DNA from: Candidatus Saccharibacteria bacterium
Lineage (GTDB): Bacteria; Patescibacteriota; Saccharimonadia; Saccharimonadales; Saccharimonadaceae
Direction: 5' to 3'
Assembly (NCBI GenBank): GCA_016432585.1
Contig: CP066696.1
Span: 1 to 64,000 of the forward strand
Length of the DNA stretch: 64,000 nt
The notes below the pieces were generated by a model. The model did no database searches, was not told where the DNA came from, and worked only from the letters and a program-made list of their open reading frames with translations. Positions 1 to 64,000 of this stretch are shown here, in pieces; position 1 is the stretch's first letter; each line of letters begins with the position of its first letter. The position numbers and the translations under genes were made by a program.

Positions 1-1
1 A

Positions 2-250
2 AATGCCGAACTCACCCGCGTTAACGTAGACGTTGCTGATTACAAAAAACAGCACGCCGAAAAGGTTGCTGCAGACGCGCGTGTTTGGATTGAAGAGGTT
101 CGTAGAACCGGTGACTCGCATATTGCAGATCTTAATGCAGCCGACCGACGCGTTGTTCACCGCGTTGCCGATGAATACGACGATATTCGCACCTTTTCTG
201 AGGGCGAAGGTCGTGACCGCCGAATCGTTATTGTACAAAAGAGCTCCTAG
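2..250 (+). CDS. jag: Jag/KhpB-type RNA-binding protein, C-terminal part (5' end outside window)
   Basis: Only the last 82 codons are present; the frame is open from base 2 to TAG at 248-250. The visible part reads as the end of a KH-like region followed by an R3H domain, with the pattern RRVVHRVADEYDDI then SEGEGRDRRIVI. This is the usual C-terminus of Jag (SpoIIIJ-associated protein, KhpB). In the family these are cytoplasmic single-strand RNA-binding proteins, normally encoded just after yidC, and linked to cell-wall growth and division. The N-terminal Jag domain cannot be seen. The gene runs into a palindrome shared with the convergent glycosyltransferase gene, and both proteins end in KSS because the DNA is self-complementary there. 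The assignment rests on the R3H signature. Confidence 0.85.
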   Translation, partial: NAELTRVNVDVADYKKQHAEKVAADARVWIEEVRRTGDSHIADLNAADRRVVHRVADEYDDIRTFSEGEGRDRRIVIVQKSS

Positions 251-260
251 GAGCTCTTTT
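237..260. terminator. Bidirectional palindromic terminator containing both stop codons
   Basis: A perfect palindrome has arms AAAAGAGCTC and GAGCTCTTTT around a CTAG centre. The A run and T run give a U tract in either direction. The central CTAG (247-250) holds the stop of jag (TAG, 248-250) and, on the other strand, the stop of the convergent gene (complement of 247-249). It is very compact, with no untranslated space after either gene. Confidence 0.85.
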
Positions 261-1341
261 TAAGTGCGTTCATGTAGATTGCGTGGGTTTGTTTTGCCAT
301 ACGCTTCCACGAGTATTTTTTAACTTGTTTGGCGCCTTTTTTAATAAGTGATTCACGGAGTGCTTTGCTGGCAAGAATGTCGCCAATAGCACGAGCCATA
401 TCGTTGACGTCGAAGGGGTCAAAGTAGTGTGCTGCATCTTCATATATCTCGGGAAGGCATGTCGCCGAGCTACTGGCAACAGGCGCGCCATATCCCATAG
501 CTTCAAGGGCTGGTAGGCCGAAACCTTCCATAATTGAAGGGAATACGTAGGCATCACAGTTCTTAAATAACCAGTCGCGCTGCTCGTCTTCGACAAAGCC
601 GGTAAAATGAATATTTTTATAGCCTTTGCTTTTAAAATACGCTTCGTTCTTAAGGGCACCCGGGGTTTTGCGTCCTACTAAAATAAGACCTAAATCGGGA
701 TAGCTTTCAAGAAGCAGCTGATGCGCGTCGCCAAGTCGGCGAATATTTTTGTAATCTGACTGCTGGCCGACATACATAATAAATTTTTTGAATGGGTGCT
801 TGTAGGGCTTGAGCTTGTCAAAAAACACATCAGCCGCCTCGTAGGTACGAGTTATTTTATTCTCGGGAATATGCGAATAGTCCATGTACTCTTTTTTGAC
901 ATAATCTGTAGGAACGATAATATGTTCGTTCGTTTTTGCGATGCGCTTAAAAAGATAGCGACCCACAAGCTGCTTTGAGTGATACATAAGCCAGTTTTTG
1001 TCGGTATTGTACGTCTTTAGTAGGTTAAGATCGTGGACGGTAGTTACTTTTTTGCCACTATATAAAAGCGGTTGTTGTGGCATGCAAAAATGAACAAGAT
1101 CGGCATTTAATGTATCGAGGAATGCTTTAAATTTCGTTTGCTCTTCGAAAGAATAATTAGCAAAGTCGGCAGCGATAACCTTGAAGTTCTTATTTGAAGG
1201 CTTAAAAAAATCAAGGTCTTTTGTTGGAACGAGAATGCTATAGTGATTGGTTTTATCGATTTCTTGCAGGTAATAAACAAGGCGTTCAACGTAGCGGCCA
1301 GTAGATGTATTGATAATTCGTGCGTCGATGGCAATATGCAT
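247..1341 (-). CDS. GT4-family glycosyltransferase
   Basis: A 364-residue cytoplasmic or membrane-associated GT-B glycosyltransferase. It would transfer a sugar from a nucleotide donor to a glycan or lipid acceptor. The N-terminus reads MHIAIDARIINTSTGRYV, typical of the acceptor domain. The C-terminal half has YVGQQSDYKNIRRL and the donor-site E-x7-E motif in SIMEGFGLPALEAMGYGAPV. The open frame extends upstream, but the ATG at 1341 is preferred: it begins the conserved fold and lies 9 nt after a TATAAT box, so the mRNA would be nearly leaderless. The gene is divergent from the cupin gene and convergent with jag. The substrate is unknown. Confidence 0.88.
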   Translation of the reverse strand: MHIAIDARIINTSTGRYVERLVYYLQEIDKTNHYSILVPTKDLDFFKPSNKNFKVIAADFANYSFEEQTKFKAFLDTLNADLVHFCMPQQPLLYSGKKVTTVHDLNLLKTYNTDKNWLMYHSKQLVGRYLFKRIAKTNEHIIVPTDYVKKEYMDYSHIPENKITRTYEAADVFFDKLKPYKHPFKKFIMYVGQQSDYKNIRRLGDAHQLLLESYPDLGLILVGRKTPGALKNEAYFKSKGYKNIHFTGFVEDEQRDWLFKNCDAYVFPSIMEGFGLPALEAMGYGAPVASSSATCLPEIYEDAAHYFDPFDVNDMARAIGDILASKALRESLIKKGAKQVKKYSWKRMAKQTHAIYMNALKKSS

Positions 1342-1350
1342 AGTGTTACT

Positions 1351-1365
1351 ATTATACGGTATAAT
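1351..1365. promoter_or_regulatory. Divergent, overlapping -10 elements in a near-palindrome
   Basis: ATTATACGGTATAAT carries TATAAT on the plus strand (1360-1365) and on the minus strand (1356-1351). Each ends 9 nt before the start codon of its gene (ATG at 1375 and at 1341), so both transcripts should be leaderless or almost so. Whether both -10 boxes are used at once cannot be told from sequence. Confidence 0.7.
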
Positions 1366-1374
1366 AGAGGGAGT

Positions 1375-1923
1375 ATGCATCAGTTGCTTCGAAATATACA
1401 TAAGTTCGATATCGAGAGTGATATTGAAAAGAGCGTCCTTGTGAGTGAGCTTTGCCGCAATATAGAGGATAGCGGCTATAAGGTAGTTGAATTGAACGAC
1501 CAAAAACCTTGGGGTGCGTATATTCGTATCGACAGCACTCAGGCGGACGAATTTGTAAACGAGTTCTTCCCTGGCCTTACGCCGATCCAGGCGAGGTTAG
1601 GTGTAGAAGCCGCCGAACTGAGCCCGAAGATTCTTATTGTAGCACCTGGCCAGCGCCTCAGCTGGCAGTATCATAACCGCCGAGCAGAACGGTGGGCATT
1701 TTTAACCGATGGCCATTACCATAAAAGCGCTTCAGATGAGCAGGGCAATCCTATCGCGGTGACCGCCGGGCATGTTATTCAGTTCGCAAAGGGCGAGCGG
1801 CATCGTTTGGCCGGCATGAAAGACACATACACGATTGTGGCCGAAATTTGGCAGCATACCGACAAAAATGACCTCTCTAATGAGGATGATATTATTCGCC
1901 TTGCAGACGATTACGATCGTTGA
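1375..1923 (+). CDS. Mannose-6-phosphate isomerase type II-like cupin
   Basis: A 182-residue cytoplasmic cupin. It has KPWGAYIRI near residue 45, SWQYHNRRAERWAFL (metal-binding His/Glu region) and a C-terminal DDIIRLADDYDR. These match the isomerase half of type II phosphomannose isomerase/GDP-mannose pyrophosphorylase proteins, here without the nucleotidyltransferase half. By family it would interconvert mannose-6-P and fructose-6-P or a related sugar phosphate for surface-sugar synthesis. The ATG at 1375 is chosen because TATAAT ends 9 nt before it; upstream in-frame starts would lie before the predicted transcription start. The 3' end overlaps the convergent gtrA by 13 nt. Confidence 0.8.
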   Translation: MHQLLRNIHKFDIESDIEKSVLVSELCRNIEDSGYKVVELNDQKPWGAYIRIDSTQADEFVNEFFPGLTPIQARLGVEAAELSPKILIVAPGQRLSWQYHNRRAERWAFLTDGHYHKSASDEQGNPIAVTAGHVIQFAKGERHRLAGMKDTYTIVAEIWQHTDKNDLSNEDDIIRLADDYDR

Positions 1924-2330
1924 TTTGGCTGCTTTGTAAAAACAACCCGTGAGTACATGGTGTAATTCCACACGAGCGACACAACCGTCGCAACGAGTTT
2001 TGCAATCAGAAGTGTGAGGTTATCTGGAATTCTTAGCCCGCTAAAGGCTGCGGTCACAACATAAATAACGACGGTTTGTAACACCCAAAGGCCAAAAAGC
2101 GTTATGGCGACAAAGAATACTATTTCGCGAACAATATTAGTGTCGGTTGTTTTGAACGTATATTTTTTATTGGCAAAAAAGCTAAAACAAAACGCAGCAG
2201 TTGTAGAAATGATGTTAGATGTAATAACGGGTAGGCCGAAAGATCGTAGAAGAAACAAAAGGCCAAAGTCGATCGCGGTATTGAGGCCGCCAACAAGTAC
2301 GAACCTCATTTTTTGTGAGTTATTTTTCAT
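1911..2330 (-). CDS. GtrA-like membrane protein
   Basis: About 139 residues with four hydrophobic segments. The pattern RFVLVGGLNTAIDFGLLFLL at the N-terminus and FFANKKYTF in the middle are hallmarks of the GtrA family. These small inner-membrane proteins are proposed to flip or position polyprenyl-phosphate-linked sugars. The gene overlaps the end of the GtrB-like gene upstream by 11 nt, so the pair is probably co-translated. The GTG three bases earlier is also in frame; the ATG at 2330 is preferred. Confidence 0.88.
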   Translation of the reverse strand: MKNNSQKMRFVLVGGLNTAIDFGLLFLLRSFGLPVITSNIISTTAAFCFSFFANKKYTFKTTDTNIVREIVFFVAITLFGLWVLQTVVIYVVTAAFSGLRIPDNLTLLIAKLVATVVSLVWNYTMYSRVVFTKQPNQRS

Positions 2331-3267
2331 CACTTGGGTGATATTCCTCTACGAAATACAGCGGACGGTTTTTTGTTTCGTTAAAAATACGGCCAATATA
2401 TTCGCCAATAACCCCCAGGGAAAGTAGCTGCACGCCACCGAGGAACAGAATAGCGGCCATCATAGATGGATACCCGGCGAGGTCGGTGCCGAAGAACAAT
2501 GTACGAATAACAAGGTAAAGCATGTAGGCGAAGGCAAAAAACGAAACAACAAGCCCTGTATAGGTAGAAAAACGCAATGGCGATGTTGTGAAAGATACAA
2601 TGCCTTCAATAGCGAGATCGACGAGCTTGAAATAGTTCCATTTGGTTTCACCGGCTACCCTAGGATCGCGGTTATAGGTAATTTCTTTCTTTTTGTAGCC
2701 AATCCAGCTAAACATGCCTTTGGTGTAGCGCTGACTTTCGCGTATTTGGCGTAGTGCGTCAACGCAGCGCCTATCAAGAAGGCGGAAGTCGCCCGTATCT
2801 TGCTGGATAGGAATTCGGGTTGATTTTTGTAAGACCTTATAAAAGGTTTTAGAGGTTATTTTCTTTAACCAAGTTTCACCCTTTCGGCTGGTGCGTCGCG
2901 CGTAGACATCGTCGTAGCCTTGTTCCCAAAGCTGGATCATTTGCGGGATAAGCTCTGGCGGATCCTGCAAATCGGCATCGATGATTACTGTTGCGTCGCC
3001 GGTGACGTGGTCGAGGCCGGCAATCATGGCCGTTTCTTTACCAAAGTTGCGCGAAAGATTGACATAGGCAATGCGATGATCGTTTTCGGCGTAGGTTTTG
3101 ATTATTTCGAGCGTTTTATCGCGGCTTCCGTCGTTGACAAAAAGGAATTCAAAATCGTAATCGACCGTTTCGCCGGCAAGTTTATTGAGCCGTTCATAAA
3201 GGTGTCGAAGCGCTTCTTCTTCGTTGTAAGCAGGGATAAGGAGACTGATTTTTTTACGGTGTTTCAT
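2320..3267 (-). CDS. GtrB-like polyprenyl-phosphate glycosyltransferase (GT2)
   Basis: A 315-residue GT2 enzyme of the DPM1/GtrB type. It should load a sugar from a nucleotide donor onto undecaprenyl phosphate at the inner face of the membrane. Visible motifs are SLLIPAYNEEEAL, FVNDGSRDKT, the metal-binding IDADLQDPPELIP and TGDFRLLDR. Two transmembrane helices follow near residues 235-300, with the conserved SLGVIGEYIGRI before the C-terminus. A minus-strand TATACT (3280-3275) ends 7 nt before the ATG, implying a leaderless mRNA. It forms a pair with GtrA, which fits export of a side-chain sugar. Confidence 0.92.
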   Translation of the reverse strand: MKHRKKISLLIPAYNEEEALRHLYERLNKLAGETVDYDFEFLFVNDGSRDKTLEIIKTYAENDHRIAYVNLSRNFGKETAMIAGLDHVTGDATVIIDADLQDPPELIPQMIQLWEQGYDDVYARRTSRKGETWLKKITSKTFYKVLQKSTRIPIQQDTGDFRLLDRRCVDALRQIRESQRYTKGMFSWIGYKKKEITYNRDPRVAGETKWNYFKLVDLAIEGIVSFTTSPLRFSTYTGLVVSFFAFAYMLYLVIRTLFFGTDLAGYPSMMAAILFLGGVQLLSLGVIGEYIGRIFNETKNRPLYFVEEYHPSDEK

Positions 3268-3280
3268 TGCTATAAGTATA

Positions 3281-4123
3281 TCACTTTACTGATTGAACAA
3301 GACTAGTGATACTGTTGAAAGTTTGGACGCCAACACTGGCGAGTGCGGCAGTTTTAGCGTTCGCCGATTCATCTATAGAGCCCAAGATTGCGCCCGCATG
3401 GCCAAGTGGAATACCGGCTGGCGCTTCGTGGCCCGCGACGCAAGCATAAACAGGCTTTGTGATATTTTGCGCAATATACTTGGCCGCGTGCTGTTCGCTA
3501 GTGCCGCCAATCTCGCCGATAAGAATAATCGCAGTGACGTCTGGGTCGTTTTGGAATAAGGAGAGACAGTCAACAAAACTAGTTCCCTGAATGCGGTCAC
3601 CGCCAATACCAATGATGTACTTCTGCCCAATACCGCGCGCCGTAAGACCTGCTGCGACTTCGTAGGTAAGCGTGCCCGAGCGGCTAACGACGGCCATAGA
3701 GCCGGGAAGACCCATGGCTGCCGGTATGATACCAAGTTTGCGAAGGCCGGGCATAAGGACACCTGGGCAATTGGGGCCTATAAGTACAACTTTGGCTGCG
3801 TCGGCACGATTTTTTACTTCAAGCATGTCATGAATAGGAATACCTTCGGTGATACATACAACAAGGGGGATACGTGCTTCGATAGCCTCGAGAAGGGCGT
3901 TTTTTGCAAACGGGGCGGGTACAAAAACAACGGTTGCGTCGACAGGCATATCTTTTTTTATGTCTGCAATTGTATTGTAAACGGGAATGCCAGCAACGCT
4001 TAGGCCGGCTTTTCCAGGAGATGTTCCCGCTACGATATTTGTGCCAGCATCGATCATTTGTGCTGTATGAAACGAACCATGACTACCGGTAATTCCCTGA
4101 ACAATGACGTTTTTTGCGTTCAT
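3281..4123 (-). CDS. sucD: Succinyl-CoA synthetase (ADP-forming) alpha subunit
   Basis: A 280-residue cytoplasmic subunit that, with SucC, interconverts succinyl-CoA + ADP + Pi and succinate + ATP + CoA. Motifs: NVIVQGITGSHG and AGTSPGKAG (CoA-binding Rossmann part), LIGPNCPGV, VSRSGTLTYE, IGIGGDRIQG, and PLGHAGAILG, which contains the phosphohistidine. Length is near the family norm. The start at 4123 is preferred because AGGGAAG stands just upstream. An ATG at 4138, almost touching the sucC stop, would add five residues. No other TCA-cycle gene lies in the window. Confidence 0.92.
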   Translation of the reverse strand: MNAKNVIVQGITGSHGSFHTAQMIDAGTNIVAGTSPGKAGLSVAGIPVYNTIADIKKDMPVDATVVFVPAPFAKNALLEAIEARIPLVVCITEGIPIHDMLEVKNRADAAKVVLIGPNCPGVLMPGLRKLGIIPAAMGLPGSMAVVSRSGTLTYEVAAGLTARGIGQKYIIGIGGDRIQGTSFVDCLSLFQNDPDVTAIILIGEIGGTSEQHAAKYIAQNITKPVYACVAGHEAPAGIPLGHAGAILGSIDESANAKTAALASVGVQTFNSITSLVQSVK

Positions 4124-4130
4124 TACTTCC

Positions 4131-5192
4131 CTATTCATGAGTAACCTCGGCCTTTGCGGCAAGCAAGCATTCTTCGAGAGTAGCGAGAGTGGGGATGTTT
4201 TCGCTTGCTAAAATCGAAACGGCATCTTCAAAGTTTGTGCCAGCTAATCGAATATATAAAGGCGGTAGTTTGGTGATGCTCTTTTTTGCTTCGAGAATAG
4301 CTTTTGCGACCTCGTCGCAGCGAGTTATTCCTGCAAAAATATTGATAACAATCGCTTTTATATCTGGGAATTCCATGATTTTTGAAAAGGCAGCGATAAT
4401 TGTACCCGCTGTGGCACCTCCGCCGATATCTAAAAAATTTGCAGGTTTCATGCCGTGTGCCGCAACGGCATCGACAGTAGCCATGGCAAGTCCTGCGCCA
4501 TTTGCAATTGTCGCGATAGTTCCCGACGGGTCAAGTATGACGAAATTAGCACTAGAAGCCTGGTTTTCGTATGCTTTCCAATCTGGGTGTCGAAAAGAAG
4601 CGCTGTCGTCGAGTTCCATTTTACAATCACCGCATATGAGCGAATTGTTTTTGGTGAGAATAAGAGGGTTGATCTCGATAAGTGTTGCATCGCTCCTAAT
4701 AAAAGTTGCAAATAGCTTGGCGATGAATGGTGTTACAAGGTCAACTGGAAGTTGAAGACGCGCTGCTGCTTGTTGGGCGCTATCGTCGATCGACTGAAGA
4801 GTAATAGGAATATTCAAAAAGTCGGTCGTGTGTTGTTCGACTTCAACACCTCCTTCCGGGTGGGCGATAAGGCGTATTGTGGCCGAGTCACGATCGATAA
4901 GGAGTGAAAGATAGCATTCACGCTCTATGGTAATAACTTCTTCAGCTAAGATGGTTTTTGGCAGGTAACCCTGAATAGGCAGCGCGAGGATCGCATCGAT
5001 TGTAGTTTGCAGGATACCTTTATCGCTAACGATTTTAATGCCACCCGCCTTACCACGGCCACCTACGGGAACTTGCGATTTAAGGACGACAGGGAGAGAT
5101 CCGTGATATATATTAGTAATAAGCTGTGACGATGGAATGGGTAGATCGCTACCTTTTAGAACCGCTTTTGCTTCATGCTCGAGTAATCTCAT
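4131..5192 (-). CDS. sucC: Succinyl-CoA synthetase (ADP-forming) beta subunit
   Basis: A 353-residue beta subunit, somewhat shorter than the usual ~385. It has the ATP-grasp GGRGKAGG nucleotide loop near residue 45, ATLIEINPLI near 175, FLDIGGGATAGTI and the NIFAGITRCDEVAKAI phosphate-site region near 285-300. It precedes sucD in the same operon (7 nt gap), so the enzyme should be a normal alpha/beta complex. In a bacterium lacking a TCA cycle it could supply ATP by substrate-level phosphorylation from an acyl-CoA or make acyl-CoA; the true substrate is not readable from sequence. Confidence 0.92.
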   Translation of the reverse strand: MRLLEHEAKAVLKGSDLPIPSSQLITNIYHGSLPVVLKSQVPVGGRGKAGGIKIVSDKGILQTTIDAILALPIQGYLPKTILAEEVITIERECYLSLLIDRDSATIRLIAHPEGGVEVEQHTTDFLNIPITLQSIDDSAQQAAARLQLPVDLVTPFIAKLFATFIRSDATLIEINPLILTKNNSLICGDCKMELDDSASFRHPDWKAYENQASSANFVILDPSGTIATIANGAGLAMATVDAVAAHGMKPANFLDIGGGATAGTIIAAFSKIMEFPDIKAIVINIFAGITRCDEVAKAILEAKKSITKLPPLYIRLAGTNFEDAVSILASENIPTLATLEECLLAAKAEVTHE

Positions 5193-5272
5193 ATCTTTCT
5201 AGCGTATCAAAGTAATTCTGTTTTGTCTTTTGGTGGGAAAGGAGCTAATGGTATATAATAATGGCAACAATC

Positions 5273-6079
5273 ATGACTAAAAAATTATTCGATAAATATC
5301 GATACTCTGCCATTCTCTTGCGGGAGTTGGTGATTACCGATTTCAAACTTCGTTATCAGGGATCAGCGCTTGGGTATCTATGGTCACTGCTTCGACCACT
5401 ATTCTTATTTGTTATTTTATATGTCGTTTTCGTTTATTTCTTAAAAATAGGCGGCGACATTCCGCATTGGCCAGTTGCGATGCTTCTTGGAATCGTTATG
5501 TGGAACTTTTTTGCCGAGGTGACAAACCAGGGGTTAAAATCCGTAGTAGGATCGGGTGGCATTATTCGAAAAATCAATTTCCCAAAGTACGTTATTCTTT
5601 TTGCCACCAGCCTATCTGCGTTTATAAACCTTATTATTAACCTGCTCGTTGTTGGTGTTTTTATGCTTATAAATGGCGTAGAGTTCTCGTGGACGATGCT
5701 TTATGCGCCGGTATTTATTTTAGAAATCTTTATTTTTGGGCTTGGCCTTGCGTTTATTTTGAGTACGATATACGTAAAGTTTAGGGACGTGAACTACATA
5801 TGGGAGATTGTCATGCAGGCGCTGTTTTATGGATCGGCTGTATTGTTCCCGGTTGTTAAAGTCCTGGAGATGAATGCGACTGCAGGTCATGTACTTCTTC
5901 TCAACCCTGCAGCCCAGGCAATTCAGGACGCCCGGGAGGCTGTCATACCGGCGCTTTCTGCGGGAGTAAGTTCTAGTATCTTCATGACGCTTGTTCCTCT
6001 TGGTATCTCTATTGTGACAATCGTATTCGGTGCCTGGTTGTTTAAAAAGAGGTCGCCTCGTTTTGCGGAGGATATTTAA
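5273..6079 (+). CDS. ABC-2 type polysaccharide exporter permease (Wzm/TagG-like)
   Basis: A 268-residue integral membrane protein with about six transmembrane helices. The N-terminal region RELVITDFKLRYQGSALGYLWSLLRP is typical of Wzm/TagG/RfbA permeases, which move lipid-linked glycans or teichoic acids across the membrane. The ATG at 5261 sits only 1 nt after TATAAT (5254-5259) and so lies upstream of the expected transcription start. The in-frame ATG at 5273 is therefore preferred. The ATP-binding partner begins 1 nt after its stop. Confidence 0.9.
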   Translation: MTKKLFDKYRYSAILLRELVITDFKLRYQGSALGYLWSLLRPLFLFVILYVVFVYFLKIGGDIPHWPVAMLLGIVMWNFFAEVTNQGLKSVVGSGGIIRKINFPKYVILFATSLSAFINLIINLLVVGVFMLINGVEFSWTMLYAPVFILEIFIFGLGLAFILSTIYVKFRDVNYIWEIVMQALFYGSAVLFPVVKVLEMNATAGHVLLLNPAAQAIQDAREAVIPALSAGVSSSIFMTLVPLGISIVTIVFGAWLFKKRSPRFAEDI

Positions 6080-6080
6080 C

Positions 6081-7268
6081 ATGACGGCAAAACCTGTAAT
6101 AGAAGTGAAGAATGTTCATAAGGAATTTTACCTTCCGCACCACAAGAGTGATTCGATTAAGGACAGCATTGTTCACATCTTCGATAAGAAGGATAAAGGA
6201 GCGGACTATTACAAGGCGCTAAAGGGTATTTCGTTTGACGTTAAAGAGGGTGAATTTTTAGGAATTGTGGGCCGAAACGGTAGCGGTAAGAGTACACTAT
6301 TAAAGATTCTATCTAATATTTACGTGCCCACTAGCGGTCATGTCAGGCATTTTGGGAAGCTGGTGCCATTTATCGAACTGGGCGTTGGATTTAAAGCTGA
6401 ACTGACAGGGCGAGAAAACGTTTATTTGAACGGTGCGCTTCTTGGATTTTCCAAAAAGGAAATGGACGAACGATATGATGAAATCGTCGCTTTCTCTGAA
6501 CTTGAGAAATTTATGGATCAGAAGCTCAAAAACTATTCGAGCGGCATGAAGGTTCGGCTTGCTTTTTCTGTGGCGACTCACGCCGACGCAGATATTCTTT
6601 TGCTCGATGAGGTATTAGCGGTGGGTGATGCAGATTTTCAGCGTAAATGCTATGACTACTTTAAGTCACTTAAGCAACAGAAGAAGACGATTATTTTCGT
6701 TACTCACAGTATGGGGGCGGTGCGTGAATATTGTGACAGAGCTATTCTCATACAGGATGGAAAGATTACGCACGAAGGTTCTCCTGATGACGTGGCCGAC
6801 GAATACCTTAAGATGTTTAATAAGCCCTCTGATAATAAAAATGAAAAAAGTGGAAAACGCTGGGGTAATCAAGATGTTGTTATCGACACGCTTAAGGTGG
6901 ATGTAAACAAGGATACGATCATCGTCGATGCTACGCTTCGAGCCGGCCAAGCTCCCCCTGAAAGTGACGTTAAGTTCGGCTTTAGGATAAAAGACAGCCA
7001 AGGAAAAGTAATAGCTGGTGCCAATAATCTTAATGTTGGAGGTGCGACACATATGACATTCAAGTCGGGTGAGGTGAAAAACCTTGTGTTTACGATGCCG
7101 AATATATTTGGAAGCGCTATTTATCACCTTAGTGCGACGGTTAATCTTATGGATGGCATAACTACCTGTGATAACTGGGAGGATGTTGCTACATTTAGTA
7201 ACACGAAAGACAATGTTCATTACCCTGTTGTATGTCCGGCAGAGCTAACGGTGAAAGACAATGCCTAA
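6081..7268 (+). CDS. Polysaccharide ABC exporter ATP-binding protein with C-terminal substrate-binding domain (Wzt-like)
   Basis: A 395-residue ATPase. The nucleotide domain (about residues 1-250) has Walker A GRNGSGKST, signature YSSGMKVRLAF, Walker B ADILLLDEVLAVGD and the switch THS. Residues ~265-395 form a beta-rich extension like the Wzt C-terminal domain, which in O-antigen exporters recognises the finished or capped polymer end. The ATG at 6081 follows GGAGGATATTTAAC; the longer open frame upstream lies inside wzm. It overlaps the next gene by 8 nt. A Wzt_C domain suggests that this exporter recognises a modified chain end. Confidence 0.92.
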   Translation: MTAKPVIEVKNVHKEFYLPHHKSDSIKDSIVHIFDKKDKGADYYKALKGISFDVKEGEFLGIVGRNGSGKSTLLKILSNIYVPTSGHVRHFGKLVPFIELGVGFKAELTGRENVYLNGALLGFSKKEMDERYDEIVAFSELEKFMDQKLKNYSSGMKVRLAFSVATHADADILLLDEVLAVGDADFQRKCYDYFKSLKQQKKTIIFVTHSMGAVREYCDRAILIQDGKITHEGSPDDVADEYLKMFNKPSDNKNEKSGKRWGNQDVVIDTLKVDVNKDTIIVDATLRAGQAPPESDVKFGFRIKDSQGKVIAGANNLNVGGATHMTFKSGEVKNLVFTMPNIFGSAIYHLSATVNLMDGITTCDNWEDVATFSNTKDNVHYPVVCPAELTVKDNA

Positions 7269-8115
7269 AATCAGCCGACTGGGACTTAAGCGTCTCTTAC
7301 TTCACCCTAATTTAGCGTATCGAAAAATAGGAAATCGAAAAAAAGCTCCGCTAAAAGTGTATTGGTGGAGGTATCAATATCCAAAAAAACTTAATTTTGG
7401 CGATGAGATTACACCCTATCTTATTGAGTATATTTGGGGTAGGAAGTGCGTATGGACTGATGTGCCGACCTGTGAGTTGGCGGGAGCCGGTTCGATCATA
7501 GGTGTATTACAGACTGAATCAAAAGGCAATGTTATTAAGGTGTGGGGCAGTGGCTTTATTGAAGAGGGTGATGATAACGACTGTTCTAATCTTGATTTTT
7601 ACGCCGTTCGCGGGCCACTTTCTAGACAGCGCGTAAAGGCGGATCGGAAAATCGCATTGGGCGACCCTGGACTACTCTCGAACCTTGCATTCGAACCTTC
7701 CCGTCAAAAAAAGTATAAGGTTGGGATTGTGGCGCATTATGTCGACAAGGAGAGCCCATTTCTTGACAAAATAAAGAACGATCCGACATATCTTTTGATT
7801 GATCCACTTCAAACACCGGCAAAAGTCGCTAAGGACATTACATCATGCGAGCTAGTTTTGTCATCGAGCCTTCATGGTCTTATTGTGGCGGATAGTTTTG
7901 CGGTTCCGAATTTCTGGATGCCGCTTTCCGATAACCTTACGGGCGGATCGTACAAGTTTAATGATTACTATATGTCGACCGAGCGAGAACTTGTTAGTGT
8001 GAAGCCTGATATCTTGGGTGATAATAGTGCGATTACCACGGCCATACAGAGCTACGTACCTGTGCGTCGACTCAGAAGGCTTCAGCGAGCTCTTATCAAG
8101 AGCTTTCCTTACTAA
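7261..8115 (+). CDS. Polysaccharide pyruvyl transferase family protein
   Basis: A 284-residue protein with features of the PS_pyruv_trans family (CsaB/WcaK-like): KLNFGDEITPYLIEYI, FYAVRGPLSRQ, ALGDPGLLS and the C-terminal LSSSLHGLIVADSFAVP, which holds the conserved Ser-Ser-x-His-Gly. By family it would transfer a pyruvyl ketal from phosphoenolpyruvate onto a surface sugar. Its ATG overlaps the end of the Wzt-like gene, so it belongs to the exporter operon and may modify the exported polymer. The 3' end overlaps the convergent glycerophosphotransferase gene by 20 nt. Confidence 0.85.
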   Translation: MPKISRLGLKRLLLHPNLAYRKIGNRKKAPLKVYWWRYQYPKKLNFGDEITPYLIEYIWGRKCVWTDVPTCELAGAGSIIGVLQTESKGNVIKVWGSGFIEEGDDNDCSNLDFYAVRGPLSRQRVKADRKIALGDPGLLSNLAFEPSRQKKYKVGIVAHYVDKESPFLDKIKNDPTYLLIDPLQTPAKVAKDITSCELVLSSSLHGLIVADSFAVPNFWMPLSDNLTGGSYKFNDYYMSTERELVSVKPDILGDNSAITTAIQSYVPVRRLRRLQRALIKSFPY

Positions 8116-9244
8116 GATTCTTAATGAAAGATGCTATTGACTCGACACTTGTCCCGTCGCTATCAAAAAAGTTACGTTCGGTTGCTTGAGTCCATATAAA
8201 CCTATCAATCCCCTGGCTGATTGATATAGATAGGATGTCTGCAATTTTTTTGGCGTTCTCGGTAGTTATTTTTTGTGAGTGCTCAACGACATCCGAAATA
8301 GAGGCATAATCACTGGCATCTTGCTGGTTGGCGCCAGTGTCATAGGCAAAAATAAGTGGCTTGTCTGTAAGAATTGCCTCAAGCATAACACTACTAACAT
8401 CACCAATGATAGCGGAGCTGGCTTCGAATGTTTCGATAAGTCCAAGGTTTTTATATTTGCCCTCGGGAGCGTAAATGATATTGCCGGGTTTAGTAGCGAT
8501 TATGTCAAAATATTCTTGAAGAAGTTTAGCGGGTGTCTGAGGATGTGGGCGAAAGAGTAATGTGTAGTTATCGGGAAAATTACGAACAATCTCTTTACCA
8601 ACTGTATAAATAGATGAGGCTCCCCAGTACGTCGGAAGATATGAAACGATTGGCTTTGTCGGGTCGATATCTCCGGATTCAAGCAGGCTCTTTGGAACGA
8701 CGATACTACCTCGGTTTTTGACAATTTCATCGGTACGCGCAATGCCAATGTCTACAAGTTTATTTGGACTAATGCCATTTTTGTCGACGAACTCTTTTTT
8801 GAGATATGGTCCAAGCGCCGCCATGTAGTCGTATTGTTCGAGCACCTGAAGGCGGTTGGCGCCTGCCATGTAGTCTTTTAGCATATTGCCATGGGTAAGA
8901 AACACGGTTTTAGGAGTGGTAAGCCTGACGCTTGGGCTAAAGTCGTAGAGCTCATAAAATACAACAACGTCGGCGTTTTTATTAAGAAAGTCACTTGTTT
9001 TTTTAAGGTCGTTATCTATTTTAAGGTAATGAAAGACCGGCTTTATTTTGTACCCGAAGCGCGTCCAGCGACGAGGTTTATTGTTGATGGTGATAACGGG
9101 GACATTATATTTTTCAACTTCTCGCTTTGCCTTTTCGGATAAAACAATGAAAGTTCCACCAAGTTCTTTTTGAAGAGGAAGCGCATGAAGAATGTGACTG
9201 GTAATATTGCCAAGAAAATAATAAATTCGGGGTTCAGCCGACAT
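8096..9244 (-). CDS. CDP-glycerol glycerophosphotransferase-like protein (TagB/TagF family)
   Basis: A 382-residue membrane-associated GT-B enzyme of the CDP-glycerol:glycerophosphotransferase family. Visible are VFLTHGNMLKDYM (the catalytic H-G), LPTYWGASSIYTVG, LLFRPHPQTP and IIGDVSSVMLEAILTDKPLIF, all family positions. It would transfer glycerol-phosphate from CDP-glycerol to a lipid-linked acceptor. Its ATG overlaps the tagD stop in a TAATG junction, so the enzyme is coupled to synthesis of its own donor. The acceptor is not known. Confidence 0.88.
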   Translation of the reverse strand: MSAEPRIYYFLGNITSHILHALPLQKELGGTFIVLSEKAKREVEKYNVPVITINNKPRRWTRFGYKIKPVFHYLKIDNDLKKTSDFLNKNADVVVFYELYDFSPSVRLTTPKTVFLTHGNMLKDYMAGANRLQVLEQYDYMAALGPYLKKEFVDKNGISPNKLVDIGIARTDEIVKNRGSIVVPKSLLESGDIDPTKPIVSYLPTYWGASSIYTVGKEIVRNFPDNYTLLFRPHPQTPAKLLQEYFDIIATKPGNIIYAPEGKYKNLGLIETFEASSAIIGDVSSVMLEAILTDKPLIFAYDTGANQQDASDYASISDVVEHSQKITTENAKKIADILSISISQGIDRFIWTQATERNFFDSDGTSVESIASFIKNLSKESS

Positions 9245-9663
9245 TATTTGGTTTCGCTCTCGATCGTTTCAAGTTCGGCAATGATTTTTTTGATGGCTGT
9301 CGATGAGATAGTAGGCGTGCGCTCGAGGTAATGAACGTCGCAGTATTCCTTAAGCTCATCGAACTTACCTTCCCAGTCGTTGCCCATAACGAAAAGATCA
9401 ACATTGTTCTGTTGGATGTCGGTTACTTTTTGTGCCCAGTTTTCCTCGGGAATAACCATATCAACATAACGAAACGCTTCGACGAGTGCTTTGCGTTTTT
9501 CGTAGGGCATGTGAGTCTTTTTGCCTTTGATTTCATTGAATGCGTCGGTAGAAACGCCCACAATGAGCTTTCCACCTTCGGCCAACTCTTTGGCACGCCG
9601 CAGGAGTTCAATGTGGCCGTAGTGCATAAGATCGAATGTTCCGTAGGTAAGGACTGTCTTCAT
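9244..9663 (-). CDS. tagD: Glycerol-3-phosphate cytidylyltransferase
   Basis: A 139-residue cytoplasmic enzyme making CDP-glycerol from CTP and glycerol-3-phosphate. It starts MKTVLTYGTFDLMHYGHIEL with the nucleotide-binding HxGH and ends with the family signature RTPTISSTAIKKII. VGVSTDAFN and the NDWEGKFDELK loop are also typical of TagD/TarD. Length matches the family (~130). It is first in a two-gene operon with the TagB/TagF-like gene and may also feed the two large fusion proteins at 10.9-16.5 kb. Confidence 0.95.
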   Translation of the reverse strand: MKTVLTYGTFDLMHYGHIELLRRAKELAEGGKLIVGVSTDAFNEIKGKKTHMPYEKRKALVEAFRYVDMVIPEENWAQKVTDIQQNNVDLFVMGNDWEGKFDELKEYCDVHYLERTPTISSTAIKKIIAELETIESETK

Positions 9664-9735
9664 AGAATTCCATTATATCGCAATAGAGGCGAGTTTACTA
9701 CGCGGGCATATCGTTTTATAATGATAGGAAGAAGC

Positions 9736-10776
9736 ATGGCAGTGTTAGTCAAAAGCAAACAGCCGCTCGTATCGGTAATTATTCCTGTCTATAACTGCGA
9801 GGAGTATATTCAAGAGTGTCTTGACTCTATTTATTCCCAAACCTACAGTAACTATGAGATTATTTTAGTTAACGACGGATCGACTGACGGCAGCTTAAAA
9901 CTCTTGAGGGCGAATGCGAAGAAGCATGCGGGCATTACGCTAATCGATCAGAGAAATATGGGACAGGGCTATACTCGCAACCATGCCCTTCAGCGCGCAG
10001 CGGGTGAATATGTGCTTTTTGTGGATGCCGATGATTACATAGAGGCGCAAACTCTTGAACTTGTAGTTGCGAGAGCTGAAGTGGATAAAGCTGATGCAGT
10101 ACATTTTGACTGGAAGATGCTCAGTAGATTGCCAGATGGTACGACGCACCTTAGTCACTTTAATAGCGAATCATTCTCGCATAGGGCACTGCTCGTTGGG
10201 GCTGAATGTGACGAATTTATGGATATGAGAAACTATTTTAGCGTTAATAATCTTTTCAGGAAAGAATTTTTATTACGTCATAATATCCGATACGATGAGG
10301 GGCATATTTACGAGGACGTTTTATTTGTTGTTAGCGTGGCAAACCGGGCTGAAAGGATATCCCTTATTCATGACCCTTTGTATGTTGTTCGAAAGAACGA
10401 CTCGTCAACAACACATTCGCATATTACTACAGACAAGCACTATCGTGATTTCTTAAGGGCTGTAAGGCTTTCATTTGATAGAGTGGAGCCGCGCATGGAG
10501 CACACGCACTATCTTCTTGCGGGTTATTTTTTAGAAAAGTTCATCGTCTATTACGAGAAAAGGGTGCCTAGGCGCTTACGGTCAAGCTATCTTAAGGATT
10601 TTGTCGATATTATGAGCACGGTTACTATCAAGATTCCAGCCCGCAAGGTACGCAAGCGCTTTTTAGAAGTGTGTATACGAAGAGAGGTCTTCGCAAAGCG
10701 CAAGTATTCTTTTTTTCGTGGACTCGTGCTTCATAAGACAACGCTACTGCCGCTACTTAAAAAGGTGAAGCGCTAA
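9736..10776 (+). CDS. GT2 family glycosyltransferase
   Basis: A 346-residue GT-A glycosyltransferase with VSVIIPVYNCEEYIQECLDS, LVNDGSTDGS, RNMGQGYTRNHAL and the DxD motif in LFVDADDYIEA. No transmembrane segment is evident, so it is likely cytoplasmic and peripheral, adding sugars to a lipid-linked glycan. The ATG at 9736 is preferred: it is preceded by AGGAAGAAG, and TATAAT at 9717-9722 puts the transcription start just upstream. The donor and acceptor cannot be told. Confidence 0.87.
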   Translation: MAVLVKSKQPLVSVIIPVYNCEEYIQECLDSIYSQTYSNYEIILVNDGSTDGSLKLLRANAKKHAGITLIDQRNMGQGYTRNHALQRAAGEYVLFVDADDYIEAQTLELVVARAEVDKADAVHFDWKMLSRLPDGTTHLSHFNSESFSHRALLVGAECDEFMDMRNYFSVNNLFRKEFLLRHNIRYDEGHIYEDVLFVVSVANRAERISLIHDPLYVVRKNDSSTTHSHITTDKHYRDFLRAVRLSFDRVEPRMEHTHYLLAGYFLEKFIVYYEKRVPRRLRSSYLKDFVDIMSTVTIKIPARKVRKRFLEVCIRREVFAKRKYSFFRGLVLHKTTLLPLLKKVKR

Positions 10777-10896
10777 CATATTGACGGTGTTGTGAAAATG
10801 ATTGGAAACTATCAATACGATAGGGGTATAATAGAGAATGACATCTTTGCGCAATGTGGTGTGCGCAATGCGATTGAATTATAGAGGGGAGGATTG
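10777..10896 (+). promoter_or_regulatory. Promoter and ~55-nt leader of the twin GT2-TagF operon
   Basis: TATAAT at 10827-10832 is followed by an unusually long leader for this window and a strong GGGGAGG ribosome site just before ATG at 10897. The leader holds two direct copies of TGCGCAATG (10848-10856 and 10862-10870, period 14). No obvious terminator hairpin follows the gene ending at 10776. Confidence 0.5.
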
Positions 10897-13725
10897 ATGA
10901 CGGACAAACTACGGTCAAATTTGCATAAATACAATTTTTCTTTCGTAATGCCCGTTTATAATGTCGAGTCTTTCTTGAGCGAGGCGGTTGAGAGTATTAT
11001 CAATCAATCAATGGACTTCGAGCGTCATTGTGAAATTATTTTTATTAACGATGGAAGTCCAGATAATAGCGAAAAAATCTGCCTAGAGTATAAAAAACGA
11101 TTCCCCAATAATATACGCTATATCAAGCAGGAAAACGCAGGGCCTGCGGCTGCACGCAATAGGGGCATTGAACTTGCTGAGGGTAAATATATCAGCATGG
11201 TCGATTCTGACGACCGTATCTCACGCAACACTCTCGAAGAGGTCTCCTCTTTTTTTGAAAGTCACTACGATGAGATTGATCTGGTGGCTATCAAACAGGT
11301 ATTTTTCGAGGCTCGTACGGGCGAACACCCACTCAATTACAAGTTTACATCTGATAGGATAATTGACCTTTCCAAGAATTACGACGAAATCCAGATGTCG
11401 ATCACCTCTTCATTTATTAAGGCGGATATCTTAAAAGAATATATGTTCGAGGAGTCTGTAGGGCGCTACGCCGAAGACTCTCATCTTATGGGCAAAATAC
11501 TCTTAAAGAACCCTAAGTTTGGCGTTGTTGTTCGACCGACGTACTTCTATAGGAAGCGCCTTGATCAGGCGTCGAGCCTTGATACGACGATAAAAGATAA
11601 GTTCTGGTATTTGGAGACGCCTGTTCGAGCTTGGAAAAGCCTGTTTGATATCGCAGCCAAGCAAGAAGGGAAAATTCCTGAGTATATTCAGTTTATGGCC
11701 ATGTATGATTTGCAGTGGCGATTTAAGCAGGCGACACAAAGTGTTCTTTCACCCGAAGAGGTTTCGCGGTATAAGAAGCTGCTTTTCAGCCTCGTAGCGG
11801 CAATCGACGATCGTGTTATTGTGGCGCAAAGACAGATTGATGTGTCACATAAATTGTACATTCTGAGCAAAAAACACAAGACTAAGATTATAAATAAAGC
11901 CGAGGAGCGCCAGGGCAAGGTGTTTTATGAAGGCGTTAAAATATACGACCGCGTTTCAGATGCCCGGACGGTGGTTGTGGATATGATAGAAGAACGACCC
12001 GACGTGCTTGAAGTAGAGGGCTATGTTCAGGGTGCTGTTTTTGGAGGCAATGACCTTAAGGTTATTGTTGACGGCAAGGAATGCAAAATAATCAAAGTGC
12101 CGCGAATTCATAAGCGTACTTATTTTCTGGATGAAGTGATTTTCGAGCCGTATGGATTTAAAGTGGTCATACCAAAGCGTGCAGGCCTGGCCTACGCATG
12201 CGTAGAAGGGGATGAGAATTATAGACTGCCTCTTGTATTTGAGCGATTCTCTCACCTCAACCAAATGGCTAAAATGTCCTACTGGGCATGCGATGGTGTT
12301 ATTGTTAAGCGATTTTATAATTACCTTACCATTACTTCACGCACAAGAATGAGGAGAATTGCTGCGGAGCTTCAATATGCCGTCGTGCTTGCACGGCGTC
12401 TGAAGCTGGGGGTGGTGCGCGAGTTTATGATCAACTGGAAACGGTCTAACACTTTTAGTTATGGAATAAAGAATGGCGTCGATTTAAAGACGGCTATTAT
12501 GGAACTGAGATGGGTTCTTATCCCCTTGAAGAGTGTGGTGCGCAACCTCTTTTCGTTGGCTATGCGAGCGGCGTATTTTGCACTGCGACCCTTTTATCGC
12601 AGGCCAATATGGATTATTTCTGACCGTATAATGGCGGCCGATGATAGCGGTGAAATTCTGTTCCGTTACATAGCTAGTCGACCAGATGTGAACGCAAGAA
12701 TATACTTTGCTATCAGTAAGAAAAGCAGTGAGTATGCGGCATTAACAAAGTACGGAAAAGTTGTTGATTATGGGGGAGTCTACTATAAGATTCTTTTCCT
12801 TCTGTCGGACAAGATAATTTCGTCCGAAGCCGCAGACTATGTTATTAATCCGTTTCGCGGATATGTAGGAGATTTCGTAGATCTATTTAGATTTGATTTT
12901 GTTTTTTTGCAACACGGAATAATTAAAGATGATATTTCAAGCTGGCTGAATAAATACAGTAAGAATATTAAGTTGTTTGTTACATCTACTAAGCCCGAAT
13001 ACGAGTCGATTATTAACGGAGATTACGGGTATGGTTCGGATATCGTCAAGCTGACGGGTCTTCCGCGTTACGACTTACTGTCGAGTCATCCAAAGAAAAA
13101 GCTAATCCTAATGCCAACCTGGCGGGATAATCTTGCTGGTCCCATAGATCCAATTACGGGTGATCGGCTGTATAACCCGGGTTTTATAAAGTCGGAATAT
13201 TACAAGTTCTATCAAGATCTTATTAACGATCAACGTCTTTTAGCGGTCTTTAAAGAATATGGATTTACTGGTGAACTATACCTCCATCCATCGTTCAAGC
13301 GTCAGATAAAAGACTTTAAGGGAAATGGACTTTTTACAATAAAAGAAATGCCGCACGACTATCCAAAGGCGAAGCGCGAAGGGAGTCTTTTGGTGACGGA
13401 CTATTCGAGTGTCGCATTTGATTTTGCATACTTAAAAAAGCCCGTTATATATACACATTTCGACGAGGATAGTTTTTATAAGACACATACAAGTAAAGTG
13501 GGCTACTTTTCTTACGAGAAAAACGGTTTTGGCCCGGTGGCGTATGAGTATAATAAGACAGTCAGATTAATTACCGAAACAATAGAGGATGATTGCACAA
13601 TGCCGAAAAAATACCAAAAACGTGTTGAGTCGTTTTTTTACAAATTTGACAGAGACAACTCAAAGCGTGTGTATGAAACAATTATTTCAATGAAAGAGAA
13701 TCAACTGTCGGAAGGTGATAAATGA
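10897..13725 (+). CDS. Fusion of GT2 glycosyltransferase and CDP-glycerol glycerophosphotransferase (copy A)
   Basis: A 942-residue protein. Residues ~5-230 are a GT2 domain (FVMPVYNVESFLSEAVES, FINDGSPDNSEK, ENAGPAAARNRGIELA, SMVDSDDRIS). A middle beta-rich region lies around 350-440. Residues ~560-930 form a TagF-type domain with IWIISDRIMAADDSGE, VFLQHGIIKDDISSWL (catalytic H-G), LTGLPRYDLL, LMPTWRDN, LHPSFK and LVTDYSSVAFDFAYLKKPVI. It may add both a sugar and glycerol-phosphate units to the same chain. The start at 10897 has a strong Shine-Dalgarno. The last codons overlap copy B by an ATGA junction. Confidence 0.9.
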   Translation: MTDKLRSNLHKYNFSFVMPVYNVESFLSEAVESIINQSMDFERHCEIIFINDGSPDNSEKICLEYKKRFPNNIRYIKQENAGPAAARNRGIELAEGKYISMVDSDDRISRNTLEEVSSFFESHYDEIDLVAIKQVFFEARTGEHPLNYKFTSDRIIDLSKNYDEIQMSITSSFIKADILKEYMFEESVGRYAEDSHLMGKILLKNPKFGVVVRPTYFYRKRLDQASSLDTTIKDKFWYLETPVRAWKSLFDIAAKQEGKIPEYIQFMAMYDLQWRFKQATQSVLSPEEVSRYKKLLFSLVAAIDDRVIVAQRQIDVSHKLYILSKKHKTKIINKAEERQGKVFYEGVKIYDRVSDARTVVVDMIEERPDVLEVEGYVQGAVFGGNDLKVIVDGKECKIIKVPRIHKRTYFLDEVIFEPYGFKVVIPKRAGLAYACVEGDENYRLPLVFERFSHLNQMAKMSYWACDGVIVKRFYNYLTITSRTRMRRIAAELQYAVVLARRLKLGVVREFMINWKRSNTFSYGIKNGVDLKTAIMELRWVLIPLKSVVRNLFSLAMRAAYFALRPFYRRPIWIISDRIMAADDSGEILFRYIASRPDVNARIYFAISKKSSEYAALTKYGKVVDYGGVYYKILFLLSDKIISSEAADYVINPFRGYVGDFVDLFRFDFVFLQHGIIKDDISSWLNKYSKNIKLFVTSTKPEYESIINGDYGYGSDIVKLTGLPRYDLLSSHPKKKLILMPTWRDNLAGPIDPITGDRLYNPGFIKSEYYKFYQDLINDQRLLAVFKEYGFTGELYLHPSFKRQIKDFKGNGLFTIKEMPHDYPKAKREGSLLVTDYSSVAFDFAYLKKPVIYTHFDEDSFYKTHTSKVGYFSYEKNGFGPVAYEYNKTVRLITETIEDDCTMPKKYQKRVESFFYKFDRDNSKRVYETIISMKENQLSEGDK

Positions 13726-16490
13726 GTCAGCAAGGAAACAAGTTCAAATTTTCGTTTGTAATGCCAATCTACAATGTGGAAGAGTATTTATCTGAAACCG
13801 TTGAGAGTATTTTATCGCAAACTATGAACTTCGAGAAGGATTGTCAGATCGTATTTATTAACGATGGAAGTCCAGACAATAGCAAGGACATATGCCTGCA
13901 ATTTAAAAAGCGTTACCCAAACAATATTGAATATATTGAACAAGAGAACGCAGGAGTTAGCGCGGCGCGCAACAGAGGAATAGAAGTTGCTACAGGGAAA
14001 TACATAAGCTTTCTTGACCCTGACGACAAGTTGTCGAGCGATACGCTGAACGAGGTGTACGATTTCTTTGAAACTAATGGCGACAAAATCGATATAGTAT
14101 CTATACGGCTTAAATTTTTTGATGCAAAACAGGGCGAGCACATGCTCAATTATAAGTACGACACTTCGCGTGTTATTGATATCGAAAAGGAGCCGCAAAG
14201 CGTGCAACTTTCTGGGGGGTCAATATTTGTTAGACGAGAGGCGTTTGTTTCGCATGACTTTCGTTTTGATCCGAAGGTTAAGTATGGCGAGGATGCAAAG
14301 CTTATAAACGAGATTATACTAGAGAAGGGTGCCTACGGTGTTGTGGCTGGGCCGATTTACTGGTATCGCAAGCGAAAAAACGATTCCTCAGCCCTTAGTC
14401 ATACTGTGCGGGATCGAAAATGGTACATTGATATGCTAAACGATGTCCATGGACATCTATTTAGGCTATCTAGGCAAAAAATAGGGCGTGTTTCGCGTTA
14501 CATTCAGTACGTCGCAATGTATGATTTGCAATGGAAGTTTAAACAAGCGCAACGAGGGGTATTGAGTGAGTCTGATACCGATGTTTTCAAACAGCTACTC
14601 GTCGAATTATTAACAGATATCGATGATGATATAGTGATGATGCAGCGCGATATTTCGATAGATTATAAGCTGCTTATTTTATCACATAAGTACGGTGAAT
14701 CTGTCGTAGACCACGCTGAACGAAGGGGTCAAAAGTACTACTACAACGAAACATTACTCTACGATTATGATCAGCAATCCCCTCTGTTTGCAATCGAATT
14801 TATGGGTGCCAAAAATAAAGATATTACTATTGAGGGTTTTGTGCGCACGGTTATTTTCCCTGGGGTGACATGCGCCATCGACGTAGACGGTGTTGAGCTT
14901 AGTGCTCCGCTTGAGGAGCGAAAAACCTTTCAGGTTTTTTTCTTCGATACCTTAGTTACTCGTGATAAAGCGTATAAAGTACAAACCTCTATGGAATCAA
15001 ATCCAACGATCACGCCCTTCCTAAAAGTTGGTAAAAAAAGATATCCAATGAGCCTGGTGACACATCGTTATAGCTACATAAACAACGAAAGCGACGGAGC
15101 GTATCGCGTAATGGCCAATAAGATAGTTCGCAGGCGGCGGACGAGGCTTGAGGTTGTAAGCAGTACGCCTGTGAGGCGAACTTTGCACGAGCTGTATTAT
15201 TTGCTAGCACTTTCTAAGCGACTTCGTCTTAATCTTGTAAGGAATGCACTCGCAGAGCTGAAAAAAGGCGACATCAGTAAGTTAAAAGAAGCGATCACGA
15301 TTCTTCTTGGCAGTCTACTTACTAACGCGAAGTCGATATCTTGGCGTATTATTTATCACTTTTGCAAACCTTGGGTTAAGGGAAAAATCTGGCTTGTTTC
15401 AGACCGAATAGTGGCAGCGGGTGACAATGGCGAGGCGTTATTTCGCCACCTTCAAACCTCGACCGACATTCCGGGTGATGTGCGAGTGTACTTTGCAGTT
15501 GCCCGAAGCAGTAGCGACTACGAGCGAATGAAACGATATGGCAGCGTTGTGGATAGGGGTAGTTTTAGATATAAAATACTTTTTCTTATGTCTGATAAGA
15601 TTATATCCTCACACGCCGATGACTTTGTCATAAATGCTTTCGACAGGCTATGGCGTGATCTTATTGATCTCTATAAGTTTGATTTTGTGTTTTTGCAGCA
15701 CGGTATAACGAAGGACGATATTTCAAGCTGGCTTAAGCGATCTAGTAAAAATATGAAGCTATTTGTAACTGCCGCCAAGCCCGAACTTGAGTCAATCATT
15801 CAAAATAATTACGATTATAATCGCGATATTGTGAAGCTAACTGGGTTTCCGCGCTACGACCTTCTGGAAAACAAGCCGGCAAACAAGATAATTCTCGCCC
15901 CTACATGGCGCCAGAACATTGCCGGTGAGACGAATGCAAAGACGGGTGTGCGATCTAAGGATAATAACTTCAAGAATACCGAGTACTATAAGTTCTATCA
16001 ATCAATTATGAGTGATAAGCGGATTATTTCGGCGCTGAAGAAACATAATATGACCGGCGAATTATTTCTGCATCCGGCACTTTCGTCACAGGTGGATGAT
16101 TTTGTTCAGAATGAGCAGTTTCGCGTTAAGGCGCCGCCATACGACTACAGGGCTGCATTTAAGGAGGGGAACCTTCTTATCACCGACTATTCAAGTGTGT
16201 TTTTTGATTTTGCGTATCTAAAGAAGCCGGTCATTTATACGCAGTTTGACTTTGAAACACTTTACTCGGATCACTTTTACAATAAAGGTTACTTTGAGTA
16301 TCCAAGAGATGGTTTTGGTCCGGTCGCGTATGATATCAATACAGCCGTGGCGGCGATTGTGAAAAGTATTGAATCGAACTGCGCAATGGAAGAAAAGTAT
16401 AAAAAAAGGGTTGAAAGCTTCTTCGGGCACTTCGACAAAAATAATAGTCAGCGGGTCCTCGAGTCTATATTAGCTATCGAGAAAGAATAG
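13722..16490 (+). CDS. Fusion of GT2 glycosyltransferase and CDP-glycerol glycerophosphotransferase (copy B)
   Basis: A 922-residue paralogue of the preceding gene with the same order: GT2 domain (FVMPIYNVEEYLSETVES, FINDGSPDNSKD, SFLDPDDKLS), middle region, TagF-type domain (IWLVSDRIVAAGDNGE, VFLQHGITKDDISSWL, LTGFPRYDLL, LAPTWRQN, LITDYSSVFFDFAYLKKPVI). The shared blocks show a tandem duplication followed by divergence, so the two copies probably act on different positions or acceptors. Copy B has SFLDPDD where copy A has SMVDSDD; both keep Asp residues at the metal site. ATGA overlap with copy A indicates coupled translation. Confidence 0.9.
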   Translation: MSQQGNKFKFSFVMPIYNVEEYLSETVESILSQTMNFEKDCQIVFINDGSPDNSKDICLQFKKRYPNNIEYIEQENAGVSAARNRGIEVATGKYISFLDPDDKLSSDTLNEVYDFFETNGDKIDIVSIRLKFFDAKQGEHMLNYKYDTSRVIDIEKEPQSVQLSGGSIFVRREAFVSHDFRFDPKVKYGEDAKLINEIILEKGAYGVVAGPIYWYRKRKNDSSALSHTVRDRKWYIDMLNDVHGHLFRLSRQKIGRVSRYIQYVAMYDLQWKFKQAQRGVLSESDTDVFKQLLVELLTDIDDDIVMMQRDISIDYKLLILSHKYGESVVDHAERRGQKYYYNETLLYDYDQQSPLFAIEFMGAKNKDITIEGFVRTVIFPGVTCAIDVDGVELSAPLEERKTFQVFFFDTLVTRDKAYKVQTSMESNPTITPFLKVGKKRYPMSLVTHRYSYINNESDGAYRVMANKIVRRRRTRLEVVSSTPVRRTLHELYYLLALSKRLRLNLVRNALAELKKGDISKLKEAITILLGSLLTNAKSISWRIIYHFCKPWVKGKIWLVSDRIVAAGDNGEALFRHLQTSTDIPGDVRVYFAVARSSSDYERMKRYGSVVDRGSFRYKILFLMSDKIISSHADDFVINAFDRLWRDLIDLYKFDFVFLQHGITKDDISSWLKRSSKNMKLFVTAAKPELESIIQNNYDYNRDIVKLTGFPRYDLLENKPANKIILAPTWRQNIAGETNAKTGVRSKDNNFKNTEYYKFYQSIMSDKRIISALKKHNMTGELFLHPALSSQVDDFVQNEQFRVKAPPYDYRAAFKEGNLLITDYSSVFFDFAYLKKPVIYTQFDFETLYSDHFYNKGYFEYPRDGFGPVAYDINTAVAAIVKSIESNCAMEEKYKKRVESFFGHFDKNNSQRVLESILAIEKE

Positions 16491-16512
16491 TACAAAATGG
16501 TACAATAATTGT

Positions 16513-17409
16513 ATGACTAAACAGCTTCCAGAAGTCGCTATTATTACACGAACCAAAGATCGCGCTATTTTGCTCGAACGAGCCATCCAGTCGGTGCATA
16601 AGCAGACGATGGGTGACTTCATTCATGTCATTATTAATGACGCAGGTGATCCTGAGCCGGTTGATAGGCTTGTGGCCAAGTACGAAAAAATAATCAAAGG
16701 GCGAGTAAAGGTTATTCACAACGATAGATCTAGCGGAATGGAGGCTGCCTCAAATAAGGCTATCCAGAGTGTTGATTCTGTTTTTGTCGCTATTCACGAC
16801 GACGACGATACGTGGCATCCTGAGTTTCTCGAACGATCAGTTGAGAGTATGAAGAAAAACGACAGTATGGGCGTGGTGGTGAGGACAGATAAGGTGACGG
16901 AAGAGCTTGTTGGGGCTAGTGGGCCTGTAAACCATGTCAAGACGGAGCAGTGGATGCCTGATATGAAGGTTATTAATCTCTACAGACAATGCATAGATAA
17001 TCAAATGACCCCTATAACGTTCATCTACCGACGCAGCGTTTTTAAAGAGATCGGTTATTACGACGAAACATTGCCTGTATTAGGCGATTGGGATTTTGGA
17101 ATAAGGTTCTTACAAAAATACGATGTGGAGTTTTTAGACCCCGGCTTTGCACTTGCGAACTATCACCATCGAAAGTTCGTTGCTGGCTCAACAGCAAACA
17201 ACAGCTTTGGTAGCGGCACGGACAGGCACCGTTACTACTCTAACAAGTTGATGAATAAATATTTGCGACAAGAGATTGCGGAAGGGCGCCTGGGAGTAGG
17301 CTATATTATGAGCAAGCTCAAATATGATCAGGGATATATTGCCACTGTGGCAAAACGCCTTTTACCTAACTTTATTGTTGGCAAACTTAAGAACCGCGTT
17401 CGTTCATAG
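16513..17409 (+). CDS. GT2 family glycosyltransferase
   Basis: A 298-residue GT-A enzyme: PEVAIITRTKDRAILLERAI at the N-terminus, VIINDAGDPEP, IHDDDDTWHPEFLERS (metal-binding Asp cluster) and LGDWDFGIRFLQKYDVEFL near the catalytic base region. It closes the plus-strand surface-polymer block. TACAAT at 16501-16506 ends 6 nt before the ATG, so it likely has its own leaderless promoter. It ends 4 nt from the stop of the convergent secreted-protein gene. Confidence 0.87.
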   Translation: MTKQLPEVAIITRTKDRAILLERAIQSVHKQTMGDFIHVIINDAGDPEPVDRLVAKYEKIIKGRVKVIHNDRSSGMEAASNKAIQSVDSVFVAIHDDDDTWHPEFLERSVESMKKNDSMGVVVRTDKVTEELVGASGPVNHVKTEQWMPDMKVINLYRQCIDNQMTPITFIYRRSVFKEIGYYDETLPVLGDWDFGIRFLQKYDVEFLDPGFALANYHHRKFVAGSTANNSFGSGTDRHRYYSNKLMNKYLRQEIAEGRLGVGYIMSKLKYDQGYIATVAKRLLPNFIVGKLKNRVRS

Positions 17410-17413
17410 TAGA

Positions 17414-19573
17414 TTATCGAAGCAGTGACATCGGGATAACAGCGTTGATGTTTCCATTTGTGTCATGGCTAGTGCGAAGATATGTTACGCCCTCCATATC
17501 GATTTTGGTTGCGAAAAATATTACCGATCCAGCTGGAATAAGATCTCCGACCGGCAATCCAGTCGTCGGATTTCTTTTGTACGTATTACGCTGCACGGTG
17601 AGGTAGCGTGGTGATTGAAGCGCTACAAAGTCCTCGCGTAAATCGGAGGCACTAATGGCTAAATTTGAGCTACTGTTAGTGTCATCTTGAGTTCGAAGAT
17701 ATGACTGGTCGGTTATGACCTTTGAAGCGAAACGAATCTTTGTCCCTGCCGGTATAACAGATCCTGATGTAGCGCCAGTCGTCGGGTTTCTTTTGTACGT
17801 ATCGCGGATAGTGATAAGATCGCGAACATACTTTAGGTTCAAGAAATCCTCTTTGAGTGATGTAAACGGAATGCCTTTTTGCAGATTTCTATCAGTATCG
17901 TGTTGGGTGCGAAGATAGGTTTGTCCGTTAACGACAATTTTACTGGTAAAATGTATTTTTGTTCCAGAATTAATCGTGCTATCTATCGCTGTGCCAGTGG
18001 CCGGGGTGACTTTTTGGGTGGTTGAAGCGGTCACGAAATCGCGCGCATACTTGATAGGCGTGAAGGGTATTTCCATAAAGGCTGCGAGGGGTATTCCCGG
18101 ATACTCGCCCGTAGCGGGTAGGCCATTTGTGAGATACGTTATCCCGTTTAGTGTTGTTTTGTAGTCGTAGTATTGCTGCGAGTTTGCACCAATAGATAAT
18201 CCTGTTGTGGCTTGCGTGCGAAGATCAACTTCCTGGGTGTTCGTAGCGGCTTGTAGCCAGCGGGGCTGACCAAGTCTTTCGTATGCTACGCTCGTTTCGC
18301 GAAGACTGGCAAGAGGGATACCTGCCTGAATATTTCTGTCTGAGTCGTGTTGTGTTCTGAGGTATGAACTAGCGCCAATGTTAACTTTTGTGGGCGCGTA
18401 TATTTTTGTTCCCGCAGGAATTAACGCTCCAACCGGACGCTCAGTAATAGGGTCTAACTTATAGAGATCACTTGTTGTTTCAAAAAAGCGTGGCGACGTA
18501 AGAGGTGTATAGCTTATCGTTACCTCTTCAAGATCACTAACGAGAATTCCTTTATTCTCGTTTTTGTCGGTGTCGTGACGTGTGCGGATATAGGTTACGC
18601 CGTCGCTAGTAATTTTACTCGAGAAGAATATCTGAGTGCCGGCTGCAATAGTGCCGTCGACGTTACTATATGTTCCAGGATTCTTTTTGTAAGTGTCGGT
18701 CTTTACTTGCATCCATCGGGGCGTTTGCAGTGAGGTGAAGCTGGCCCGAGTACTGCCGAACCAATCGGTGAAGTATAGGTAAAAGTTTCTGTTACCGTAC
18801 GCACCGCAAGGTGCAGTTCCCCAGCCTGCGTCGCGAGCGGCCTTATTGGGCTGGTAGGGAGTGTAGTTGTAGAGAGCTTGCGTTGCTCTATTTTCGATAT
18901 AGACCGTACTGCCGCCACACGAAGAATTTGGACTATATTGAATGAAGTTATTGCCAAGTTCGTATGGCGTATACCAAGAGGGGCTGTCGTTAAGGATTGC
19001 CCTGAACATCTTTGCTGCCCAATCGAGCTGATTGGTTAATCCGTAATAATCGGAGTCGCAGGGTGCGGTGTCGGGACATCCGTATCCGGTGGCGCTGCGG
19101 TACTGAATATTAAGCGGCCATGTGTCGGTAACGAGGCCCTGCTCTTTTTGAAGTAAGACTAGGAGTACTTGGGGGTTAATGGAATATTTCTGAGCAGCGT
19201 TATAGATAATCTGTGCGGCAGACTTTCCATCTTGTGAATAATTTTTTAAGCATATAAATGTTGTCTGCCCGTATTTGTAACGTCCCCACTCGGCGCGGGT
19301 TATTCGGCCGTCGCCGTTGTAGTCTTTGCCGCCTGCCATCTCTGATGTTTGTGTACCATTAGTGTCGCAGGTAGGTACTTTTTTGTTCAGAAAGGTCTGA
19401 ATGGCACCTGCGGACATTGTACTTTTGTTTGTCATGATCGAGTTGTCCATGATATTGCCGGCTTTCCAGCCTGTAAGCGCTTGTGCTGGCGCATCTTGCA
19501 TGAACGACGCGGCAATACTTGTGATAAGTCCGAATAATGAGAGAGTTATTATATTTATTCTTTTGTTAGTCAT
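17414..19573 (-). CDS. Secreted lysozyme-like-fold protein with six C-terminal surface repeats
   Basis: A 719-residue protein with a signal peptide (about residues 1-32, ending APAQA). The N-terminal domain (~33-278) includes an EF-hand-like DYNGDGRITRAEW and the stretch INPQVLLVLLQKEQGLVTDTWP followed by RSATGYGCPDTAPCDSDYYG. This resembles a family in Gram-positive Actinobacteria often labelled hemagglutinin, which looks related to soluble lytic transglycosylases; the Glu in QKEQG is the candidate catalytic acid. Residues 279-719 are six ~72-76-residue repeats. There is no LPxTG motif, so wall attachment may be through the repeats. It follows the small anchored-protein gene (3 nt gap) in one operon. 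Confidence 0.78.
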   Translation of the reverse strand: MTNKRINIITLSLFGLITSIAASFMQDAPAQALTGWKAGNIMDNSIMTNKSTMSAGAIQTFLNKKVPTCDTNGTQTSEMAGGKDYNGDGRITRAEWGRYKYGQTTFICLKNYSQDGKSAAQIIYNAAQKYSINPQVLLVLLQKEQGLVTDTWPLNIQYRSATGYGCPDTAPCDSDYYGLTNQLDWAAKMFRAILNDSPSWYTPYELGNNFIQYSPNSSCGGSTVYIENRATQALYNYTPYQPNKAARDAGWGTAPCGAYGNRNFYLYFTDWFGSTRASFTSLQTPRWMQVKTDTYKKNPGTYSNVDGTIAAGTQIFFSSKITSDGVTYIRTRHDTDKNENKGILVSDLEEVTISYTPLTSPRFFETTSDLYKLDPITERPVGALIPAGTKIYAPTKVNIGASSYLRTQHDSDRNIQAGIPLASLRETSVAYERLGQPRWLQAATNTQEVDLRTQATTGLSIGANSQQYYDYKTTLNGITYLTNGLPATGEYPGIPLAAFMEIPFTPIKYARDFVTASTTQKVTPATGTAIDSTINSGTKIHFTSKIVVNGQTYLRTQHDTDRNLQKGIPFTSLKEDFLNLKYVRDLITIRDTYKRNPTTGATSGSVIPAGTKIRFASKVITDQSYLRTQDDTNSSSNLAISASDLREDFVALQSPRYLTVQRNTYKRNPTTGLPVGDLIPAGSVIFFATKIDMEGVTYLRTSHDTNGNINAVIPMSLLR
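17417..18739 (-). repeat. Six tandem ~75-residue protein repeats
   Basis: Coding repeats 1-6 cover protein residues ~279-354, 355-430, 431-503, 504-579, 580-651 and 652-719. The shared pattern is PR, then TYKRNPTTG, G-x-IPAGTKI-x-F, K, G-x-x-YLRT, HDT-D-x-N, GIP and S-LRE. Repeat 3 is the most diverged and repeat 6 ends the protein. The same unit occurs twice in the subtilase at 48.4 kb. Confidence 0.9.
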
Positions 19574-19576
19574 AGG

Positions 19577-20116
19577 CTATTTAATCTCATATTCTTTTGT
19601 GGCGGTGCCAGTTTTGTTATTGATGGTCACTGAAAGAGTTATTGTCCATACTCCATCTGGGAGTTCGGTTCTTGGTATAGTGAAGCCTTTGCAGGTCGAG
19701 GCGTTAGGGAGTGCCTGGATACCACTCGACCTTGTAACGACGACGCCACTCTTTTTAAGGCTGATCTTACAGGTGCCAGTATTGGTAATCGACTCGATGA
19801 GGCTGCTGATTTTTATCTCATTATCATAAGTGGTAACAGAGGTGATAGTAGTGACGACCGTACCAGCTGGCGGAGTATCTTGTTTGTCGTTTTCAATAGG
19901 TGTTTTTGGTGAGTCGGATGTTTCGTCGGTTGGAGGAGTTGTGGCCGGAGCTTTGTCTTGGTCGGTTGGAATGTTTGCCGTTTGATTTAAATCTTCAGCT
20001 GGAGGTGTCGGGCGATTCGATACAATAGCAAACACCGAAAAGCCAGCGACAAGAGCGAGTACGAATATCGCTGAAATTACTACCTTTTTGTTTATTGTAT
20101 TTCTTTTTATCTTCAT
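19577..20116 (-). CDS. Membrane-anchored extracellular protein of unknown function
   Basis: A 179-residue protein: basic start MKIKRNTINKK, one transmembrane segment (~12-32), a Pro/Thr/Asp-rich extended linker (~35-85), then a ~90-residue beta-rich domain with two cysteines (GTCKISLKKSG and ASTCKGF) that could form a disulfide. The ending GVWTITLSVTINNKTGTATKEY looks Ig-like. It is first in an operon with the lysozyme-like secreted protein, so it may be its anchor or partner. I recognise no named family. The best Shine-Dalgarno upstream serves a two-codon ORF rather than this ATG. Confidence 0.72.
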   Translation of the reverse strand: MKIKRNTINKKVVISAIFVLALVAGFSVFAIVSNRPTPPAEDLNQTANIPTDQDKAPATTPPTDETSDSPKTPIENDKQDTPPAGTVVTTITSVTTYDNEIKISSLIESITNTGTCKISLKKSGVVVTRSSGIQALPNASTCKGFTIPRTELPDGVWTITLSVTINNKTGTATKEYEIK

Positions 20117-20143
20117 TTTTTATACCATCTTTATCTCCTGTAA

Positions 20144-20172
20144 ATTATAATATTCTCAGACTATTGTGTCAA
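20144..20172 (-). promoter_or_regulatory. Consensus sigma-70-type promoter
   Basis: On the minus strand TTGACA (20172-20167) and TATAAT (20149-20144) are separated by exactly 17 bases, a full consensus match. It drives the two-gene secreted-protein operon (20116 to 17414). It is the best -35/-10 pair seen in the window and predicts strong constitutive expression. Confidence 0.88.
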
Positions 20173-20269
20173 CGCGGCATGAATATCCAGAGCGGAGTGC
20201 TGACGAGATAATGTAACTGTGACGCATCTGCTATGCACCTCAGTTGATATTTGGTATGCTAGGTGCTGT

Positions 20270-21406
20270 ATGAGAGATAATAACCCTGAGATCGTTGACG
20301 CGGTAGTTATAGGCGGTGGCTTTTATGGCCTGCGCATCGCACTATTCCTACATGAACAGCTTGGCGTTCAAAAGATTGCGATTATAGAAAAAGAAAAAGC
20401 GCTCATGTCGCGGGCGTCGTACGTTAACCAGGCTCGTGTTCATAACGGCTATCACTATCCGCGTAGTCTTCTTACCGGATACAGGTCGGCAGTTAACTTT
20501 CCGACATTTGTTGAAGAGTACAAGCCGGCAATCGTTAGTGATTTCGACAAATACTACTCGATTGCCCGTCATCTGTCTAAGGTGAATGCGGGTCAGTTTA
20601 GGGCGTTTAGTGAAAAAATCGGCTCAGATATTGCACCAGCATCGCCAGAAATAGAAAAACTATTCAATCCGCATCTTATTGAAAAGACATTTCTTGTTAA
20701 GGAGTATGCTTTCGATTCTCATATCCTTCGCGACCTATTAGTGGAGCGTATTGCGAAATACAAAGGAAGCATTACTATTCACAACGAAGAAGAAGTTCAA
20801 ACTGTTGACTATACAAATAATCAACTAGGAGTCACGACAAATAAGCAGAAATACTTAGCGGATAAGGTATTTAACTGCACCTACTCACAAATCAATGCGC
20901 TTCATAGGCGGTCGGGGCTGCCTTTGGTGGGATTAAAACACGAGATTACCGAGATGTGCTTAGTGGAGTTGCCTAAGGGGCTCGAGAACTTTAGCGTAAC
21001 GGTAATGGACGGTCCATTCTTTTCAATTATGCCTTTTCCGAGTCGGAAGCTTCATACGTTATCTCATGTTCGTTACACGCCGCATACGTCGTGGATTGAT
21101 AACGAAGAGACACCGGACGTGCTTAAAGATTCGCATAAATACTATGACGGCTACGATCTTCATACTAATTACAAAAAAATGGAATCGGATGTTCTGCGTT
21201 ATGTACCGGCGCTGAAGGGTATGAAGCTTCGAGACACGATTAGCGAAGTGAAGACAGTCCTCGTTAAGAGCGAAAGTGATGATAGCCGACCGATTCTCTT
21301 TAAGAGCAACTTGGGCTTTCCTGGGTACACCTGTATAATGGGAGGAAAAGTTGATAATATTTATGATGTCTTTGTAGACTTAGAGGTGTTGTATGGGAAA
21401 AAATAA
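20270..21406 (+). CDS. FAD-dependent oxidoreductase (DAO-like)
   Basis: A 378-residue flavoprotein. The N-terminus VDAVVIGGGFYGLRIALFL is a Rossmann FAD site (GxGxxG-type), followed by IAIIEKEKALMSRASYVNQARVHNGYHYPRS, where the Glu would bind the FAD ribose. It resembles D-amino-acid-oxidase-fold proteins found in polysaccharide clusters, and it heads an operon with two GT2-family genes. The substrate is unknown. The ATG at 20270 is chosen because TATGCT (20255-20260) ends 9 nt before it; the open frame extends 51 nt upstream, mostly before that promoter. Confidence 0.82.
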   Translation: MRDNNPEIVDAVVIGGGFYGLRIALFLHEQLGVQKIAIIEKEKALMSRASYVNQARVHNGYHYPRSLLTGYRSAVNFPTFVEEYKPAIVSDFDKYYSIARHLSKVNAGQFRAFSEKIGSDIAPASPEIEKLFNPHLIEKTFLVKEYAFDSHILRDLLVERIAKYKGSITIHNEEEVQTVDYTNNQLGVTTNKQKYLADKVFNCTYSQINALHRRSGLPLVGLKHEITEMCLVELPKGLENFSVTVMDGPFFSIMPFPSRKLHTLSHVRYTPHTSWIDNEETPDVLKDSHKYYDGYDLHTNYKKMESDVLRYVPALKGMKLRDTISEVKTVLVKSESDDSRPILFKSNLGFPGYTCIMGGKVDNIYDVFVDLEVLYGKK

Positions 21407-22397
21407 GAAAATGTCACTTGTGGCTAAAAGTGAGCTTGAGGACATTTTTGTATCTGTAGTTATTGTGGCAGATGCCGAGGTAGATGCACTTTCGACATAT
21501 TTGAAAGACCTATCAAGCCTATTGGAAGGCCATTATACTAATTACGAGATCCTTCTTGTTAATAATGGCGTCGATCAAAAAGAAATAATTGATGCGTCAG
21601 CACTATTAGAGTCACTTCCTTGTATTCGCATAATGAGCCTCTCACAGCGCACCAGGTACGATACGGCTGTTTTTGCCGGCCTCGAGGCTGCAATCGGAGA
21701 TTTTGTGTGCACGGTTAATCCAACGGTGGATCCTATCGACAGTATTGAAGGTATCGTAAAACAGAACAGGGAATACGATGTCGTTCAAGGGGTTAGCGAC
21801 GTGCCTATAACCGGTGCGTTCGGTAATCGTTTGGGCCGAAACCTCTTTTATTGGTATAACCGTAAACATATCAATATCGACATACCTATCAATGCGACGT
21901 ATTTTGCCTCTTATAGTCGTCGTGCGGTAAACGCGCTCACTAGCACACACCGTAATCACCGACATATTCGCCACCTTGTTCGTCTTATAGGCTTCAAGCC
22001 AACACTTTTTTCGTATAGGCCAAAGCAAAACCCTAGTAATCAACGAAGTCTTCGGACAGGCGTTATCGAGGCGCTCGAGATTGCCACGAGTTACTCGACG
22101 CACCCTTTGCGTTTCGTGACATGGCTGGGGGTTTTTGCTAGTTTCATTAACATTCTGTACATAGGCTACGTCCTTGCTCTTAACATATCGAATACGCGAG
22201 TTGCCGAGGGTTGGACGACGACCTCTTTACAGCTTTCTGGCATGTTCTTTATACTTTTCATCATTATGGTGATTTTGGCAGAGTATGTTGGGCGAATTTT
22301 GGTTGAAAGTCGCCAGGAGCCTCAATATTACGTTACCGACGAGTCGGTCAGTACTATTTCGATGGCAGATGTTTCACGTCGGAATATTGCAAAATAA
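21393..22397 (+). CDS. GtrB-like GT2-family protein lacking the usual DxD motif
   Basis: A 334-residue protein with the outline of polyprenyl-phosphate glycosyltransferases: an N-terminal GT-A-like domain (VSVVIVADAEVDAL, YEILLVNNGV), two C-terminal transmembrane helices (~240-300) and the family ending LAEYVGRILVESRQEPQYYV. The canonical metal-binding region, IDADLQDPPE in the homologue at 2.3-3.3 kb, reads CTVNPTVDPID here, so the first Asp pair is gone. It may be inactive, use a different mechanism, or serve as a scaffold. It overlaps the FAD oxidoreductase gene by 14 nt. Confidence 0.82.
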   Translation: MGKNKKMSLVAKSELEDIFVSVVIVADAEVDALSTYLKDLSSLLEGHYTNYEILLVNNGVDQKEIIDASALLESLPCIRIMSLSQRTRYDTAVFAGLEAAIGDFVCTVNPTVDPIDSIEGIVKQNREYDVVQGVSDVPITGAFGNRLGRNLFYWYNRKHINIDIPINATYFASYSRRAVNALTSTHRNHRHIRHLVRLIGFKPTLFSYRPKQNPSNQRSLRTGVIEALEIATSYSTHPLRFVTWLGVFASFINILYIGYVLALNISNTRVAEGWTTTSLQLSGMFFILFIIMVILAEYVGRILVESRQEPQYYVTDESVSTISMADVSRRNIAK

Positions 22398-22421
22398 AGG
22401 GTTAGTAATAGAGGAGTTAAT

Positions 22422-23231
22422 ATGAGTAAAAGTGCTACCGTACGAAAAAAGTTCCCATCTTGGCAGTTTCCAGATTTCGAAAGTAACGAACTAAGCCCTA
22501 AGAGTAGTAAATATTGCGTGTGTGTTTTTGTTATTAATGAAGGCGAACGCATTCAAAAACAGCTGGCCGCAATGAAAAAATATTCTAATATTGTCGATGT
22601 TGTTGTTGCGGACGGTGGTAGTACGGATGGGTCTCTTGAGCCAGCGTTCTTGAAGAAGCAAAACGTGCGAGCCTTACTCACAAAGAAAGGCCCTGGTAAA
22701 TTAAGCGCGCAAATGCGCATGGCATTCGCTTGGGCGCTTGCTGAAGGCTATGAGGGCGTGGTTGTAGTAGATGGAAATGGTAAGGATGACATCTCTGCGA
22801 TTCCTCAGTTTATTAAGCTTCTCGACGATGGGTTTGATCATATTCAGGGCTCACGATTCATTCCAGGCGGTAAGGCTATTAATACTCCTCTGTCGCGTGA
22901 AATTGGACTTCACCTATTGCACGCGCCTCTAATCAGCTTAGCTTCACGAAAACGTCATACAGATACTACGAACGGCTTCCGCGGTTATAGCGCTTCGCTA
23001 CTGAAAGATGAAGACGTTGCGGTTTTTCGTGATATTTTTCAGACATACGAACTCCATTACTACTTGGCAATTGAAAGCTCGCGCCGCAAGCAATACAAAA
23101 CCGTAGAAACACCAGTAACGCGCGCTTATCCGAAGAGTGGTAAAACGCCAACGAAGATAAGTCCCCTAAAGGGCAATGCGCATATTCTCAAAGTACTTTT
23201 TAGTGCCGCTCTTGGTAAGTACAAAAAATAA
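22422..23231 (+). CDS. GT2 family glycosyltransferase (DPM1-like)
   Basis: A 269-residue cytoplasmic enzyme with CVFVINEGERIQKQL, VVADGGSTDGS and VVVVDGNGKDDISAIPQF at the metal site, followed by HIQGSRFIPGG and DTTNGFRGYS, like dolichol-phosphate-mannose-synthase-type enzymes without membrane helices. A GAGGAG ribosome site lies 5 nt before the ATG. The order oxidoreductase, GtrB-like, GT2, membrane protein suggests one pathway building and exporting a lipid-linked sugar. Confidence 0.87.
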   Translation: MSKSATVRKKFPSWQFPDFESNELSPKSSKYCVCVFVINEGERIQKQLAAMKKYSNIVDVVVADGGSTDGSLEPAFLKKQNVRALLTKKGPGKLSAQMRMAFAWALAEGYEGVVVVDGNGKDDISAIPQFIKLLDDGFDHIQGSRFIPGGKAINTPLSREIGLHLLHAPLISLASRKRHTDTTNGFRGYSASLLKDEDVAVFRDIFQTYELHYYLAIESSRRKQYKTVETPVTRAYPKSGKTPTKISPLKGNAHILKVLFSAALGKYKK

Positions 23232-23235
23232 CCCC

Positions 23236-24591
23236 ATGAATAAAATCACTAAGTTTATCGGTAAAAATAAAGTCTCTATTTCAATCGTCCTTAGTGGTTT
23301 TATTCTTTTTATTGTTAATGTACTGATCTTCTATCCTGGCTTTATGAGTGCGGATTCGATTACGCAACTTGCGCAGGTAATGGGAGAGCGGCCTGTGACC
23401 GATTGGCATCCACCGGTGATGGTTTTGGTGTGGGGCATTTTGCTAGATATTACAGGCAAAGTGGGCTCCATGCTAATGTTGCAGCTTGCAATGCTGTGGG
23501 CGAGTCTCGTACTTTTAGCGATATATATCCATCGCATTACTTCCTCTGTTAAATATGCAATTTTGCCACTTGTCGTTGGTGTTGCTCCTTTTGTAATTTC
23601 TATATCCGGCGTGATTTGGAAGGATTGTCACATGGCGTTTTCGCTACTCTTAGCTGCCGTACTGACACTTTATTTGAAGCAATTAAAGTTTAAAAAAGCC
23701 ATTCGCTACTGCATTCTTGTCGTTATTGGTCTGCTGATTCTCTACGCGTGCCTTCTACGGCATAATGCTCTTTTTGCAGCAATCCCCTTAATCTATGTTG
23801 CAATCAGCTATGGTATATCGACGCGAATGAGGAGTCAAAGGATACTATATACAGCGGCATTTGTACTAGTGACATTTGTGGCCGGGTCAATCGTGAGTGG
23901 TCTAACATCTGCACGTACGACGAATCCATCATCCGCTGTTATGCTCGACGATATCGTCAATACATTGTCAGTTAGCGATGTGCGTAAAGCCGGAATCGAT
24001 AGTGATCTAAGTCAGATTATTCAAGACGCAGTTCATAAGTGCCGTAATAGGGATATTGTTTTCAATAGCATTGCGTATTGTAGCGGTAAAGAGGCGGGTT
24101 ATAGGCTCTCGTATGATCATCCTGAGGCGCTTCGTGCGGTTTGGGGATATATGTTGGAGCATAAGCCGTGGGAATATCTTGGTTTTAGGCTACACGCTTT
24201 TAGTATCTTTATGTTTACACCCGAGCGCCTTAGCTATTACTGGAATGCCGGTATCGAAGATAATGACCTCGATCAGAAAGTAAAGTTCGAAGACCTAGGC
24301 AAGAGCCTTAGTGTTTATGTAATAGATTTTGGTTATAAATATTTCTCTGTGTTATTTATGCCTTGGTTTTGGATTGTATTTAACAGTATTCTACTGGGCT
24401 ATGCCTATAAACGCTTAAAAACAATGCGTCTATTCGTGTGCGCGCTTGCAATGTCTGCAGTTCTCTACATCCTTAGCTACGCGCCAGTTGTCATAGGGGT
24501 GGACTACAGGTACATATATTGGTCTGTCTTTGCCTCATTGCTGGCGGCTCTACTTGCGTGGATAGATATTCGCTATCGCAAGAATGTTTAA
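23236..24591 (+). CDS. Polytopic membrane protein, GT-C-like
   Basis: A 451-residue protein with about ten hydrophobic segments. The first extracytoplasmic loop reads FYPGFMSADSITQL then DWHPPVMVLVWG, the layout of GT-C enzymes that take sugars from polyprenyl phosphate on the outer face. A second loop near residues 230-330 is hydrophilic. It resembles uncharacterised DUF6020-type proteins. The ATG at 23236 starts 4 nt after the GT2 stop; an upstream in-frame start would overlap that gene. Function as a sugar transferase is inferred, not shown. Confidence 0.68.
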   Translation: MNKITKFIGKNKVSISIVLSGFILFIVNVLIFYPGFMSADSITQLAQVMGERPVTDWHPPVMVLVWGILLDITGKVGSMLMLQLAMLWASLVLLAIYIHRITSSVKYAILPLVVGVAPFVISISGVIWKDCHMAFSLLLAAVLTLYLKQLKFKKAIRYCILVVIGLLILYACLLRHNALFAAIPLIYVAISYGISTRMRSQRILYTAAFVLVTFVAGSIVSGLTSARTTNPSSAVMLDDIVNTLSVSDVRKAGIDSDLSQIIQDAVHKCRNRDIVFNSIAYCSGKEAGYRLSYDHPEALRAVWGYMLEHKPWEYLGFRLHAFSIFMFTPERLSYYWNAGIEDNDLDQKVKFEDLGKSLSVYVIDFGYKYFSVLFMPWFWIVFNSILLGYAYKRLKTMRLFVCALAMSAVLYILSYAPVVIGVDYRYIYWSVFASLLAALLAWIDIRYRKNV

Positions 24592-24609
24592 TACTGCACT
24601 AAAACCGCG

Positions 24610-26724
24610 TTAAGTTTGACGCCAAGTATTTCGTTTTTTCTTTAGTAGGTTATCTAAGGGAAGCTGCATGTTATTCTCGGTGATTGGAACTTCCTTGTAA
24701 GTCAGCTCTTCAATTGTGAACGAGCCAGGAAGGACGCCGCCAACTTCTGTGGTGATAGTAACATTCTGTTCACCGCCCCGAATTGTTACTGGAAAAGTTG
24801 CTTCGTGAGAGTAGGAAGGTACGGATACAGGGAGTTCCATAGCGGAGGCGTTATTAAGATTAACAAGGTAGCGTGGAATTTTATTTAACAGAGGATTAAT
24901 AGCAGAAGCCTGATAGCGTATATGGATTTCGTAAAGACGCGCCTTATCGGATGTATTTGCCGGTAGCTTAAAAGATTTTCCATCGCGCTGCGCGGTCACT
25001 GTAGGGTATGTGATATTGCTTATTGTCGCTTTATCTTTTAGCTTCCATAAAAAGTGTGAGTCATTCTTGGCTACTATGTCGTAGTGTGTCAATAGGTGAT
25101 CGTAGAAGTCCCACGTTGTTGACATGAGCCACTCTTCGTATGAGAAAAACAATGGACGCATTGTAATGGCATAATCTGAGTTGCTTTTTATGAAATCGGA
25201 CACATAGGATTGGCGTCGTTTTTCTCCGAGCGCATGGATGATATAATCTTCACCTCCCTGGGAGGGATTGAGCGTATCTGACAAGTAGCTATCATAGACG
25301 CTCGTGTAGGTTGACCATACTGTCGCTCCTTTCGATATGTAAGGCTGGAACTCATCGACGCGCTTTTTCCACTTCTTGTTTAGAACGAAATAGTCATCCT
25401 TGGCGGGTGCTTGGCTTGCCTTTACAAGGATATCCTTAATCCAAAACTCACTAGACGACACGATGTAGATATTAGTTTGTACAATGAGGAATCCTGCAAG
25501 TAGGCCAACGGTGAAACGAGAAATGTGTCGAGCTATAAAGGCTACTACGCCTTTGTTGCGTGAAAGGTTATGCAGAACGCGTTTTATGTATCCACTAAAA
25601 ATGAGTTGAACGGCTAAGGCGGTAAGGATAAGACCGGACATTCGATAAAGGGGTAAAAGGTGAGAATTCGGACTGAAATAACCGAGGGCGCTGACGGTGA
25701 AGGTGATAACTCCATATGCCAACATGAAGAAAAAAGCGTATGCAATATGCGTAGGAAGCTTTTTGATTCTATGCGCCCAAACGAGTCCCGCGGCGATTAG
25801 CGCCAAGAATACATAAAGGGCGATGAGTTTACGGTGAAAAATTGCCGGAGCTAGTCGTTCCCACTCGAAAAATAGATTTGGCGGAGAGCCGAAATACCAC
25901 CCCTGGTCGCTTGGTATGTCTATGAGCGCGTAACGAAGAGCGTCTATAGGGTGGCCGGCTGTAAGAAGGGTGGTCAGGAGAAGAATTAGCGCAACAACAG
26001 CTCCGATTATGTAGCCTAGGTGCAGTAATATTCCCGAGACTTTCTTTTTTTGTTTTATGAGCATAATGCCTTTTGTAACGACAAAAGCTACAAGCGCTGC
26101 AAGGCCCTGTTCGGTGCCACATAGAAATGCGATGGCTAGTAATATAATAGCGGCAATGTCGGTGTACGATATGCGCCTACTCAATATAGTCACACTGCGG
26201 GAAGTGTTCCAGACGAGCGCAGCCGCTACTAATATTGGTAGCGTACTACGCAGTCCAAGAAGCGAGTTGCCTGGAGTGATGAGCGGGATGAAATAAAGCG
26301 CTAGCGTGGTGAATAACGCAGTAGCGATAATTGTCTTTCGCTTATCTCGAAAATACGCCCAGAAAAAAATAAACGAGCTAACAAAGAAGAGTGTTATCGA
26401 TACTGCAAACTTAGCAAACTCAGCAGCAAAAAGATTACCGCCTAGTAGTTTGAATAATGGAAAATGCAGCCAAGGTACTCCTATGCCGTGGAAAAATGGA
26501 AAATCATGCCCGACAGATTGTCCAGCATCTAGTCGCTGTAGTGGATTGTAGAGCTGGAACGTACCGTTAGCTGGAAAAGTTCTAACATCTGTAGCGCTAT
26601 TTATTGTAAATAAGATAGAAAAAATAATGTAGGAGAGCAAAAAAAATAAAGCGAGAATTGTTAAAACATTAATTCCCGCATACTCTTTTGAGAAGAAGGT
26701 TTGCAGACGTTTTTTGATCGACAC
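24610..26724 (-). CDS. Large polytopic membrane protein, possible GT-C glycosyltransferase
   Basis: A 704-residue protein with an N-terminal membrane domain of about 10-11 helices (residues ~20-430) and a soluble extracytoplasmic C-terminal part (~430-704) containing ATVWSTYTSVYDSYL and a beta-rich end. The first loop after helix 1 is about 60 residues, as in many GT-C enzymes. It starts at GTG 26724, with minus-strand TATACT (26740-26735) ending 10 nt before it. It is convergent with the GT-C-like gene at 24591. No specific family is recognised. Confidence 0.7.
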   Translation of the reverse strand: MSIKKRLQTFFSKEYAGINVLTILALFFLLSYIIFSILFTINSATDVRTFPANGTFQLYNPLQRLDAGQSVGHDFPFFHGIGVPWLHFPLFKLLGGNLFAAEFAKFAVSITLFFVSSFIFFWAYFRDKRKTIIATALFTTLALYFIPLITPGNSLLGLRSTLPILVAAALVWNTSRSVTILSRRISYTDIAAIILLAIAFLCGTEQGLAALVAFVVTKGIMLIKQKKKVSGILLHLGYIIGAVVALILLLTTLLTAGHPIDALRYALIDIPSDQGWYFGSPPNLFFEWERLAPAIFHRKLIALYVFLALIAAGLVWAHRIKKLPTHIAYAFFFMLAYGVITFTVSALGYFSPNSHLLPLYRMSGLILTALAVQLIFSGYIKRVLHNLSRNKGVVAFIARHISRFTVGLLAGFLIVQTNIYIVSSSEFWIKDILVKASQAPAKDDYFVLNKKWKKRVDEFQPYISKGATVWSTYTSVYDSYLSDTLNPSQGGEDYIIHALGEKRRQSYVSDFIKSNSDYAITMRPLFFSYEEWLMSTTWDFYDHLLTHYDIVAKNDSHFLWKLKDKATISNITYPTVTAQRDGKSFKLPANTSDKARLYEIHIRYQASAINPLLNKIPRYLVNLNNASAMELPVSVPSYSHEATFPVTIRGGEQNVTITTEVGGVLPGSFTIEELTYKEVPITENNMQLPLDNLLKKKRNTWRQT

Positions 26725-26820
26725 GATTATTTGTAGTATACCATCTAATAAACAAAAATAAGAGACTGGAATCGTATTCTGTTAGAATGGAAACAGAATC
26801 AATATAGAGGAGCTACTGAT

Positions 26821-27591
26821 ATGAAAACGGCACTAATAGGCTTTACGGGATTTGTGGGGGGCAATATTGCCAACCAGGCTTCGTTTGACGATATGTATAA
26901 TAGTCAAAATATTGCAGATATTGAAGGAAAAGAATACGATCTTGTTGTAAGCGCTGCAAATCGCGCGGAAATGTGGCGGATCAACCAAGAGGGAGAAAAG
27001 GATCTGGCTGAGATCGATGAATACATTGGTCATATTAGTAAGACGAAAATTAAAAAACTAGTCCTTATTTCGACAGTAGGGGTCTATAAGAATCCCAATG
27101 GTGCCAACGAAGACACTGTCATAGAGACAGATGGACTTTTGCCCTACGGCGCCAATAGGTATCATCTTGAGCAATTTTGTCTTGAGAACTTTAATACAAC
27201 AATTGTTCGCTTGCCCGGTCTTTTTGGTAAGGGTCTAAAGAAGAACGTTATTTTTGATCTGTTGCATGATAATAATGTTGATAGGATTCACAAAGATGGG
27301 GTGTATCAATATTACAACCTCGATAATATCTGGAAAGATATTCAAGTAGCTCTTGATAATAATCTTCAGATTGTAAACCTGGCAACTCCACCGGTAAGCA
27401 CTGAAGAAGTTGCGAAATACGCTTTTGGAATTGAGTTCACTAACGAACCAGCCGACGTTAAGCCAGCTTACTGGGATATGCACAGCAAGCATGCAGGCGT
27501 TTACAAAGGTGAAGGTGATTATCTCTACAGCAAAGATCAAGTACTTGAAGATATCAGGAAATTTGTAGAGCAGGAAAAGGAGTCGCTATGA
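26821..27591 (+). CDS. NAD(P)-dependent epimerase/dehydratase-like SDR protein
   Basis: A 256-residue Rossmann-fold protein: KTALIGFTGFVGGNIANQ (nucleotide site), LVVSAANRAEMW, LVLISTVGVYKNP (catalytic Thr/Ser region) and LLPYGANRYHLEQF. The active-site Tyr is followed by Arg where extended SDRs normally have Lys (YxxxR). It is shorter than sugar epimerases (~310-340) and lacks most of the C-terminal substrate domain. It overlaps the TIM-barrel isomerase gene by 4 nt. GAGGAGCTACTG precedes the ATG. A role in nucleotide-sugar modification is likely; the exact reaction is not. Confidence 0.82.
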   Translation: MKTALIGFTGFVGGNIANQASFDDMYNSQNIADIEGKEYDLVVSAANRAEMWRINQEGEKDLAEIDEYIGHISKTKIKKLVLISTVGVYKNPNGANEDTVIETDGLLPYGANRYHLEQFCLENFNTTIVRLPGLFGKGLKKNVIFDLLHDNNVDRIHKDGVYQYYNLDNIWKDIQVALDNNLQIVNLATPPVSTEEVAKYAFGIEFTNEPADVKPAYWDMHSKHAGVYKGEGDYLYSKDQVLEDIRKFVEQEKESL

Positions 27592-28412
27592 AGTTAGCGG
27601 TATCAAGTATTGCCTGGACAAATGAGGAAGAGGAGGCGATAGCTTCAAAGTTGCAAGAGCTGGGAGTGCGACATGTAGAAATTGCTCCAACGAAACTGTG
27701 GGATGATCCTACGATGACGACAGCGGAGGACGCAAAGCGTTATGTGGAGTGGTGGGCGCAACGGGGAATTACCGTTTCGGCATTTCAGTCGATGTTATTT
27801 GCACGACCTGACCTTACTATTTTTGAGAGCGCAGAAATTAGAACAGAGACGATCAATTATATGAGTAGGTTTTTGGAGCTTGCAGGGGTAATGGGGGCAA
27901 AGAAGCTTGTATTCGGCTCTCCTAAGAATCGTCGTCGTGGTGATATGGATCTCGAAAATGCGACAAGCATAGCGACTGATTTTTTCGGCACGCTTGGTGA
28001 TGTAGCTGCTCGTGAAGGAGTGGTGCTTTGTCTTGAGCCAAACGCCCCCCAGTATAATTGTGATTTTATTACCAATGCCGCGGAAGGTGCGGAGCTGGTG
28101 CGACGGGTAAATAATCCAGGCTTTGGACTTCATCTTGATACGGCGTGTATGGCTTTGGCCGGGGATGACCTTGGCGATTCTATCAGGAACTTTAGTGATA
28201 TTCTCGAGCATTTCCACATAAGCTCTCCAATGCTAGGTCAGGTGGAGGATCTTGAAGAGGTCGATCATCGTGCTGCCGCACGTGCGCTTAACGATATTAA
28301 TTACGATAAAATCCTTTCAATTGAGATGCGGCCAGGCGATGCGGGCACGAACGTAGAGTGTTTAGAAAAAGCTGTACGATTTGTCCAAAGCGTCTACGAT
28401 ATCGATAAATAA
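27588..28412 (+). CDS. Sugar phosphate isomerase/epimerase (AP-endonuclease-2/xylose-isomerase-like TIM barrel)
   Basis: A 274-residue TIM-barrel protein. Metal-ligand positions are visible in RHVEIAPTKLWD, VLCLEPNAPQYNCDFI, FGLHLDTACMALAG, HFHISSPMLG and ILSIEMRPG. These match the divalent-metal sites of IolE/IolH/UlaE-type epimerases. It is cytoplasmic and translated with the SDR gene through an ATGA overlap, so the two may act in sequence on one sugar. It ends inside a palindrome shared with the convergent GtrA gene. Confidence 0.85.
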   Translation: MKLAVSSIAWTNEEEEAIASKLQELGVRHVEIAPTKLWDDPTMTTAEDAKRYVEWWAQRGITVSAFQSMLFARPDLTIFESAEIRTETINYMSRFLELAGVMGAKKLVFGSPKNRRRGDMDLENATSIATDFFGTLGDVAAREGVVLCLEPNAPQYNCDFITNAAEGAELVRRVNNPGFGLHLDTACMALAGDDLGDSIRNFSDILEHFHISSPMLGQVEDLEEVDHRAAARALNDINYDKILSIEMRPGDAGTNVECLEKAVRFVQSVYDIDK

Positions 28413-28428
28413 CAGGGATTATTTATCG
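28403..28428. terminator. Palindrome holding the stop codons of two convergent genes
   Basis: CGATAAATAA and TTATTTATCG form a perfect 10-bp stem around the 6-nt loop CAGGGA. The TAA of the plus-strand isomerase (28410-28412) ends the left arm and the TAA of the minus-strand GtrA gene (28421-28419) begins the right arm. Both proteins end in Asp-Lys. There is no long U tract, so it may act as an mRNA 3'-end barrier as much as a terminator. Confidence 0.65.
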
Positions 28429-28814
28429 TGATAGAGGCTGCGCCTGGCGAAAAAGTTCCAGATATACACGAGGACAGTTGCTAGAATCTTGGAAAGAATA
28501 TAGTTCAACCCCGAAACGTCTGTCAGAAGCCACATTCCTGCGTTTAGAATAAGAAGGCCAACGAGCCCAATGATCGCAAAAAGAGAAAACTCGGCTGCTT
28601 TTGACGATAGCTTTGATTGCCCAAACACGTACTTATTACTAAGTACAAAAAGGACACAGAGTCCTGCGACAAATCCGCTTGAAGCGGCTATTAGGTAGTG
28701 AACGTGAAAGATCTCGTGAAGAAGTATAAGTGTACCAAAGTCGATAACATAGCCGACAAGCGCGGCGCCAAAATAGCGCGCAAACTGCTTACTTATTTTA
28801 CTAACCTTATCCAT
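28419..28814 (-). CDS. GtrA-like membrane protein (second copy)
   Basis: A 131-residue four-helix protein. It has RYFGAALVGYVIDFGTLILLH, FVAGLCVLFVLSNKYVF and a C-terminal ILATVLVYIWNFFARRSLY, matching the GtrA family. It overlaps the galE end by 8 nt, so it is co-translated with a UDP-sugar epimerase instead of a GtrB partner. The nearest free GtrB-like proteins are at 2.3-3.3 kb and 21.4-22.4 kb. Confidence 0.87.
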   Translation of the reverse strand: MDKVSKISKQFARYFGAALVGYVIDFGTLILLHEIFHVHYLIAASSGFVAGLCVLFVLSNKYVFGQSKLSSKAAEFSLFAIIGLVGLLILNAGMWLLTDVSGLNYILSKILATVLVYIWNFFARRSLYHDK

Positions 28815-29823
28815 GTGTGACGTACCCTTCTGGATTCTGTGATTGCCAGCGCCAAGAATCAGCGCAGGCGTCTTCTATGGTTTTGCTCGTTCTCCACCCC
28901 AGCTCTTCGAGTGCCTTACTCGCATCGGCGTAATATTCTGGCAAATCACCGGGGCGTCGAGGTGCTATTTCGTAGGGAATTGTCACTCCGGAAGCTTTTT
29001 CAAAGGCATGAACAAGCTCTAATACCGACGTTCCTTCTCCTGTGCCAAGATTGTAAGTTGCCGTGCCAGGTTTTGAGTGTTCGAGTGCGGCGACATGTCC
29101 TTTGGCAAGATCAACGACGTGAATATAGTCGCGCACGCCGGTACCATCTATAGTGTCGTAATCGTTGCCGAAAATCATCAGTTTATCGCGTTTTTTGGTC
29201 GCGACCTGTGTTATGAAAGGCATAAGATTATTAGGAATACCGTCTGGATGTTCGCCGATTTTGCCGCTAGGGTGTGCGCCGATTGGGTTGAAATAGCGTA
29301 GAACGGTAAATTCGTTAGATGGGTCTGCCTTTGCAGTGTCGCGCATTATCTCTTCGATAACGTACTTTGTTTGTCCATAAGGGTTTGTGATTCCTTGTCC
29401 GGCAGGATATGTTTCGATATAAGGAATAGGCGCAGCTCCGTAAACAGTGGCCGACGAGCTGAAGACAAGCTTCTTGACCCGATGCTCTTTCATGACCTCA
29501 AGTAGGGCGATCGACGATACGACATTGTTTCGGTAGTACAAAAGTGGGTCTGCTGTCGATTCACCTACGGCTTTTAATCCGGCAAAGTGGATAACGGCAT
29601 CAAAAGCGTGCTGATTAAATAGTTCGCTAAGTTTTACTTTATCTTGCACGTCAAATGAACTGACGGGAATCGCAGCTCCGGTAATTTCTTCAATGCGGCG
29701 TACTGCTTCAGGACTACTATTTGAGAAGTTGTCCACAATATGGACGCTATGATTTTTTGCGATAAGTTCAACTATTGTGTGACTGCCTATATAGCCAGCG
29801 CCACCCGTAACGAGAATATTCAT
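28807..29823 (-). CDS. galE: UDP-glucose 4-epimerase
   Basis: A 338-residue extended SDR enzyme converting UDP-glucose and UDP-galactose (possibly UDP-GlcNAc/GalNAc). It has NILVTGGAGYIGSHT, HFAGLKAVGES, SSSATVYG, the catalytic YGQTK, LRYFNPIGAHPSG and DGTGVRDYIHVVDLA. Length and order are standard. Minus-strand TATACT (29835-29830) ends 6 nt before the ATG, implying a leaderless mRNA. It supplies galactose-type donors for the surrounding glycosyltransferases. Confidence 0.96.
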   Translation of the reverse strand: MNILVTGGAGYIGSHTIVELIAKNHSVHIVDNFSNSSPEAVRRIEEITGAAIPVSSFDVQDKVKLSELFNQHAFDAVIHFAGLKAVGESTADPLLYYRNNVVSSIALLEVMKEHRVKKLVFSSSATVYGAAPIPYIETYPAGQGITNPYGQTKYVIEEIMRDTAKADPSNEFTVLRYFNPIGAHPSGKIGEHPDGIPNNLMPFITQVATKKRDKLMIFGNDYDTIDGTGVRDYIHVVDLAKGHVAALEHSKPGTATYNLGTGEGTSVLELVHAFEKASGVTIPYEIAPRRPGDLPEYYADASKALEELGWRTSKTIEDACADSWRWQSQNPEGYVTHG

Positions 29824-29915
29824 GGCTCTAGTATATCAGTTATAATGGTAATACGGACACAATCTTTCGCATTCGTCTGTATTATTTAGAAGCTTAGTTC
29901 GAAAGGGGTAGAAGC

Positions 29916-30359
29916 ATGAAAATTGTAATCGTTAGCGGCTTTTTTAATCCGCTACATGGTGGCCATATGGATATGATTGAAGCGGCGGCAAAAATGGGTG
30001 ATAGGCTCATCGTTGTTGTAAATAATGATGCGCAGCAAATTCTTAAAAAAGATAAAGTGATTCTTACCGCTGAAAACCGAATGCGCTTAATGCGGGCGCT
30101 TCGCGATGTTGACGAGGTAGTGCTTGCGATCGACCAGGATCCGCCGGTAACGAAAACCTTAGAGATGATCGCAAAAGAACATCCAAATGACGAAATTATT
30201 TTTGCGAATGGTGGCGACCGAGTATCGACCGATGCCCTACCTGGGCCCGAAGCGGCTGTATGTGACGAGTATGGAATTACTATGGTATTTGGCGTAGGTG
30301 GTGACGAAAAAGCTGATTCATCAACGCGCATTAACCAAGCGCTCGGTCACAAAAAATAA
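29916..30359 (+). CDS. Cytidylyltransferase-like nucleotidyltransferase
   Basis: A 147-residue protein: MKIVIVSGFFNPLHGGHMDM with the HxGH nucleotide site, IVVVNNDAQQI, TAENRMRLMRAL and FANGGDRVS, ending with DSSTRINQAL (the SST-R element). It belongs to the TagD/RfaE2/PPAT-like superfamily. By family it would activate a small phosphorylated compound with CTP or ATP; the substrate is unknown. GAAAGGGG precedes the ATG, and a TATAAT (29841-29846) gives a leader of about 60 nt. glmS follows 19 nt after its stop. Confidence 0.85.
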   Translation: MKIVIVSGFFNPLHGGHMDMIEAAAKMGDRLIVVVNNDAQQILKKDKVILTAENRMRLMRALRDVDEVVLAIDQDPPVTKTLEMIAKEHPNDEIIFANGGDRVSTDALPGPEAAVCDEYGITMVFGVGGDEKADSSTRINQALGHKK

Positions 30360-30378
30360 TCGAAAGGCGGATAGCTGT

Positions 30379-32199
30379 ATGTGCGGAATTGTCGGGTATA
30401 TTGGTAAGCGCGACGCGCAAGATGTTTTACTTGGCGGTTTGCGGCGTTTGGAGTACCGTGGGTACGATTCGGCAGGGATAATCACTGTCGATAAGGCGAA
30501 GAGGGCGACGCTATTAAGGGCAATTGGCAAGGTGAGCGAACTCGGCAATCTGGTGGCGGCAAGCGAAAACCACGATATGGTTGGGATAGGGCACACAAGG
30601 TGGGCGACGCATGGGGAGCCATCGGTAAGGAACGCCCACCCGCACCAGGCCGGCGATATTTATATCGTGCATAACGGCATTATCGAAAACTACAAAGAGT
30701 TGAAGCAGGAGCTAAAAAACCACACGTTTGCAAGCCAAACGGACACCGAGGTTTTGGCAGCGCTGATCAACTCTTTTTATGATACAAAGACATCGCTCAA
30801 AGACGCGGTGCGCCAGGCCCTAGAACTAGTGGTTGGTACCTACGGTATTGCCGTGGTTTCGGTGCGCCAGCCAGATGAAATAGTGGTTGCGCGTATGGGT
30901 AGTCCGCTGATTATTGGCGTTGGAAAAGACGAAACGCTGATTGCAAGCGACGCCTCGGCACTTATTGGCCATACGTCACAGGCTATCTACCTGAACGATG
31001 GTGAGATGGCAATCTGTACGTCTGGTGGGGTGGAGCTTCAGGATATGAACTCCCACCCAGTTTCTGCTAAGGTAGAGACGATTGAGATGGACATGCAGGT
31101 TATCCAAAAACAGGGATATGACCACTTTTTGTTAAAAGAAATCAGCGAGCAGCCGTCGACGCTTCGATCAACATTAAGCGGTCGAGTTATTCTAGATGAA
31201 AAGCGAGTTCAATTGGGTGGGCTTAATATGACAGCCGATGAGCTTCGTGACATTAAGCACGTAACGATTATTGGGTGTGGTACGGCATACTATGCCGGGC
31301 TCCTCGCCTCTTACTACCTAGAGCAGCTTGTCGATGGCTTAACGGTAGATGTAGTGATTGCCTCGGAATTCCGTTATAGGTCGTTCCACATGCCCGAGAA
31401 TAGTGTGGCGCTTATCGTATCGCAATCAGGCGAAACGGCAGATACGCTTGCCTGTCTTCGCGAAATAAAACGGCGTGGGGTGCGAACACTCGGCATTATT
31501 AATGCTGTCGGCTCTACGATTGCCCGCGAAGTAGATGGTGGCGTGTATGTTCACGCTGGCCCCGAAATATCTGTGGCGAGCACCAAAGCCTTTACGTCGC
31601 AGGTTGCAGCTATGACGATGTTTGGCGTGCAGGTGGCGCAGGCAAAGGGTGTGAGCGTGCAGCGCACAGCGTCGTTTGTGGAAGAACTGGCGATTTTGCC
31701 AGATGAAATCGAAAAGGTGATAAAAAGCCATATCAAAGAAATGGCGAAAGTCGCAAAAAAGTACGCCAAGTATGATCACGCACTATATTTAGGACGTGAC
31801 ACGCTATTTCCGGCTGCGCTTGAGGGTGCGCTAAAATTAAAGGAAATTTCATATATCCAGGCGGAAGGCTACGCGACAGGCGAGCTAAAACATGGTCCGA
31901 TTGCTCTTATCGACGACAGGTTTTTCGAAGTAATGCTTCTTATGGAGGGTTGGCTTTACGATAAGTCTATCAGCGGTCTTTCCGAGATTAACGCCCGTGG
32001 TGGCCATGTTGTTGTATTTACAAACAGTAAAAAGGATGTGGATGCCGAAACGGTTGTCCGGATCGATACGAAACTTGATGTTCTCGCGCCGATTGCTATA
32101 AACGTATTACAGCAACTATTTGCTTATTATGTAGCAGTTGGCCGCGGTAATGATGTGGATCAACCGCGAAATCTTGCAAAAAGCGTTACCGTAGAATAG
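30379..32199 (+). CDS. glmS: Glutamine-fructose-6-phosphate aminotransferase (isomerizing)
   Basis: A 606-residue cytoplasmic enzyme making glucosamine-6-phosphate, the first step to UDP-GlcNAc for peptidoglycan and surface glycans. After the initiator Met, Cys2 is the glutaminase nucleophile (MCGIVGYIG); then GGLRRLEYRGYDSAG, GIGHTRWATHG and HNGIIENY. Two SIS domains follow: GCGTAYYAGLLASYY/ SQSGETADTL and YLGRDTLFPAALEGALKLKEISYIQAEGY. It ends VDQPRNLAKSVTVE, the standard C-terminus. The true start is ATG 30379 because Cys must be residue 2; the longer frame overlaps the upstream gene. No glmS ribozyme is visible upstream. Confidence 0.97.
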   Translation: MCGIVGYIGKRDAQDVLLGGLRRLEYRGYDSAGIITVDKAKRATLLRAIGKVSELGNLVAASENHDMVGIGHTRWATHGEPSVRNAHPHQAGDIYIVHNGIIENYKELKQELKNHTFASQTDTEVLAALINSFYDTKTSLKDAVRQALELVVGTYGIAVVSVRQPDEIVVARMGSPLIIGVGKDETLIASDASALIGHTSQAIYLNDGEMAICTSGGVELQDMNSHPVSAKVETIEMDMQVIQKQGYDHFLLKEISEQPSTLRSTLSGRVILDEKRVQLGGLNMTADELRDIKHVTIIGCGTAYYAGLLASYYLEQLVDGLTVDVVIASEFRYRSFHMPENSVALIVSQSGETADTLACLREIKRRGVRTLGIINAVGSTIAREVDGGVYVHAGPEISVASTKAFTSQVAAMTMFGVQVAQAKGVSVQRTASFVEELAILPDEIEKVIKSHIKEMAKVAKKYAKYDHALYLGRDTLFPAALEGALKLKEISYIQAEGYATGELKHGPIALIDDRFFEVMLLMEGWLYDKSISGLSEINARGGHVVVFTNSKKDVDAETVVRIDTKLDVLAPIAINVLQQLFAYYVAVGRGNDVDQPRNLAKSVTVE

Positions 32200-32221
32200 A
32201 TTTGACTTTTATCATTGTAAC

Positions 32222-32261
32222 TTCCCCTTTTATCACCTATGATTTAAGGATAAAAGGGGAA
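32222..32261 (+). promoter_or_regulatory. Perfect 13-bp inverted repeat flanking a -10 box (operator candidate)
   Basis: TTCCCCTTTTATC (32222-32234) and GATAAAAGGGGAA (32249-32261) are exact inverted copies separated by 14 bases. The spacer contains TATGAT (32238-32243), which has TTGTAA 17 bases upstream (32215-32220). The right arm also carries the AGGGG ribosome site of the gene starting at 32266. If transcription starts near 32250 the left arm is not transcribed, which favours a DNA-level operator over an RNA hairpin. It could also stop read-through from glmS. Confidence 0.6.
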
Positions 32262-32265
32262 AACC

Positions 32266-33993
32266 ATGACCGAAAACGAACAGCCAGAAATCGAAGAAAC
32301 CCACGCGCCAGAGACTCATCTGAGCGTTGCAAAGAAAAACTCATTCAAAGAGCGGATGGGGCGATTTTTCGGGTCTAAAAAAGGCAAAGTTGTTTCGGTT
32401 TTGGTTGCTTTGGTGGTCATTGCTGGCGTGATTTATGCTATTCCTGCGTCTCGTTATGCAATTGCCGGATCGTTTATTAAACGGAATGTTCATATTGCAG
32501 TTACCGATTCGACGACTCAAAAGCCTGTTAGCGACGCCGAATTAGTGCTCGGGAGTTTTACAGCGAAGACCGATGCGAACGGAGTTGTTGATATCTCGAA
32601 TGTCCCTGCGGGCGAGTATACTTTGCGAGTGACGAAGGCGTATTACACCGACATGAACCAGGCCTACGAGGTGCCGGTATTTGGTGAGGCTAAAGAAGTA
32701 AAGGCATCACTTGTCGCTACGGGGCGCCAGGTGGTTGTGAGTGTAACGAATAAAATCACAAAAGCAGCGCTAATGGGCGCGACCGTATCTGTTGGCGGTA
32801 TTACATCTGTCACTAACGACAAGGGTATTGCCACGATGGTATTGCCAGCAGACAAAGACACTTTCGACGGCAAAGTGATGCGCGATGGCTATAATGAAGC
32901 GACAGTTAAAGTAAAGGCGAGCGACCAATCAGACGCAAATGTCTTTACAGCTACCCCTAGCGGATCGCTTTTTTACCTCAGTAAAAAATCTGGAAAGATT
33001 GATGTCATGAAATCGAACCTTGACGGTAGTGGCGCGACCGTGATCGTTAAAGGTACTGGGAACGAATCAGATAATGACACTCGCCTCTTCCCATCATCGG
33101 ACTGGCGATATCTCATGCTTTCAGCGCGACGCGACACAAGTTTTAAAGGACAATTATATCTTGTCGATACAAAGACAAATTCTTTGACACTTGTTGATAA
33201 AGGGAGTGATTCGTCGTTTAGTCCGGTAGGATGGTCGGATCATACTTTCGTCTACAGTATTTATCGTAATAGCAAGCGGAATTGGGAGAGCGGACGCTAT
33301 GCAATTAAGAGCTACGATATAAATACGTCAAAGATCGTAAGTATTGCAGAATCTCAGGGTTCTGGCACGCAGGTAAAGTACGAGTACGAGCGGCTCGATG
33401 GACCAATTATCGTAGACGGTAAACTGGCATACTCGATATCTTGGGAGCGTGGCGAGGCAATGTATTCAAAAACCACTAAAAAGAATGCCGTCGTCACCGT
33501 AAATATTGACGGCACGAACAAGGTTAAAATCAAAGAGTTCTCAATGAATTATTACGGAAACGTACAACTGCGCTACATGTCGCCGGTTAAGTTTAGTATC
33601 CAAGCTTCTTCTGATAATAAAGCTAATCAATACTTTCAATACGATAGCGGCAACGTATCAACGCTAAACACCACAGACGAGACATACTGGGATACAAGCT
33701 ATCCGCTTCGACGAACCTCTCCTGACGGCGAGAAAACCTTGTGGTATGAGGCACGAGACGGCAAAAACAGTATCTTTTTAGGAAATAGTGCTGGTGCTGC
33801 TGGCAAGGAGATCGCTACAGAGTCAGACTATACAGTGTTTGGCTGGTATAGTGACGATTACATTTTACTAACGAAAAACAGTAGTGAATTATATATCGCG
33901 GCCGTAAACAAAGCAGAGGATGGCATGACAACACCTGTTAAGGTAGCAAATTATCACAAGGCGGCGGGCTACTGGGGGTACGGCGGCCAATAG
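32266..33993 (+). CDS. Membrane-anchored protein with carboxypeptidase-regulatory-like domains and a beta-propeller
   Basis: A 575-residue protein. After a ~50-residue charged cytoplasmic start there is one membrane segment (KVVSVLVALVVIAGVIYAI, ~45-64). Two Ig-like carboxypeptidase-regulatory/PEGA-type domains follow (~75-150: VHIAVTDSTTQKPVSDAEL, VPAGEYTLRVTK; ~150-225). Residues ~225-575 look like a TolB/DPP4-like propeller with units such as SPVGWSDHTFVYSIYRN and SPDGEKTLWYEARDG. It probably faces outward and may bind a ligand or protein; the function is unknown. Expression may be controlled by the inverted repeat just upstream. Confidence 0.75.
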   Translation: MTENEQPEIEETHAPETHLSVAKKNSFKERMGRFFGSKKGKVVSVLVALVVIAGVIYAIPASRYAIAGSFIKRNVHIAVTDSTTQKPVSDAELVLGSFTAKTDANGVVDISNVPAGEYTLRVTKAYYTDMNQAYEVPVFGEAKEVKASLVATGRQVVVSVTNKITKAALMGATVSVGGITSVTNDKGIATMVLPADKDTFDGKVMRDGYNEATVKVKASDQSDANVFTATPSGSLFYLSKKSGKIDVMKSNLDGSGATVIVKGTGNESDNDTRLFPSSDWRYLMLSARRDTSFKGQLYLVDTKTNSLTLVDKGSDSSFSPVGWSDHTFVYSIYRNSKRNWESGRYAIKSYDINTSKIVSIAESQGSGTQVKYEYERLDGPIIVDGKLAYSISWERGEAMYSKTTKKNAVVTVNIDGTNKVKIKEFSMNYYGNVQLRYMSPVKFSIQASSDNKANQYFQYDSGNVSTLNTTDETYWDTSYPLRRTSPDGEKTLWYEARDGKNSIFLGNSAGAAGKEIATESDYTVFGWYSDDYILLTKNSSELYIAAVNKAEDGMTTPVKVANYHKAAGYWGYGGQ

Positions 33994-34020
33994 TTAGCGG
34001 CTGTTGTCGCTAACTATTTT
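33989..34020. terminator. Hairpin terminator carrying both convergent stop codons
   Basis: AATAGTTAGCG (33989-33999) and CGCTAACTATT (34008-34018) form an 11-bp stem with an 8-nt loop, followed by TTTT on the plus strand. The plus-strand TAG (33991-33993) and the complement of the minus-strand TAA (33994-33996) both lie in the left arm, directly adjacent. Confidence 0.8.
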
Positions 34021-35115
34021 GCGGATTTTTGTAATAAATAATCCCTTGTCGAATCGCTTGGCTTTTCGGCGCAAAGTGCCGGGTAGGAACGTTGTCTGCT
34101 CGGCCTTTTGTATTGCCTCAGCAATAGCGTTAACGCTTTGCTCGTAAAACAATATGCCGCTTTCACCGTCTTGCACGATATCAAGTGCCCCTGCTTTTCC
34201 ATAGGTAATAACGGGTGCGCCAGCGGCAAGTGCTTCTACCTGTACGATTCCAAAATCTTCTTCGGCGGCATACATCCAGCCCTTGGCGTGATTGAGTGCT
34301 TTTTCAAGCTCGGCGTCTGATGCGTCGCCAAACCTATCGGTATAAAACGATACAGTAGGGCCTGCTATGGCCTCTAACTGGCCGTGTGCGGGACCGTTGC
34401 CAAAGACTTTAAGCGGGATGCCAAGCTTTGTACATGCAGCAACCACAAGGTCGTAGCGCTTGTAGGGGAGCTGTCTGCCCATGGTCATATAGTAATCACC
34501 ACGCTCGCGGGCGGGTTCGAACCTATCGACATCTACCGGCGGGTGAACGACCGTTGCTGGCTTGCCGTAATACTGTTTAATACGCTTTTGCGTCTCGGTA
34601 GAGTTGGCGATAAAGACGTCTACTTTTTGCGCGGCTTCGTAGTCTAGTTTGCGCTGGTGTGGTACGAACAGCGGAATAAGCAGGCGAATGATAGGGTCGA
34701 GTTTGCCATAGCCAGGGTTCTTTTTGTACTCCTCGTAGTGGCTCCAGTAGTAGCGCGCAGGGGTGTGACAGTACGAGATAATTACTTGGTCTTTACGGGT
34801 TTTGCGTATTTGGTTTGCGTTTAAGTACGAGCTGGTAATAATAATATCAAACTCGCTAAGGTCGAGATCTTGGAACGCTTTTACCTGAAGTGTAGGGAAA
34901 AGCTTGTACATTTTGCGGATTTTTTTAGGCAATTTTTGTAGCCAGGTTGTGCGGACATCCAGCTTTTTAAACTCTGGCAGTACGCGATCTTCGTCGTAAA
35001 TGGCGGTATAAATAGGTGCATCAGGAAATGCATTGTGCAGTTCGTAAACGACGCGTTCGGCTCCGCCCATAACAATTAAAAACTCAGCAACAATAGCAAT
35101 CTTAGGTGCTGGCAT
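33994..35115 (-). CDS. GT4-family glycosyltransferase
   Basis: A 373-residue GT-B enzyme: KIAIVAEFLIVMGGAERVV with the glycine-rich acceptor loop, SYCHTPARYYWSHYEEY, VVHPPVDVDRF, GRQLPYKRYDLVV and the donor E-x7-E in AAEEDFGIVQVEALAAGAPVI. This profile fits mannosyl- or related transferases acting on lipid-linked sugars. Its ATG overlaps the stop of the priming transferase (TAATG), so it probably adds the second sugar after priming. Confidence 0.9.
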   Translation of the reverse strand: MPAPKIAIVAEFLIVMGGAERVVYELHNAFPDAPIYTAIYDEDRVLPEFKKLDVRTTWLQKLPKKIRKMYKLFPTLQVKAFQDLDLSEFDIIITSSYLNANQIRKTRKDQVIISYCHTPARYYWSHYEEYKKNPGYGKLDPIIRLLIPLFVPHQRKLDYEAAQKVDVFIANSTETQKRIKQYYGKPATVVHPPVDVDRFEPARERGDYYMTMGRQLPYKRYDLVVAACTKLGIPLKVFGNGPAHGQLEAIAGPTVSFYTDRFGDASDAELEKALNHAKGWMYAAEEDFGIVQVEALAAGAPVITYGKAGALDIVQDGESGILFYEQSVNAIAEAIQKAEQTTFLPGTLRRKAKRFDKGLFITKIRKIVSDNSR

Positions 35116-36551
35116 TATTTGGCACCTCTTTTACGAAATACGACAGCGACGGTTTTGAACAGGATTTTAATATCCAGCCAGAAGCTCCAGTTTTGTGCGT
35201 AAAAAAGCTCTAGTTCAATACGTTCGTCGAACGATAGGTTGCTTCGCCCGGACACTTGCCATAGGCCGGTAACACCCGACTTAACACTGTGTAATAGCGC
35301 GGTGCGGTTGGGTGAAAACTTTGTTTCTTGCGGCAAGATAGGGCGAGGTCCAACAAGGCTTAGGTCGCCTTTTATGACATTGAAGAGTTGTGGTAATTCG
35401 TCGAGCGATGTTACGCGGAGGAACTGGCCAAACTTGGTGATGCGTGGATCGTGTACAACCTTGCGGTTTTTTTCGTACTCCTGCGCCAAGTCCTCGCGGC
35501 CCATTTCGCGGAACTCAATAGCGGCGTCGCGCTTGCCGTACTTTGCGCTCATGCTGCGGAATTTTATCAGGCGTACGGGTTCGGAGAACTTGCTTAGTCG
35601 CTTACTGACATAAAAGATAGGTCCAGGATTGAGGATTTTTTGCAGAATAATAAGCACGGCGAAAAGCGGCGACAAAACAACAATGAGAAGGAACGACACG
35701 ATCACATCGAACACCTGTTTGGCGATTGCACCCCAACCCACTAGCGGCGTTTGGCTGACCGAAATCATAGGGTAGCCAAGGAATACGTCGACGGTGTTTT
35801 TACCGGAATAAAACTCGCCCTCACCCGGAATAAAGCTGTAACTGATATGATTTACCTGTGCTGCACCCAAAATTCGCTGGTTGCGCTCTGCCGATGCATA
35901 GAGATCGGTCTGAATGATAGTAGTGATGCGAAGTTGTTTGATTTGTTCAAGCGCCCTATCAACAGATGAAAAATGTTTTACGTCGAGGCCGGGCGGTAAC
36001 ACGCTTTTTGGGCCAGCAATGGCAACGATTTTGTAGCCACTACGGTAGGTGTTGGACAGGCTGTCGGCAATGTCGCGCGTGGCATCGCTATCGCCAATAA
36101 CAAGCACCCGGCTGGTGCCATGGCCAAAATAAAACAGCATGCTGCGCGTAAGGCGAAGCAGCTCACGCTCTATAAGTATGAGGCTGAACGACCCAATAAG
36201 TGCATAAACGGCGACAAGCCTCGCTGGAAACAGGTGCTGGCCGCTAAAATATTCCCAGCCAATAACGATAAGAATACCGATAACAGTACCAATGGCGATT
36301 TTACCCCATTCGACAAGACGACGGTTGTACGTGTTGGACTGGTAAAGGCCAAGGGTTGCAAAGGTGAGTATCCAGAATGGAACGAGAAAAAGAAAGTTTA
36401 GCAGGTATTGGTAGGCGTATACCTGTGTAAGAAGCGGGCGAGGATCGTACTGTACTCGTAAAACATAGGCAATCGTAAAAGCGCCAAGCAGCACAAGAAA
36501 ATCGGCAGCAACAAGGATAAGACTATAGAACTTTGTATTCTTTGATGGCAT
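35115..36551 (-). CDS. Polyprenyl-phosphate sugar-1-phosphate transferase (priming enzyme)
   Basis: A 478-residue inner-membrane enzyme of the WbaP/CpsE/EpsE type. Four N-terminal helices (~8-125) are followed by a Rossmann-like middle domain (VLVIGDSDATRDIADSL). After another membrane segment (~280-300) comes the catalytic domain with LIKFRSMSAKYG, RITKFGQFLRVTSLDELPQL, GDLSLVGPRPILPQE and SGVTGLWQVSGRSNLSFDERIELE. It would start the glycan by moving a sugar-1-phosphate onto undecaprenyl phosphate. A minus-strand TATAAT (36568-36563) ends 11 nt before the ATG. It is divergent from the O-antigen-ligase-like gene. Confidence 0.94.
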   Translation of the reverse strand: MPSKNTKFYSLILVAADFLVLLGAFTIAYVLRVQYDPRPLLTQVYAYQYLLNFLFLVPFWILTFATLGLYQSNTYNRRLVEWGKIAIGTVIGILIVIGWEYFSGQHLFPARLVAVYALIGSFSLILIERELLRLTRSMLFYFGHGTSRVLVIGDSDATRDIADSLSNTYRSGYKIVAIAGPKSVLPPGLDVKHFSSVDRALEQIKQLRITTIIQTDLYASAERNQRILGAAQVNHISYSFIPGEGEFYSGKNTVDVFLGYPMISVSQTPLVGWGAIAKQVFDVIVSFLLIVVLSPLFAVLIILQKILNPGPIFYVSKRLSKFSEPVRLIKFRSMSAKYGKRDAAIEFREMGREDLAQEYEKNRKVVHDPRITKFGQFLRVTSLDELPQLFNVIKGDLSLVGPRPILPQETKFSPNRTALLHSVKSGVTGLWQVSGRSNLSFDERIELELFYAQNWSFWLDIKILFKTVAVVFRKRGAK

Positions 36552-36593
36552 CTATAGCTGTTATTATACCATTTTTTAGTTACACTAGAGATA

Positions 36594-37886
36594 ATGAAAG
36601 TCACACGTCTAGAAAAGATATATATCGGAATACTAGTGGCGATATTCGCGGGTATCGTGCTACATGCGCCAATAAGTGTTGGGTTGGGGGTGTTATTTCC
36701 CGATTTCAATCTGTTAATAAAATCCTGGAAAGAGATTTTGATGCTCGTGGCGCTTCCACTTGCGATATATATAGCGACGCGTCGTGGCATGTGGGGTCAG
36801 CTGGTGCAAGATTGGCTTTTTCATATTATTCTGGCGTTTGCGCTACTTCATGGAGTGCTTGCGGTGGTTTTCTTCCAGGGCACAGCCCCAACGCTCGCCG
36901 GTCTTGCGATCGATTTGCGTTTTGTTGCGTTCTTTAGCCTTGTATATATTGCTGTTCGAGCGCTGCCACAGTATAAAGCTCTGTTTATAAAAGTGGCGAT
37001 TGCAGGTGCGTTCGTAGTAGTAGGGTTTGCGACGCTTCAGTTGTTTTTGCCACCGGATATTTTGTCGCATATTGGTTATAGTCGCGATACGATCATGCCG
37101 TATCTTACAGTCGATAAAAACCCGGATTACATCCGTGTTAATAGCACGTTGCGCGGCCCTAACCCGCTGGGGGCGTACGCTGGCGTAGTGTTGGCGTTGG
37201 TCACGGCGGCTATCGTGCGCAAGCGTTTTGATCTTGAAAACACGAAAGTGCGAATTGGAATTGTTGTGCTAGCGGTGTGTGGCGCGGTGGCGCTATGGAT
37301 AAGCTACTCGCGAAGTGCCCTTGTGGCGGGAATCGCCGCGGTGTTGCTGGTGATCGCTATGACGCAACTTCGCAAACTATCGCGCACGGCCTGGATTGCA
37401 TCGTTTGCTGTTGTGGGCGCTATGGCGGGCGCGCTGGTGTTAAATTGGAATGGCTCGTTGGTCCAGAACGTGCTTCTTCACGAAAGCGAAAATGGCAGCG
37501 CAATCAGCTCGAACGACGCGCATGTATCGTCGCTGGCATTTGGCATCGATCGTCTGCTAAACCAGCCTATGGGCGCCGGGGTTGGCAGTACGGGCTCGGC
37601 ATCACTGCACGGCGACGCGACGGTTATTATCGAAAACCAGTATTTGTTTGTGGCGCACGAGATTGGTTGGCTAGGGCTGGCGCTGTTTGTTGCGCTAAAT
37701 GTACTAGTTTTTGCCCGATTATGGGGGCAACGCGAAGATTGGCTAAGTCTTGGTTTGTTTGCGGGCGGTATCGGGCTATGTCTTATCGGATTACTTCTAC
37801 CTGTTTGGGTAGATGACACGGTATCAATTGTATGGTGGGGGCTCGCCGCGGTGGCGCTAGCAGGGGGTAAATATGGCCGAAAATAG
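36594..37886 (+). CDS. O-antigen ligase/polymerase-like membrane protein
   Basis: A 430-residue protein with about 10-12 transmembrane helices and a large extracytoplasmic loop (~residues 145-190) containing YIRVNSTLRGPNPLGAYAG, the conserved Arg-Gly-Pro-Asn-x-Leu region of the WaaL/Wzy/RfaL family. WISYSRSALVAGI and a second loop with GAGVGSTG and IIENQYLFVAHEIG are also typical. It should polymerise or ligate the lipid-linked glycan on the outer face. TACACT (36581-36586) ends 7 nt before the ATG. It overlaps the LexA-like gene by 14 nt. Confidence 0.87.
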   Translation: MKVTRLEKIYIGILVAIFAGIVLHAPISVGLGVLFPDFNLLIKSWKEILMLVALPLAIYIATRRGMWGQLVQDWLFHIILAFALLHGVLAVVFFQGTAPTLAGLAIDLRFVAFFSLVYIAVRALPQYKALFIKVAIAGAFVVVGFATLQLFLPPDILSHIGYSRDTIMPYLTVDKNPDYIRVNSTLRGPNPLGAYAGVVLALVTAAIVRKRFDLENTKVRIGIVVLAVCGAVALWISYSRSALVAGIAAVLLVIAMTQLRKLSRTAWIASFAVVGAMAGALVLNWNGSLVQNVLLHESENGSAISSNDAHVSSLAFGIDRLLNQPMGAGVGSTGSASLHGDATVIIENQYLFVAHEIGWLGLALFVALNVLVFARLWGQREDWLSLGLFAGGIGLCLIGLLLPVWVDDTVSIVWWGLAAVALAGGKYGRK

Positions 37887-38253
37887 AGCAACCAAAAAAC
37901 AGCACGAACTGCTAGTGTATATCGATGAGTTTATAAAGACGAACGGCTACGGGCCAAGCTACCGCGAGGTAATGCGCGCACTCGACTACAAGTCGGTTTC
38001 TACAGTGGCGGTACATGTGAACGGTTTAATTGCGCAGGGGTTACTACTAAAGCGCGATAACTCCGCCCGTTCGTTAGAGGTTGTTGAAGAAAAGCAGGCG
38101 GGTGGCGAAGTAAATAAGAATACTTCCCATATTGACTGGCTTAAGCGAGAAATAAAGCTGCGAGAAAGCAAAGAATTCGAAGAAAGTAAGAAGGAGGCGC
38201 TGTTATTGCAGAAAGCACTGGCGATTTTACAAAATGAATCAATCGAAACCTGA
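37873..38253 (+). CDS. LexA-type winged-helix protein without the protease domain
   Basis: A 126-residue protein whose first ~70 residues match the LexA DNA-binding domain: ELLVYIDEFIKTNGYGPSYREV, MRALDYKSVSTVAVHVNGL, IAQGLLLKRDNSARSLEV. In LexA an S24 serine-protease domain with an Ala-Gly cleavage site would follow. Here there is only a charged, probably helical tail (KREIKLRESKEFEESKKEALLLQKAL), which could dimerise. It may therefore be a repressor not inactivated by RecA-stimulated self-cleavage. It is co-transcribed with the O-antigen-ligase-like gene. Confidence 0.8.
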   Translation: MAENRATKKQHELLVYIDEFIKTNGYGPSYREVMRALDYKSVSTVAVHVNGLIAQGLLLKRDNSARSLEVVEEKQAGGEVNKNTSHIDWLKREIKLRESKEFEESKKEALLLQKALAILQNESIET

Positions 38254-38264
38254 AACTTTCCCGC

Positions 38265-38294
38265 TTGACCAAACCCCAGTTTAACAGGTATAAT
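38265..38294 (+). promoter_or_regulatory. tRNA-Asn promoter
   Basis: TTGACC (38265-38270) and TATAAT (38289-38294) are spaced by 18 bases. The -10 box ends 10 nt before the first base of the mature tRNA. Confidence 0.75.
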
Positions 38295-38304
38295 ACCCTA
38301 GTAT

Positions 38305-38379
38305 TCCGGCATAGCTCAGTGGTAGAGCGGATCGCTGTTAACGATTAGGTCGCTGGTTCGAGCCCAGCTGCCGGAGCCA
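38305..38379 (+). tRNA. tRNA-Asn (GTT)
   Basis: A cloverleaf is readable by hand. The acceptor arms TCCGGCA and TGCCGGA pair over 7 bp; the D stem is GCTC/GAGC; the anticodon stem is GATCG/CGATT (first pair G-U) with loop CTGTTAA, giving anticodon GTT at 38337-38339. The T arm contains GGTTCGAGCCC. The discriminator G and CCA are encoded. Its 3' end and the following terminator are duplicated near 39.28 kb. Confidence 0.95.
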
Positions 38380-38410
38380 AGAAAAATGATTCACGTTTGT
38401 GGATCTTTTT
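38373..38410 (+). repeat. Direct repeat, left copy (tRNA-Asn 3' end plus terminator)
   Basis: GGAGCCA, one variable base, then GAAAAATGATTCAC, a loop, GTGGATC and a T run. The same arrangement appears at 39272-39312 with one mismatch in the first 22 bases. The left copy includes the last seven bases of the tRNA gene, the classic position of an integrase attachment core. Confidence 0.75.
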
Positions 38411-38411
38411 T
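38380..38411 (+). terminator. Terminator after tRNA-Asn
   Basis: GATTCAC and GTGGATC pair (one G-U) around a GTTT loop, extended by an A run and a T run of six. It follows the CCA end directly. Confidence 0.8.
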
Positions 38412-38470
38412 CTTTGCGATAATCTTTTTAGTCAGATGTTTATTGATTATGCTAATGTATAATCATTAGT

Positions 38471-39160
38471 GTGAATAAGCTTATCAGAACTATCGTCGTA
38501 GCTTTTGTCTGTTTCGGAAGCTTTAACCTGCTAGTGGGTGCGTATGCTAGGCGGGGCGATCAAGAAGTAAATCTAATCGTATTACTCATTGGGCTAGCTG
38601 TCGCCGGAATTGTGTGGATTGGCGATATAATCCAAAGAGATAAGAATCATAAAATACAGTACATAATCAAGCCAATTGACTATGGACTTATCTTCTTATG
38701 GGCAATGGCTGTACCACTAGTTCTAAACGAATCGAATATCAGTAGATCTGTGTCTCAAATATTTGCATTAAGGAGGGGTTATCAAGCCTTCGATATAGTG
38801 CACTGGTTTGTTGTATTTATATTCATTGCCGCGATAAGCGTGCTCGCAATCAGCCTACTCGCACTTAGTCGCTCGAAGATTCGGTCGTTTCGATTGAGGT
38901 GGGTTGCGGTCATTGTTTGCTCTGTATCGTTGATTCTTGCGCTCACGGTTCCGATCGGAACGGTTCATACCGGTAGTTGTGGATGGAACGAGGTTCGCTT
39001 AAGTTTATTGAGCGGAGGTCAGAAGGAGTTTGAGGCGGTTAAAGAGCAGGCCAGAGATGCTCAACTACGAAGACAGCAGAGACTTAAAGACAAAGACGCA
39101 TCTTATGATATTGCCGAGGGCTGCTCGCCTGGTCTGATTTATGTATTGTACATACTATAG
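38471..39160 (+). CDS. Predicted membrane protein of unknown function
   Basis: A 229-residue protein starting at GTG 38471, 7 nt after TATAAT (38458-38463). About five hydrophobic segments cover residues ~5-165 (for example LIVLLIGLAVAGIVWIGDII and WFVVFIFIAAISVLAISLLA). A hydrophilic C-terminal region carries a charged stretch (EFEAVKEQARDAQLRRQQR). Two cysteines (GSCGW and EGCSPG) lie outside the membrane. No family is recognised. It is the only evident gene between the two copies of the tRNA-end repeat, so it may be acquired. Confidence 0.65.
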   Translation: MNKLIRTIVVAFVCFGSFNLLVGAYARRGDQEVNLIVLLIGLAVAGIVWIGDIIQRDKNHKIQYIIKPIDYGLIFLWAMAVPLVLNESNISRSVSQIFALRRGYQAFDIVHWFVVFIFIAAISVLAISLLALSRSKIRSFRLRWVAVIVCSVSLILALTVPIGTVHTGSCGWNEVRLSLLSGGQKEFEAVKEQARDAQLRRQQRLKDKDASYDIAEGCSPGLIYVLYIL

Positions 39161-39271
39161 GAAAAACAGTACGCAAACTAACCTCTAACTCCCTTGATGG
39201 CGCAGATCGATGCTAGTAGCTTTGCCTTGCATCATTGTACTCGGAAAGTTTACGAAGTGCGTCCACTAGTG

Positions 39272-39312
39272 GGAGCCATGAAAAATGATTCACCATTGGT
39301 GGATCATTTTTT
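39272..39312 (+). repeat. Direct repeat, right copy (possible att-like site and terminator)
   Basis: The second copy of the tRNA-Asn 3'-end/terminator element. Here the hairpin is better: a 14-bp stem AAAAATGATTCACC with GGTGGATCATTTTT (one G-U). No complete tRNA stands in front of it; only GGAGCCA matches the tRNA end. I see no gene in the rest of the 39161-39356 stretch, although 39190-39270 could be a decayed tRNA. Confidence 0.65.
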
Positions 39313-39356
39313 CGTTTTAGGGCAAAGCAAAGGCGTGATAATGTTATTCTTAAAGT

Positions 39357-40043
39357 ATGGTTAAAAGTTCTTCTAGGCAAATAGGCAGTGTGCACTTTAT
39401 CATTATCATCATCTTGGTCGTTACGCTTCTAGGTGTACTTGGATTTGTCTTTTGGCAGAATTTTATTAATAAAAAAGACACTGTTAATACAGAAACGAAT
39501 AAAACTATTGATACGGCGCAAAATGAGGATAAGTCAAAATCGGATATGCTTACGTATCGGAATGACTCAATTGGTATTGAGTTTAATTATCCTAAAAATT
39601 GGATAAAAATAGAGTGTGACAATACTAATATTGAAAATCCGCAAAATAAAGTTTATTTTGGAACAACTAACGATGGACTTTCTATTGTTGATGGTAAGAG
39701 CACTCAACTATGTGAAGTCGGGTCTGATTTTCCTCCACAGATGACTTTCTCGATCAGTGATGATATAGATGACGGACTGTATCTTGATTATGCTCAATCA
39801 GCTACAGATGTAATGATTGATGGCATACGTGCTAAAAAATATCTAAGTTTTACTGACTCGAAATCTATTATGCCGGGACTCGAATCGACCACGTATGTCA
39901 TTAAAAATGCCTATGGTCTATATATTACCGCTAACTACAAAAGATTTCCTAGAACTACTAGCGGTTCACGGGACAACTCGGAAGCCAGCCTGCGGGCATT
40001 TGTTGATGTAGTTGAAAGATCGCTTCGCTTTTTAAGAATGTAA
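39357..40043 (+). CDS. Single-pass anchored extracellular protein of unknown function
   Basis: A 228-residue protein. The N-terminal membrane segment VHFIIIIILVVTLLGVLGFVFW (~12-33) is followed by a Lys/Asp/Thr-rich linker and a ~160-residue soluble domain. The sequence IGIEFNYPKNWIKIEC resembles the start of PsbP-like domains, often seen in lipoproteins of Gram-positive bacteria. TATTCT (39345-39350) ends 6 nt before the ATG. The gene is AT-rich compared with the 30-38 kb genes, like its left neighbour. The function is unknown. Confidence 0.62.
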   Translation: MVKSSSRQIGSVHFIIIIILVVTLLGVLGFVFWQNFINKKDTVNTETNKTIDTAQNEDKSKSDMLTYRNDSIGIEFNYPKNWIKIECDNTNIENPQNKVYFGTTNDGLSIVDGKSTQLCEVGSDFPPQMTFSISDDIDDGLYLDYAQSATDVMIDGIRAKKYLSFTDSKSIMPGLESTTYVIKNAYGLYITANYKRFPRTTSGSRDNSEASLRAFVDVVERSLRFLRM

Positions 40044-40140
40044 AGGAGGTCGAATATAGGGCTCCGTTCGATATGAATATAGGAGCAGGTGGGTGTCGAT
40101 CTACTACTCGGCACGGCCTCACTTTAGTGAAATATCAATT

Positions 40141-40374
40141 CTATAGATAGAAATGTATTACTAAAACAGTAAGGTTTATCGCGAGTCCTGCAATTGCAAC
40201 AATTAAAAGCTTTATGTTATTTATGCGGTGCGACAAGATAGCACCCCTTGCACAAAAGGCGAGCCCTGCAATTGCAAGATACCATAGTAAGATAGACGCA
40301 AGTCCCAGGCTGGCGCCGAGGAGCGTAAAACTTTTACTTTCTTTTTCTGGATTCTTTGATGGTGCTAGTTGCAT
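40141..40374 (-). CDS. Small two-helix membrane protein behind the RHS gene
   Basis: A 77-residue protein with two hydrophobic helices (~18-42 and ~55-75) and a charged N-terminus ([12 protein letters not shown]). It looks like the DUF4190 type. AAGGAGAC stands 7 nt before the ATG, a strong ribosome site for this window, and the gene overlaps its upstream neighbour by 41 nt. That overlap and the operon position after the RHS gene suggest a partner role such as an immunity protein, which is inference only. Confidence 0.6.
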   Translation of the reverse strand: MQLAPSKNPEKESKSFTLLGASLGLASILLWYLAIAGLAFCARGAILSHRINNIKLLIVAIAGLAINLTVLVIHFYL

Positions 40375-40627
40375 TTTTATTGTCTCCTTTGGCTTTTTTG
40401 GTTCTTAGGTATGCAGTATATTGGTAAACGCCAATAGCCAGCATAAATCCTAGACACGTGACTAATAGTAGGGTGGCGTATTCACGCGCGTGTTGACGTC
40501 CGGGTCGCTCGACGTAATTATCGAAGAAGGGTGTGTACATAAGCATGACGAGGAGTGTAGTGCCGACTCCTATGAGTAGGGGTTTAGTGTATTTGCGTTT
40601 TAAATATTTTTTTGCGTTTTTTACCAT
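40334..40627 (-). CDS. Small membrane protein directly downstream of the RHS gene
   Basis: A 97-residue protein: basic start [16 protein letters not shown], helix [19 protein letters not shown], a ~20-residue loop, a second helix [20 protein letters not shown], and a very basic tail ending KESRKRK. Its start overlaps the RHS stop by 7 nt, so translation is coupled. This is the position of immunity genes in polymorphic-toxin loci; a membrane-located immunity protein would fit a membrane-acting toxin. No family is recognised. Confidence 0.62.
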
Positions 40628-43600
40628 TTGAAAATCCTTTGTATAGATGAGATGAAGTGTTTAACTGCTTTGACGATAGGTCTGTAAGCCTCTAAATAAA
40701 CATTCCTCGTTGTCTCCCCGGCATAATAACTGGTGATAGTCTTGACTAAGTTTTTAAGGGCTCTTTTTTGAACAGCCTTCTTTTTTACCGTTTTTACGGA
40801 AACTCTGTAGTTTCTCGTTTTTCCCGTATTTGACCCCCTCTTTATCTTACCAAAATCTCGCGCTGCTTTTGTTTTTCCTAAGAGCTTACCCCCTACTTTA
40901 TCAGTGATGACGGATACGGCCGCTGCGCCGGCTGCTTGACTCCAGCTTCCGCCCTCGTATCGTACTTGGGCTGCTGCGCTCGTAGCCCCTACGACTGTAG
41001 CGGCCGCCGCCACTCCGGCACAGACACCTGCTGTAGCGACTACACATGCTGCGAGCCCAGCGCCAGCAGCCACGACTCCAATAGTGTCGGCGTTTTGACC
41101 AACCCAGTGCCATGATTGTTGCGCTGCACTTTTTACGCTCCCCCATAAATCCCACATCCCGGTTAGGTCGTATCTGTTTACTGGGTCTGTAGGGTAAACA
41201 TAATCATTATCCACACCTCCCTCTACTGGATCTGCTGAGATAAACCGTCCCAAGGAGGGAATGTAGGCCCTGGCTCCCATCTGAATAGGTTCGAGAGCAA
41301 TGTCCGTTTCGCTGATTTTTTGGTGTTGTCCTACATATTGCCAAGAAGTGCCTGATGCAGTGTTTTGTGCTCTTGTAGTGCCGGCAACATACTCACCGAA
41401 CGGACCAGTTAAGTGTTTAGAAATTAACTCCCCACTGTTATTAACGGTTGCTGATACGTCACCATGAATGTTTGGAAGGCTGTAGACTTTATTCATGGCA
41501 TTGGTTTCTTGGGGAGAGATAGTGAGGAGCACATCTCCCGGGAGAGTTACGTATTTCTGTACAACATCTCCTGATTCGCTAAGTAGGGCGTCGGGAGTGT
41601 CCTCGCCCCCCGTAAAGGCATACTGTAAGTGGCTCTTTACGATGTTATTCTCTGAGGCTGTGCGCCCTATAATGCGACCCTGTACGTCGCGCACATAATC
41701 TATATTCTTTTTTTGTTCTTGATCAGTATTGTTTGAGCCTGTTTGAGCCGCCAACACTTCTTCAATTGAAGTGTTTCGTCCGCTAGCATCAAAACCAAAG
41801 TTTGTTTTCTGACTCGTGGCTCCAAGGCTGACTATATTACCCCTAGTATCATACTCTGGCGTGTCAATCTTTGAGTCTGAACTGTAGATGAGTCGGTCGG
41901 CCATATCATAGCAGTACGTAGTGCTCTGGCCATTAACGGTCGCTGTCGTTCGGTTACCATTTTTTGCTGCGTTAGGGTTATTGCCCGGCAGTAATGAGCA
42001 ACTTTCACCAGAATCTTCGAATCCGTATTCGTACACACTTTCACCTATTGTCGCAGAGGTTAATCGAGTAGCTCTATCGTAGGTGTACGATTTTGATACA
42101 TTGTTTTCCGTACCGTTCGTAATATCTCCGCTGGCTGAGTAGGTGACGGAATCATCGATGGTTGTTCCGTCGCTTAGCGTAAACGAGGTTCCGGACTCTC
42201 GAAGCAATTCATCACGCTGAATATCACTTAGCGATATGCCAGAAGGGTAGTCGACATTCTCCACTCGGCCGAACTGGTCATAGGTAACTGTCGCATAAGT
42301 GATGCTGTCGATGCTGTATGTATTTAGTCGATCATATTGATCGTACGTGTAGCTTTCATTGCCGAGAACGCTCGTTCGGGTTAGTAGTTTCCCTAACGCG
42401 TCATAGCTACTGTTCGTAATCTTTTCTTTAGCGTCAGTATATTTTACAACTTGACCAAGGATGTTGCTTTCGGTTGTTATTGTTCCGCTCGAATCGGTCG
42501 AACTTACTATGAGTGGATTTCCGTTTACGGCGTAGTTGTTGCTGATAGTACGACCGGGCATATTACCAACGGTAGGCACGGATGTGTTTATGATTCGCTC
42601 TCTGGCATCGAAGGTCACGCACATCCAAGGTTCATTGGTGTATCGGATAGCCGCAACAGCTCCAGAGTTATTGTATACGACCTCACTTTCACGGCCTAAG
42701 AGTGGTCCTGTGCTGTCAGGGTCCTGTTCAGTCTTCGATTTTATGAAACCGGCTTGCTTATGTGCTTCCACCTCTGGTGTACAGGGATTATCCCTCGTTT
42801 CGGATGAGCCGTAATATTGATAGGACGTTTTTGTTCCTCCAGCCGATGTCCTGCTTGTTTGTCGGAGGAGGCCTTCGCCAGGCTCCTCGTAGACGGCTTT
42901 ATTCTCATAAGCTAACCCTGTAGGGTCAAGGATTGATTTATCAATCGTCCCATATTCGGGTGATTTATATATGGTTCTTGTTTCAAGATTTCCGAGTTGT
43001 GAGTCGAACACAGTGGTTGACGTAGGAAGGCTGTAGTCGGGCGAGAGCTGATTGGAGAAAGTGGATGTTTCGGATTGACCCGGTGTCGTCAGATAAAGCT
43101 GAAGGCTAGCTGCCGTATTCGAGCCATGATAATGGTCGATTCGGATACGGTGATAGGTGTTGGCCGTGGTGTTATTATAAGGTGTTCCTGATACGGTTCG
43201 ATCACCACCACTAAGCGTTCCGTCACCCCATCCGTCTACATAGAGCTGGTCATCGATATAGAGACGAAAGCCGGCATCGCCTCTAACTTTGAAATTATAG
43301 TCGCCCACACCGTCAAGTTTAATTTTGCCGGTATAGCGGGCACCCCATCCGTCGGTTGAAGTTACAGGTGTGGTATTTGCCGTAAAGGATGTCGCGACGG
43401 GTGCTGTCGTGCTCCATATTGCAGTGCTGTTTAATTTTGGCGCTCTCAGGAGTTTTTTATTGTCATAGTATGCAACGCCTAGTCCGGTAAGTCCCTCATC
43501 ATATCCCGTCTTTACATGAGGGACATCACTCACGCGTGCAGTAATCGGCGTACGATCAGCGCCAAACCAGGTTGAGGGAGCAGGACCGTAGCCGTCAATT

Positions 43601-46600
43601 GGTAGATCATTATTGTCGTAAATCGTTGTTGATTTAAGCCCCTTTGGATCGGTCGTCGATAGGACTAAGTCCTTATCGGGATGCCACTCAATTTGTGACG
43701 TGAGATTGGCTAGATCCGTTTCCGAAGTTGTTCTGAATAAATTATCGTAGGTAATGCGCTTACTGAAGCCGTGAGGCTCCGAAGCGCCAACAACGTTCAT
43801 CGCTGTTTCGTTGTATTTATATGAGAATGTGCTTTCCAGGCGTGGCTGTTGATCTGTTGATGCGGGCGAAATAACTGATTGCACTCGTCCCAGTCCGTCG
43901 TAGTTGATTGTTGTAACTGCGCTGATATCATCGTTTCGTACTCCATAGGCTATCGCATCGTTTGCTAGCATGTCTCGGTAAGAATTAATGCGTCCGAACG
44001 CGTCGTAGCCAAAGTCTTCATAGGCATCGCCTGGCTGTACGATTCTAGAAAGGTTACCCTGGTTGTATTGGAAGAGGGTCTTTTTTCCATCTGTCGTTTT
44101 GAAGGCACATAGCATGCCGCTTGGTGCGGTATCAAAACCACTCAGTATTTGGCATTCGCTGTCACCAGAATAATGGAGGGTTCCGTTGCGTGATTCGTCT
44201 ACTCCGTCCGATATCTTTACGAGGCGGGAAGGATTTCCGGCATACTCGTATTTAAGTGCCGCAGGTTGGCGATCATCCTCAGAGGCAGTAACAGACGTAA
44301 GCTTGCCCTCGGCGTCAAAGATGTATGTCTTGCCCTCGGTATCAAGAACTGTGTAGGTGCTGTCGTCGTTTCGTGTGAGAACTGCTTCTTGGTCTTTTGG
44401 CGCGACATAGCCATTATTTTTCCATGTATATTCGTATGTTTGTCCGGTGCTGTCCGAAAGGATTGCAGCATTCGATGAAACTTGTAGGCGTTCATAATTA
44501 ATGTTTCCATCGCCAAGCCCCATCTCCCACCCGTTCGGAAGGATATTGGCTTTTGGTGCTAGCCAGGTAATAGGCATTTCTTGTGCGGCAAGTCCTGGGC
44601 CTTGCATAAGCAATCGGAAGTGCGCGTTGCCGATACCTTCGTAGTAGTCAACGGTAATTGGTATTTGCTGTCCGGCGGTAAGGTTGACAGGCGTGCCCCA
44701 GTGGTCGCCTCCGATATAAGGTGCCCAGCTATCGTAGATAGTTTGGTCTGCGCCAAAGGCGCCAATGCCAAGTTTAATCTTCATGCCGTCATCGCCGTTT
44801 GCTCCAAGTGTGTAACTTCCAGACGTAGGAACGGTGAGGTAGCCCTTCCAGCGAACGAGAAAGTCATCTGAAGGTAAGCCAGGTGAGGCTGCGCCTGCAC
44901 CCCATACGAAGTTTATCTTACTGTCGTTTCTTGCCATAAGTAGGCGATTTGGATCGTTCGGATTGGTTGGGAATGTTTTTGTGCCGTCATCTTTGTAGTA
45001 GCGCCCCTCAAGGCCGTATTTTGTTGCGGTTTCGCGAGCGCCAGTGTCAAACCAGCTGGCAGGCACTACTTGCTGCGGAACAGAACCCTGAACAAGAAGT
45101 TGCATGGTTGCTACTCCAGTAAATTCGGTTGCCTCTACCGTTATAGGAGTTGCTTTCCCGGCCTCAAGATGAATGCTTGACGCTCCAAAACCAGTACCGT
45201 TCGGGTATTTATTGAGGTGAAGCTGATTGTCGATATATACATTACAGCCGTCGTCGACTGCGCACCCAAAGGTGTAGTCGCCAGTCTGAGGGGCGGTGAT
45301 ATAACCAGTCCAGCGCGCTGAGAAGTTATCTTCCGCTACGACGCCCGCGGATGGACTGCCATTGGCCCATAAGAAATCTATATTAGGGTCGACGCGAGTG
45401 GCTACGGGTGCTCCACTGCGTGTCGTGTTGTTCCAGTATTGGCCGACAAGCCCCGGGCTCGACATGGCGGGCGAGTTGTAATCTAGACTAACGCCTATGT
45501 TTCCACCGAGCGCCGAGATATTGTGAGTACCGGTACTTGTGGTTGCGTTACCTGTTGCAAGGTCGACATTGATTGGTCCAAGTTGCTCGTACGCCTGGGT
45601 GCTGTCTTTTCCTGTACGCATGTCTACTTTAAACGATCTTACCCAGTTAGGGTCTCTTTGTGCATACCCCTTGGTGTAGGTGTGCCAGTAGTATGTTCGA
45701 CCGTCTTGAAGAATGTTATCGGGAACTGTCCACTGAGACGAGCTAACCCAGCCCGAGTTAATGACTGCGCCAGTTTCGGCGTCGGGGTTTGTCGTGACGC
45801 GGAAGTAATACTTAACAGCATCACCGTCGGTATCGGTGACGTTATTGACGCGAAGGCTTGGCTGTGTGGTAACAACAGTGCCGCCATTTGCAGGAGATGC
45901 CGCAGTTGCCATTGGGGTTGGCGTATCGTAAACAACCGTTGCTTTCATGTCGTAATAGGGCTTGTAGGTGAGAGACGAGCCTTCTTGACCGCGGATACTC
46001 CACCAGCTTGCATAGTCATCGGCATCAACAAGCGCCTTTAACTTAGCGGTGAAATCGATATTAAAGTTTGTTGAAGCGCTGGCGCTGCCTGCCGTTGAAC
46101 CGGTACAGTTAAATCCTGTGGAACAACTGGCGAGTCCCATGGTGATTGTTTTTGTGGTTGTTGTGCCACCGATTCCAGACTTGAACCATCCGTAAAGATC
46201 GGCGTTAAGAATAGTTTTGTTTGTTAGTTCGGTGTAGGGGATATTGATGTAACTTCGCCAGTGTTTCCAGCCGTTATCGTAGAGTGACCCTGTGTTGGCA
46301 TAGCAGTTGCTTGCATTGCAGGCAAAGCCATCCGACCTATACATTTTGTAGACGATTTGGCTTTGCTTAGTAAATGTAGGGTCGATTCGCATAGGAAATG
46401 CTGAATCGGGCTGATTCTTAAACCAAGTAGAGTCGAGCTTAACGGAGATGCCAGTTGCTGTTGGTGTTTGGGAAACTCGTGGTTCGTTTATAACACCTCG
46501 GCCGTTTACATCAAGGGTGAGAGAGCTAAAGCTGTATTCATCGGAAATACCTTCGATGGTTAGTTCGCCTACGTTTTTAGGATGTTTAATAACTGTGCCA

Positions 46601-47334
46601 CCTTCGACCGCAAAATCAAAGGATGTTTTCGAGGTTCTATTCTTAACGACAATGATTTCTTTTATTGATTCACCACGTAGTTCGTATTCCAGATCGACAC
46701 CAGGCCAAGCGTCTTTATAAACGACAGTGGCTTCATCTTTTCGCTCCGGTGTTACGTTGTTTACGCCTACAGGCTTAACGGTAATATTCTTTCCATCGGC
46801 ATCAAAAGAGATTCCGTCAGAGAGAGGTCGTAGCTGGGCAGACATCTTGCCTGCCTTACCCTTAAATCCGGTTTTGCCTGATTCTAGAGTTTGCGTGAGG
46901 GCGTTATCGATTGTCTTCCACTCGCTACCATCTTTGTAATTTTGCTGACGAGTGTTGAAGTCGAGAGTTTTTGTCCCATCGTCATTTAAGAATGTTTTTG
47001 TATAAGCAGTTCTTTTTTCGGTGAGTTCACGAACCTGTTTGCGCTCGCGTTGATTATCGGTCTTTTGATCGGTGGTAAGATTTCCAAGAGCCGCAGGATC
47101 GACGTTTTTTAGACTCGGAGCGGCGTTCGTATTACTATCTGATTCGAGCGGGGTAACACTTTGGCGTACGAATGTCTTTGGGTTTGAATTGGCGAAGAGC
47201 GCCATGAGCTGCGATGGCTGCGCCAAGGTAAATACCATCAGTAGCGCAAGAACAAAAAGAGCGCCGGGCTTTACTAATTTTTTGAACCTTCGAGGTTGGG
47301 AGAGTTTAAGCACAGCATGGCCCCTTGCTTGCAT
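40621..47334 (-). CDS. Giant secreted RHS-repeat/PA14 protein with variable C-terminal domain
   Basis: About 2237 residues. The signal segment is [21 protein letters not shown]. The order is: N-terminal beta-rich region (~30-480), fibronectin-like segment ([20 protein letters not shown]), two PA14 domains ([23 protein letters not shown]), many YD/RHS repeats (for example [10 protein letters not shown]), and a third PA14 ([11 protein letters not shown]) inside the RHS part. The core-associated region ([33 protein letters not shown]) is followed by a ~172-residue tail. The tail is hydrophobic then strongly basic ([16 protein letters not shown], ending IQRIFKW). In polymorphic toxins this tail is the effector. 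TTG at 47358 is an alternative start; ATG 47334 is preferred. Confidence 0.87.
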
Positions 47335-47380
47335 TTTTGTATGAACAGCAAATAGCAATGTCTGACACGCCTGAATCCCC

Positions 47381-47423
47381 CTTAAATTACCTTAAGCATA
47401 ATTTAAGATTAAGAAAAACGCAA
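47381..47423 (-). promoter_or_regulatory. RHS-gene promoter inside a 9-bp inverted repeat
   Basis: On the minus strand TTGCGT (47423-47418) and TATGCT (47400-47395) are spaced by 17 bases. CTTAAATTA (47381-47389) and TAATTTAAG (47399-47407) are exact inverted copies with CTTAAG at the centre, so the repeat wraps the -10 box and the likely start of transcription. This is a good candidate operator for the RHS operon. The leader would be about 55 nt, with no clear ribosome site. Confidence 0.6.
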
Positions 47424-47482
47424 TAGATTTGTATTAAGCAATTGCTCCTCTTAATAAATTGCGAAGTAGCGTCTACTCATAA

Positions 47483-48322
47483 TTACGTAGTCGTTGTTGT
47501 TTTGGGCTTCGCGTCGTTAGTGGTGGGTGGTTTTCGAGTGGTCTTTTTAGTTACAAAGCTTATCACTCTACCGATGAGGGCAAGTAGGAGTATGAGTAAT
47601 CCAGATATTGCGATCCAGTAATAAACCTCCCCAATGACGACGCCCAATTCCGTGGCAATATCGACAGGCAGAAAGCCCAGGGCGCTATCACCATTTTTTG
47701 GCGGGTTAGTTAACAGTAGACCTAATAGACTGCCGGGTACGCCAACGATAAACAGTTGTAGTCCAAAATTAGCCAATCGGCCCCATCTAGCGCTGAAGTA
47801 AATAACACCGATAAGTAGCAGCGCGGAGAGGGTAGAAAATATTCCGAGAAGTCCGTTTAGCGAATTGTGGGTTTGTTTGGTGAATAGGCGAAGGGCCGAA
47901 GCGTCGTTTATGAACTTTTGCTCTTCCTTGGGGCTTGTGGCAAAACGCTTGGCTGTCGCTTCGATACCGTCGTTGTAGAGTATTGTCGTGAGGGGAGTGA
48001 ATACTTTTAGCTTTATTTCAGTAGCAGAAAGAGAAAGGTCTTGTTTTGTAATAGTTACCTCGGGCATCGTTGGAAGTGGACGTATAACGCCACCTTGTTT
48101 TTTCAGAGTTCGTTTCATCTCGTCTATGTCAGTCAGGGAGTCGTCGCGTATAAACATGCTACCAATTGCCAGTGCTGCAATTTTTGGACCACGATTTTCG
48201 TCGGTTAATTTGACAGCCGTCGCTAGTAGTAGCGTGACGAACAGGCAGAAGACGAAGAGTAGGCCGCAAATCCATTTAGCGTCAACGTGCCAATAGGGGC
48301 GTACGGAGGGATATAGCTTCAT
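47483..48322 (-). CDS. Polytopic membrane protein of unknown function
   Basis: A 279-residue protein: helix WICGLLFVFCLFVTLLLATAV (~17-37), then a ~125-residue extracytoplasmic domain (RGPKIAALAIGSMFIRDDS ... VTITKQDLSL). Three more helices follow (~160-180, ~190-205, ~235-260), and then a Thr/Lys/Pro-rich tail ending in a run of threonines. Minus-strand TATACT (48336-48331) ends 8 nt before the ATG. It lies between the subtilase and the RHS gene on the same strand, so it may share their process, but nothing in the sequence names its function. Confidence 0.62.
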   Translation of the reverse strand: MKLYPSVRPYWHVDAKWICGLLFVFCLFVTLLLATAVKLTDENRGPKIAALAIGSMFIRDDSLTDIDEMKRTLKKQGGVIRPLPTMPEVTITKQDLSLSATEIKLKVFTPLTTILYNDGIEATAKRFATSPKEEQKFINDASALRLFTKQTHNSLNGLLGIFSTLSALLLIGVIYFSARWGRLANFGLQLFIVGVPGSLLGLLLTNPPKNGDSALGFLPVDIATELGVVIGEVYYWIAISGLLILLLALIGRVISFVTKKTTRKPPTTNDAKPKTTTTT

Positions 48323-48420
48323 TACTAAGTAGTATAAACCATAACAGGGATCACCGCATCCTGAGGTATTAACCGGGCATGTCGAAAAGAGCTACCTGCC
48401 GAAACCGTAGGTTTTGTAGA

Positions 48421-50496
48421 TTATTTCTCGCGGAGTGACGACAAGGGGAATCCTAAGTGATAGTTATAATTTGTGTCGTGCTCGGATCGTAAGTACCACA
48501 CCCCATTTAAATATGTCTTGGTTGTAAAACGTATGACACGTCCTTTTAGGAAGGTTTCGCCACTCTTCTGTGCTGTTAAAAGACTGGTTTTTTGCGTGTC
48601 GTAGGCAAGTTTCATGTCTCTTGGCTGAACTAGCGGTGTGTAGCTCGGCATTTCGCGTAACGCGCTAAAAGGAATGCCGAAATGGAAACTGTTATTAGTA
48701 TCATGCTCGGATCGCAAATACCAAACTCCATTGACAAGTGTCTTGGTAGTAAAGCGTACAATACGCTCCCTTGAAAGCACCTCGCCACTCTTTTCGCCCG
48801 TTAAAAGATTGGTTTTTTGTGTTGCTTCCGAGAGCCACATTTGCCGGGGATCTTGGAGTGGACTGTAGGTGGGCAAGGTTGTGTCGACAACAGCTTTCAT
48901 GTTTACTCTGCCGAAGCCGTACTCTTTTGTGTAAGACGCACCTTCCATGCCCGCAACTCTATCTGCACTTTGCGCTATTGTATCGCGAATCTCTGCGGGA
49001 GTGAGAGTTGGGTTTTTGCCGATAAGTACCGAGGCTATTCCAGATATATGCGGTGCTGAAAAGGACGTTCCATTTGCGCCGAGGCTACTGCTAGAGTAAT
49101 TGTTTGATTTGTCTGGTGCTAAAATTGTTGCAACGCCCGCTCCGGGTGCCATGACATCGAGCCCGGCTCCATAGCTTGAGAACGAGGCGCGCGTATCGCT
49201 AGAAGTCGTTGCTCCTGTGGCTAATGCGTGGACAGAGCGCCCCGGGTAGCATACGCCCTCTGTACCGCCATTGCCCGCGGCTCCTACGATAATAATGCCG
49301 GCCGCCTTCGCCGATGCGAGCGCGTCCTCCAAAAGCTGATCGGTAACCGTACAATCTCCATTAGTGTCATATACGGCAAGGCTCAGGTTGATAACGTCTG
49401 CGCCCATTTGCGTGGCGTATTCGACAGCCGCCGTAATAAGTGCCGAATTACCCCATCCGTAGCCGTCCAAGGCACGAAGGCTCATAATTTTAGTGTTCCA
49501 GTCTATACCTGCAATCAGATTGCTGTTGTTGCTAGATGCTGCTGCTATGCCAGCAACGGATGTTCCATGACTTGTGTAGCAGGCGCTTTCGAATGCCTGG
49601 CACGAGCCATTAAAATGATTGCGGTTCAGCTCGTTTTGGTGAGCTGGGCTATCACATGAATACGGTTGCGGGTCATTATCGTAGGTAATGTATTCTGGGT
49701 AGGTTGAGCTTTGGTATGTTGTTGGGCTTGCAAAGTTAGGACAGGCTGCGCTGTCGCCGCGCCAGCCTCCCATAAAATCCCAGCCTTTAGTATCATCTAT
49801 AAACCCATTGCTATCGTCGTCAATATTGTTACATGATTTGTCGATAGGAATGCTTTGGGTTGTACAGTTTGGTGCAGGACCTTCAGTAGAGCTAGAACCA
49901 ACCTCACCAGAATTTACCCAAGCTCTTTGCGTAGGAAGGTCGGATTGCTGGCAGGGGGTTTGCGTTGGGCAATCTGGTGAAGCCGCCCAGCCTTGGCTAA
50001 AAAGAACCCCGGAATCGATAATTGCGATAGTGGTTTCTTGTGACCCCGTAGCTGTGTCCCATGCCTGTGGAGCATTAATTTTTGTGAGGTTCCACTGAGA
50101 ATTATTGGCGAACAGAGGATCGTTTGGTGTAATAGCTGGCTTGTAATTGTAGTTGGGAAATATCTTAAAACCAGAGTCGGCTTGCATCGTGCGTTCAACA
50201 GAGTTTAGCGCAGAAGTAGAGCCGGTAACCGTAATTAATCCCCCTTTTCCCGGTAAGGGTGTAACCCTCGTTTCTTGCAAACCACTTTGCTGTACGGCCA
50301 AGCGAGACTTAGCGAGATTACTCGTACGGATGACGCTGCTGGCCACCTGTTTTAGATTGGCGGTACTAGACGTTTTTTGAAAAGCATTGGCGTAAAGCGC
50401 CCAACCAAGTGAGATAGCGAGTATTAGTAATAGTCCTACTACAGAAGTAAGTAGGACTTTATTTTTTATATGTGAAATTGCAGAGTGTAATGTCAT
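48421..50496 (-). CDS. Secreted subtilisin-like serine protease (S8) with two surface repeats
   Basis: A 691-residue exported protease. The N-terminal hydrophobic signal is VLLTSVVGLLLILAISLGW; a ~110-residue propeptide region follows. The S8 domain has Asp in AIIDSGVLF, His in SHGTSVAGIAAA, the oxyanion Asn in GAAGNGG and Ser in NGTSFSAPHISG, so it should be active. The last ~148 residues are two copies of the ~75-residue repeat also found in the lysozyme-like protein at 17.4 kb. The ATG at 50526 is only 2 nt from TATAAT (50534-50529), upstream of the likely transcription start; ATG 50496 is preferred. Confidence 0.9.
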   Translation of the reverse strand: MTLHSAISHIKNKVLLTSVVGLLLILAISLGWALYANAFQKTSSTANLKQVASSVIRTSNLAKSRLAVQQSGLQETRVTPLPGKGGLITVTGSTSALNSVERTMQADSGFKIFPNYNYKPAITPNDPLFANNSQWNLTKINAPQAWDTATGSQETTIAIIDSGVLFSQGWAASPDCPTQTPCQQSDLPTQRAWVNSGEVGSSSTEGPAPNCTTQSIPIDKSCNNIDDDSNGFIDDTKGWDFMGGWRGDSAACPNFASPTTYQSSTYPEYITYDNDPQPYSCDSPAHQNELNRNHFNGSCQAFESACYTSHGTSVAGIAAASSNNSNLIAGIDWNTKIMSLRALDGYGWGNSALITAAVEYATQMGADVINLSLAVYDTNGDCTVTDQLLEDALASAKAAGIIIVGAAGNGGTEGVCYPGRSVHALATGATTSSDTRASFSSYGAGLDVMAPGAGVATILAPDKSNNYSSSSLGANGTSFSAPHISGIASVLIGKNPTLTPAEIRDTIAQSADRVAGMEGASYTKEYGFGRVNMKAVVDTTLPTYSPLQDPRQMWLSEATQKTNLLTGEKSGEVLSRERIVRFTTKTLVNGVWYLRSEHDTNNSFHFGIPFSALREMPSYTPLVQPRDMKLAYDTQKTSLLTAQKSGETFLKGRVIRFTTKTYLNGVWYLRSEHDTNYNYHLGFPLSSLREK
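48424..48867 (-). repeat. Two tandem ~75-residue protein repeats, same family as at 17.4-18.7 kb
   Basis: The units begin YSPLQDPRQM and YTPLVQPRDM and share TQKT, LLT, KSGE, IRFTTKT, NGVWYLRSEHDTN, GIP/GFP and S-LRE. Spacing of PR, K, YLR-x-x-HDT and LRE matches the six repeats in the lysozyme-like protein. Confidence 0.88.
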
Positions 50497-50615
50497 ATTT
50501 TTTATTTTATATACAAGGCCTATCATTTATTATATCACTACTTATAACAAAGCCGGGTCTGGTAGAAGGGTACTAAGATGCTCATGTGAGCGAATTGCGC
50601 TATACTTTTAAGCAG

Positions 50616-51155
50616 ATGCCTAAGCCAAAATTAATTCTCTTAAACGGCTTTGCCGGCGCCGGTAAAACGACGGTTGCCAAAATGTACATTGCCGATCATC
50701 CGCTTGCGATGGTGATTGAAGGCGATGAACTAATCGTTAATATGGGCAGCTGGCAGGCGAATGAAGACGAGGCTCGCCGCCTACTGTTTTTGTTAACGAA
50801 GGCCATGGCCCGCACGTATCTTGTGGAAGGTCGCGATGTACTATTGCCATACCTTGTAACGAGTGCGGGCGATGTTGATGAGTTTGAGAAAATCGCAAAG
50901 GATATCGGCGCTGAGTTTTACGAATTTATACTTCATAATGATCGCCCTACGGCAATTGCAAGGCTGCTAGAGCGCGGCACATGGGGCGAAGCGGGACAGC
51001 CGCCTATTAGTGATGATGAGCTGCCGGTTATTGAAGATCTGGCCGCAAGAATGGAGCGCGAGCTAGAGAAACGCCCCGGGGCGATACGAATTAACGTTAA
51101 GGTGGGTGATCCAAAGATTACATACAGGGAATTCGTGCATTGTTTGTCAGAGTAA
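50616..51155 (+). CDS. P-loop kinase-like ATPase (AAA_33 type)
   Basis: A 179-residue cytoplasmic protein. The Walker A motif NGFAGAGKTT is near residue 10, followed by MVIEGDELIVNMGSW and the late FILHNDRPTAIARLLERG with Arg residues typical of zeta-toxin/AAA_33 small-molecule kinases. The substrate is unknown. TATACT at 50601-50606 ends 9 nt before ATG 50616, and the in-frame GTG at 50586 lies upstream of that promoter, so 50616 is chosen. Confidence 0.8.
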   Translation: MPKPKLILLNGFAGAGKTTVAKMYIADHPLAMVIEGDELIVNMGSWQANEDEARRLLFLLTKAMARTYLVEGRDVLLPYLVTSAGDVDEFEKIAKDIGAEFYEFILHNDRPTAIARLLERGTWGEAGQPPISDDELPVIEDLAARMERELEKRPGAIRINVKVGDPKITYREFVHCLSE

Positions 51156-51222
51156 GGCAGTGATCTGCGATTTCAGAATGGCCCGGGGCTATTGCTATAA
51201 TGGATCTAAGGAGCCTTAATCT

Positions 51223-51759
51223 ATGATTCGTTTAAAAACAAAATTATTTACTATTGGCGATACGACACTTCTTCGTTTGCCCGATGAGATAAGTGCAGAA
51301 TTGCCGTCACGTAGCCAAGTAATGGTAAAAGGCTCGCTAAATGGTTACGAATTTCAAACGGCACTTGAACCAGATGGCAATTGGAGCCACTGGCTGGCCA
51401 TTGATGAAAAAATGCGAACGGCCACAGGTGTAAAGGCGGGTGATACGGTAGCATTGGACTTTGAAGTAACGAAAGATTGGATAGAGCCGACTATTCCAAG
51501 TGACCTACAAAAGGCACTTGATGCCGATCCTGAAGTGTTTGCGTTATGGTCGCGGGTAACGCCAATGGCGCGCTGGGAGTGGATTCGCTGGATAGCTTCA
51601 ACTGCAAATCCAGAGACCCGTGCGAAACGCATTGTCGTGTCGTTTTCGAAACTTCGTCATGGCGAGCGTCGCCCATGCTGTTTTAACCGTGCGATGTGTA
51701 CTAATCCGCATGTATCAAAAGGCGGCCGGCTTCTTGATCCGACAAGAACGGAGAACTAA
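51223..51759 (+). CDS. DUF1905/YdeI-type protein
   Basis: A 178-residue protein. The N-terminal half (KLFTIGDTTLLRLPDEISAELPSR to AGDTVALDFEVTKDW) is a small beta-barrel DUF1905 domain. The second half (PSDLQKALDADPEVFALWSRVTPMARWEWIRWIAS ... ETRAKRI) matches the YdeI/OmpD-associated helical domain. The family role is poorly known (linked to bacteriocin or peptide tolerance). TATAAT (51196-51201) and AAGGAG precede the ATG, so this mRNA has a short leader. The cysteines and Arg-rich C-terminus are atypical. Confidence 0.82.
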   Translation: MIRLKTKLFTIGDTTLLRLPDEISAELPSRSQVMVKGSLNGYEFQTALEPDGNWSHWLAIDEKMRTATGVKAGDTVALDFEVTKDWIEPTIPSDLQKALDADPEVFALWSRVTPMARWEWIRWIASTANPETRAKRIVVSFSKLRHGERRPCCFNRAMCTNPHVSKGGRLLDPTRTEN

Positions 51760-51775
51760 GGAGAGTGGAGAGACT

Positions 51776-52078
51776 ATGAAAGCAATATGGAACAACGAAA
51801 TAATTGCAGAGGCAGATAAAGACGATCTGATTCGTATTGAAGGCAACTGGTACTTTCCATCGAACAGTATTAAAAAAGAATACTTTTCGCCGAGCGACCT
51901 GCATACAATATGCCCCTGGAAAGGCGAAGCGAGCTATTATAACGTGACGGTTGACGGCAACGTGAACGAGGATGCCGCGTGGTACTACCCGCAGCCAAAA
52001 GATGGTTCGGTAGAGCGAGTGAGGAAAGACTTTACGAATTTTGTTGCGTTTTGGCGCGGCGTAGAAGTTACCGATTAG
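51776..52078 (+). CDS. DUF427 domain protein
   Basis: A 100-residue protein: MKAIWNNEIIAEADKDDLIRIEGNWYFP, SDLHTICPWKGEASYYNV and DAAWYYPQP, matching the DUF427 family (CPWKG is its hallmark). The biochemical role is not established. It follows the DUF1905 gene by 16 nt with GGAGAG upstream, so they share an operon. It ends one base before the convergent ABC-permease stop. Confidence 0.9.
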   Translation: MKAIWNNEIIAEADKDDLIRIEGNWYFPSNSIKKEYFSPSDLHTICPWKGEASYYNVTVDGNVNEDAAWYYPQPKDGSVERVRKDFTNFVAFWRGVEVTD

Positions 52079-52079
52079 G

Positions 52080-53294
52080 TTATTCGCGTCGTAAGGCGTC
52101 TAGCGGATTGATTCGTGCTGCACGGCGTGATGGGAAGAACACCACAAGCATACCAACGACGACCATGAAGAGGATAAGGGATCCAATAAGCCAAAGTGGT
52201 GTTGAGAATAAGTCAAATCCGCCCTCGACGCCGCGTTGGCGTGCCAGACTGTTCATGATTTGATTGACGATTTCGCCACCTGCTATGGCTAAAAGTATGC
52301 CGATGACGGCGCCAAGAACCGACAAGAGGAATGCTTCAAGAACGAACAGGCGTCGCATATCGCGGTTGCGCGAGCCCATGGCCATCATAAGTCCAATCTC
52401 TTGGGTGCGTTCAAGAAGCGAAATGGTAAGCGTGTTGAACATGCCTAGCACTGATACGATCATGCCGATTGCTCCAAAGCCGCCAAGTACGATAGTGAAG
52501 AACTTGAATACCTGGTTGATTTGGTCGAGGGTGTCGACAGGTGATGCGGTTTCGAACCCAAGGCTTTCAATCTGTTTTCGGAGCGCCGATACTTGCGTTG
52601 TATCCTCCACAACAACCTTTGCTTGCGAATAATAGGGCACACCGGCAGCATCGAAAATACCAAGAGGGATAAACAGCTCGCCACCCGAACCAGAATCGAC
52701 GACGCCGACAATTTCGAACGCATACTTGAGCGTCTCCTGGTTGGCTCCGATTCCTGAAATCGGAATGACTACCTCGATTGTTTTACCAAGAGCAGTCTTG
52801 TCGTCGCTAATACCTAGCGATGTTAGCGCGGCTCGGTTAACGACAACCTGTTTTGAATCGGTGTTTTTAAGAAGACGGCCGGCTGATAAATTAAGCGAGC
52901 TAAGGTCTTGGTACGTTTCATCGACGCCATATGTGACCATGTCTATTGCGGCGCCATTATAACTAAGGCTACCAGGGAATGAGTATGATTTTCCGACGCG
53001 TTGTACCGATCCAAGATCACCCATTTTATTTGTTGCGTCACTGTTGAGTTTGATAATTTTTGAGTTCGGCGAGGTGACGTCGATTGCTTTAATTGATTCA
53101 TCGCCAACCACCTGTTCGGTGACGAGTTTTTGAAGCCCTAAGCCAAATGAAACCAAAAAGAATATCGCGCCAACGCCAATAACGATTCCAAAAACCGTAA
53201 GAAAGGTTCGAAGTTTATTCGCGAGTAAGTTACGAGTAGCGATGAAAAAGAGGAGTTTCAGTGATATCGCTTTGTGTTTGGATCGGGGTTTCAC
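52080..53294 (-). CDS. MacB/FtsX-type ABC transporter permease
   Basis: A 404-residue protein with the FtsX/MacB layout. The first helix follows LLFFIATRNLLANKLRTFLTVFGIVIG; a large extracytoplasmic MacB-PCD-like domain (~45-270) comes next, then three C-terminal helices from ~280 with LLERTQEIGLMMAMGSRNRDM and the ending FPSRRAARINPLDALRRE. Such permeases act as mechanotransducers or extract peptides and lipoproteins rather than importing solutes. It begins at GTG and overlaps the ATPase stop by one base (TAGTG). Confidence 0.93.
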   Translation of the reverse strand: MKPRSKHKAISLKLLFFIATRNLLANKLRTFLTVFGIVIGVGAIFFLVSFGLGLQKLVTEQVVGDESIKAIDVTSPNSKIIKLNSDATNKMGDLGSVQRVGKSYSFPGSLSYNGAAIDMVTYGVDETYQDLSSLNLSAGRLLKNTDSKQVVVNRAALTSLGISDDKTALGKTIEVVIPISGIGANQETLKYAFEIVGVVDSGSGGELFIPLGIFDAAGVPYYSQAKVVVEDTTQVSALRKQIESLGFETASPVDTLDQINQVFKFFTIVLGGFGAIGMIVSVLGMFNTLTISLLERTQEIGLMMAMGSRNRDMRRLFVLEAFLLSVLGAVIGILLAIAGGEIVNQIMNSLARQRGVEGGFDLFSTPLWLIGSLILFMVVVGMLVVFFPSRRAARINPLDALRRE

Positions 53295-54088
53295 TATACT
53301 GACTCCTTGGTTTGCTTTGAAAGTTGGGCGATACGTTCTTGCATTTCACGCATAAGCTCGTCGGTTGTTTCTTGAATATTTTTCCCCTTTAGCTCCTTCA
53401 CCTGGCCGTCCTCGATATGAAGCAGGTGATCGGCAAGTGGCAAGTATTCCATGTTGTGCGTGACAAGAATAATGGTTCGCTGCTGGTCGGCATTCGCTTT
53501 TTTAAGAAGGTTCATAATCATGACGCCATTCTTGCTATCGAGGCTTCCGGTTGGTTCGTCGGCAATAATAAACAGAGGGTCGTTTATGAGCGCCCTGGCC
53601 ATGGCGACACGTTGTTGCTCACCACCAGATAAGTGAGATGGATATTTTTTGGCGTAAGACTGCATACCGACCCTTTCGAGCGAGTGAAGGGCTTTTTCGT
53701 GTGCTTCTTTTCGGCTGTGGCCTAAAAAGTAGGCGGGCATAGAAACGTTATCGATAACACTGAGGCTCTTTACCCAATAATTTTGCTGGTAGACGATGCC
53801 GATATGGCGCGCGCGAAAATGAGCAAGAGCGTCGGGCCTTAGACTATATATGTCTTGGCTACTAAACGTAATAGAGCCCGTGGTGGGGCGTTGAAGCCCG
53901 GTAAGGATATTAAGAAGTGTTGATTTACCAGATCCAGATGGGCCGTAAATGATGTTGAACGAGTGAGGGTGCATTTGAAAGCTAATATCGTGAAGTATCG
54001 GCAGGCTGGTTTTGTTGACGATAAATGTTTGATGTACATTTTGCGCGTTAATTAGCGTTTCGCCGTCGATTTTTAATCGTTCCTCCAT
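53294..54088 (-). CDS. MacB/LolD-type ABC transporter ATP-binding protein
   Basis: A 264-residue ATPase: Walker [15 protein letters not shown]-loop VYQQNYW, signature [16 protein letters not shown], Walker [14 protein letters not shown] and H-loop LVTHNMEY. It pairs with the following permease. A ~35-residue Lys/Glu-rich tail after GQVKELKGK exceeds the usual LolD length. It starts 1 nt after the stop of the giant LamG protein gene, so the three genes form one operon. Confidence 0.94.
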
Positions 54089-54089
54089 A

Positions 54090-57000
54090 CTAGAATCCGA
54101 ACACTTTCTGTAGTGAATCCAGGATAACGGTCAGGACGCTATCGGATGCACGGCTTATGATTGCTGATTGGGTTTCGCCTTTGCCTTCGTTGGCGGCGCG
54201 GTCTTTAGAGAGGGGCTGGATGCTGTAGACTTTTGATGTTGGAAGGTCGGAGACAATAACGATATGCTCGGTTCCGAGCTGACCGTCTTCGGCGGTTTTG
54301 TTATTAAATACAGTGACATTTGAACCCTCGGCGTAGGCCACTTGGCTGCTGGCGGGCTCGTCGGTACGCCACGATACGATTACCTGGCCACGAGCTTCGG
54401 CGCCTGTTCCGCGGATAGACGATTCAATAACGATATTTGATATTTTTGGCGGTCGTGTGTCGAGTGCCGTCTTGAACTGCTGGCGATCTGATGTAGCGAG
54501 GTTGCCCCCCGGATCGCGGCTTTGCGCCACGAGGAAGTAGATGCTGTCGTCTTCTAGATTGCGAAGCGTGAGCTCGTGTTCGGTGACAAGTTTGGCGTCT
54601 TGAATATCGGTTCCGCCCGTACCTACTTTTCCGTAGGTAACAAGCGAAGTAGAAGGAACGTTGGTTGTCCAGCTCACCTTTTGTGTACTGGTTGGCTGTC
54701 CAGGAACAGGTTGGAATCGTAGATTGGCAACACGTGGTCGTGCTGGTGTAGTGAACGAGGCAATACTTCCGTCGTATTCGTTGCCTTCGTTGTCGAATGC
54801 AACAAGTTTATAGAAGTATTTTGCGCCGTCATCGAGGCCGTCGAGCGCGACCGAATAGGTCGATTCACTGGTTGAGGTATTGATGCTTTGTAGGCCTCCA
54901 AAACTCTCGCTTTTACCGTAGTAGATATCGACTCGCGAGGCATCTTTTGAAGTAAATTCTACGACTGCGCTTGAGAGGCTGACCTTTAGTGTTGAGATCT
55001 CTTTTAGTGTTGGAGCGGGCGCTGTGCGGAATGTGTATTCTTGGCTGACACCTGTGTTACCGTCTTCGTCGGTCCATTTTGCAACCAGGTAGTAAGTTGT
55101 TCCTGCACTTAGGTTGGTAAGGTCGATTTGATGGGCGCTGGTTTGGTCGGAAATTGCGATCTCTGAAGAGTTGTATTTACCGCTTGATGTACCAATGGCA
55201 ATTTTAGAATCACTTGGACGATCAGTGCTCCAGCGAACAGTTGCCTTGCGGGTTGTGATATTTGAAACGGAAGGATCTGCAACAAGCAGTGCTGGTGAAG
55301 TAAACTTGCCTGTTGGTGTTTCGCTAACGACACTGCTGTTCGCCCCGCAATTATTGGTGCTGTCGCATGCTGCAATGCGATAGTAATATTTATTTTGCGA
55401 AAGGCCCGCGTCGATATATGTTGTGCTAGAGCTGCTGCCGACAAAGCTGAATGTCTCGTTGTTCGAAGAGCGATAAACGCGGTAGTTTGCGATACCTGCG
55501 CCGGTATTTCCCGGAATGTCCCAGGTAAGCGCAAGGCGCCAGTTGCTCGTAGTTTTAATTGATACGTCGACGATATCAACGTTTAGGGGCATACCTGGCG
55601 AAGGAGTATTGGCGCTAAATTGTGTGGTTGCGTAATCGGCGTAGTTGATATTGCCCGACTCGTCTTTAGCGACCACATATAATGTATTTTCACCTGGTTG
55701 TGTAGCGTAGGCTGCGGCACCAAGACTGGTTGTTCCGCCGCTCGTAAAGGTACAATTGCTAGCAGAGGGTGCCGCGTTTATAACGTAACAATAGGTGAGT
55801 GTATTTGCATCTCCTACGTATGTTTGCGGGGCATCCCAGCTAAATGCAAACGAGTTGGTTGTGCTGGACGATGGAGTTGCCTGTACGTTCTGTGGTTCGC
55901 TTGGAGCGCCTGCAGTGTTGATTTTTAATGCGGCAGTAGCGTAGGTTGTCGAAACGTTACCCGCCGTATCCCACGTTCGGAAATAGACAGTATTAACACC
56001 CTCACTGATATTGGTATAGTCGGGGGTTGGCAGTGTCCCGTATGAACCGTCGTTTGTAAGAAGATCGCCGCTGTCGCCAGTACCTGTATGGCTGTCGCCA
56101 TACCAGTCACTTGTGCCTATGCGATATTGAAGACCGGCTATTCCCGCGTTGGCGTCGCTTGGTGCGCCGGCGCCTGTGGTTGGCCAACTAAGGGTGACGT
56201 TTTTTGTATTTATAAAGCCAGAGGGAACAGTGATGTAGGTTGGGTTGGTCGGCTTTGTATTGTCGAAACGGAATGAGAACTGTGCGGACTGGGGCGAGAT
56301 GTTGCCTGCGGCGTCAATCGTTTTGATGGTGAAGTAATAAGGCGTGTCGCTTGTTGTTAGGGCCTCTTCGAGAAGTCCGTTTGTATCGAGGTGTGTGTCG
56401 GATACGATAAACTGACAGTTATCGCCAGTTGCAATAGGGCTGGTTCCAAGGAGACCTTTGGTAGTAATAGGATCTGCGGTCGATTCGTGACCCAGGTAGG
56501 CACAGTAGCCTTTTATTCCCGATTCGTTATCGACGCCTGCTGTCCAGGTAAAGTACGGCGAGCTACCATTAGTCCATCCATCAACAGTAAGATCCGTTCC
56601 GCCACTTGCTTTCTGAGCAGCCAGCGAACTAGCCCCGGCAAGGGGTGGAACGATGTCGGAAACACCTTCTAGTCCAACGCCATCAAGTGCGACCTGCTGA
56701 TACCCGTTGCTTTGTATAATAGCTTGCCAGGTTATACCACCGAATGTGACGGGTAGTTCACTAATGTGGTCGTTGATAATGGCTATTGGGTTGGCAGATG
56801 ATATGTTCGGTGAGGCGCTCCACTGCGTTCCGTTCCAATAATTCCAATTAGTTCCGCCATCGGTCGATAGGCGATAGGTGATTGATCCGCCATTTAATGA
56901 TTCTTGCGCTGAAAACTCTTGCCAGTTCCATACGCCACTTTTACGAACGGCATTTGCAAGCGTTACTGTTTGCGGCTGTGAGGCATATGGTTGTGTCGTA

Positions 57001-60000
57001 AAGGCTGTCCTGGCGGAATCGCTAATGCGCACTTCGTCGATCATGCCCTTGAAATAACCCTGAGCCCAGCCTGCCTCGGATGCGCCAAACGTCGAACCGA
57101 TAAGAAGTGGTTGAGGGTTATTGGGCATGGACAGTGAGACATTGGTCTGACTATTCAGTTCGCCATCGAGGTAGAGCTTCATTGTTGTGCCATTGTAGGT
57201 GGCAGCGATATGATGCCAGTCGGTATTTTGCGTGGTGCTTGTACTTTGAAGATAGCCGTTGTCACCATACGACCATATCGCGGCGTCGGCATTGGCAGTA
57301 TTACCGAGACCCGCGTATAACTTACCTTTGTAGACACTAAAGCTATAGACCATTTCGACGGTATTTGATGCCCAGCTAGAGTTAATGCCGCTGCCACCCA
57401 TTTTTCCCCAAGCGCCGTTGCTGTATTCCCATACCTCACCGTCGCCCGCTGTGTTTCCGAGCGCCGCATAGAACTTACCATTATAGGTTGTCATAGAACG
57501 GACCTGCTCGTATTGGCCGTCGAGCCAGCTACCGTTTACGTCATCGCCACCAATCTTTGTCCATGTCGAACCGTTATATTCCCATATTTCGGCATCGGCC
57601 GTGGTATTTCCTAGCCCTGCGTAAAGTTTGTCGTTATAGATTTGCATTGATTCGACTTGTTCGAGACTTGCGCTCCAGCTACCGGCGACGCCATCGCCAC
57701 CAACCTTCGACCAAGCGCTACCATTCCATCGCCACACCTCGGCGTCGCTTGCAGAGTTTCCAAGCCCGGCGTATAGATTGCCGCCGTATACTGTTAGCGC
57801 ACTGACTCGCTCGTAGTTTGCTGTCCAGCCGCTATTAATACCATCGCCACCAACCTTCGACCAAGCGCTACCATTCCATCGCCACACCTCGGCGTCGCTT
57901 GCGCTGTTGCCGATTCCTGCATAAAGGTCACCATTAAGGTTAGCGAGGCTGTAGACTTCTTCGAACCCTGCTGCCCAGCTACTGTTTAGTCCATCGCCAC
58001 CAATCTTTGTCCATGTCGAACCGTTGTATTCCCACACCTCGGCGTCGCCTGCGGTTGTGCCTAGGCCTGCGTATAGTTTGCCACCCTCGGCCACGAGTGT
58101 TAAGACGTCTTCGTAAGTGGTTGCGGTCCAGCTACTATTGATTCCTTGGCCCCCTACAATATCCCAGGCGGAGCCGTCGTAGCGCCATACCTGTGCATTG
58201 CCAGCCACAATATTACCAGTTCCGGCATAGAGGTAGTCGCCGTAAACGGTCATCGACTCTATATTTTGCATGTTAAAGTAGCCCCAACTGTGGTTGATAT
58301 AGCCGCCACCGATACGTGTCCAGGCCGTACCATTCCAACTCCAAGATTCGGCGTTTGTGGTAGCACCCGACAGGCCGGCGTAGAGTGTACCGTTACTATA
58401 GGACAGTGTTTGTACGTTTGTGTGGGTATTGGTAAATCCGCTATTTAGTCCATCACCGCCAATCTTTGTCCACGAAGTGCCATTCCATCGCCACACCTCG
58501 TTGTCACCAGCTGTTAGGCCAAGTCCAACATATATATTAGTGCCGTCATTGGTTATGTCGTAGATCATCTCGTACGACGATGCGTCCCACGACGCCCCAA
58601 CGGCATCACCGCCAATTTGCGTCCACGCTGTCCCGTTCCATCGCCAAAGTTCGGCCTCGCCAGCTGTTGTACCTAGTCCGGCGTAAAGGTTGCCGCCAAA
58701 ATGGTGAAGAGTGTAGGCGTATTCGTAGGTAGAAGTGCCCCATGAACTATTTAGTCCATCACCGCCAATTTGCGTCCAGGTTGTTCCGGTAAGTCGCCAA
58801 ACGTCGCCATCTCCCGCGGTATTACCAAAGCTAGCGTATAAAGATGTTCCGTCGTTAACGAGATTATAAACCCCTTCGTAGCCGGTAGGAAAAGCGTTGT
58901 AGGGAACGCCAATGCCGAAACCACCGACCCGCGTCCAGCTGGTGCCATTCCATCGGTATATTTGCGCATCGTTTGCGCTAAGGCCTAATCCAGCGTATAA
59001 ATTACCACTCATGACGGTCATGCTCTGGACACTTTCAAAGGTATTTACCGCCCAGCCGCTATTTATGCCATCGCCACCAATCTTTGTCCACGAGGCGCAG
59101 TTTGTGGTGGTGTTACAGCTCCATACCTCGGCGTCTCCGGCGGAAAGGCCAAGGCCCGCATAGAGCGTAGAGCCATTAAGCGCCATAGAGGTCACAGATT
59201 CGAATGTCTGATCGGCCCAGCTGTCGTTTTTACCATCGCCACCAATTTGCGTCCAAATCGTGCCGTCCCATCGCCATACCTCGGCATCGCCAACAGCGCT
59301 GCCTAGTCCGACATAAAGATTTGCGCCCACAGCTACCTGCGAAGTAATGCTCATTTTTCCGTTAAGGTCCCAGCTACCGCGAATATCGTTGCCGGCTTTT
59401 TGTGACCACTGCGTTGCTGACGAGTTTTCTAGTTCGTAGGTAGCTTTGCCCGTTTCGTGGTCGTAGTAGAGTTTATAAGAACCTTTGTCTATAATGCCTT
59501 GACGATTATTGTGACTACCGGCGCTAAGGGGTTCGTCTAGCTTTGTCCAGGCCTCTAGGGTATTCTCTTGCGAGAGTGATAGCGATGCGGAATCGCTTGC
59601 CTCGACGTGCGAATTTACTCCGTTAAATACAAGGCTGTTATTTAAAATACCTGCAGCACTAGATGAAGCGCCATTGTTGCTACCCGCGTTATTGTGCGCC
59701 GAGCTGTCCGATGCAGTTGAGCTGGATGTTTCGTCGAGGTGAAATAGTGCTTTTGTGTGAACGTCGCTGGTGTAGTTTTGTGCCTTCAGGCGCACGCTGC
59801 CATCTGATATCTCAAGGCCATTTGCCAGGTTGTAGTCACTTGTGTTTGCGAAGTTCCAGGTGTCGGATAGGTCCGAAGCGGCCATGGCTTTTTGATACGA
59901 AACCAAAACGGCACTACCCACCAGAAGAAGATAAATACCAAGAATAGCGTAGTGAATATGGTGATGGTGGTTCCATTGATGCCATTTTTTATACCATGCA

Positions 60001-60206
60001 AGCCGACCGGTCAAGTGAATGTGGGGTTGGTGAGCGAGGTGGCGGTGGGCTATTCTGTAGGTTCGGATTGTGTGACGAAATGAGTATCGGATTAGCTGGC
60101 GAGTTATGACCAAGAGTCTTCGTAGGAAGGGGCGGGACTTACGCCAGAGTATCTTAAAGATGGCTGTCGCCCTACGTACTATGTGTGTAAAACGGTTTAC
60201 GCGCAT
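54090..60206 (-). CDS. Giant surface protein: LamG domain interrupted by 14 propeller repeats, then FnIII-like domains
   Basis: A 2038-residue protein. Residues 1-85 are unusually Arg/His-rich and cytoplasmic; one membrane or signal segment (~86-105) ends near KAMAASD. Residues ~150-270 look like the first half of a LamG (concanavalin-like) domain (TKALFHLDET, NSLVFNGVNSHVE, LEAWTKLDEP, GIIDKGSYKLYYD). Then come 14 repeats of ~50 residues (286-983: LYAGLG, DAEVWRWNG, W-x-KIGGDG-x-NSSW). The second LamG half follows (WHHIAATYNGTTMKLYLDGEL, GMIDEVRISD). The rest is FnIII/Ig-like domains. No catalytic motif or LPxTG is seen; it is probably an adhesin. AGGTGAT precedes the ATG. Confidence 0.85.
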   Translation of the reverse strand: MRVNRFTHIVRRATAIFKILWRKSRPFLRRLLVITRQLIRYSFRHTIRTYRIAHRHLAHQPHIHLTGRLAWYKKWHQWNHHHHIHYAILGIYLLLVGSAVLVSYQKAMAASDLSDTWNFANTSDYNLANGLEISDGSVRLKAQNYTSDVHTKALFHLDETSSSTASDSSAHNNAGSNNGASSSAAGILNNSLVFNGVNSHVEASDSASLSLSQENTLEAWTKLDEPLSAGSHNNRQGIIDKGSYKLYYDHETGKATYELENSSATQWSQKAGNDIRGSWDLNGKMSITSQVAVGANLYVGLGSAVGDAEVWRWDGTIWTQIGGDGKNDSWADQTFESVTSMALNGSTLYAGLGLSAGDAEVWSCNTTTNCASWTKIGGDGINSGWAVNTFESVQSMTVMSGNLYAGLGLSANDAQIYRWNGTSWTRVGGFGIGVPYNAFPTGYEGVYNLVNDGTSLYASFGNTAGDGDVWRLTGTTWTQIGGDGLNSSWGTSTYEYAYTLHHFGGNLYAGLGTTAGEAELWRWNGTAWTQIGGDAVGASWDASSYEMIYDITNDGTNIYVGLGLTAGDNEVWRWNGTSWTKIGGDGLNSGFTNTHTNVQTLSYSNGTLYAGLSGATTNAESWSWNGTAWTRIGGGYINHSWGYFNMQNIESMTVYGDYLYAGTGNIVAGNAQVWRYDGSAWDIVGGQGINSSWTATTYEDVLTLVAEGGKLYAGLGTTAGDAEVWEYNGSTWTKIGGDGLNSSWAAGFEEVYSLANLNGDLYAGIGNSASDAEVWRWNGSAWSKVGGDGINSGWTANYERVSALTVYGGNLYAGLGNSASDAEVWRWNGSAWSKVGGDGVAGSWSASLEQVESMQIYNDKLYAGLGNTTADAEIWEYNGSTWTKIGGDDVNGSWLDGQYEQVRSMTTYNGKFYAALGNTAGDGEVWEYSNGAWGKMGGSGINSSWASNTVEMVYSFSVYKGKLYAGLGNTANADAAIWSYGDNGYLQSTSTTQNTDWHHIAATYNGTTMKLYLDGELNSQTNVSLSMPNNPQPLLIGSTFGASEAGWAQGYFKGMIDEVRISDSARTAFTTQPYASQPQTVTLANAVRKSGVWNWQEFSAQESLNGGSITYRLSTDGGTNWNYWNGTQWSASPNISSANPIAIINDHISELPVTFGGITWQAIIQSNGYQQVALDGVGLEGVSDIVPPLAGASSLAAQKASGGTDLTVDGWTNGSSPYFTWTAGVDNESGIKGYCAYLGHESTADPITTKGLLGTSPIATGDNCQFIVSDTHLDTNGLLEEALTTSDTPYYFTIKTIDAAGNISPQSAQFSFRFDNTKPTNPTYITVPSGFINTKNVTLSWPTTGAGAPSDANAGIAGLQYRIGTSDWYGDSHTGTGDSGDLLTNDGSYGTLPTPDYTNISEGVNTVYFRTWDTAGNVSTTYATAALKINTAGAPSEPQNVQATPSSSTTNSFAFSWDAPQTYVGDANTLTYCYVINAAPSASNCTFTSGGTTSLGAAAYATQPGENTLYVVAKDESGNINYADYATTQFSANTPSPGMPLNVDIVDVSIKTTSNWRLALTWDIPGNTGAGIANYRVYRSSNNETFSFVGSSSSTTYIDAGLSQNKYYYRIAACDSTNNCGANSSVVSETPTGKFTSPALLVADPSVSNITTRKATVRWSTDRPSDSKIAIGTSSGKYNSSEIAISDQTSAHQIDLTNLSAGTTYYLVAKWTDEDGNTGVSQEYTFRTAPAPTLKEISTLKVSLSSAVVEFTSKDASRVDIYYGKSESFGGLQSINTSTSESTYSVALDGLDDGAKYFYKLVAFDNEGNEYDGSIASFTTPARPRVANLRFQPVPGQPTSTQKVSWTTNVPSTSLVTYGKVGTGGTDIQDAKLVTEHELTLRNLEDDSIYFLVAQSRDPGGNLATSDRQQFKTALDTRPPKISNIVIESSIRGTGAEARGQVIVSWRTDEPASSQVAYAEGSNVTVFNNKTAEDGQLGTEHIVIVSDLPTSKVYSIQPLSKDRAANEGKGETQSAIISRASDSVLTVILDSLQKVFGF
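57258..59351 (-). repeat. Fourteen tandem ~50-codon repeats (beta-propeller-like)
   Basis: Repeats run from protein residue 286 to 983, with lengths of 50-55 residues and a shortened last unit of about 31. The DNA period is about 150 bp. Bases 57691-57752 and 57841-57902 are 62-bp identical copies, evidence of recent repeat homogenisation. Fourteen units would fit two seven-bladed propellers. Confidence 0.88.
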
Positions 60207-60417
60207 TGTATCACCTATGTGGATTCCTTTTTATTTCTTCACCTTATCACCCGGGAAATTACGCTTTCGCTAATTTTGCCTGTAGCATAGCAGACATGTT
60301 GTAAAAAGTCACTGACAAAAATACACCAAAAAATATGGTATAAATAGCATAATTGCGCATAAACAGATACGCGTGGTCGACGCCGGATGTTTGAAAAAAG
60401 GCGTATAATAAAGCCCA
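60207..60417. promoter_or_regulatory. Divergent intergenic region with leaderless promoter for the DUF998 gene
   Basis: TATAAT at 60404-60409 ends 8 nt before GTG 60418 on the plus strand. For the minus-strand giant gene I could not find a convincing -35/-10 pair; an AT-rich stretch at 60310-60350 is a possible site with a long leader. No other element is evident in these 211 bases. Confidence 0.5.
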
Positions 60418-61473
60418 GTGAGCAAAGCACAAGCAAAAATGACAAATAGTGTTCTTGAATCGAGAGCTATAAAGTACAGTGGCCTCATGGCGAGTCTTGC
60501 TGGGTTACTGATGTTCGCGGCTGTAAACGTAAACCCTAAGTCTCTTTCTGAAATGCCAACCTTTGGATTTATTCTTGCGGCAAGTGTCGCGGCGGTTGCG
60601 TTTATAGTGTTTGTTTTTACTTTTAACTATTTTCGTTCAACGAATAAGCGCACGCCGACTTTCTTTTTGAAGGTTCGCATGGTTATTGCAACTATCGCGC
60701 TTGCGTTTGCGCATGCGGCAATTGGCTTTTTGCTGGTGATAGCTATAGTGACCGTTTTGGTTCATGAAACCCCAGGCTTGGTAGTGACGCCCCTTATGAT
60801 GATAAGCGTTACGGCTGCGCTTGCGGGAGCTACAACATATGTGGTGTATATTCAATCTGTTCGCATGGAGATCGATAGTCTTGCTGGGCTTCTGATGATT
60901 TTTATTATTAGCGGGTCGATTGCAAGTATGGCCACGGCGGGCGATACAGATTGGTGGCAACATCACCTCAGTGCGCTGGGGGCGGGTAAAACCCTCTCCT
61001 CGTACACGTTTAACCTCACGATGGTCGTTGGTGGCGTTATTGTTGCGTTGCTTGCCGATATGATTGCGGATATGTTTTCCAGTATCCAAAAGTTTTCAAA
61101 GCATGAACAAGTTATCCGCTCCAATATTATCCGCTTGGCGTTTTTTATTGCTGGTCTCGGCATGATAGGCGTCGGTTTTGTAACAATTGCTGAAAACCGA
61201 ATCATTCATGATGTAAGTGCGAATATGATGTCTGTCTCGATGGGGGTCGTGGTGGTGTTGCTGCCGTGGCTTGTTCCTATTATCTCGCGGACGTTTACGG
61301 TGTTTTCGTACCTTATGTTTATAACGGTCGTCGGTGCGTACGCGCTTAGCTTGCAATACGGGTTAGGAGTGTTAGCGTTTGAGCTAGTAGCTGGGGCTGC
61401 GCTTTTTGCCTGGATGATATTATTTGTGCGGCAAATCCGTGCGATCTACCACGATAAAGTGATGCCGGAATAA
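60418..61473 (+). CDS. Polytopic membrane protein (DUF998-like)
   Basis: A 351-residue protein with about ten transmembrane helices. The pattern SGLMASLAGLLMFAAVNVNPKSLSEMPTF, then TDWWQHHLSALGAG and FNLTMVVGGVIVALLADMI, matches DUF998-type proteins of Gram-positive bacteria, where two halves each contain a membrane domain and the S-x-LG motif. The function is unknown. It starts at GTG, 8 nt after TATAAT. Confidence 0.75.
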   Translation: MSKAQAKMTNSVLESRAIKYSGLMASLAGLLMFAAVNVNPKSLSEMPTFGFILAASVAAVAFIVFVFTFNYFRSTNKRTPTFFLKVRMVIATIALAFAHAAIGFLLVIAIVTVLVHETPGLVVTPLMMISVTAALAGATTYVVYIQSVRMEIDSLAGLLMIFIISGSIASMATAGDTDWWQHHLSALGAGKTLSSYTFNLTMVVGGVIVALLADMIADMFSSIQKFSKHEQVIRSNIIRLAFFIAGLGMIGVGFVTIAENRIIHDVSANMMSVSMGVVVVLLPWLVPIISRTFTVFSYLMFITVVGAYALSLQYGLGVLAFELVAGAALFAWMILFVRQIRAIYHDKVMPE

Positions 61474-61511
61474 TAACCGCAAAAGAGCGCGCGTTGTGAC
61501 ATAATTAAAGC

Positions 61512-61871
61512 ATGACAGTGATAGACGACTACCTCGATCATGTAACGCCAACCCAGCGTGAAGCCCTCGAACATATACGTAAAATTGTAAAAGAAATGGT
61601 GCCTGACGTCGAAGAGGTGATAAGTTACGGCATGCCTACGTTTAAACAAAAATCAAAAACCATTTTGCATTTCGCGGCATTTAAAGACCACATGAGTGTT
61701 TTTCCAACGGCCGATCCGCGTTTAACGGAAATAGGTGAACTATACGCCAAGTTTCGGACGTCAAAGGGAACATTGCAATTTAGCGAGGAGAATCCAATCC
61801 CAGACGAATTACTACGAGAGATCGTAAAGACGCGGCTTGAAAGTTCGTCGAACGGCTACGAATCAGCCTAA
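61512..61871 (+). CDS. DUF1801/YdhG-like protein
   Basis: A 119-residue cytoplasmic protein: DDYLDHVTPTQREALEHIRKIV, EVISYGMPTFKQKSKTILHFAAFKDHMSVFP and KGTLQFSEENPIPDELLREIVKTRLE. This is the YdhG/DUF1801 family, a frataxin-like fold with suggested iron-related roles, not confirmed. CATAAT (61500-61505) ends 6 nt before the ATG. Confidence 0.9.
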   Translation: MTVIDDYLDHVTPTQREALEHIRKIVKEMVPDVEEVISYGMPTFKQKSKTILHFAAFKDHMSVFPTADPRLTEIGELYAKFRTSKGTLQFSEENPIPDELLREIVKTRLESSSNGYESA

Positions 61872-61910
61872 AGTGTGACTTGGCGCCGCCAACTCTGCTA
61901 GTATTAAGGT

Positions 61911-62828
61911 ATGATAACGTACCTCCGCTCTACCAACTACCGCCGCACTATTAAGCAAATCGACACTTTGCAGCCGGGTAGTTGGATACGTTGTGAAAAG
62001 CCGCAAGAGCAAGAAATTGCGCAGCTTGTTTCACTTGGGCTAGACGGCGATATTATTAGTGACGCGCTTGACCCGCACGAGGTTCCACGTATAGAAGTTG
62101 ATGGCGAATGGACGTATTTTATTACACGTCTACCAGATACCGATGATGATTTTAACGATTTTACGACGCCTATTCTATTTGCGATCGGCCGCGAGCATAT
62201 TGTTACGATAAGCCGCGATTCGCTTGGCCGTTTGTGGCAGCCATTTATCGACACGGTTGATACGCCGACCACGCAAAAAATCAAATTCTTTATGGTAATG
62301 ATGGACGCGATTATTCGTCAGTATCAAACTCGGGTGGCATCGATCAACCGCCAAATGCGCGCCGCGACAAGCGACGTAACCAACCTGCGCCCGCGTGATA
62401 TTGGTATTTTTGTTGAGTACGAACGAAAATTGAACGACTACCTCGATGCGCTTATTCCTACGAACACCGCGCTCGAAAAACTGCTTGGTGGAAAGCTAGT
62501 GCCACTCTACGAGGACGACCTTGATCTTGTTGAGGACCTTTCTATCGACCTAGAACAGCTTGGCGCAAGGTGTAAAAGTTTGCTGCGTACAATCACGAAC
62601 GTACGTGACTCGTACCGTGCGGTTATGGATACGCGTTTGAACGAAACAATTCGAATCCTTACGGTGATTACGCTTGCCCTAACGATTCCTACGATGATGG
62701 CAGGGTTGTACGGCATGAACGTCGACCTGCCTGGCGACGAAAACTCGCCAGTGATGTTTTGGATAATTATTGCAATCAGCGCCACGGCATCGATTAGCCT
62801 TAGCTATTATTTTACAAAAAAGCGTTAG
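61911..62828 (+). CDS. CorA-family divalent metal transporter
   Basis: A 305-residue protein with a long cytoplasmic domain (~1-240) and two C-terminal transmembrane helices. The pore signature is in MMAGLYGMNVDLPG (GMN motif), preceded by LNETIRILTVITLALTIPTM. The final helix WIIIAISATASISLSYYF ends in KKR. CorA forms pentamers importing Mg2+ (or Co2+/Ni2+). TAGTAT (61899-61904) ends 6 nt before the ATG. Confidence 0.93.
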   Translation: MITYLRSTNYRRTIKQIDTLQPGSWIRCEKPQEQEIAQLVSLGLDGDIISDALDPHEVPRIEVDGEWTYFITRLPDTDDDFNDFTTPILFAIGREHIVTISRDSLGRLWQPFIDTVDTPTTQKIKFFMVMMDAIIRQYQTRVASINRQMRAATSDVTNLRPRDIGIFVEYERKLNDYLDALIPTNTALEKLLGGKLVPLYEDDLDLVEDLSIDLEQLGARCKSLLRTITNVRDSYRAVMDTRLNETIRILTVITLALTIPTMMAGLYGMNVDLPGDENSPVMFWIIIAISATASISLSYYFTKKR

Positions 62829-62849
62829 CGCGTTTGATACTATAAATGT

Positions 62850-63278
62850 ATGAATGATAAAAATGTTGGTGTTGGGATTGCCGTCTTTATTATAAAAGAT
62901 GGTAAGTTTCTTATGATGCAGCGGCAGGGTTCTCATGGTGCGGGAACGTGGGCGCCACCGGGTGGCAAGCTGGAATTTGGTGAATCGTTTGAAGATACGG
63001 CAAAGCGTGAAGCCAAAGAGGAAACAGGTCTAGAAATCAAAAATGTGAGGTTTGGCGCAATTACTAACGACCACTTTAAAGAAGAAGGTAAGCACTTTGT
63101 GACTATTTGGGTTCTTAGCGAGTGGGCGAAAGGTATCGAAGAAATATGCGAACCCGAAAAATGTACTGCAATGAAATGGTGTACGTTCGAAGATTTGCCT
63201 GAATCACTGTTTTTTCCGTGGGATCAGCTTTTCGAATCTGAATTTATAGATCAAGTTAAAGCGGCGATGAAGGTGTAA
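62850..63278 (+). CDS. Nudix hydrolase
   Basis: A 142-residue enzyme with a complete Nudix box: GKLEFGESFEDTAKREAKEE then TGLEI (G-x5-E-x7-R-E-x2-E-E-x-G). The N-terminus VGVGIAVFIIKDGKFLMMQRQGSHGAGTWAPPGG and the late AMKWCTFEDLPESLF resemble MutT/NUDT15-like nucleotide pyrophosphatases, which clean damaged or excess nucleotides. Substrate is unassigned. The -10-like GATACT (62836-62841) ends 8 nt before the ATG. Confidence 0.93.
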   Translation: MNDKNVGVGIAVFIIKDGKFLMMQRQGSHGAGTWAPPGGKLEFGESFEDTAKREAKEETGLEIKNVRFGAITNDHFKEEGKHFVTIWVLSEWAKGIEEICEPEKCTAMKWCTFEDLPESLFFPWDQLFESEFIDQVKAAMKV

Positions 63279-63358
63279 CATTGCGCACAGTCCGGCTAAC
63301 CATAAACGTGATATAATCCAGGCATACAGACAAAAATCTGAACAGCAAAAGGAGCATC

Positions 63359-64000
63359 ATGAGCGGACCATTGCACATCACCTCGGAAATCGGAACATTA
63401 AAAACGGTGCTCTTGCATCGCCCGGGGGAAGAGCTGGAAAACCTCACGCCCACCTATTTAAAAGATTTGCTGTTCGACGATATTCCTTATTTAAAGCAGG
63501 CGCAGGCCGAGCACGACGCATTTGCGCAGGTGCTAAAAGACCGTGGCGTTGAAGTTCTTTATCTCGATCGCCTGACAGCCGAAGCGCTAGAGTCGCCAGA
63601 TATAAAGGCGGCCTTTATTGCGGAAATGGTCGAAGCCTCAAAGCAGGGCGGTCAGCGCGCTACCGACGCACTTAAAAATTATCTTGCAGCGCTGCCAACG
63701 CACGCGATGGTTCGCAAGGTTATGGCGGGTATCCGAAAAGACGAAATCGACCTGCCGCCCGAGCACCAGCAGCAACTTCATGCAATGGTAGAAAAGAGCA
63801 GTTATCCGTTTTATCTTGACCCTATGCCGAACTTATACTTTACGCGTGATCCCAGTGCTGCAATTGGTGGAGGTCTTACGATTAACCGCATGCACTGGCC
63901 TGCTCGTCGCCGCGAATCGCTGTTTATGCAGTATATTATTGCACACCATCCGCGATTTAAAGACGCGGACATTCCCGTATGGTATGGGCGCGACAATAAA
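63359..64000 (+). CDS. arcA: Arginine deiminase (3' end outside window)
   Basis: The first 214 residues of a ~410-residue cytoplasmic enzyme converting arginine to citrulline and ammonia. Visible are [42 protein letters not shown], and the substrate-binding [18 protein letters not shown] and [12 protein letters not shown]. The catalytic Cys lies in the missing part. TATAAT (63312-63317) and AAGGAG six bases before the ATG give a leadered mRNA, unlike most monocistronic genes here. In host-associated Saccharibacteria the arginine deiminase pathway is known and gives ATP and acid resistance. Confidence 0.95.

What the first reader, a model, noticed from the sequence alone, without database searches (positions are those of the whole stretch)
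40141..47334. Candidate contact-dependent toxin locus: giant RHS/PA14 protein followed by two tiny membrane proteins
The RHS core ends with the typical ADP-x-GG and DLTG motifs, then a 172-residue tail that switches from hydrophobic to strongly basic. The next two genes (97 and 77 residues, two helices each) are coupled by 7-nt and 41-nt overlaps, the place for immunity genes. Three PA14 domains, one inserted among the RHS repeats, could bind host glycans. In an epibiont this could be a weapon or a tool against host or rival cells. A membrane-active tail with membrane immunity proteins would be coherent.
Basis: partly seen in the sequence, partly recalled or inferred. Interest (0 to 1): 0.65.

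Follow-up and report, generated by a model that had tools for sequence, protein, structure and literature searches.

The report
Rhs toxin with membrane immunity genes
A tiny Saccharibacterium that probably lives attached to other bacteria carries a giant secreted protein of a known toxin type (Rhs), whose last 178 residues are a swappable toxin cartridge of an undescribed family, followed by two small membrane proteins that look like its antidote; the same toxin scaffold is shared with Actinobacteria, the phylum on which its cultured kin live.

Summary
The locus is a Rhs-type polymorphic toxin: signal-peptide-like start, PA14 domains, a YD-repeat shell (AlphaFold pLDDT mostly above 90; best PDB matches are T6SS Rhs shells, including Tse5) and the autocleavage aspartate pair. 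In 44 relatives the last invariant residue is G2067 of 'YDLTG'; after it nothing is conserved. 105 tails fall into 66 clusters, several of them known toxin domains (GIY-YIG, HNH, Tox-REase-7, Ntox17/21; a guanyl RNase). Similar tails come with similar downstream genes, and orphan tail cassettes occur in tandem. The window's tail belongs to a small undescribed family (seven members: five saccharibacterial genomes and one Actinokineospora); all six with a downstream gene have a 2-3 TM protein there (others 24 of 96). ORF77 homologues lie only beside this tail or an Rhs remnant. Best analogue: pore-forming Tse5 with two-TM Tsi5. Membrane action remains inferred: many tails with soluble neighbours also carry a hydrophobic stretch. 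The core tree mixes Saccharibacteria with Actinomycetota (saccharibacterial clade rejected, p-AU 4e-52). Prior art: Starr et al. 2018 noted one such gene. New member of a known kind, with a new tail family.

The parts
40621..47358 (-). Rhs/PA14 polymorphic toxin gene, 2245 aa from TTG 47358 or 2237 aa from ATG 47334; N-terminal signal-peptide-like segment (residues ~25-56 in TTG numbering)
45124..45462 (-). PA14 domain 1
   Evidence: 80.7 bits
44620..45021 (-). PA14 domain 2
   Evidence: 55.1 bits
43066..43488 (-). PA14 domain 3, inside the YD-repeat shell region
   Evidence: 59.6 bits
41158..44220 (-). YD-repeat shell region modelled (residues 1047-2067)
   Evidence: alignment of 44 relatives; model; Foldseek to T6SS Rhs shells; profile match to 8h8a, 8cp6, 8uxt
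41155..41403 (-). Rhs-associated core end; invariant aspartates D2043 (41230-41232) and D2064 (41167-41169); predicted self-cleavage just after 'YDLTG'
   Evidence: D2043 aligns with Tse5 D1141
40624..41157 (-). variable C-terminal tail, 178 aa: hydrophobic helical part then basic part (22 K+R, 3 D+E in the last 83)
40334..40627 (-). ORF97, 97 aa, two TM segments, overlaps the toxin gene by 7 nt; first candidate immunity gene
40141..40374 (-). ORF77, 77 aa, two TM segments, overlaps ORF97 by 41 nt; second candidate immunity gene; clear homologues only beside Rhs modules

Best explanation
A Sec-exported Rhs polymorphic toxin with its immunity genes. The YD repeats fold into a hollow shell that holds the last ~178 residues. 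The aspartate pair D2043/D2064 cuts the tail free just after YDLTG. PA14 domains on the outside may bind a surface ligand. After contact the freed tail reaches the target cell and most likely acts in its cytoplasmic membrane (depolarisation or pore, as Tse5-CT does). ORF97 and/or ORF77, two-TM proteins in the producer's membrane, neutralise it. Shown: modular architecture, tail exchange at G2067, tail-neighbour linkage, orphan cassettes, shell fold by model. Inferred: cleavage, delivery, toxicity, membrane target, which ORF is the antidote.
For: Invariant columns stop at G2067; 47 before or at it, none after. The mean share of the commonest residue falls from 0.5-0.7 to 0.09-0.23. 94 tails align at 7% mean column identity with no invariant column. 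105 tails make 66 clusters; even at 65-80% core identity only 4 of 175 pairs share a tail. Known toxin domains in relatives' tails. Tail similarity goes with downstream-gene similarity: 14 of 49 pairs against 8 of 5,380. Tandem orphan tail cassettes. Shell model pLDDT mostly >90 and Foldseek to 8qjc, 7q97, 8cp6. D2043 aligns with Tse5 D1141; the D1141A variant inserts and permeabilises poorly and does not outcompete (PMC10684867). Membrane class: the window's tail family has neighbours with two or more TM in 6 of 6 against 24 of 96. ORF77 homologues at E<1e-10 in 4 of 295 genomes, all beside this tail or an Rhs remnant. Precedents Tse5/Tsi5 and EsxX/ExiCD.
Against: No toxicity data. The tail matches no family and its own fold is not predicted (pLDDT 41). 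No glycine zipper. Of 57 other tails with a hydrophobic stretch, 35 are followed by a gene without TM, so hydrophobicity alone does not show a membrane target. ORF97 has no clear homologue, and ORF77 is absent beside the G074 tail. No dedicated delivery machine was identified.
Confidence: 0.72

Rival explanations
1. Same polymorphic toxin, but the hydrophobic half of the tail is only an entry (pre-toxin) segment and the basic last ~80 residues are the toxin, acting in the cytosol, for example on nucleic acid; the two-TM proteins protect by blocking entry.
For: Hydrophobic stretches also precede nuclease-type tails, e.g. L061/G179 with three of them before a REase-like domain. Different toxins share such a stretch (L036 with L039). 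L084 shares only the first half of the window's tail. The last 83 residues hold 22 K+R.
Against: Every downstream gene found for this tail family is a membrane protein, whereas the nuclease-type tails checked (GIY-YIG, RNase, REase-like) have soluble neighbours. The C-terminal part is weakly conserved, with no recognisable catalytic signature.
Confidence: 0.2
2. A non-toxic surface adhesin: Rhs and PA14 repeats attach the epibiont to its host, and the tail and small ORFs are unrelated passengers.
For: PA14 domains and probable surface export; no toxicity shown.
Against: Tail exchange at the Rhs cleavage point, known toxin domains in relatives, tail-neighbour linkage and orphan cassettes.
Confidence: 0.05
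3. A decayed or misassembled locus.
For: Start codon ambiguous (TTG or ATG); promoter-like sites at chance level.
Against: One open frame of 2256 codons in a single 952-kb contig, aspartate pair intact, both small ORFs open.
Confidence: 0.02

Closest known systems
Secreted Rhs/PA14 toxin gene of 'T. rhizospherense' (Saccharibacteria; Starr et al. 2018, PMC6031116)
   Same: The paper reports a possible secreted toxin gene of 2487 aa with Rhs/YD repeats, a PA14 domain and a neighbouring immunity gene. CP025011 (Saccharibacteria bacterium YM_S32_TM7_50_20), which I take to be that genome, gave L074, a 2494-codon frame, as a core homologue.
   Different: Another tail (no match to the window's tail family) and a downstream gene of 124 aa without TM.
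Tse5/Tsi5 (RhsP1) of Pseudomonas aeruginosa
   Same: Rhs shell, aspartate that releases the C-terminal toxin (D1141 aligned with D2043), ~150-residue membrane toxin, two-TM immunity protein.
   Different: Tse5 is a T6SS cargo with a PAAR-like N-terminus; here a signal-peptide-like start and PA14 domains. Tail similarity was not tested. Two small membrane genes instead of one.
WapA-type Rhs toxins of Gram-positive bacteria
   Same: Exported surface protein with YD repeats, variable C-terminal toxin and downstream immunity gene (own knowledge; WapA toxins in PMC12704120).
   Different: Three PA14 domains; no sequence comparison with WapA was made here.
EsxX/ExiCD of Staphylococcus aureus
   Same: Membrane-depolarising toxin countered by a pair of membrane proteins that also occur as orphans.
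   Different: T7SS LXG toxin with glycine zipper; the window's tail has none and the genome has a single FtsK-type ATPase, so no T7SS motor is apparent.

Membership tests
Rhs polymorphic toxins | YD/RHS repeats ending in an Rhs-associated core domain | tested here: met
   PF05593 and TIGR03696 over cut-off
Rhs polymorphic toxins | YD repeats form a closed shell | tested here: met
   AlphaFold shell pLDDT mostly >90; Foldseek E ~1e-31 to T6SS Rhs shells. Global TM-scores are only 0.25-0.42, so fold class only.
Rhs polymorphic toxins | aspartate pair for self-cleavage at the core end | tested here: met
   D2043 and D2064 invariant in 44 relatives; D2043 aligned to Tse5 D1141. Cleavage itself not tested.
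Rhs polymorphic toxins | conserved core, exchangeable C-terminal tail | tested here: met
Rhs polymorphic toxins | cognate immunity gene directly downstream, changing with the tail | tested here: met
   ORF77 linkage. Protection not tested.
Rhs polymorphic toxins | toxicity of the tail to bacteria | not testable with these tools
   no experiment possible
Tse5-like membrane-depolarising Rhs toxins | two-TM immunity protein | tested here: met
   ORF97 and ORF77 each two TM; 6 of 6 family members with a downstream gene
Tse5-like membrane-depolarising Rhs toxins | tail homologous to Tse5-CT | not tested
   no direct comparison; tail has no Pfam or NCBIfam hit
Glycine-zipper membrane toxins (EsxX, TelE, TspA) | (G/A/S)xxxGxxxG or GxxxGxxx(G/S/T) | tested here: not met
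   none in the window's tail
T7SS LXG toxins | LXG domain and EssC/EccC motor | tested here: not met
   no LXG hit; one FtsK-type ATPase only, with one FtsK domain

The most novel reading that the evidence does not exclude
Rhs/PA14 toxin genes and their toxin-immunity cassettes have passed between Saccharibacteria and the Actinobacteria on which cultured Saccharibacteria live, so this membrane toxin and its two antidotes take part in the conflict or mutual tolerance between epibiont and host.
Probability: 0.3. Interest if true: 0.75.

Novelty: new member of a known kind. Interest (0 to 1): 0.5.

Why it matters
How Saccharibacteria kill, feed on or coexist with their bacterial hosts is open. 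This locus gives a concrete weapon-and-antidote pair, of a kind present in about a tenth of the family's genomes, with a testable target (the membrane) and a clear evolutionary link to the host phylum: the Rhs/PA14 scaffold is interleaved with actinobacterial genes, and the same tail type occurs in Actinokineospora. If immunity genes in hosts match toxins in epibionts, they could help predict who can live on whom.

Tried and rejected
Tail-alone structure prediction failed (pLDDT 41), so no fold search was made with it. Glycine-zipper idea rejected: none in the window's tail, no clear enrichment in its family. T7SS delivery suggested by the upstream S8 protease (mycosin model at 135 bits, cut-off 279) rejected: only one FtsK-type ATPase in the genome. 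No relative of the tail in plasmids or IMG/VR contigs. Synteny: most neighbours of the window locus are not found beside the three nearest relatives; the gene at 33994-35115 has homologues near two of them. Promoter scan: 20 matches against 17.7 expected, uninformative. The Fisher value is nominal because pairs are not independent. Hydrophobicity of the tail as sole proof of membrane action rejected. ORF97 could not be shown homologous to the other first-position genes; its C-terminal likeness to the G030 gene comes from the stretch overlapping the start of ORF77.

Full report
Observation. The three minus-strand genes are as described: the giant gene at 40621-47334 (ATG; an in-frame TTG at 47358 would add 8 residues), ORF97 at 40334-40627 and ORF77 at 40141-40374, overlapping by 7 and 41 nt. 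Residue numbers below count from the TTG. The protein has a hydrophobic N-terminal segment after a basic stretch, as signal peptides do, three PA14 domains, YD repeats and an Rhs-associated core domain over NCBI's cut-off. The window is the first 64 kb of a single-contig genome of 952,504 bases, in which this is the only Rhs core and the only PA14 gene.

What it is. Among 198 genomes of the family, 22 have a homologue (a few of these match over a PA14 domain only), so the gene is accessory. A scan of one genome per species with the core end returned 77 loci, in Saccharibacteria and Actinomycetota. In an alignment of 44 relatives over residues 1047-2245, 47 columns are invariant up to G2067, the G of YDLTG, and none after it; the mean share of the commonest residue per block of 50 columns falls from 0.71 just before to 0.41, 0.23, 0.18 and 0.09. 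Ninety-four tails align at 7% mean column identity with no invariant column. Of 105 tails, 51 are singletons and the whole makes 66 clusters; of 175 pairs with 65-80% core identity only 4 share a tail. Tails in relatives match GIY-YIG, guanyl-specific ribonuclease, HNH, Tox-URI2, Tox-REase-7, Ntox17, Ntox21 and a bacterial phospholipase A2. Short orphan genes made of a core end plus a new tail stand in tandem behind the main gene in several genomes; G030 has three behind its main gene, four tails in all. This is the anatomy of a Rhs polymorphic toxin.

The shell. The model of residues 1047-2245 has pLDDT mostly above 90 up to the core end and below 50 from D2043 on. Its best matches in the PDB are T6SS Rhs shells, Tse5 among them, then teneurins and TccC. 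These matches are strong in E-value, but the global TM-scores are low (0.25-0.42), so I claim the fold class and no more. The profile of the core end aligns D2043 with D1141 of Tse5 (chain position 1094 plus 47, my count). In that paper the D1141A variant is used to stop autoproteolysis; it inserts into lipid poorly and does not outcompete sensitive cells (PMC10684867). The second aspartate, D2064, is also invariant.

The tail and its neighbours. The window's tail family has six full members: the window, G074, L075 (G022), two tandem cassettes in L068 (G514) and L071 of Actinokineospora globicatena; a seventh, the fourth tail of G030, is shortened. At E <= 0.001 no further full member was found in some 390 genomes each from the family and the class, nor in 349 from the order of Actinokineospora, where three others match only part of the profile. 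On the core tree its three members lie apart, three changes for three rows, so the tail moved independently of the core. Where a downstream gene was found, it has two or more TM segments in 6 of 6 members, against 24 of 96 other tails (none was found beside L071). Across all loci, pairs with similar tails have similar downstream genes in 14 of 49 cases, other pairs in 8 of 5,380; two of those eight lie within the window's tail family. ORF77 homologues at E<1e-10 occur in 4 of 295 genomes: the window, G022 and G030, which carry this tail, and G026, where an intact orphan gene stands just before a cut-off Rhs core fragment at a contig end, with no such tail in view. That is what one expects of an antidote kept after its toxin was lost. 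In G030 the start of that gene is 85% identical in DNA to the window over 60 bases while the surroundings are not, which suggests exchange of a short module.

How it probably works. The nearest worked-out case is Tse5: a Rhs shell carries a ~150-residue toxin that inserts into the membrane and depolarises the cell, and Tsi5, with two TM regions, protects. EsxX of Staphylococcus is countered by a pair of membrane proteins, ExiC and ExiD, a precedent for two small membrane genes. The rival is that the hydrophobic half of the tail only serves entry: 35 of 57 other tails with a hydrophobic stretch are followed by a gene without TM. The membrane neighbours favour a membrane target, but not firmly. 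Delivery is unknown: the signal-peptide-like start suggests Sec export, no T7SS motor is apparent, and a T6SS was not searched for.

Epibiont and host. A tree of the last 420 core columns interleaves saccharibacterial genes with those of Actinokineospora, Allorhizocola, Kribbella, Streptomyces and Arcanobacterium; the tree that holds the eight saccharibacterial rows together is rejected (p-AU 3.7e-52). Cultured Saccharibacteria grow on Actinobacteria (abstract of PMC10633639). Exchange between the two phyla is therefore likely; its direction, and whether hosts are the targets, are not shown.

Novelty. Starr et al. (2018) noted one such gene with an immunity gene in a saccharibacterial genome, and Rhs toxins are well known. 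What is added here: the family across Saccharibacteria and Actinomycetota, the tail exchange measured, an undescribed tail family with two-TM partners, an orphan antidote, and the interleaved tree.

Noticed in passing
window 54090-60206 (-): Second giant gene, 2038 aa, weak matches to OmpL47-type and MXAN_2561 models; probably another surface protein.
   Followed up: no
window 48421-50526 (-): Subtilase (S8) with two similar C-terminal repeats ('VRFTTKT..NGVWYLRSEHDTN'), just upstream of the toxin and a 279-aa membrane protein at 47483-48322; not a T7SS mycosin by cut-off.
   Followed up: partly
L066 / L047 (G030:C9): Main gene and three successive core-end-plus-tail cassettes, most of them followed by a small gene: a store of exchangeable toxin tips.
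   Followed up: partly
L170 (G026:C13:148310-148585): Orphan ORF77-type gene next to a truncated Rhs core fragment at a contig end.
   Followed up: yes
L041 1523-1924 and 1999-2400 (orientation): Two near-identical 133-aa genes with one TM segment in tandem behind another tail type: a duplicated antidote.
   Followed up: no
L042 (G177:C2): Tandem tails with a shared start and Gly-rich, bacteriocin-like ends, followed by small genes with 2-3 TM segments.
   Followed up: no
L063 (SEAL01000032.1): Record titled Chloroflexi, but its contig is the one of G038, a genome of the window's own family: probably mislabelled.
   Followed up: partly
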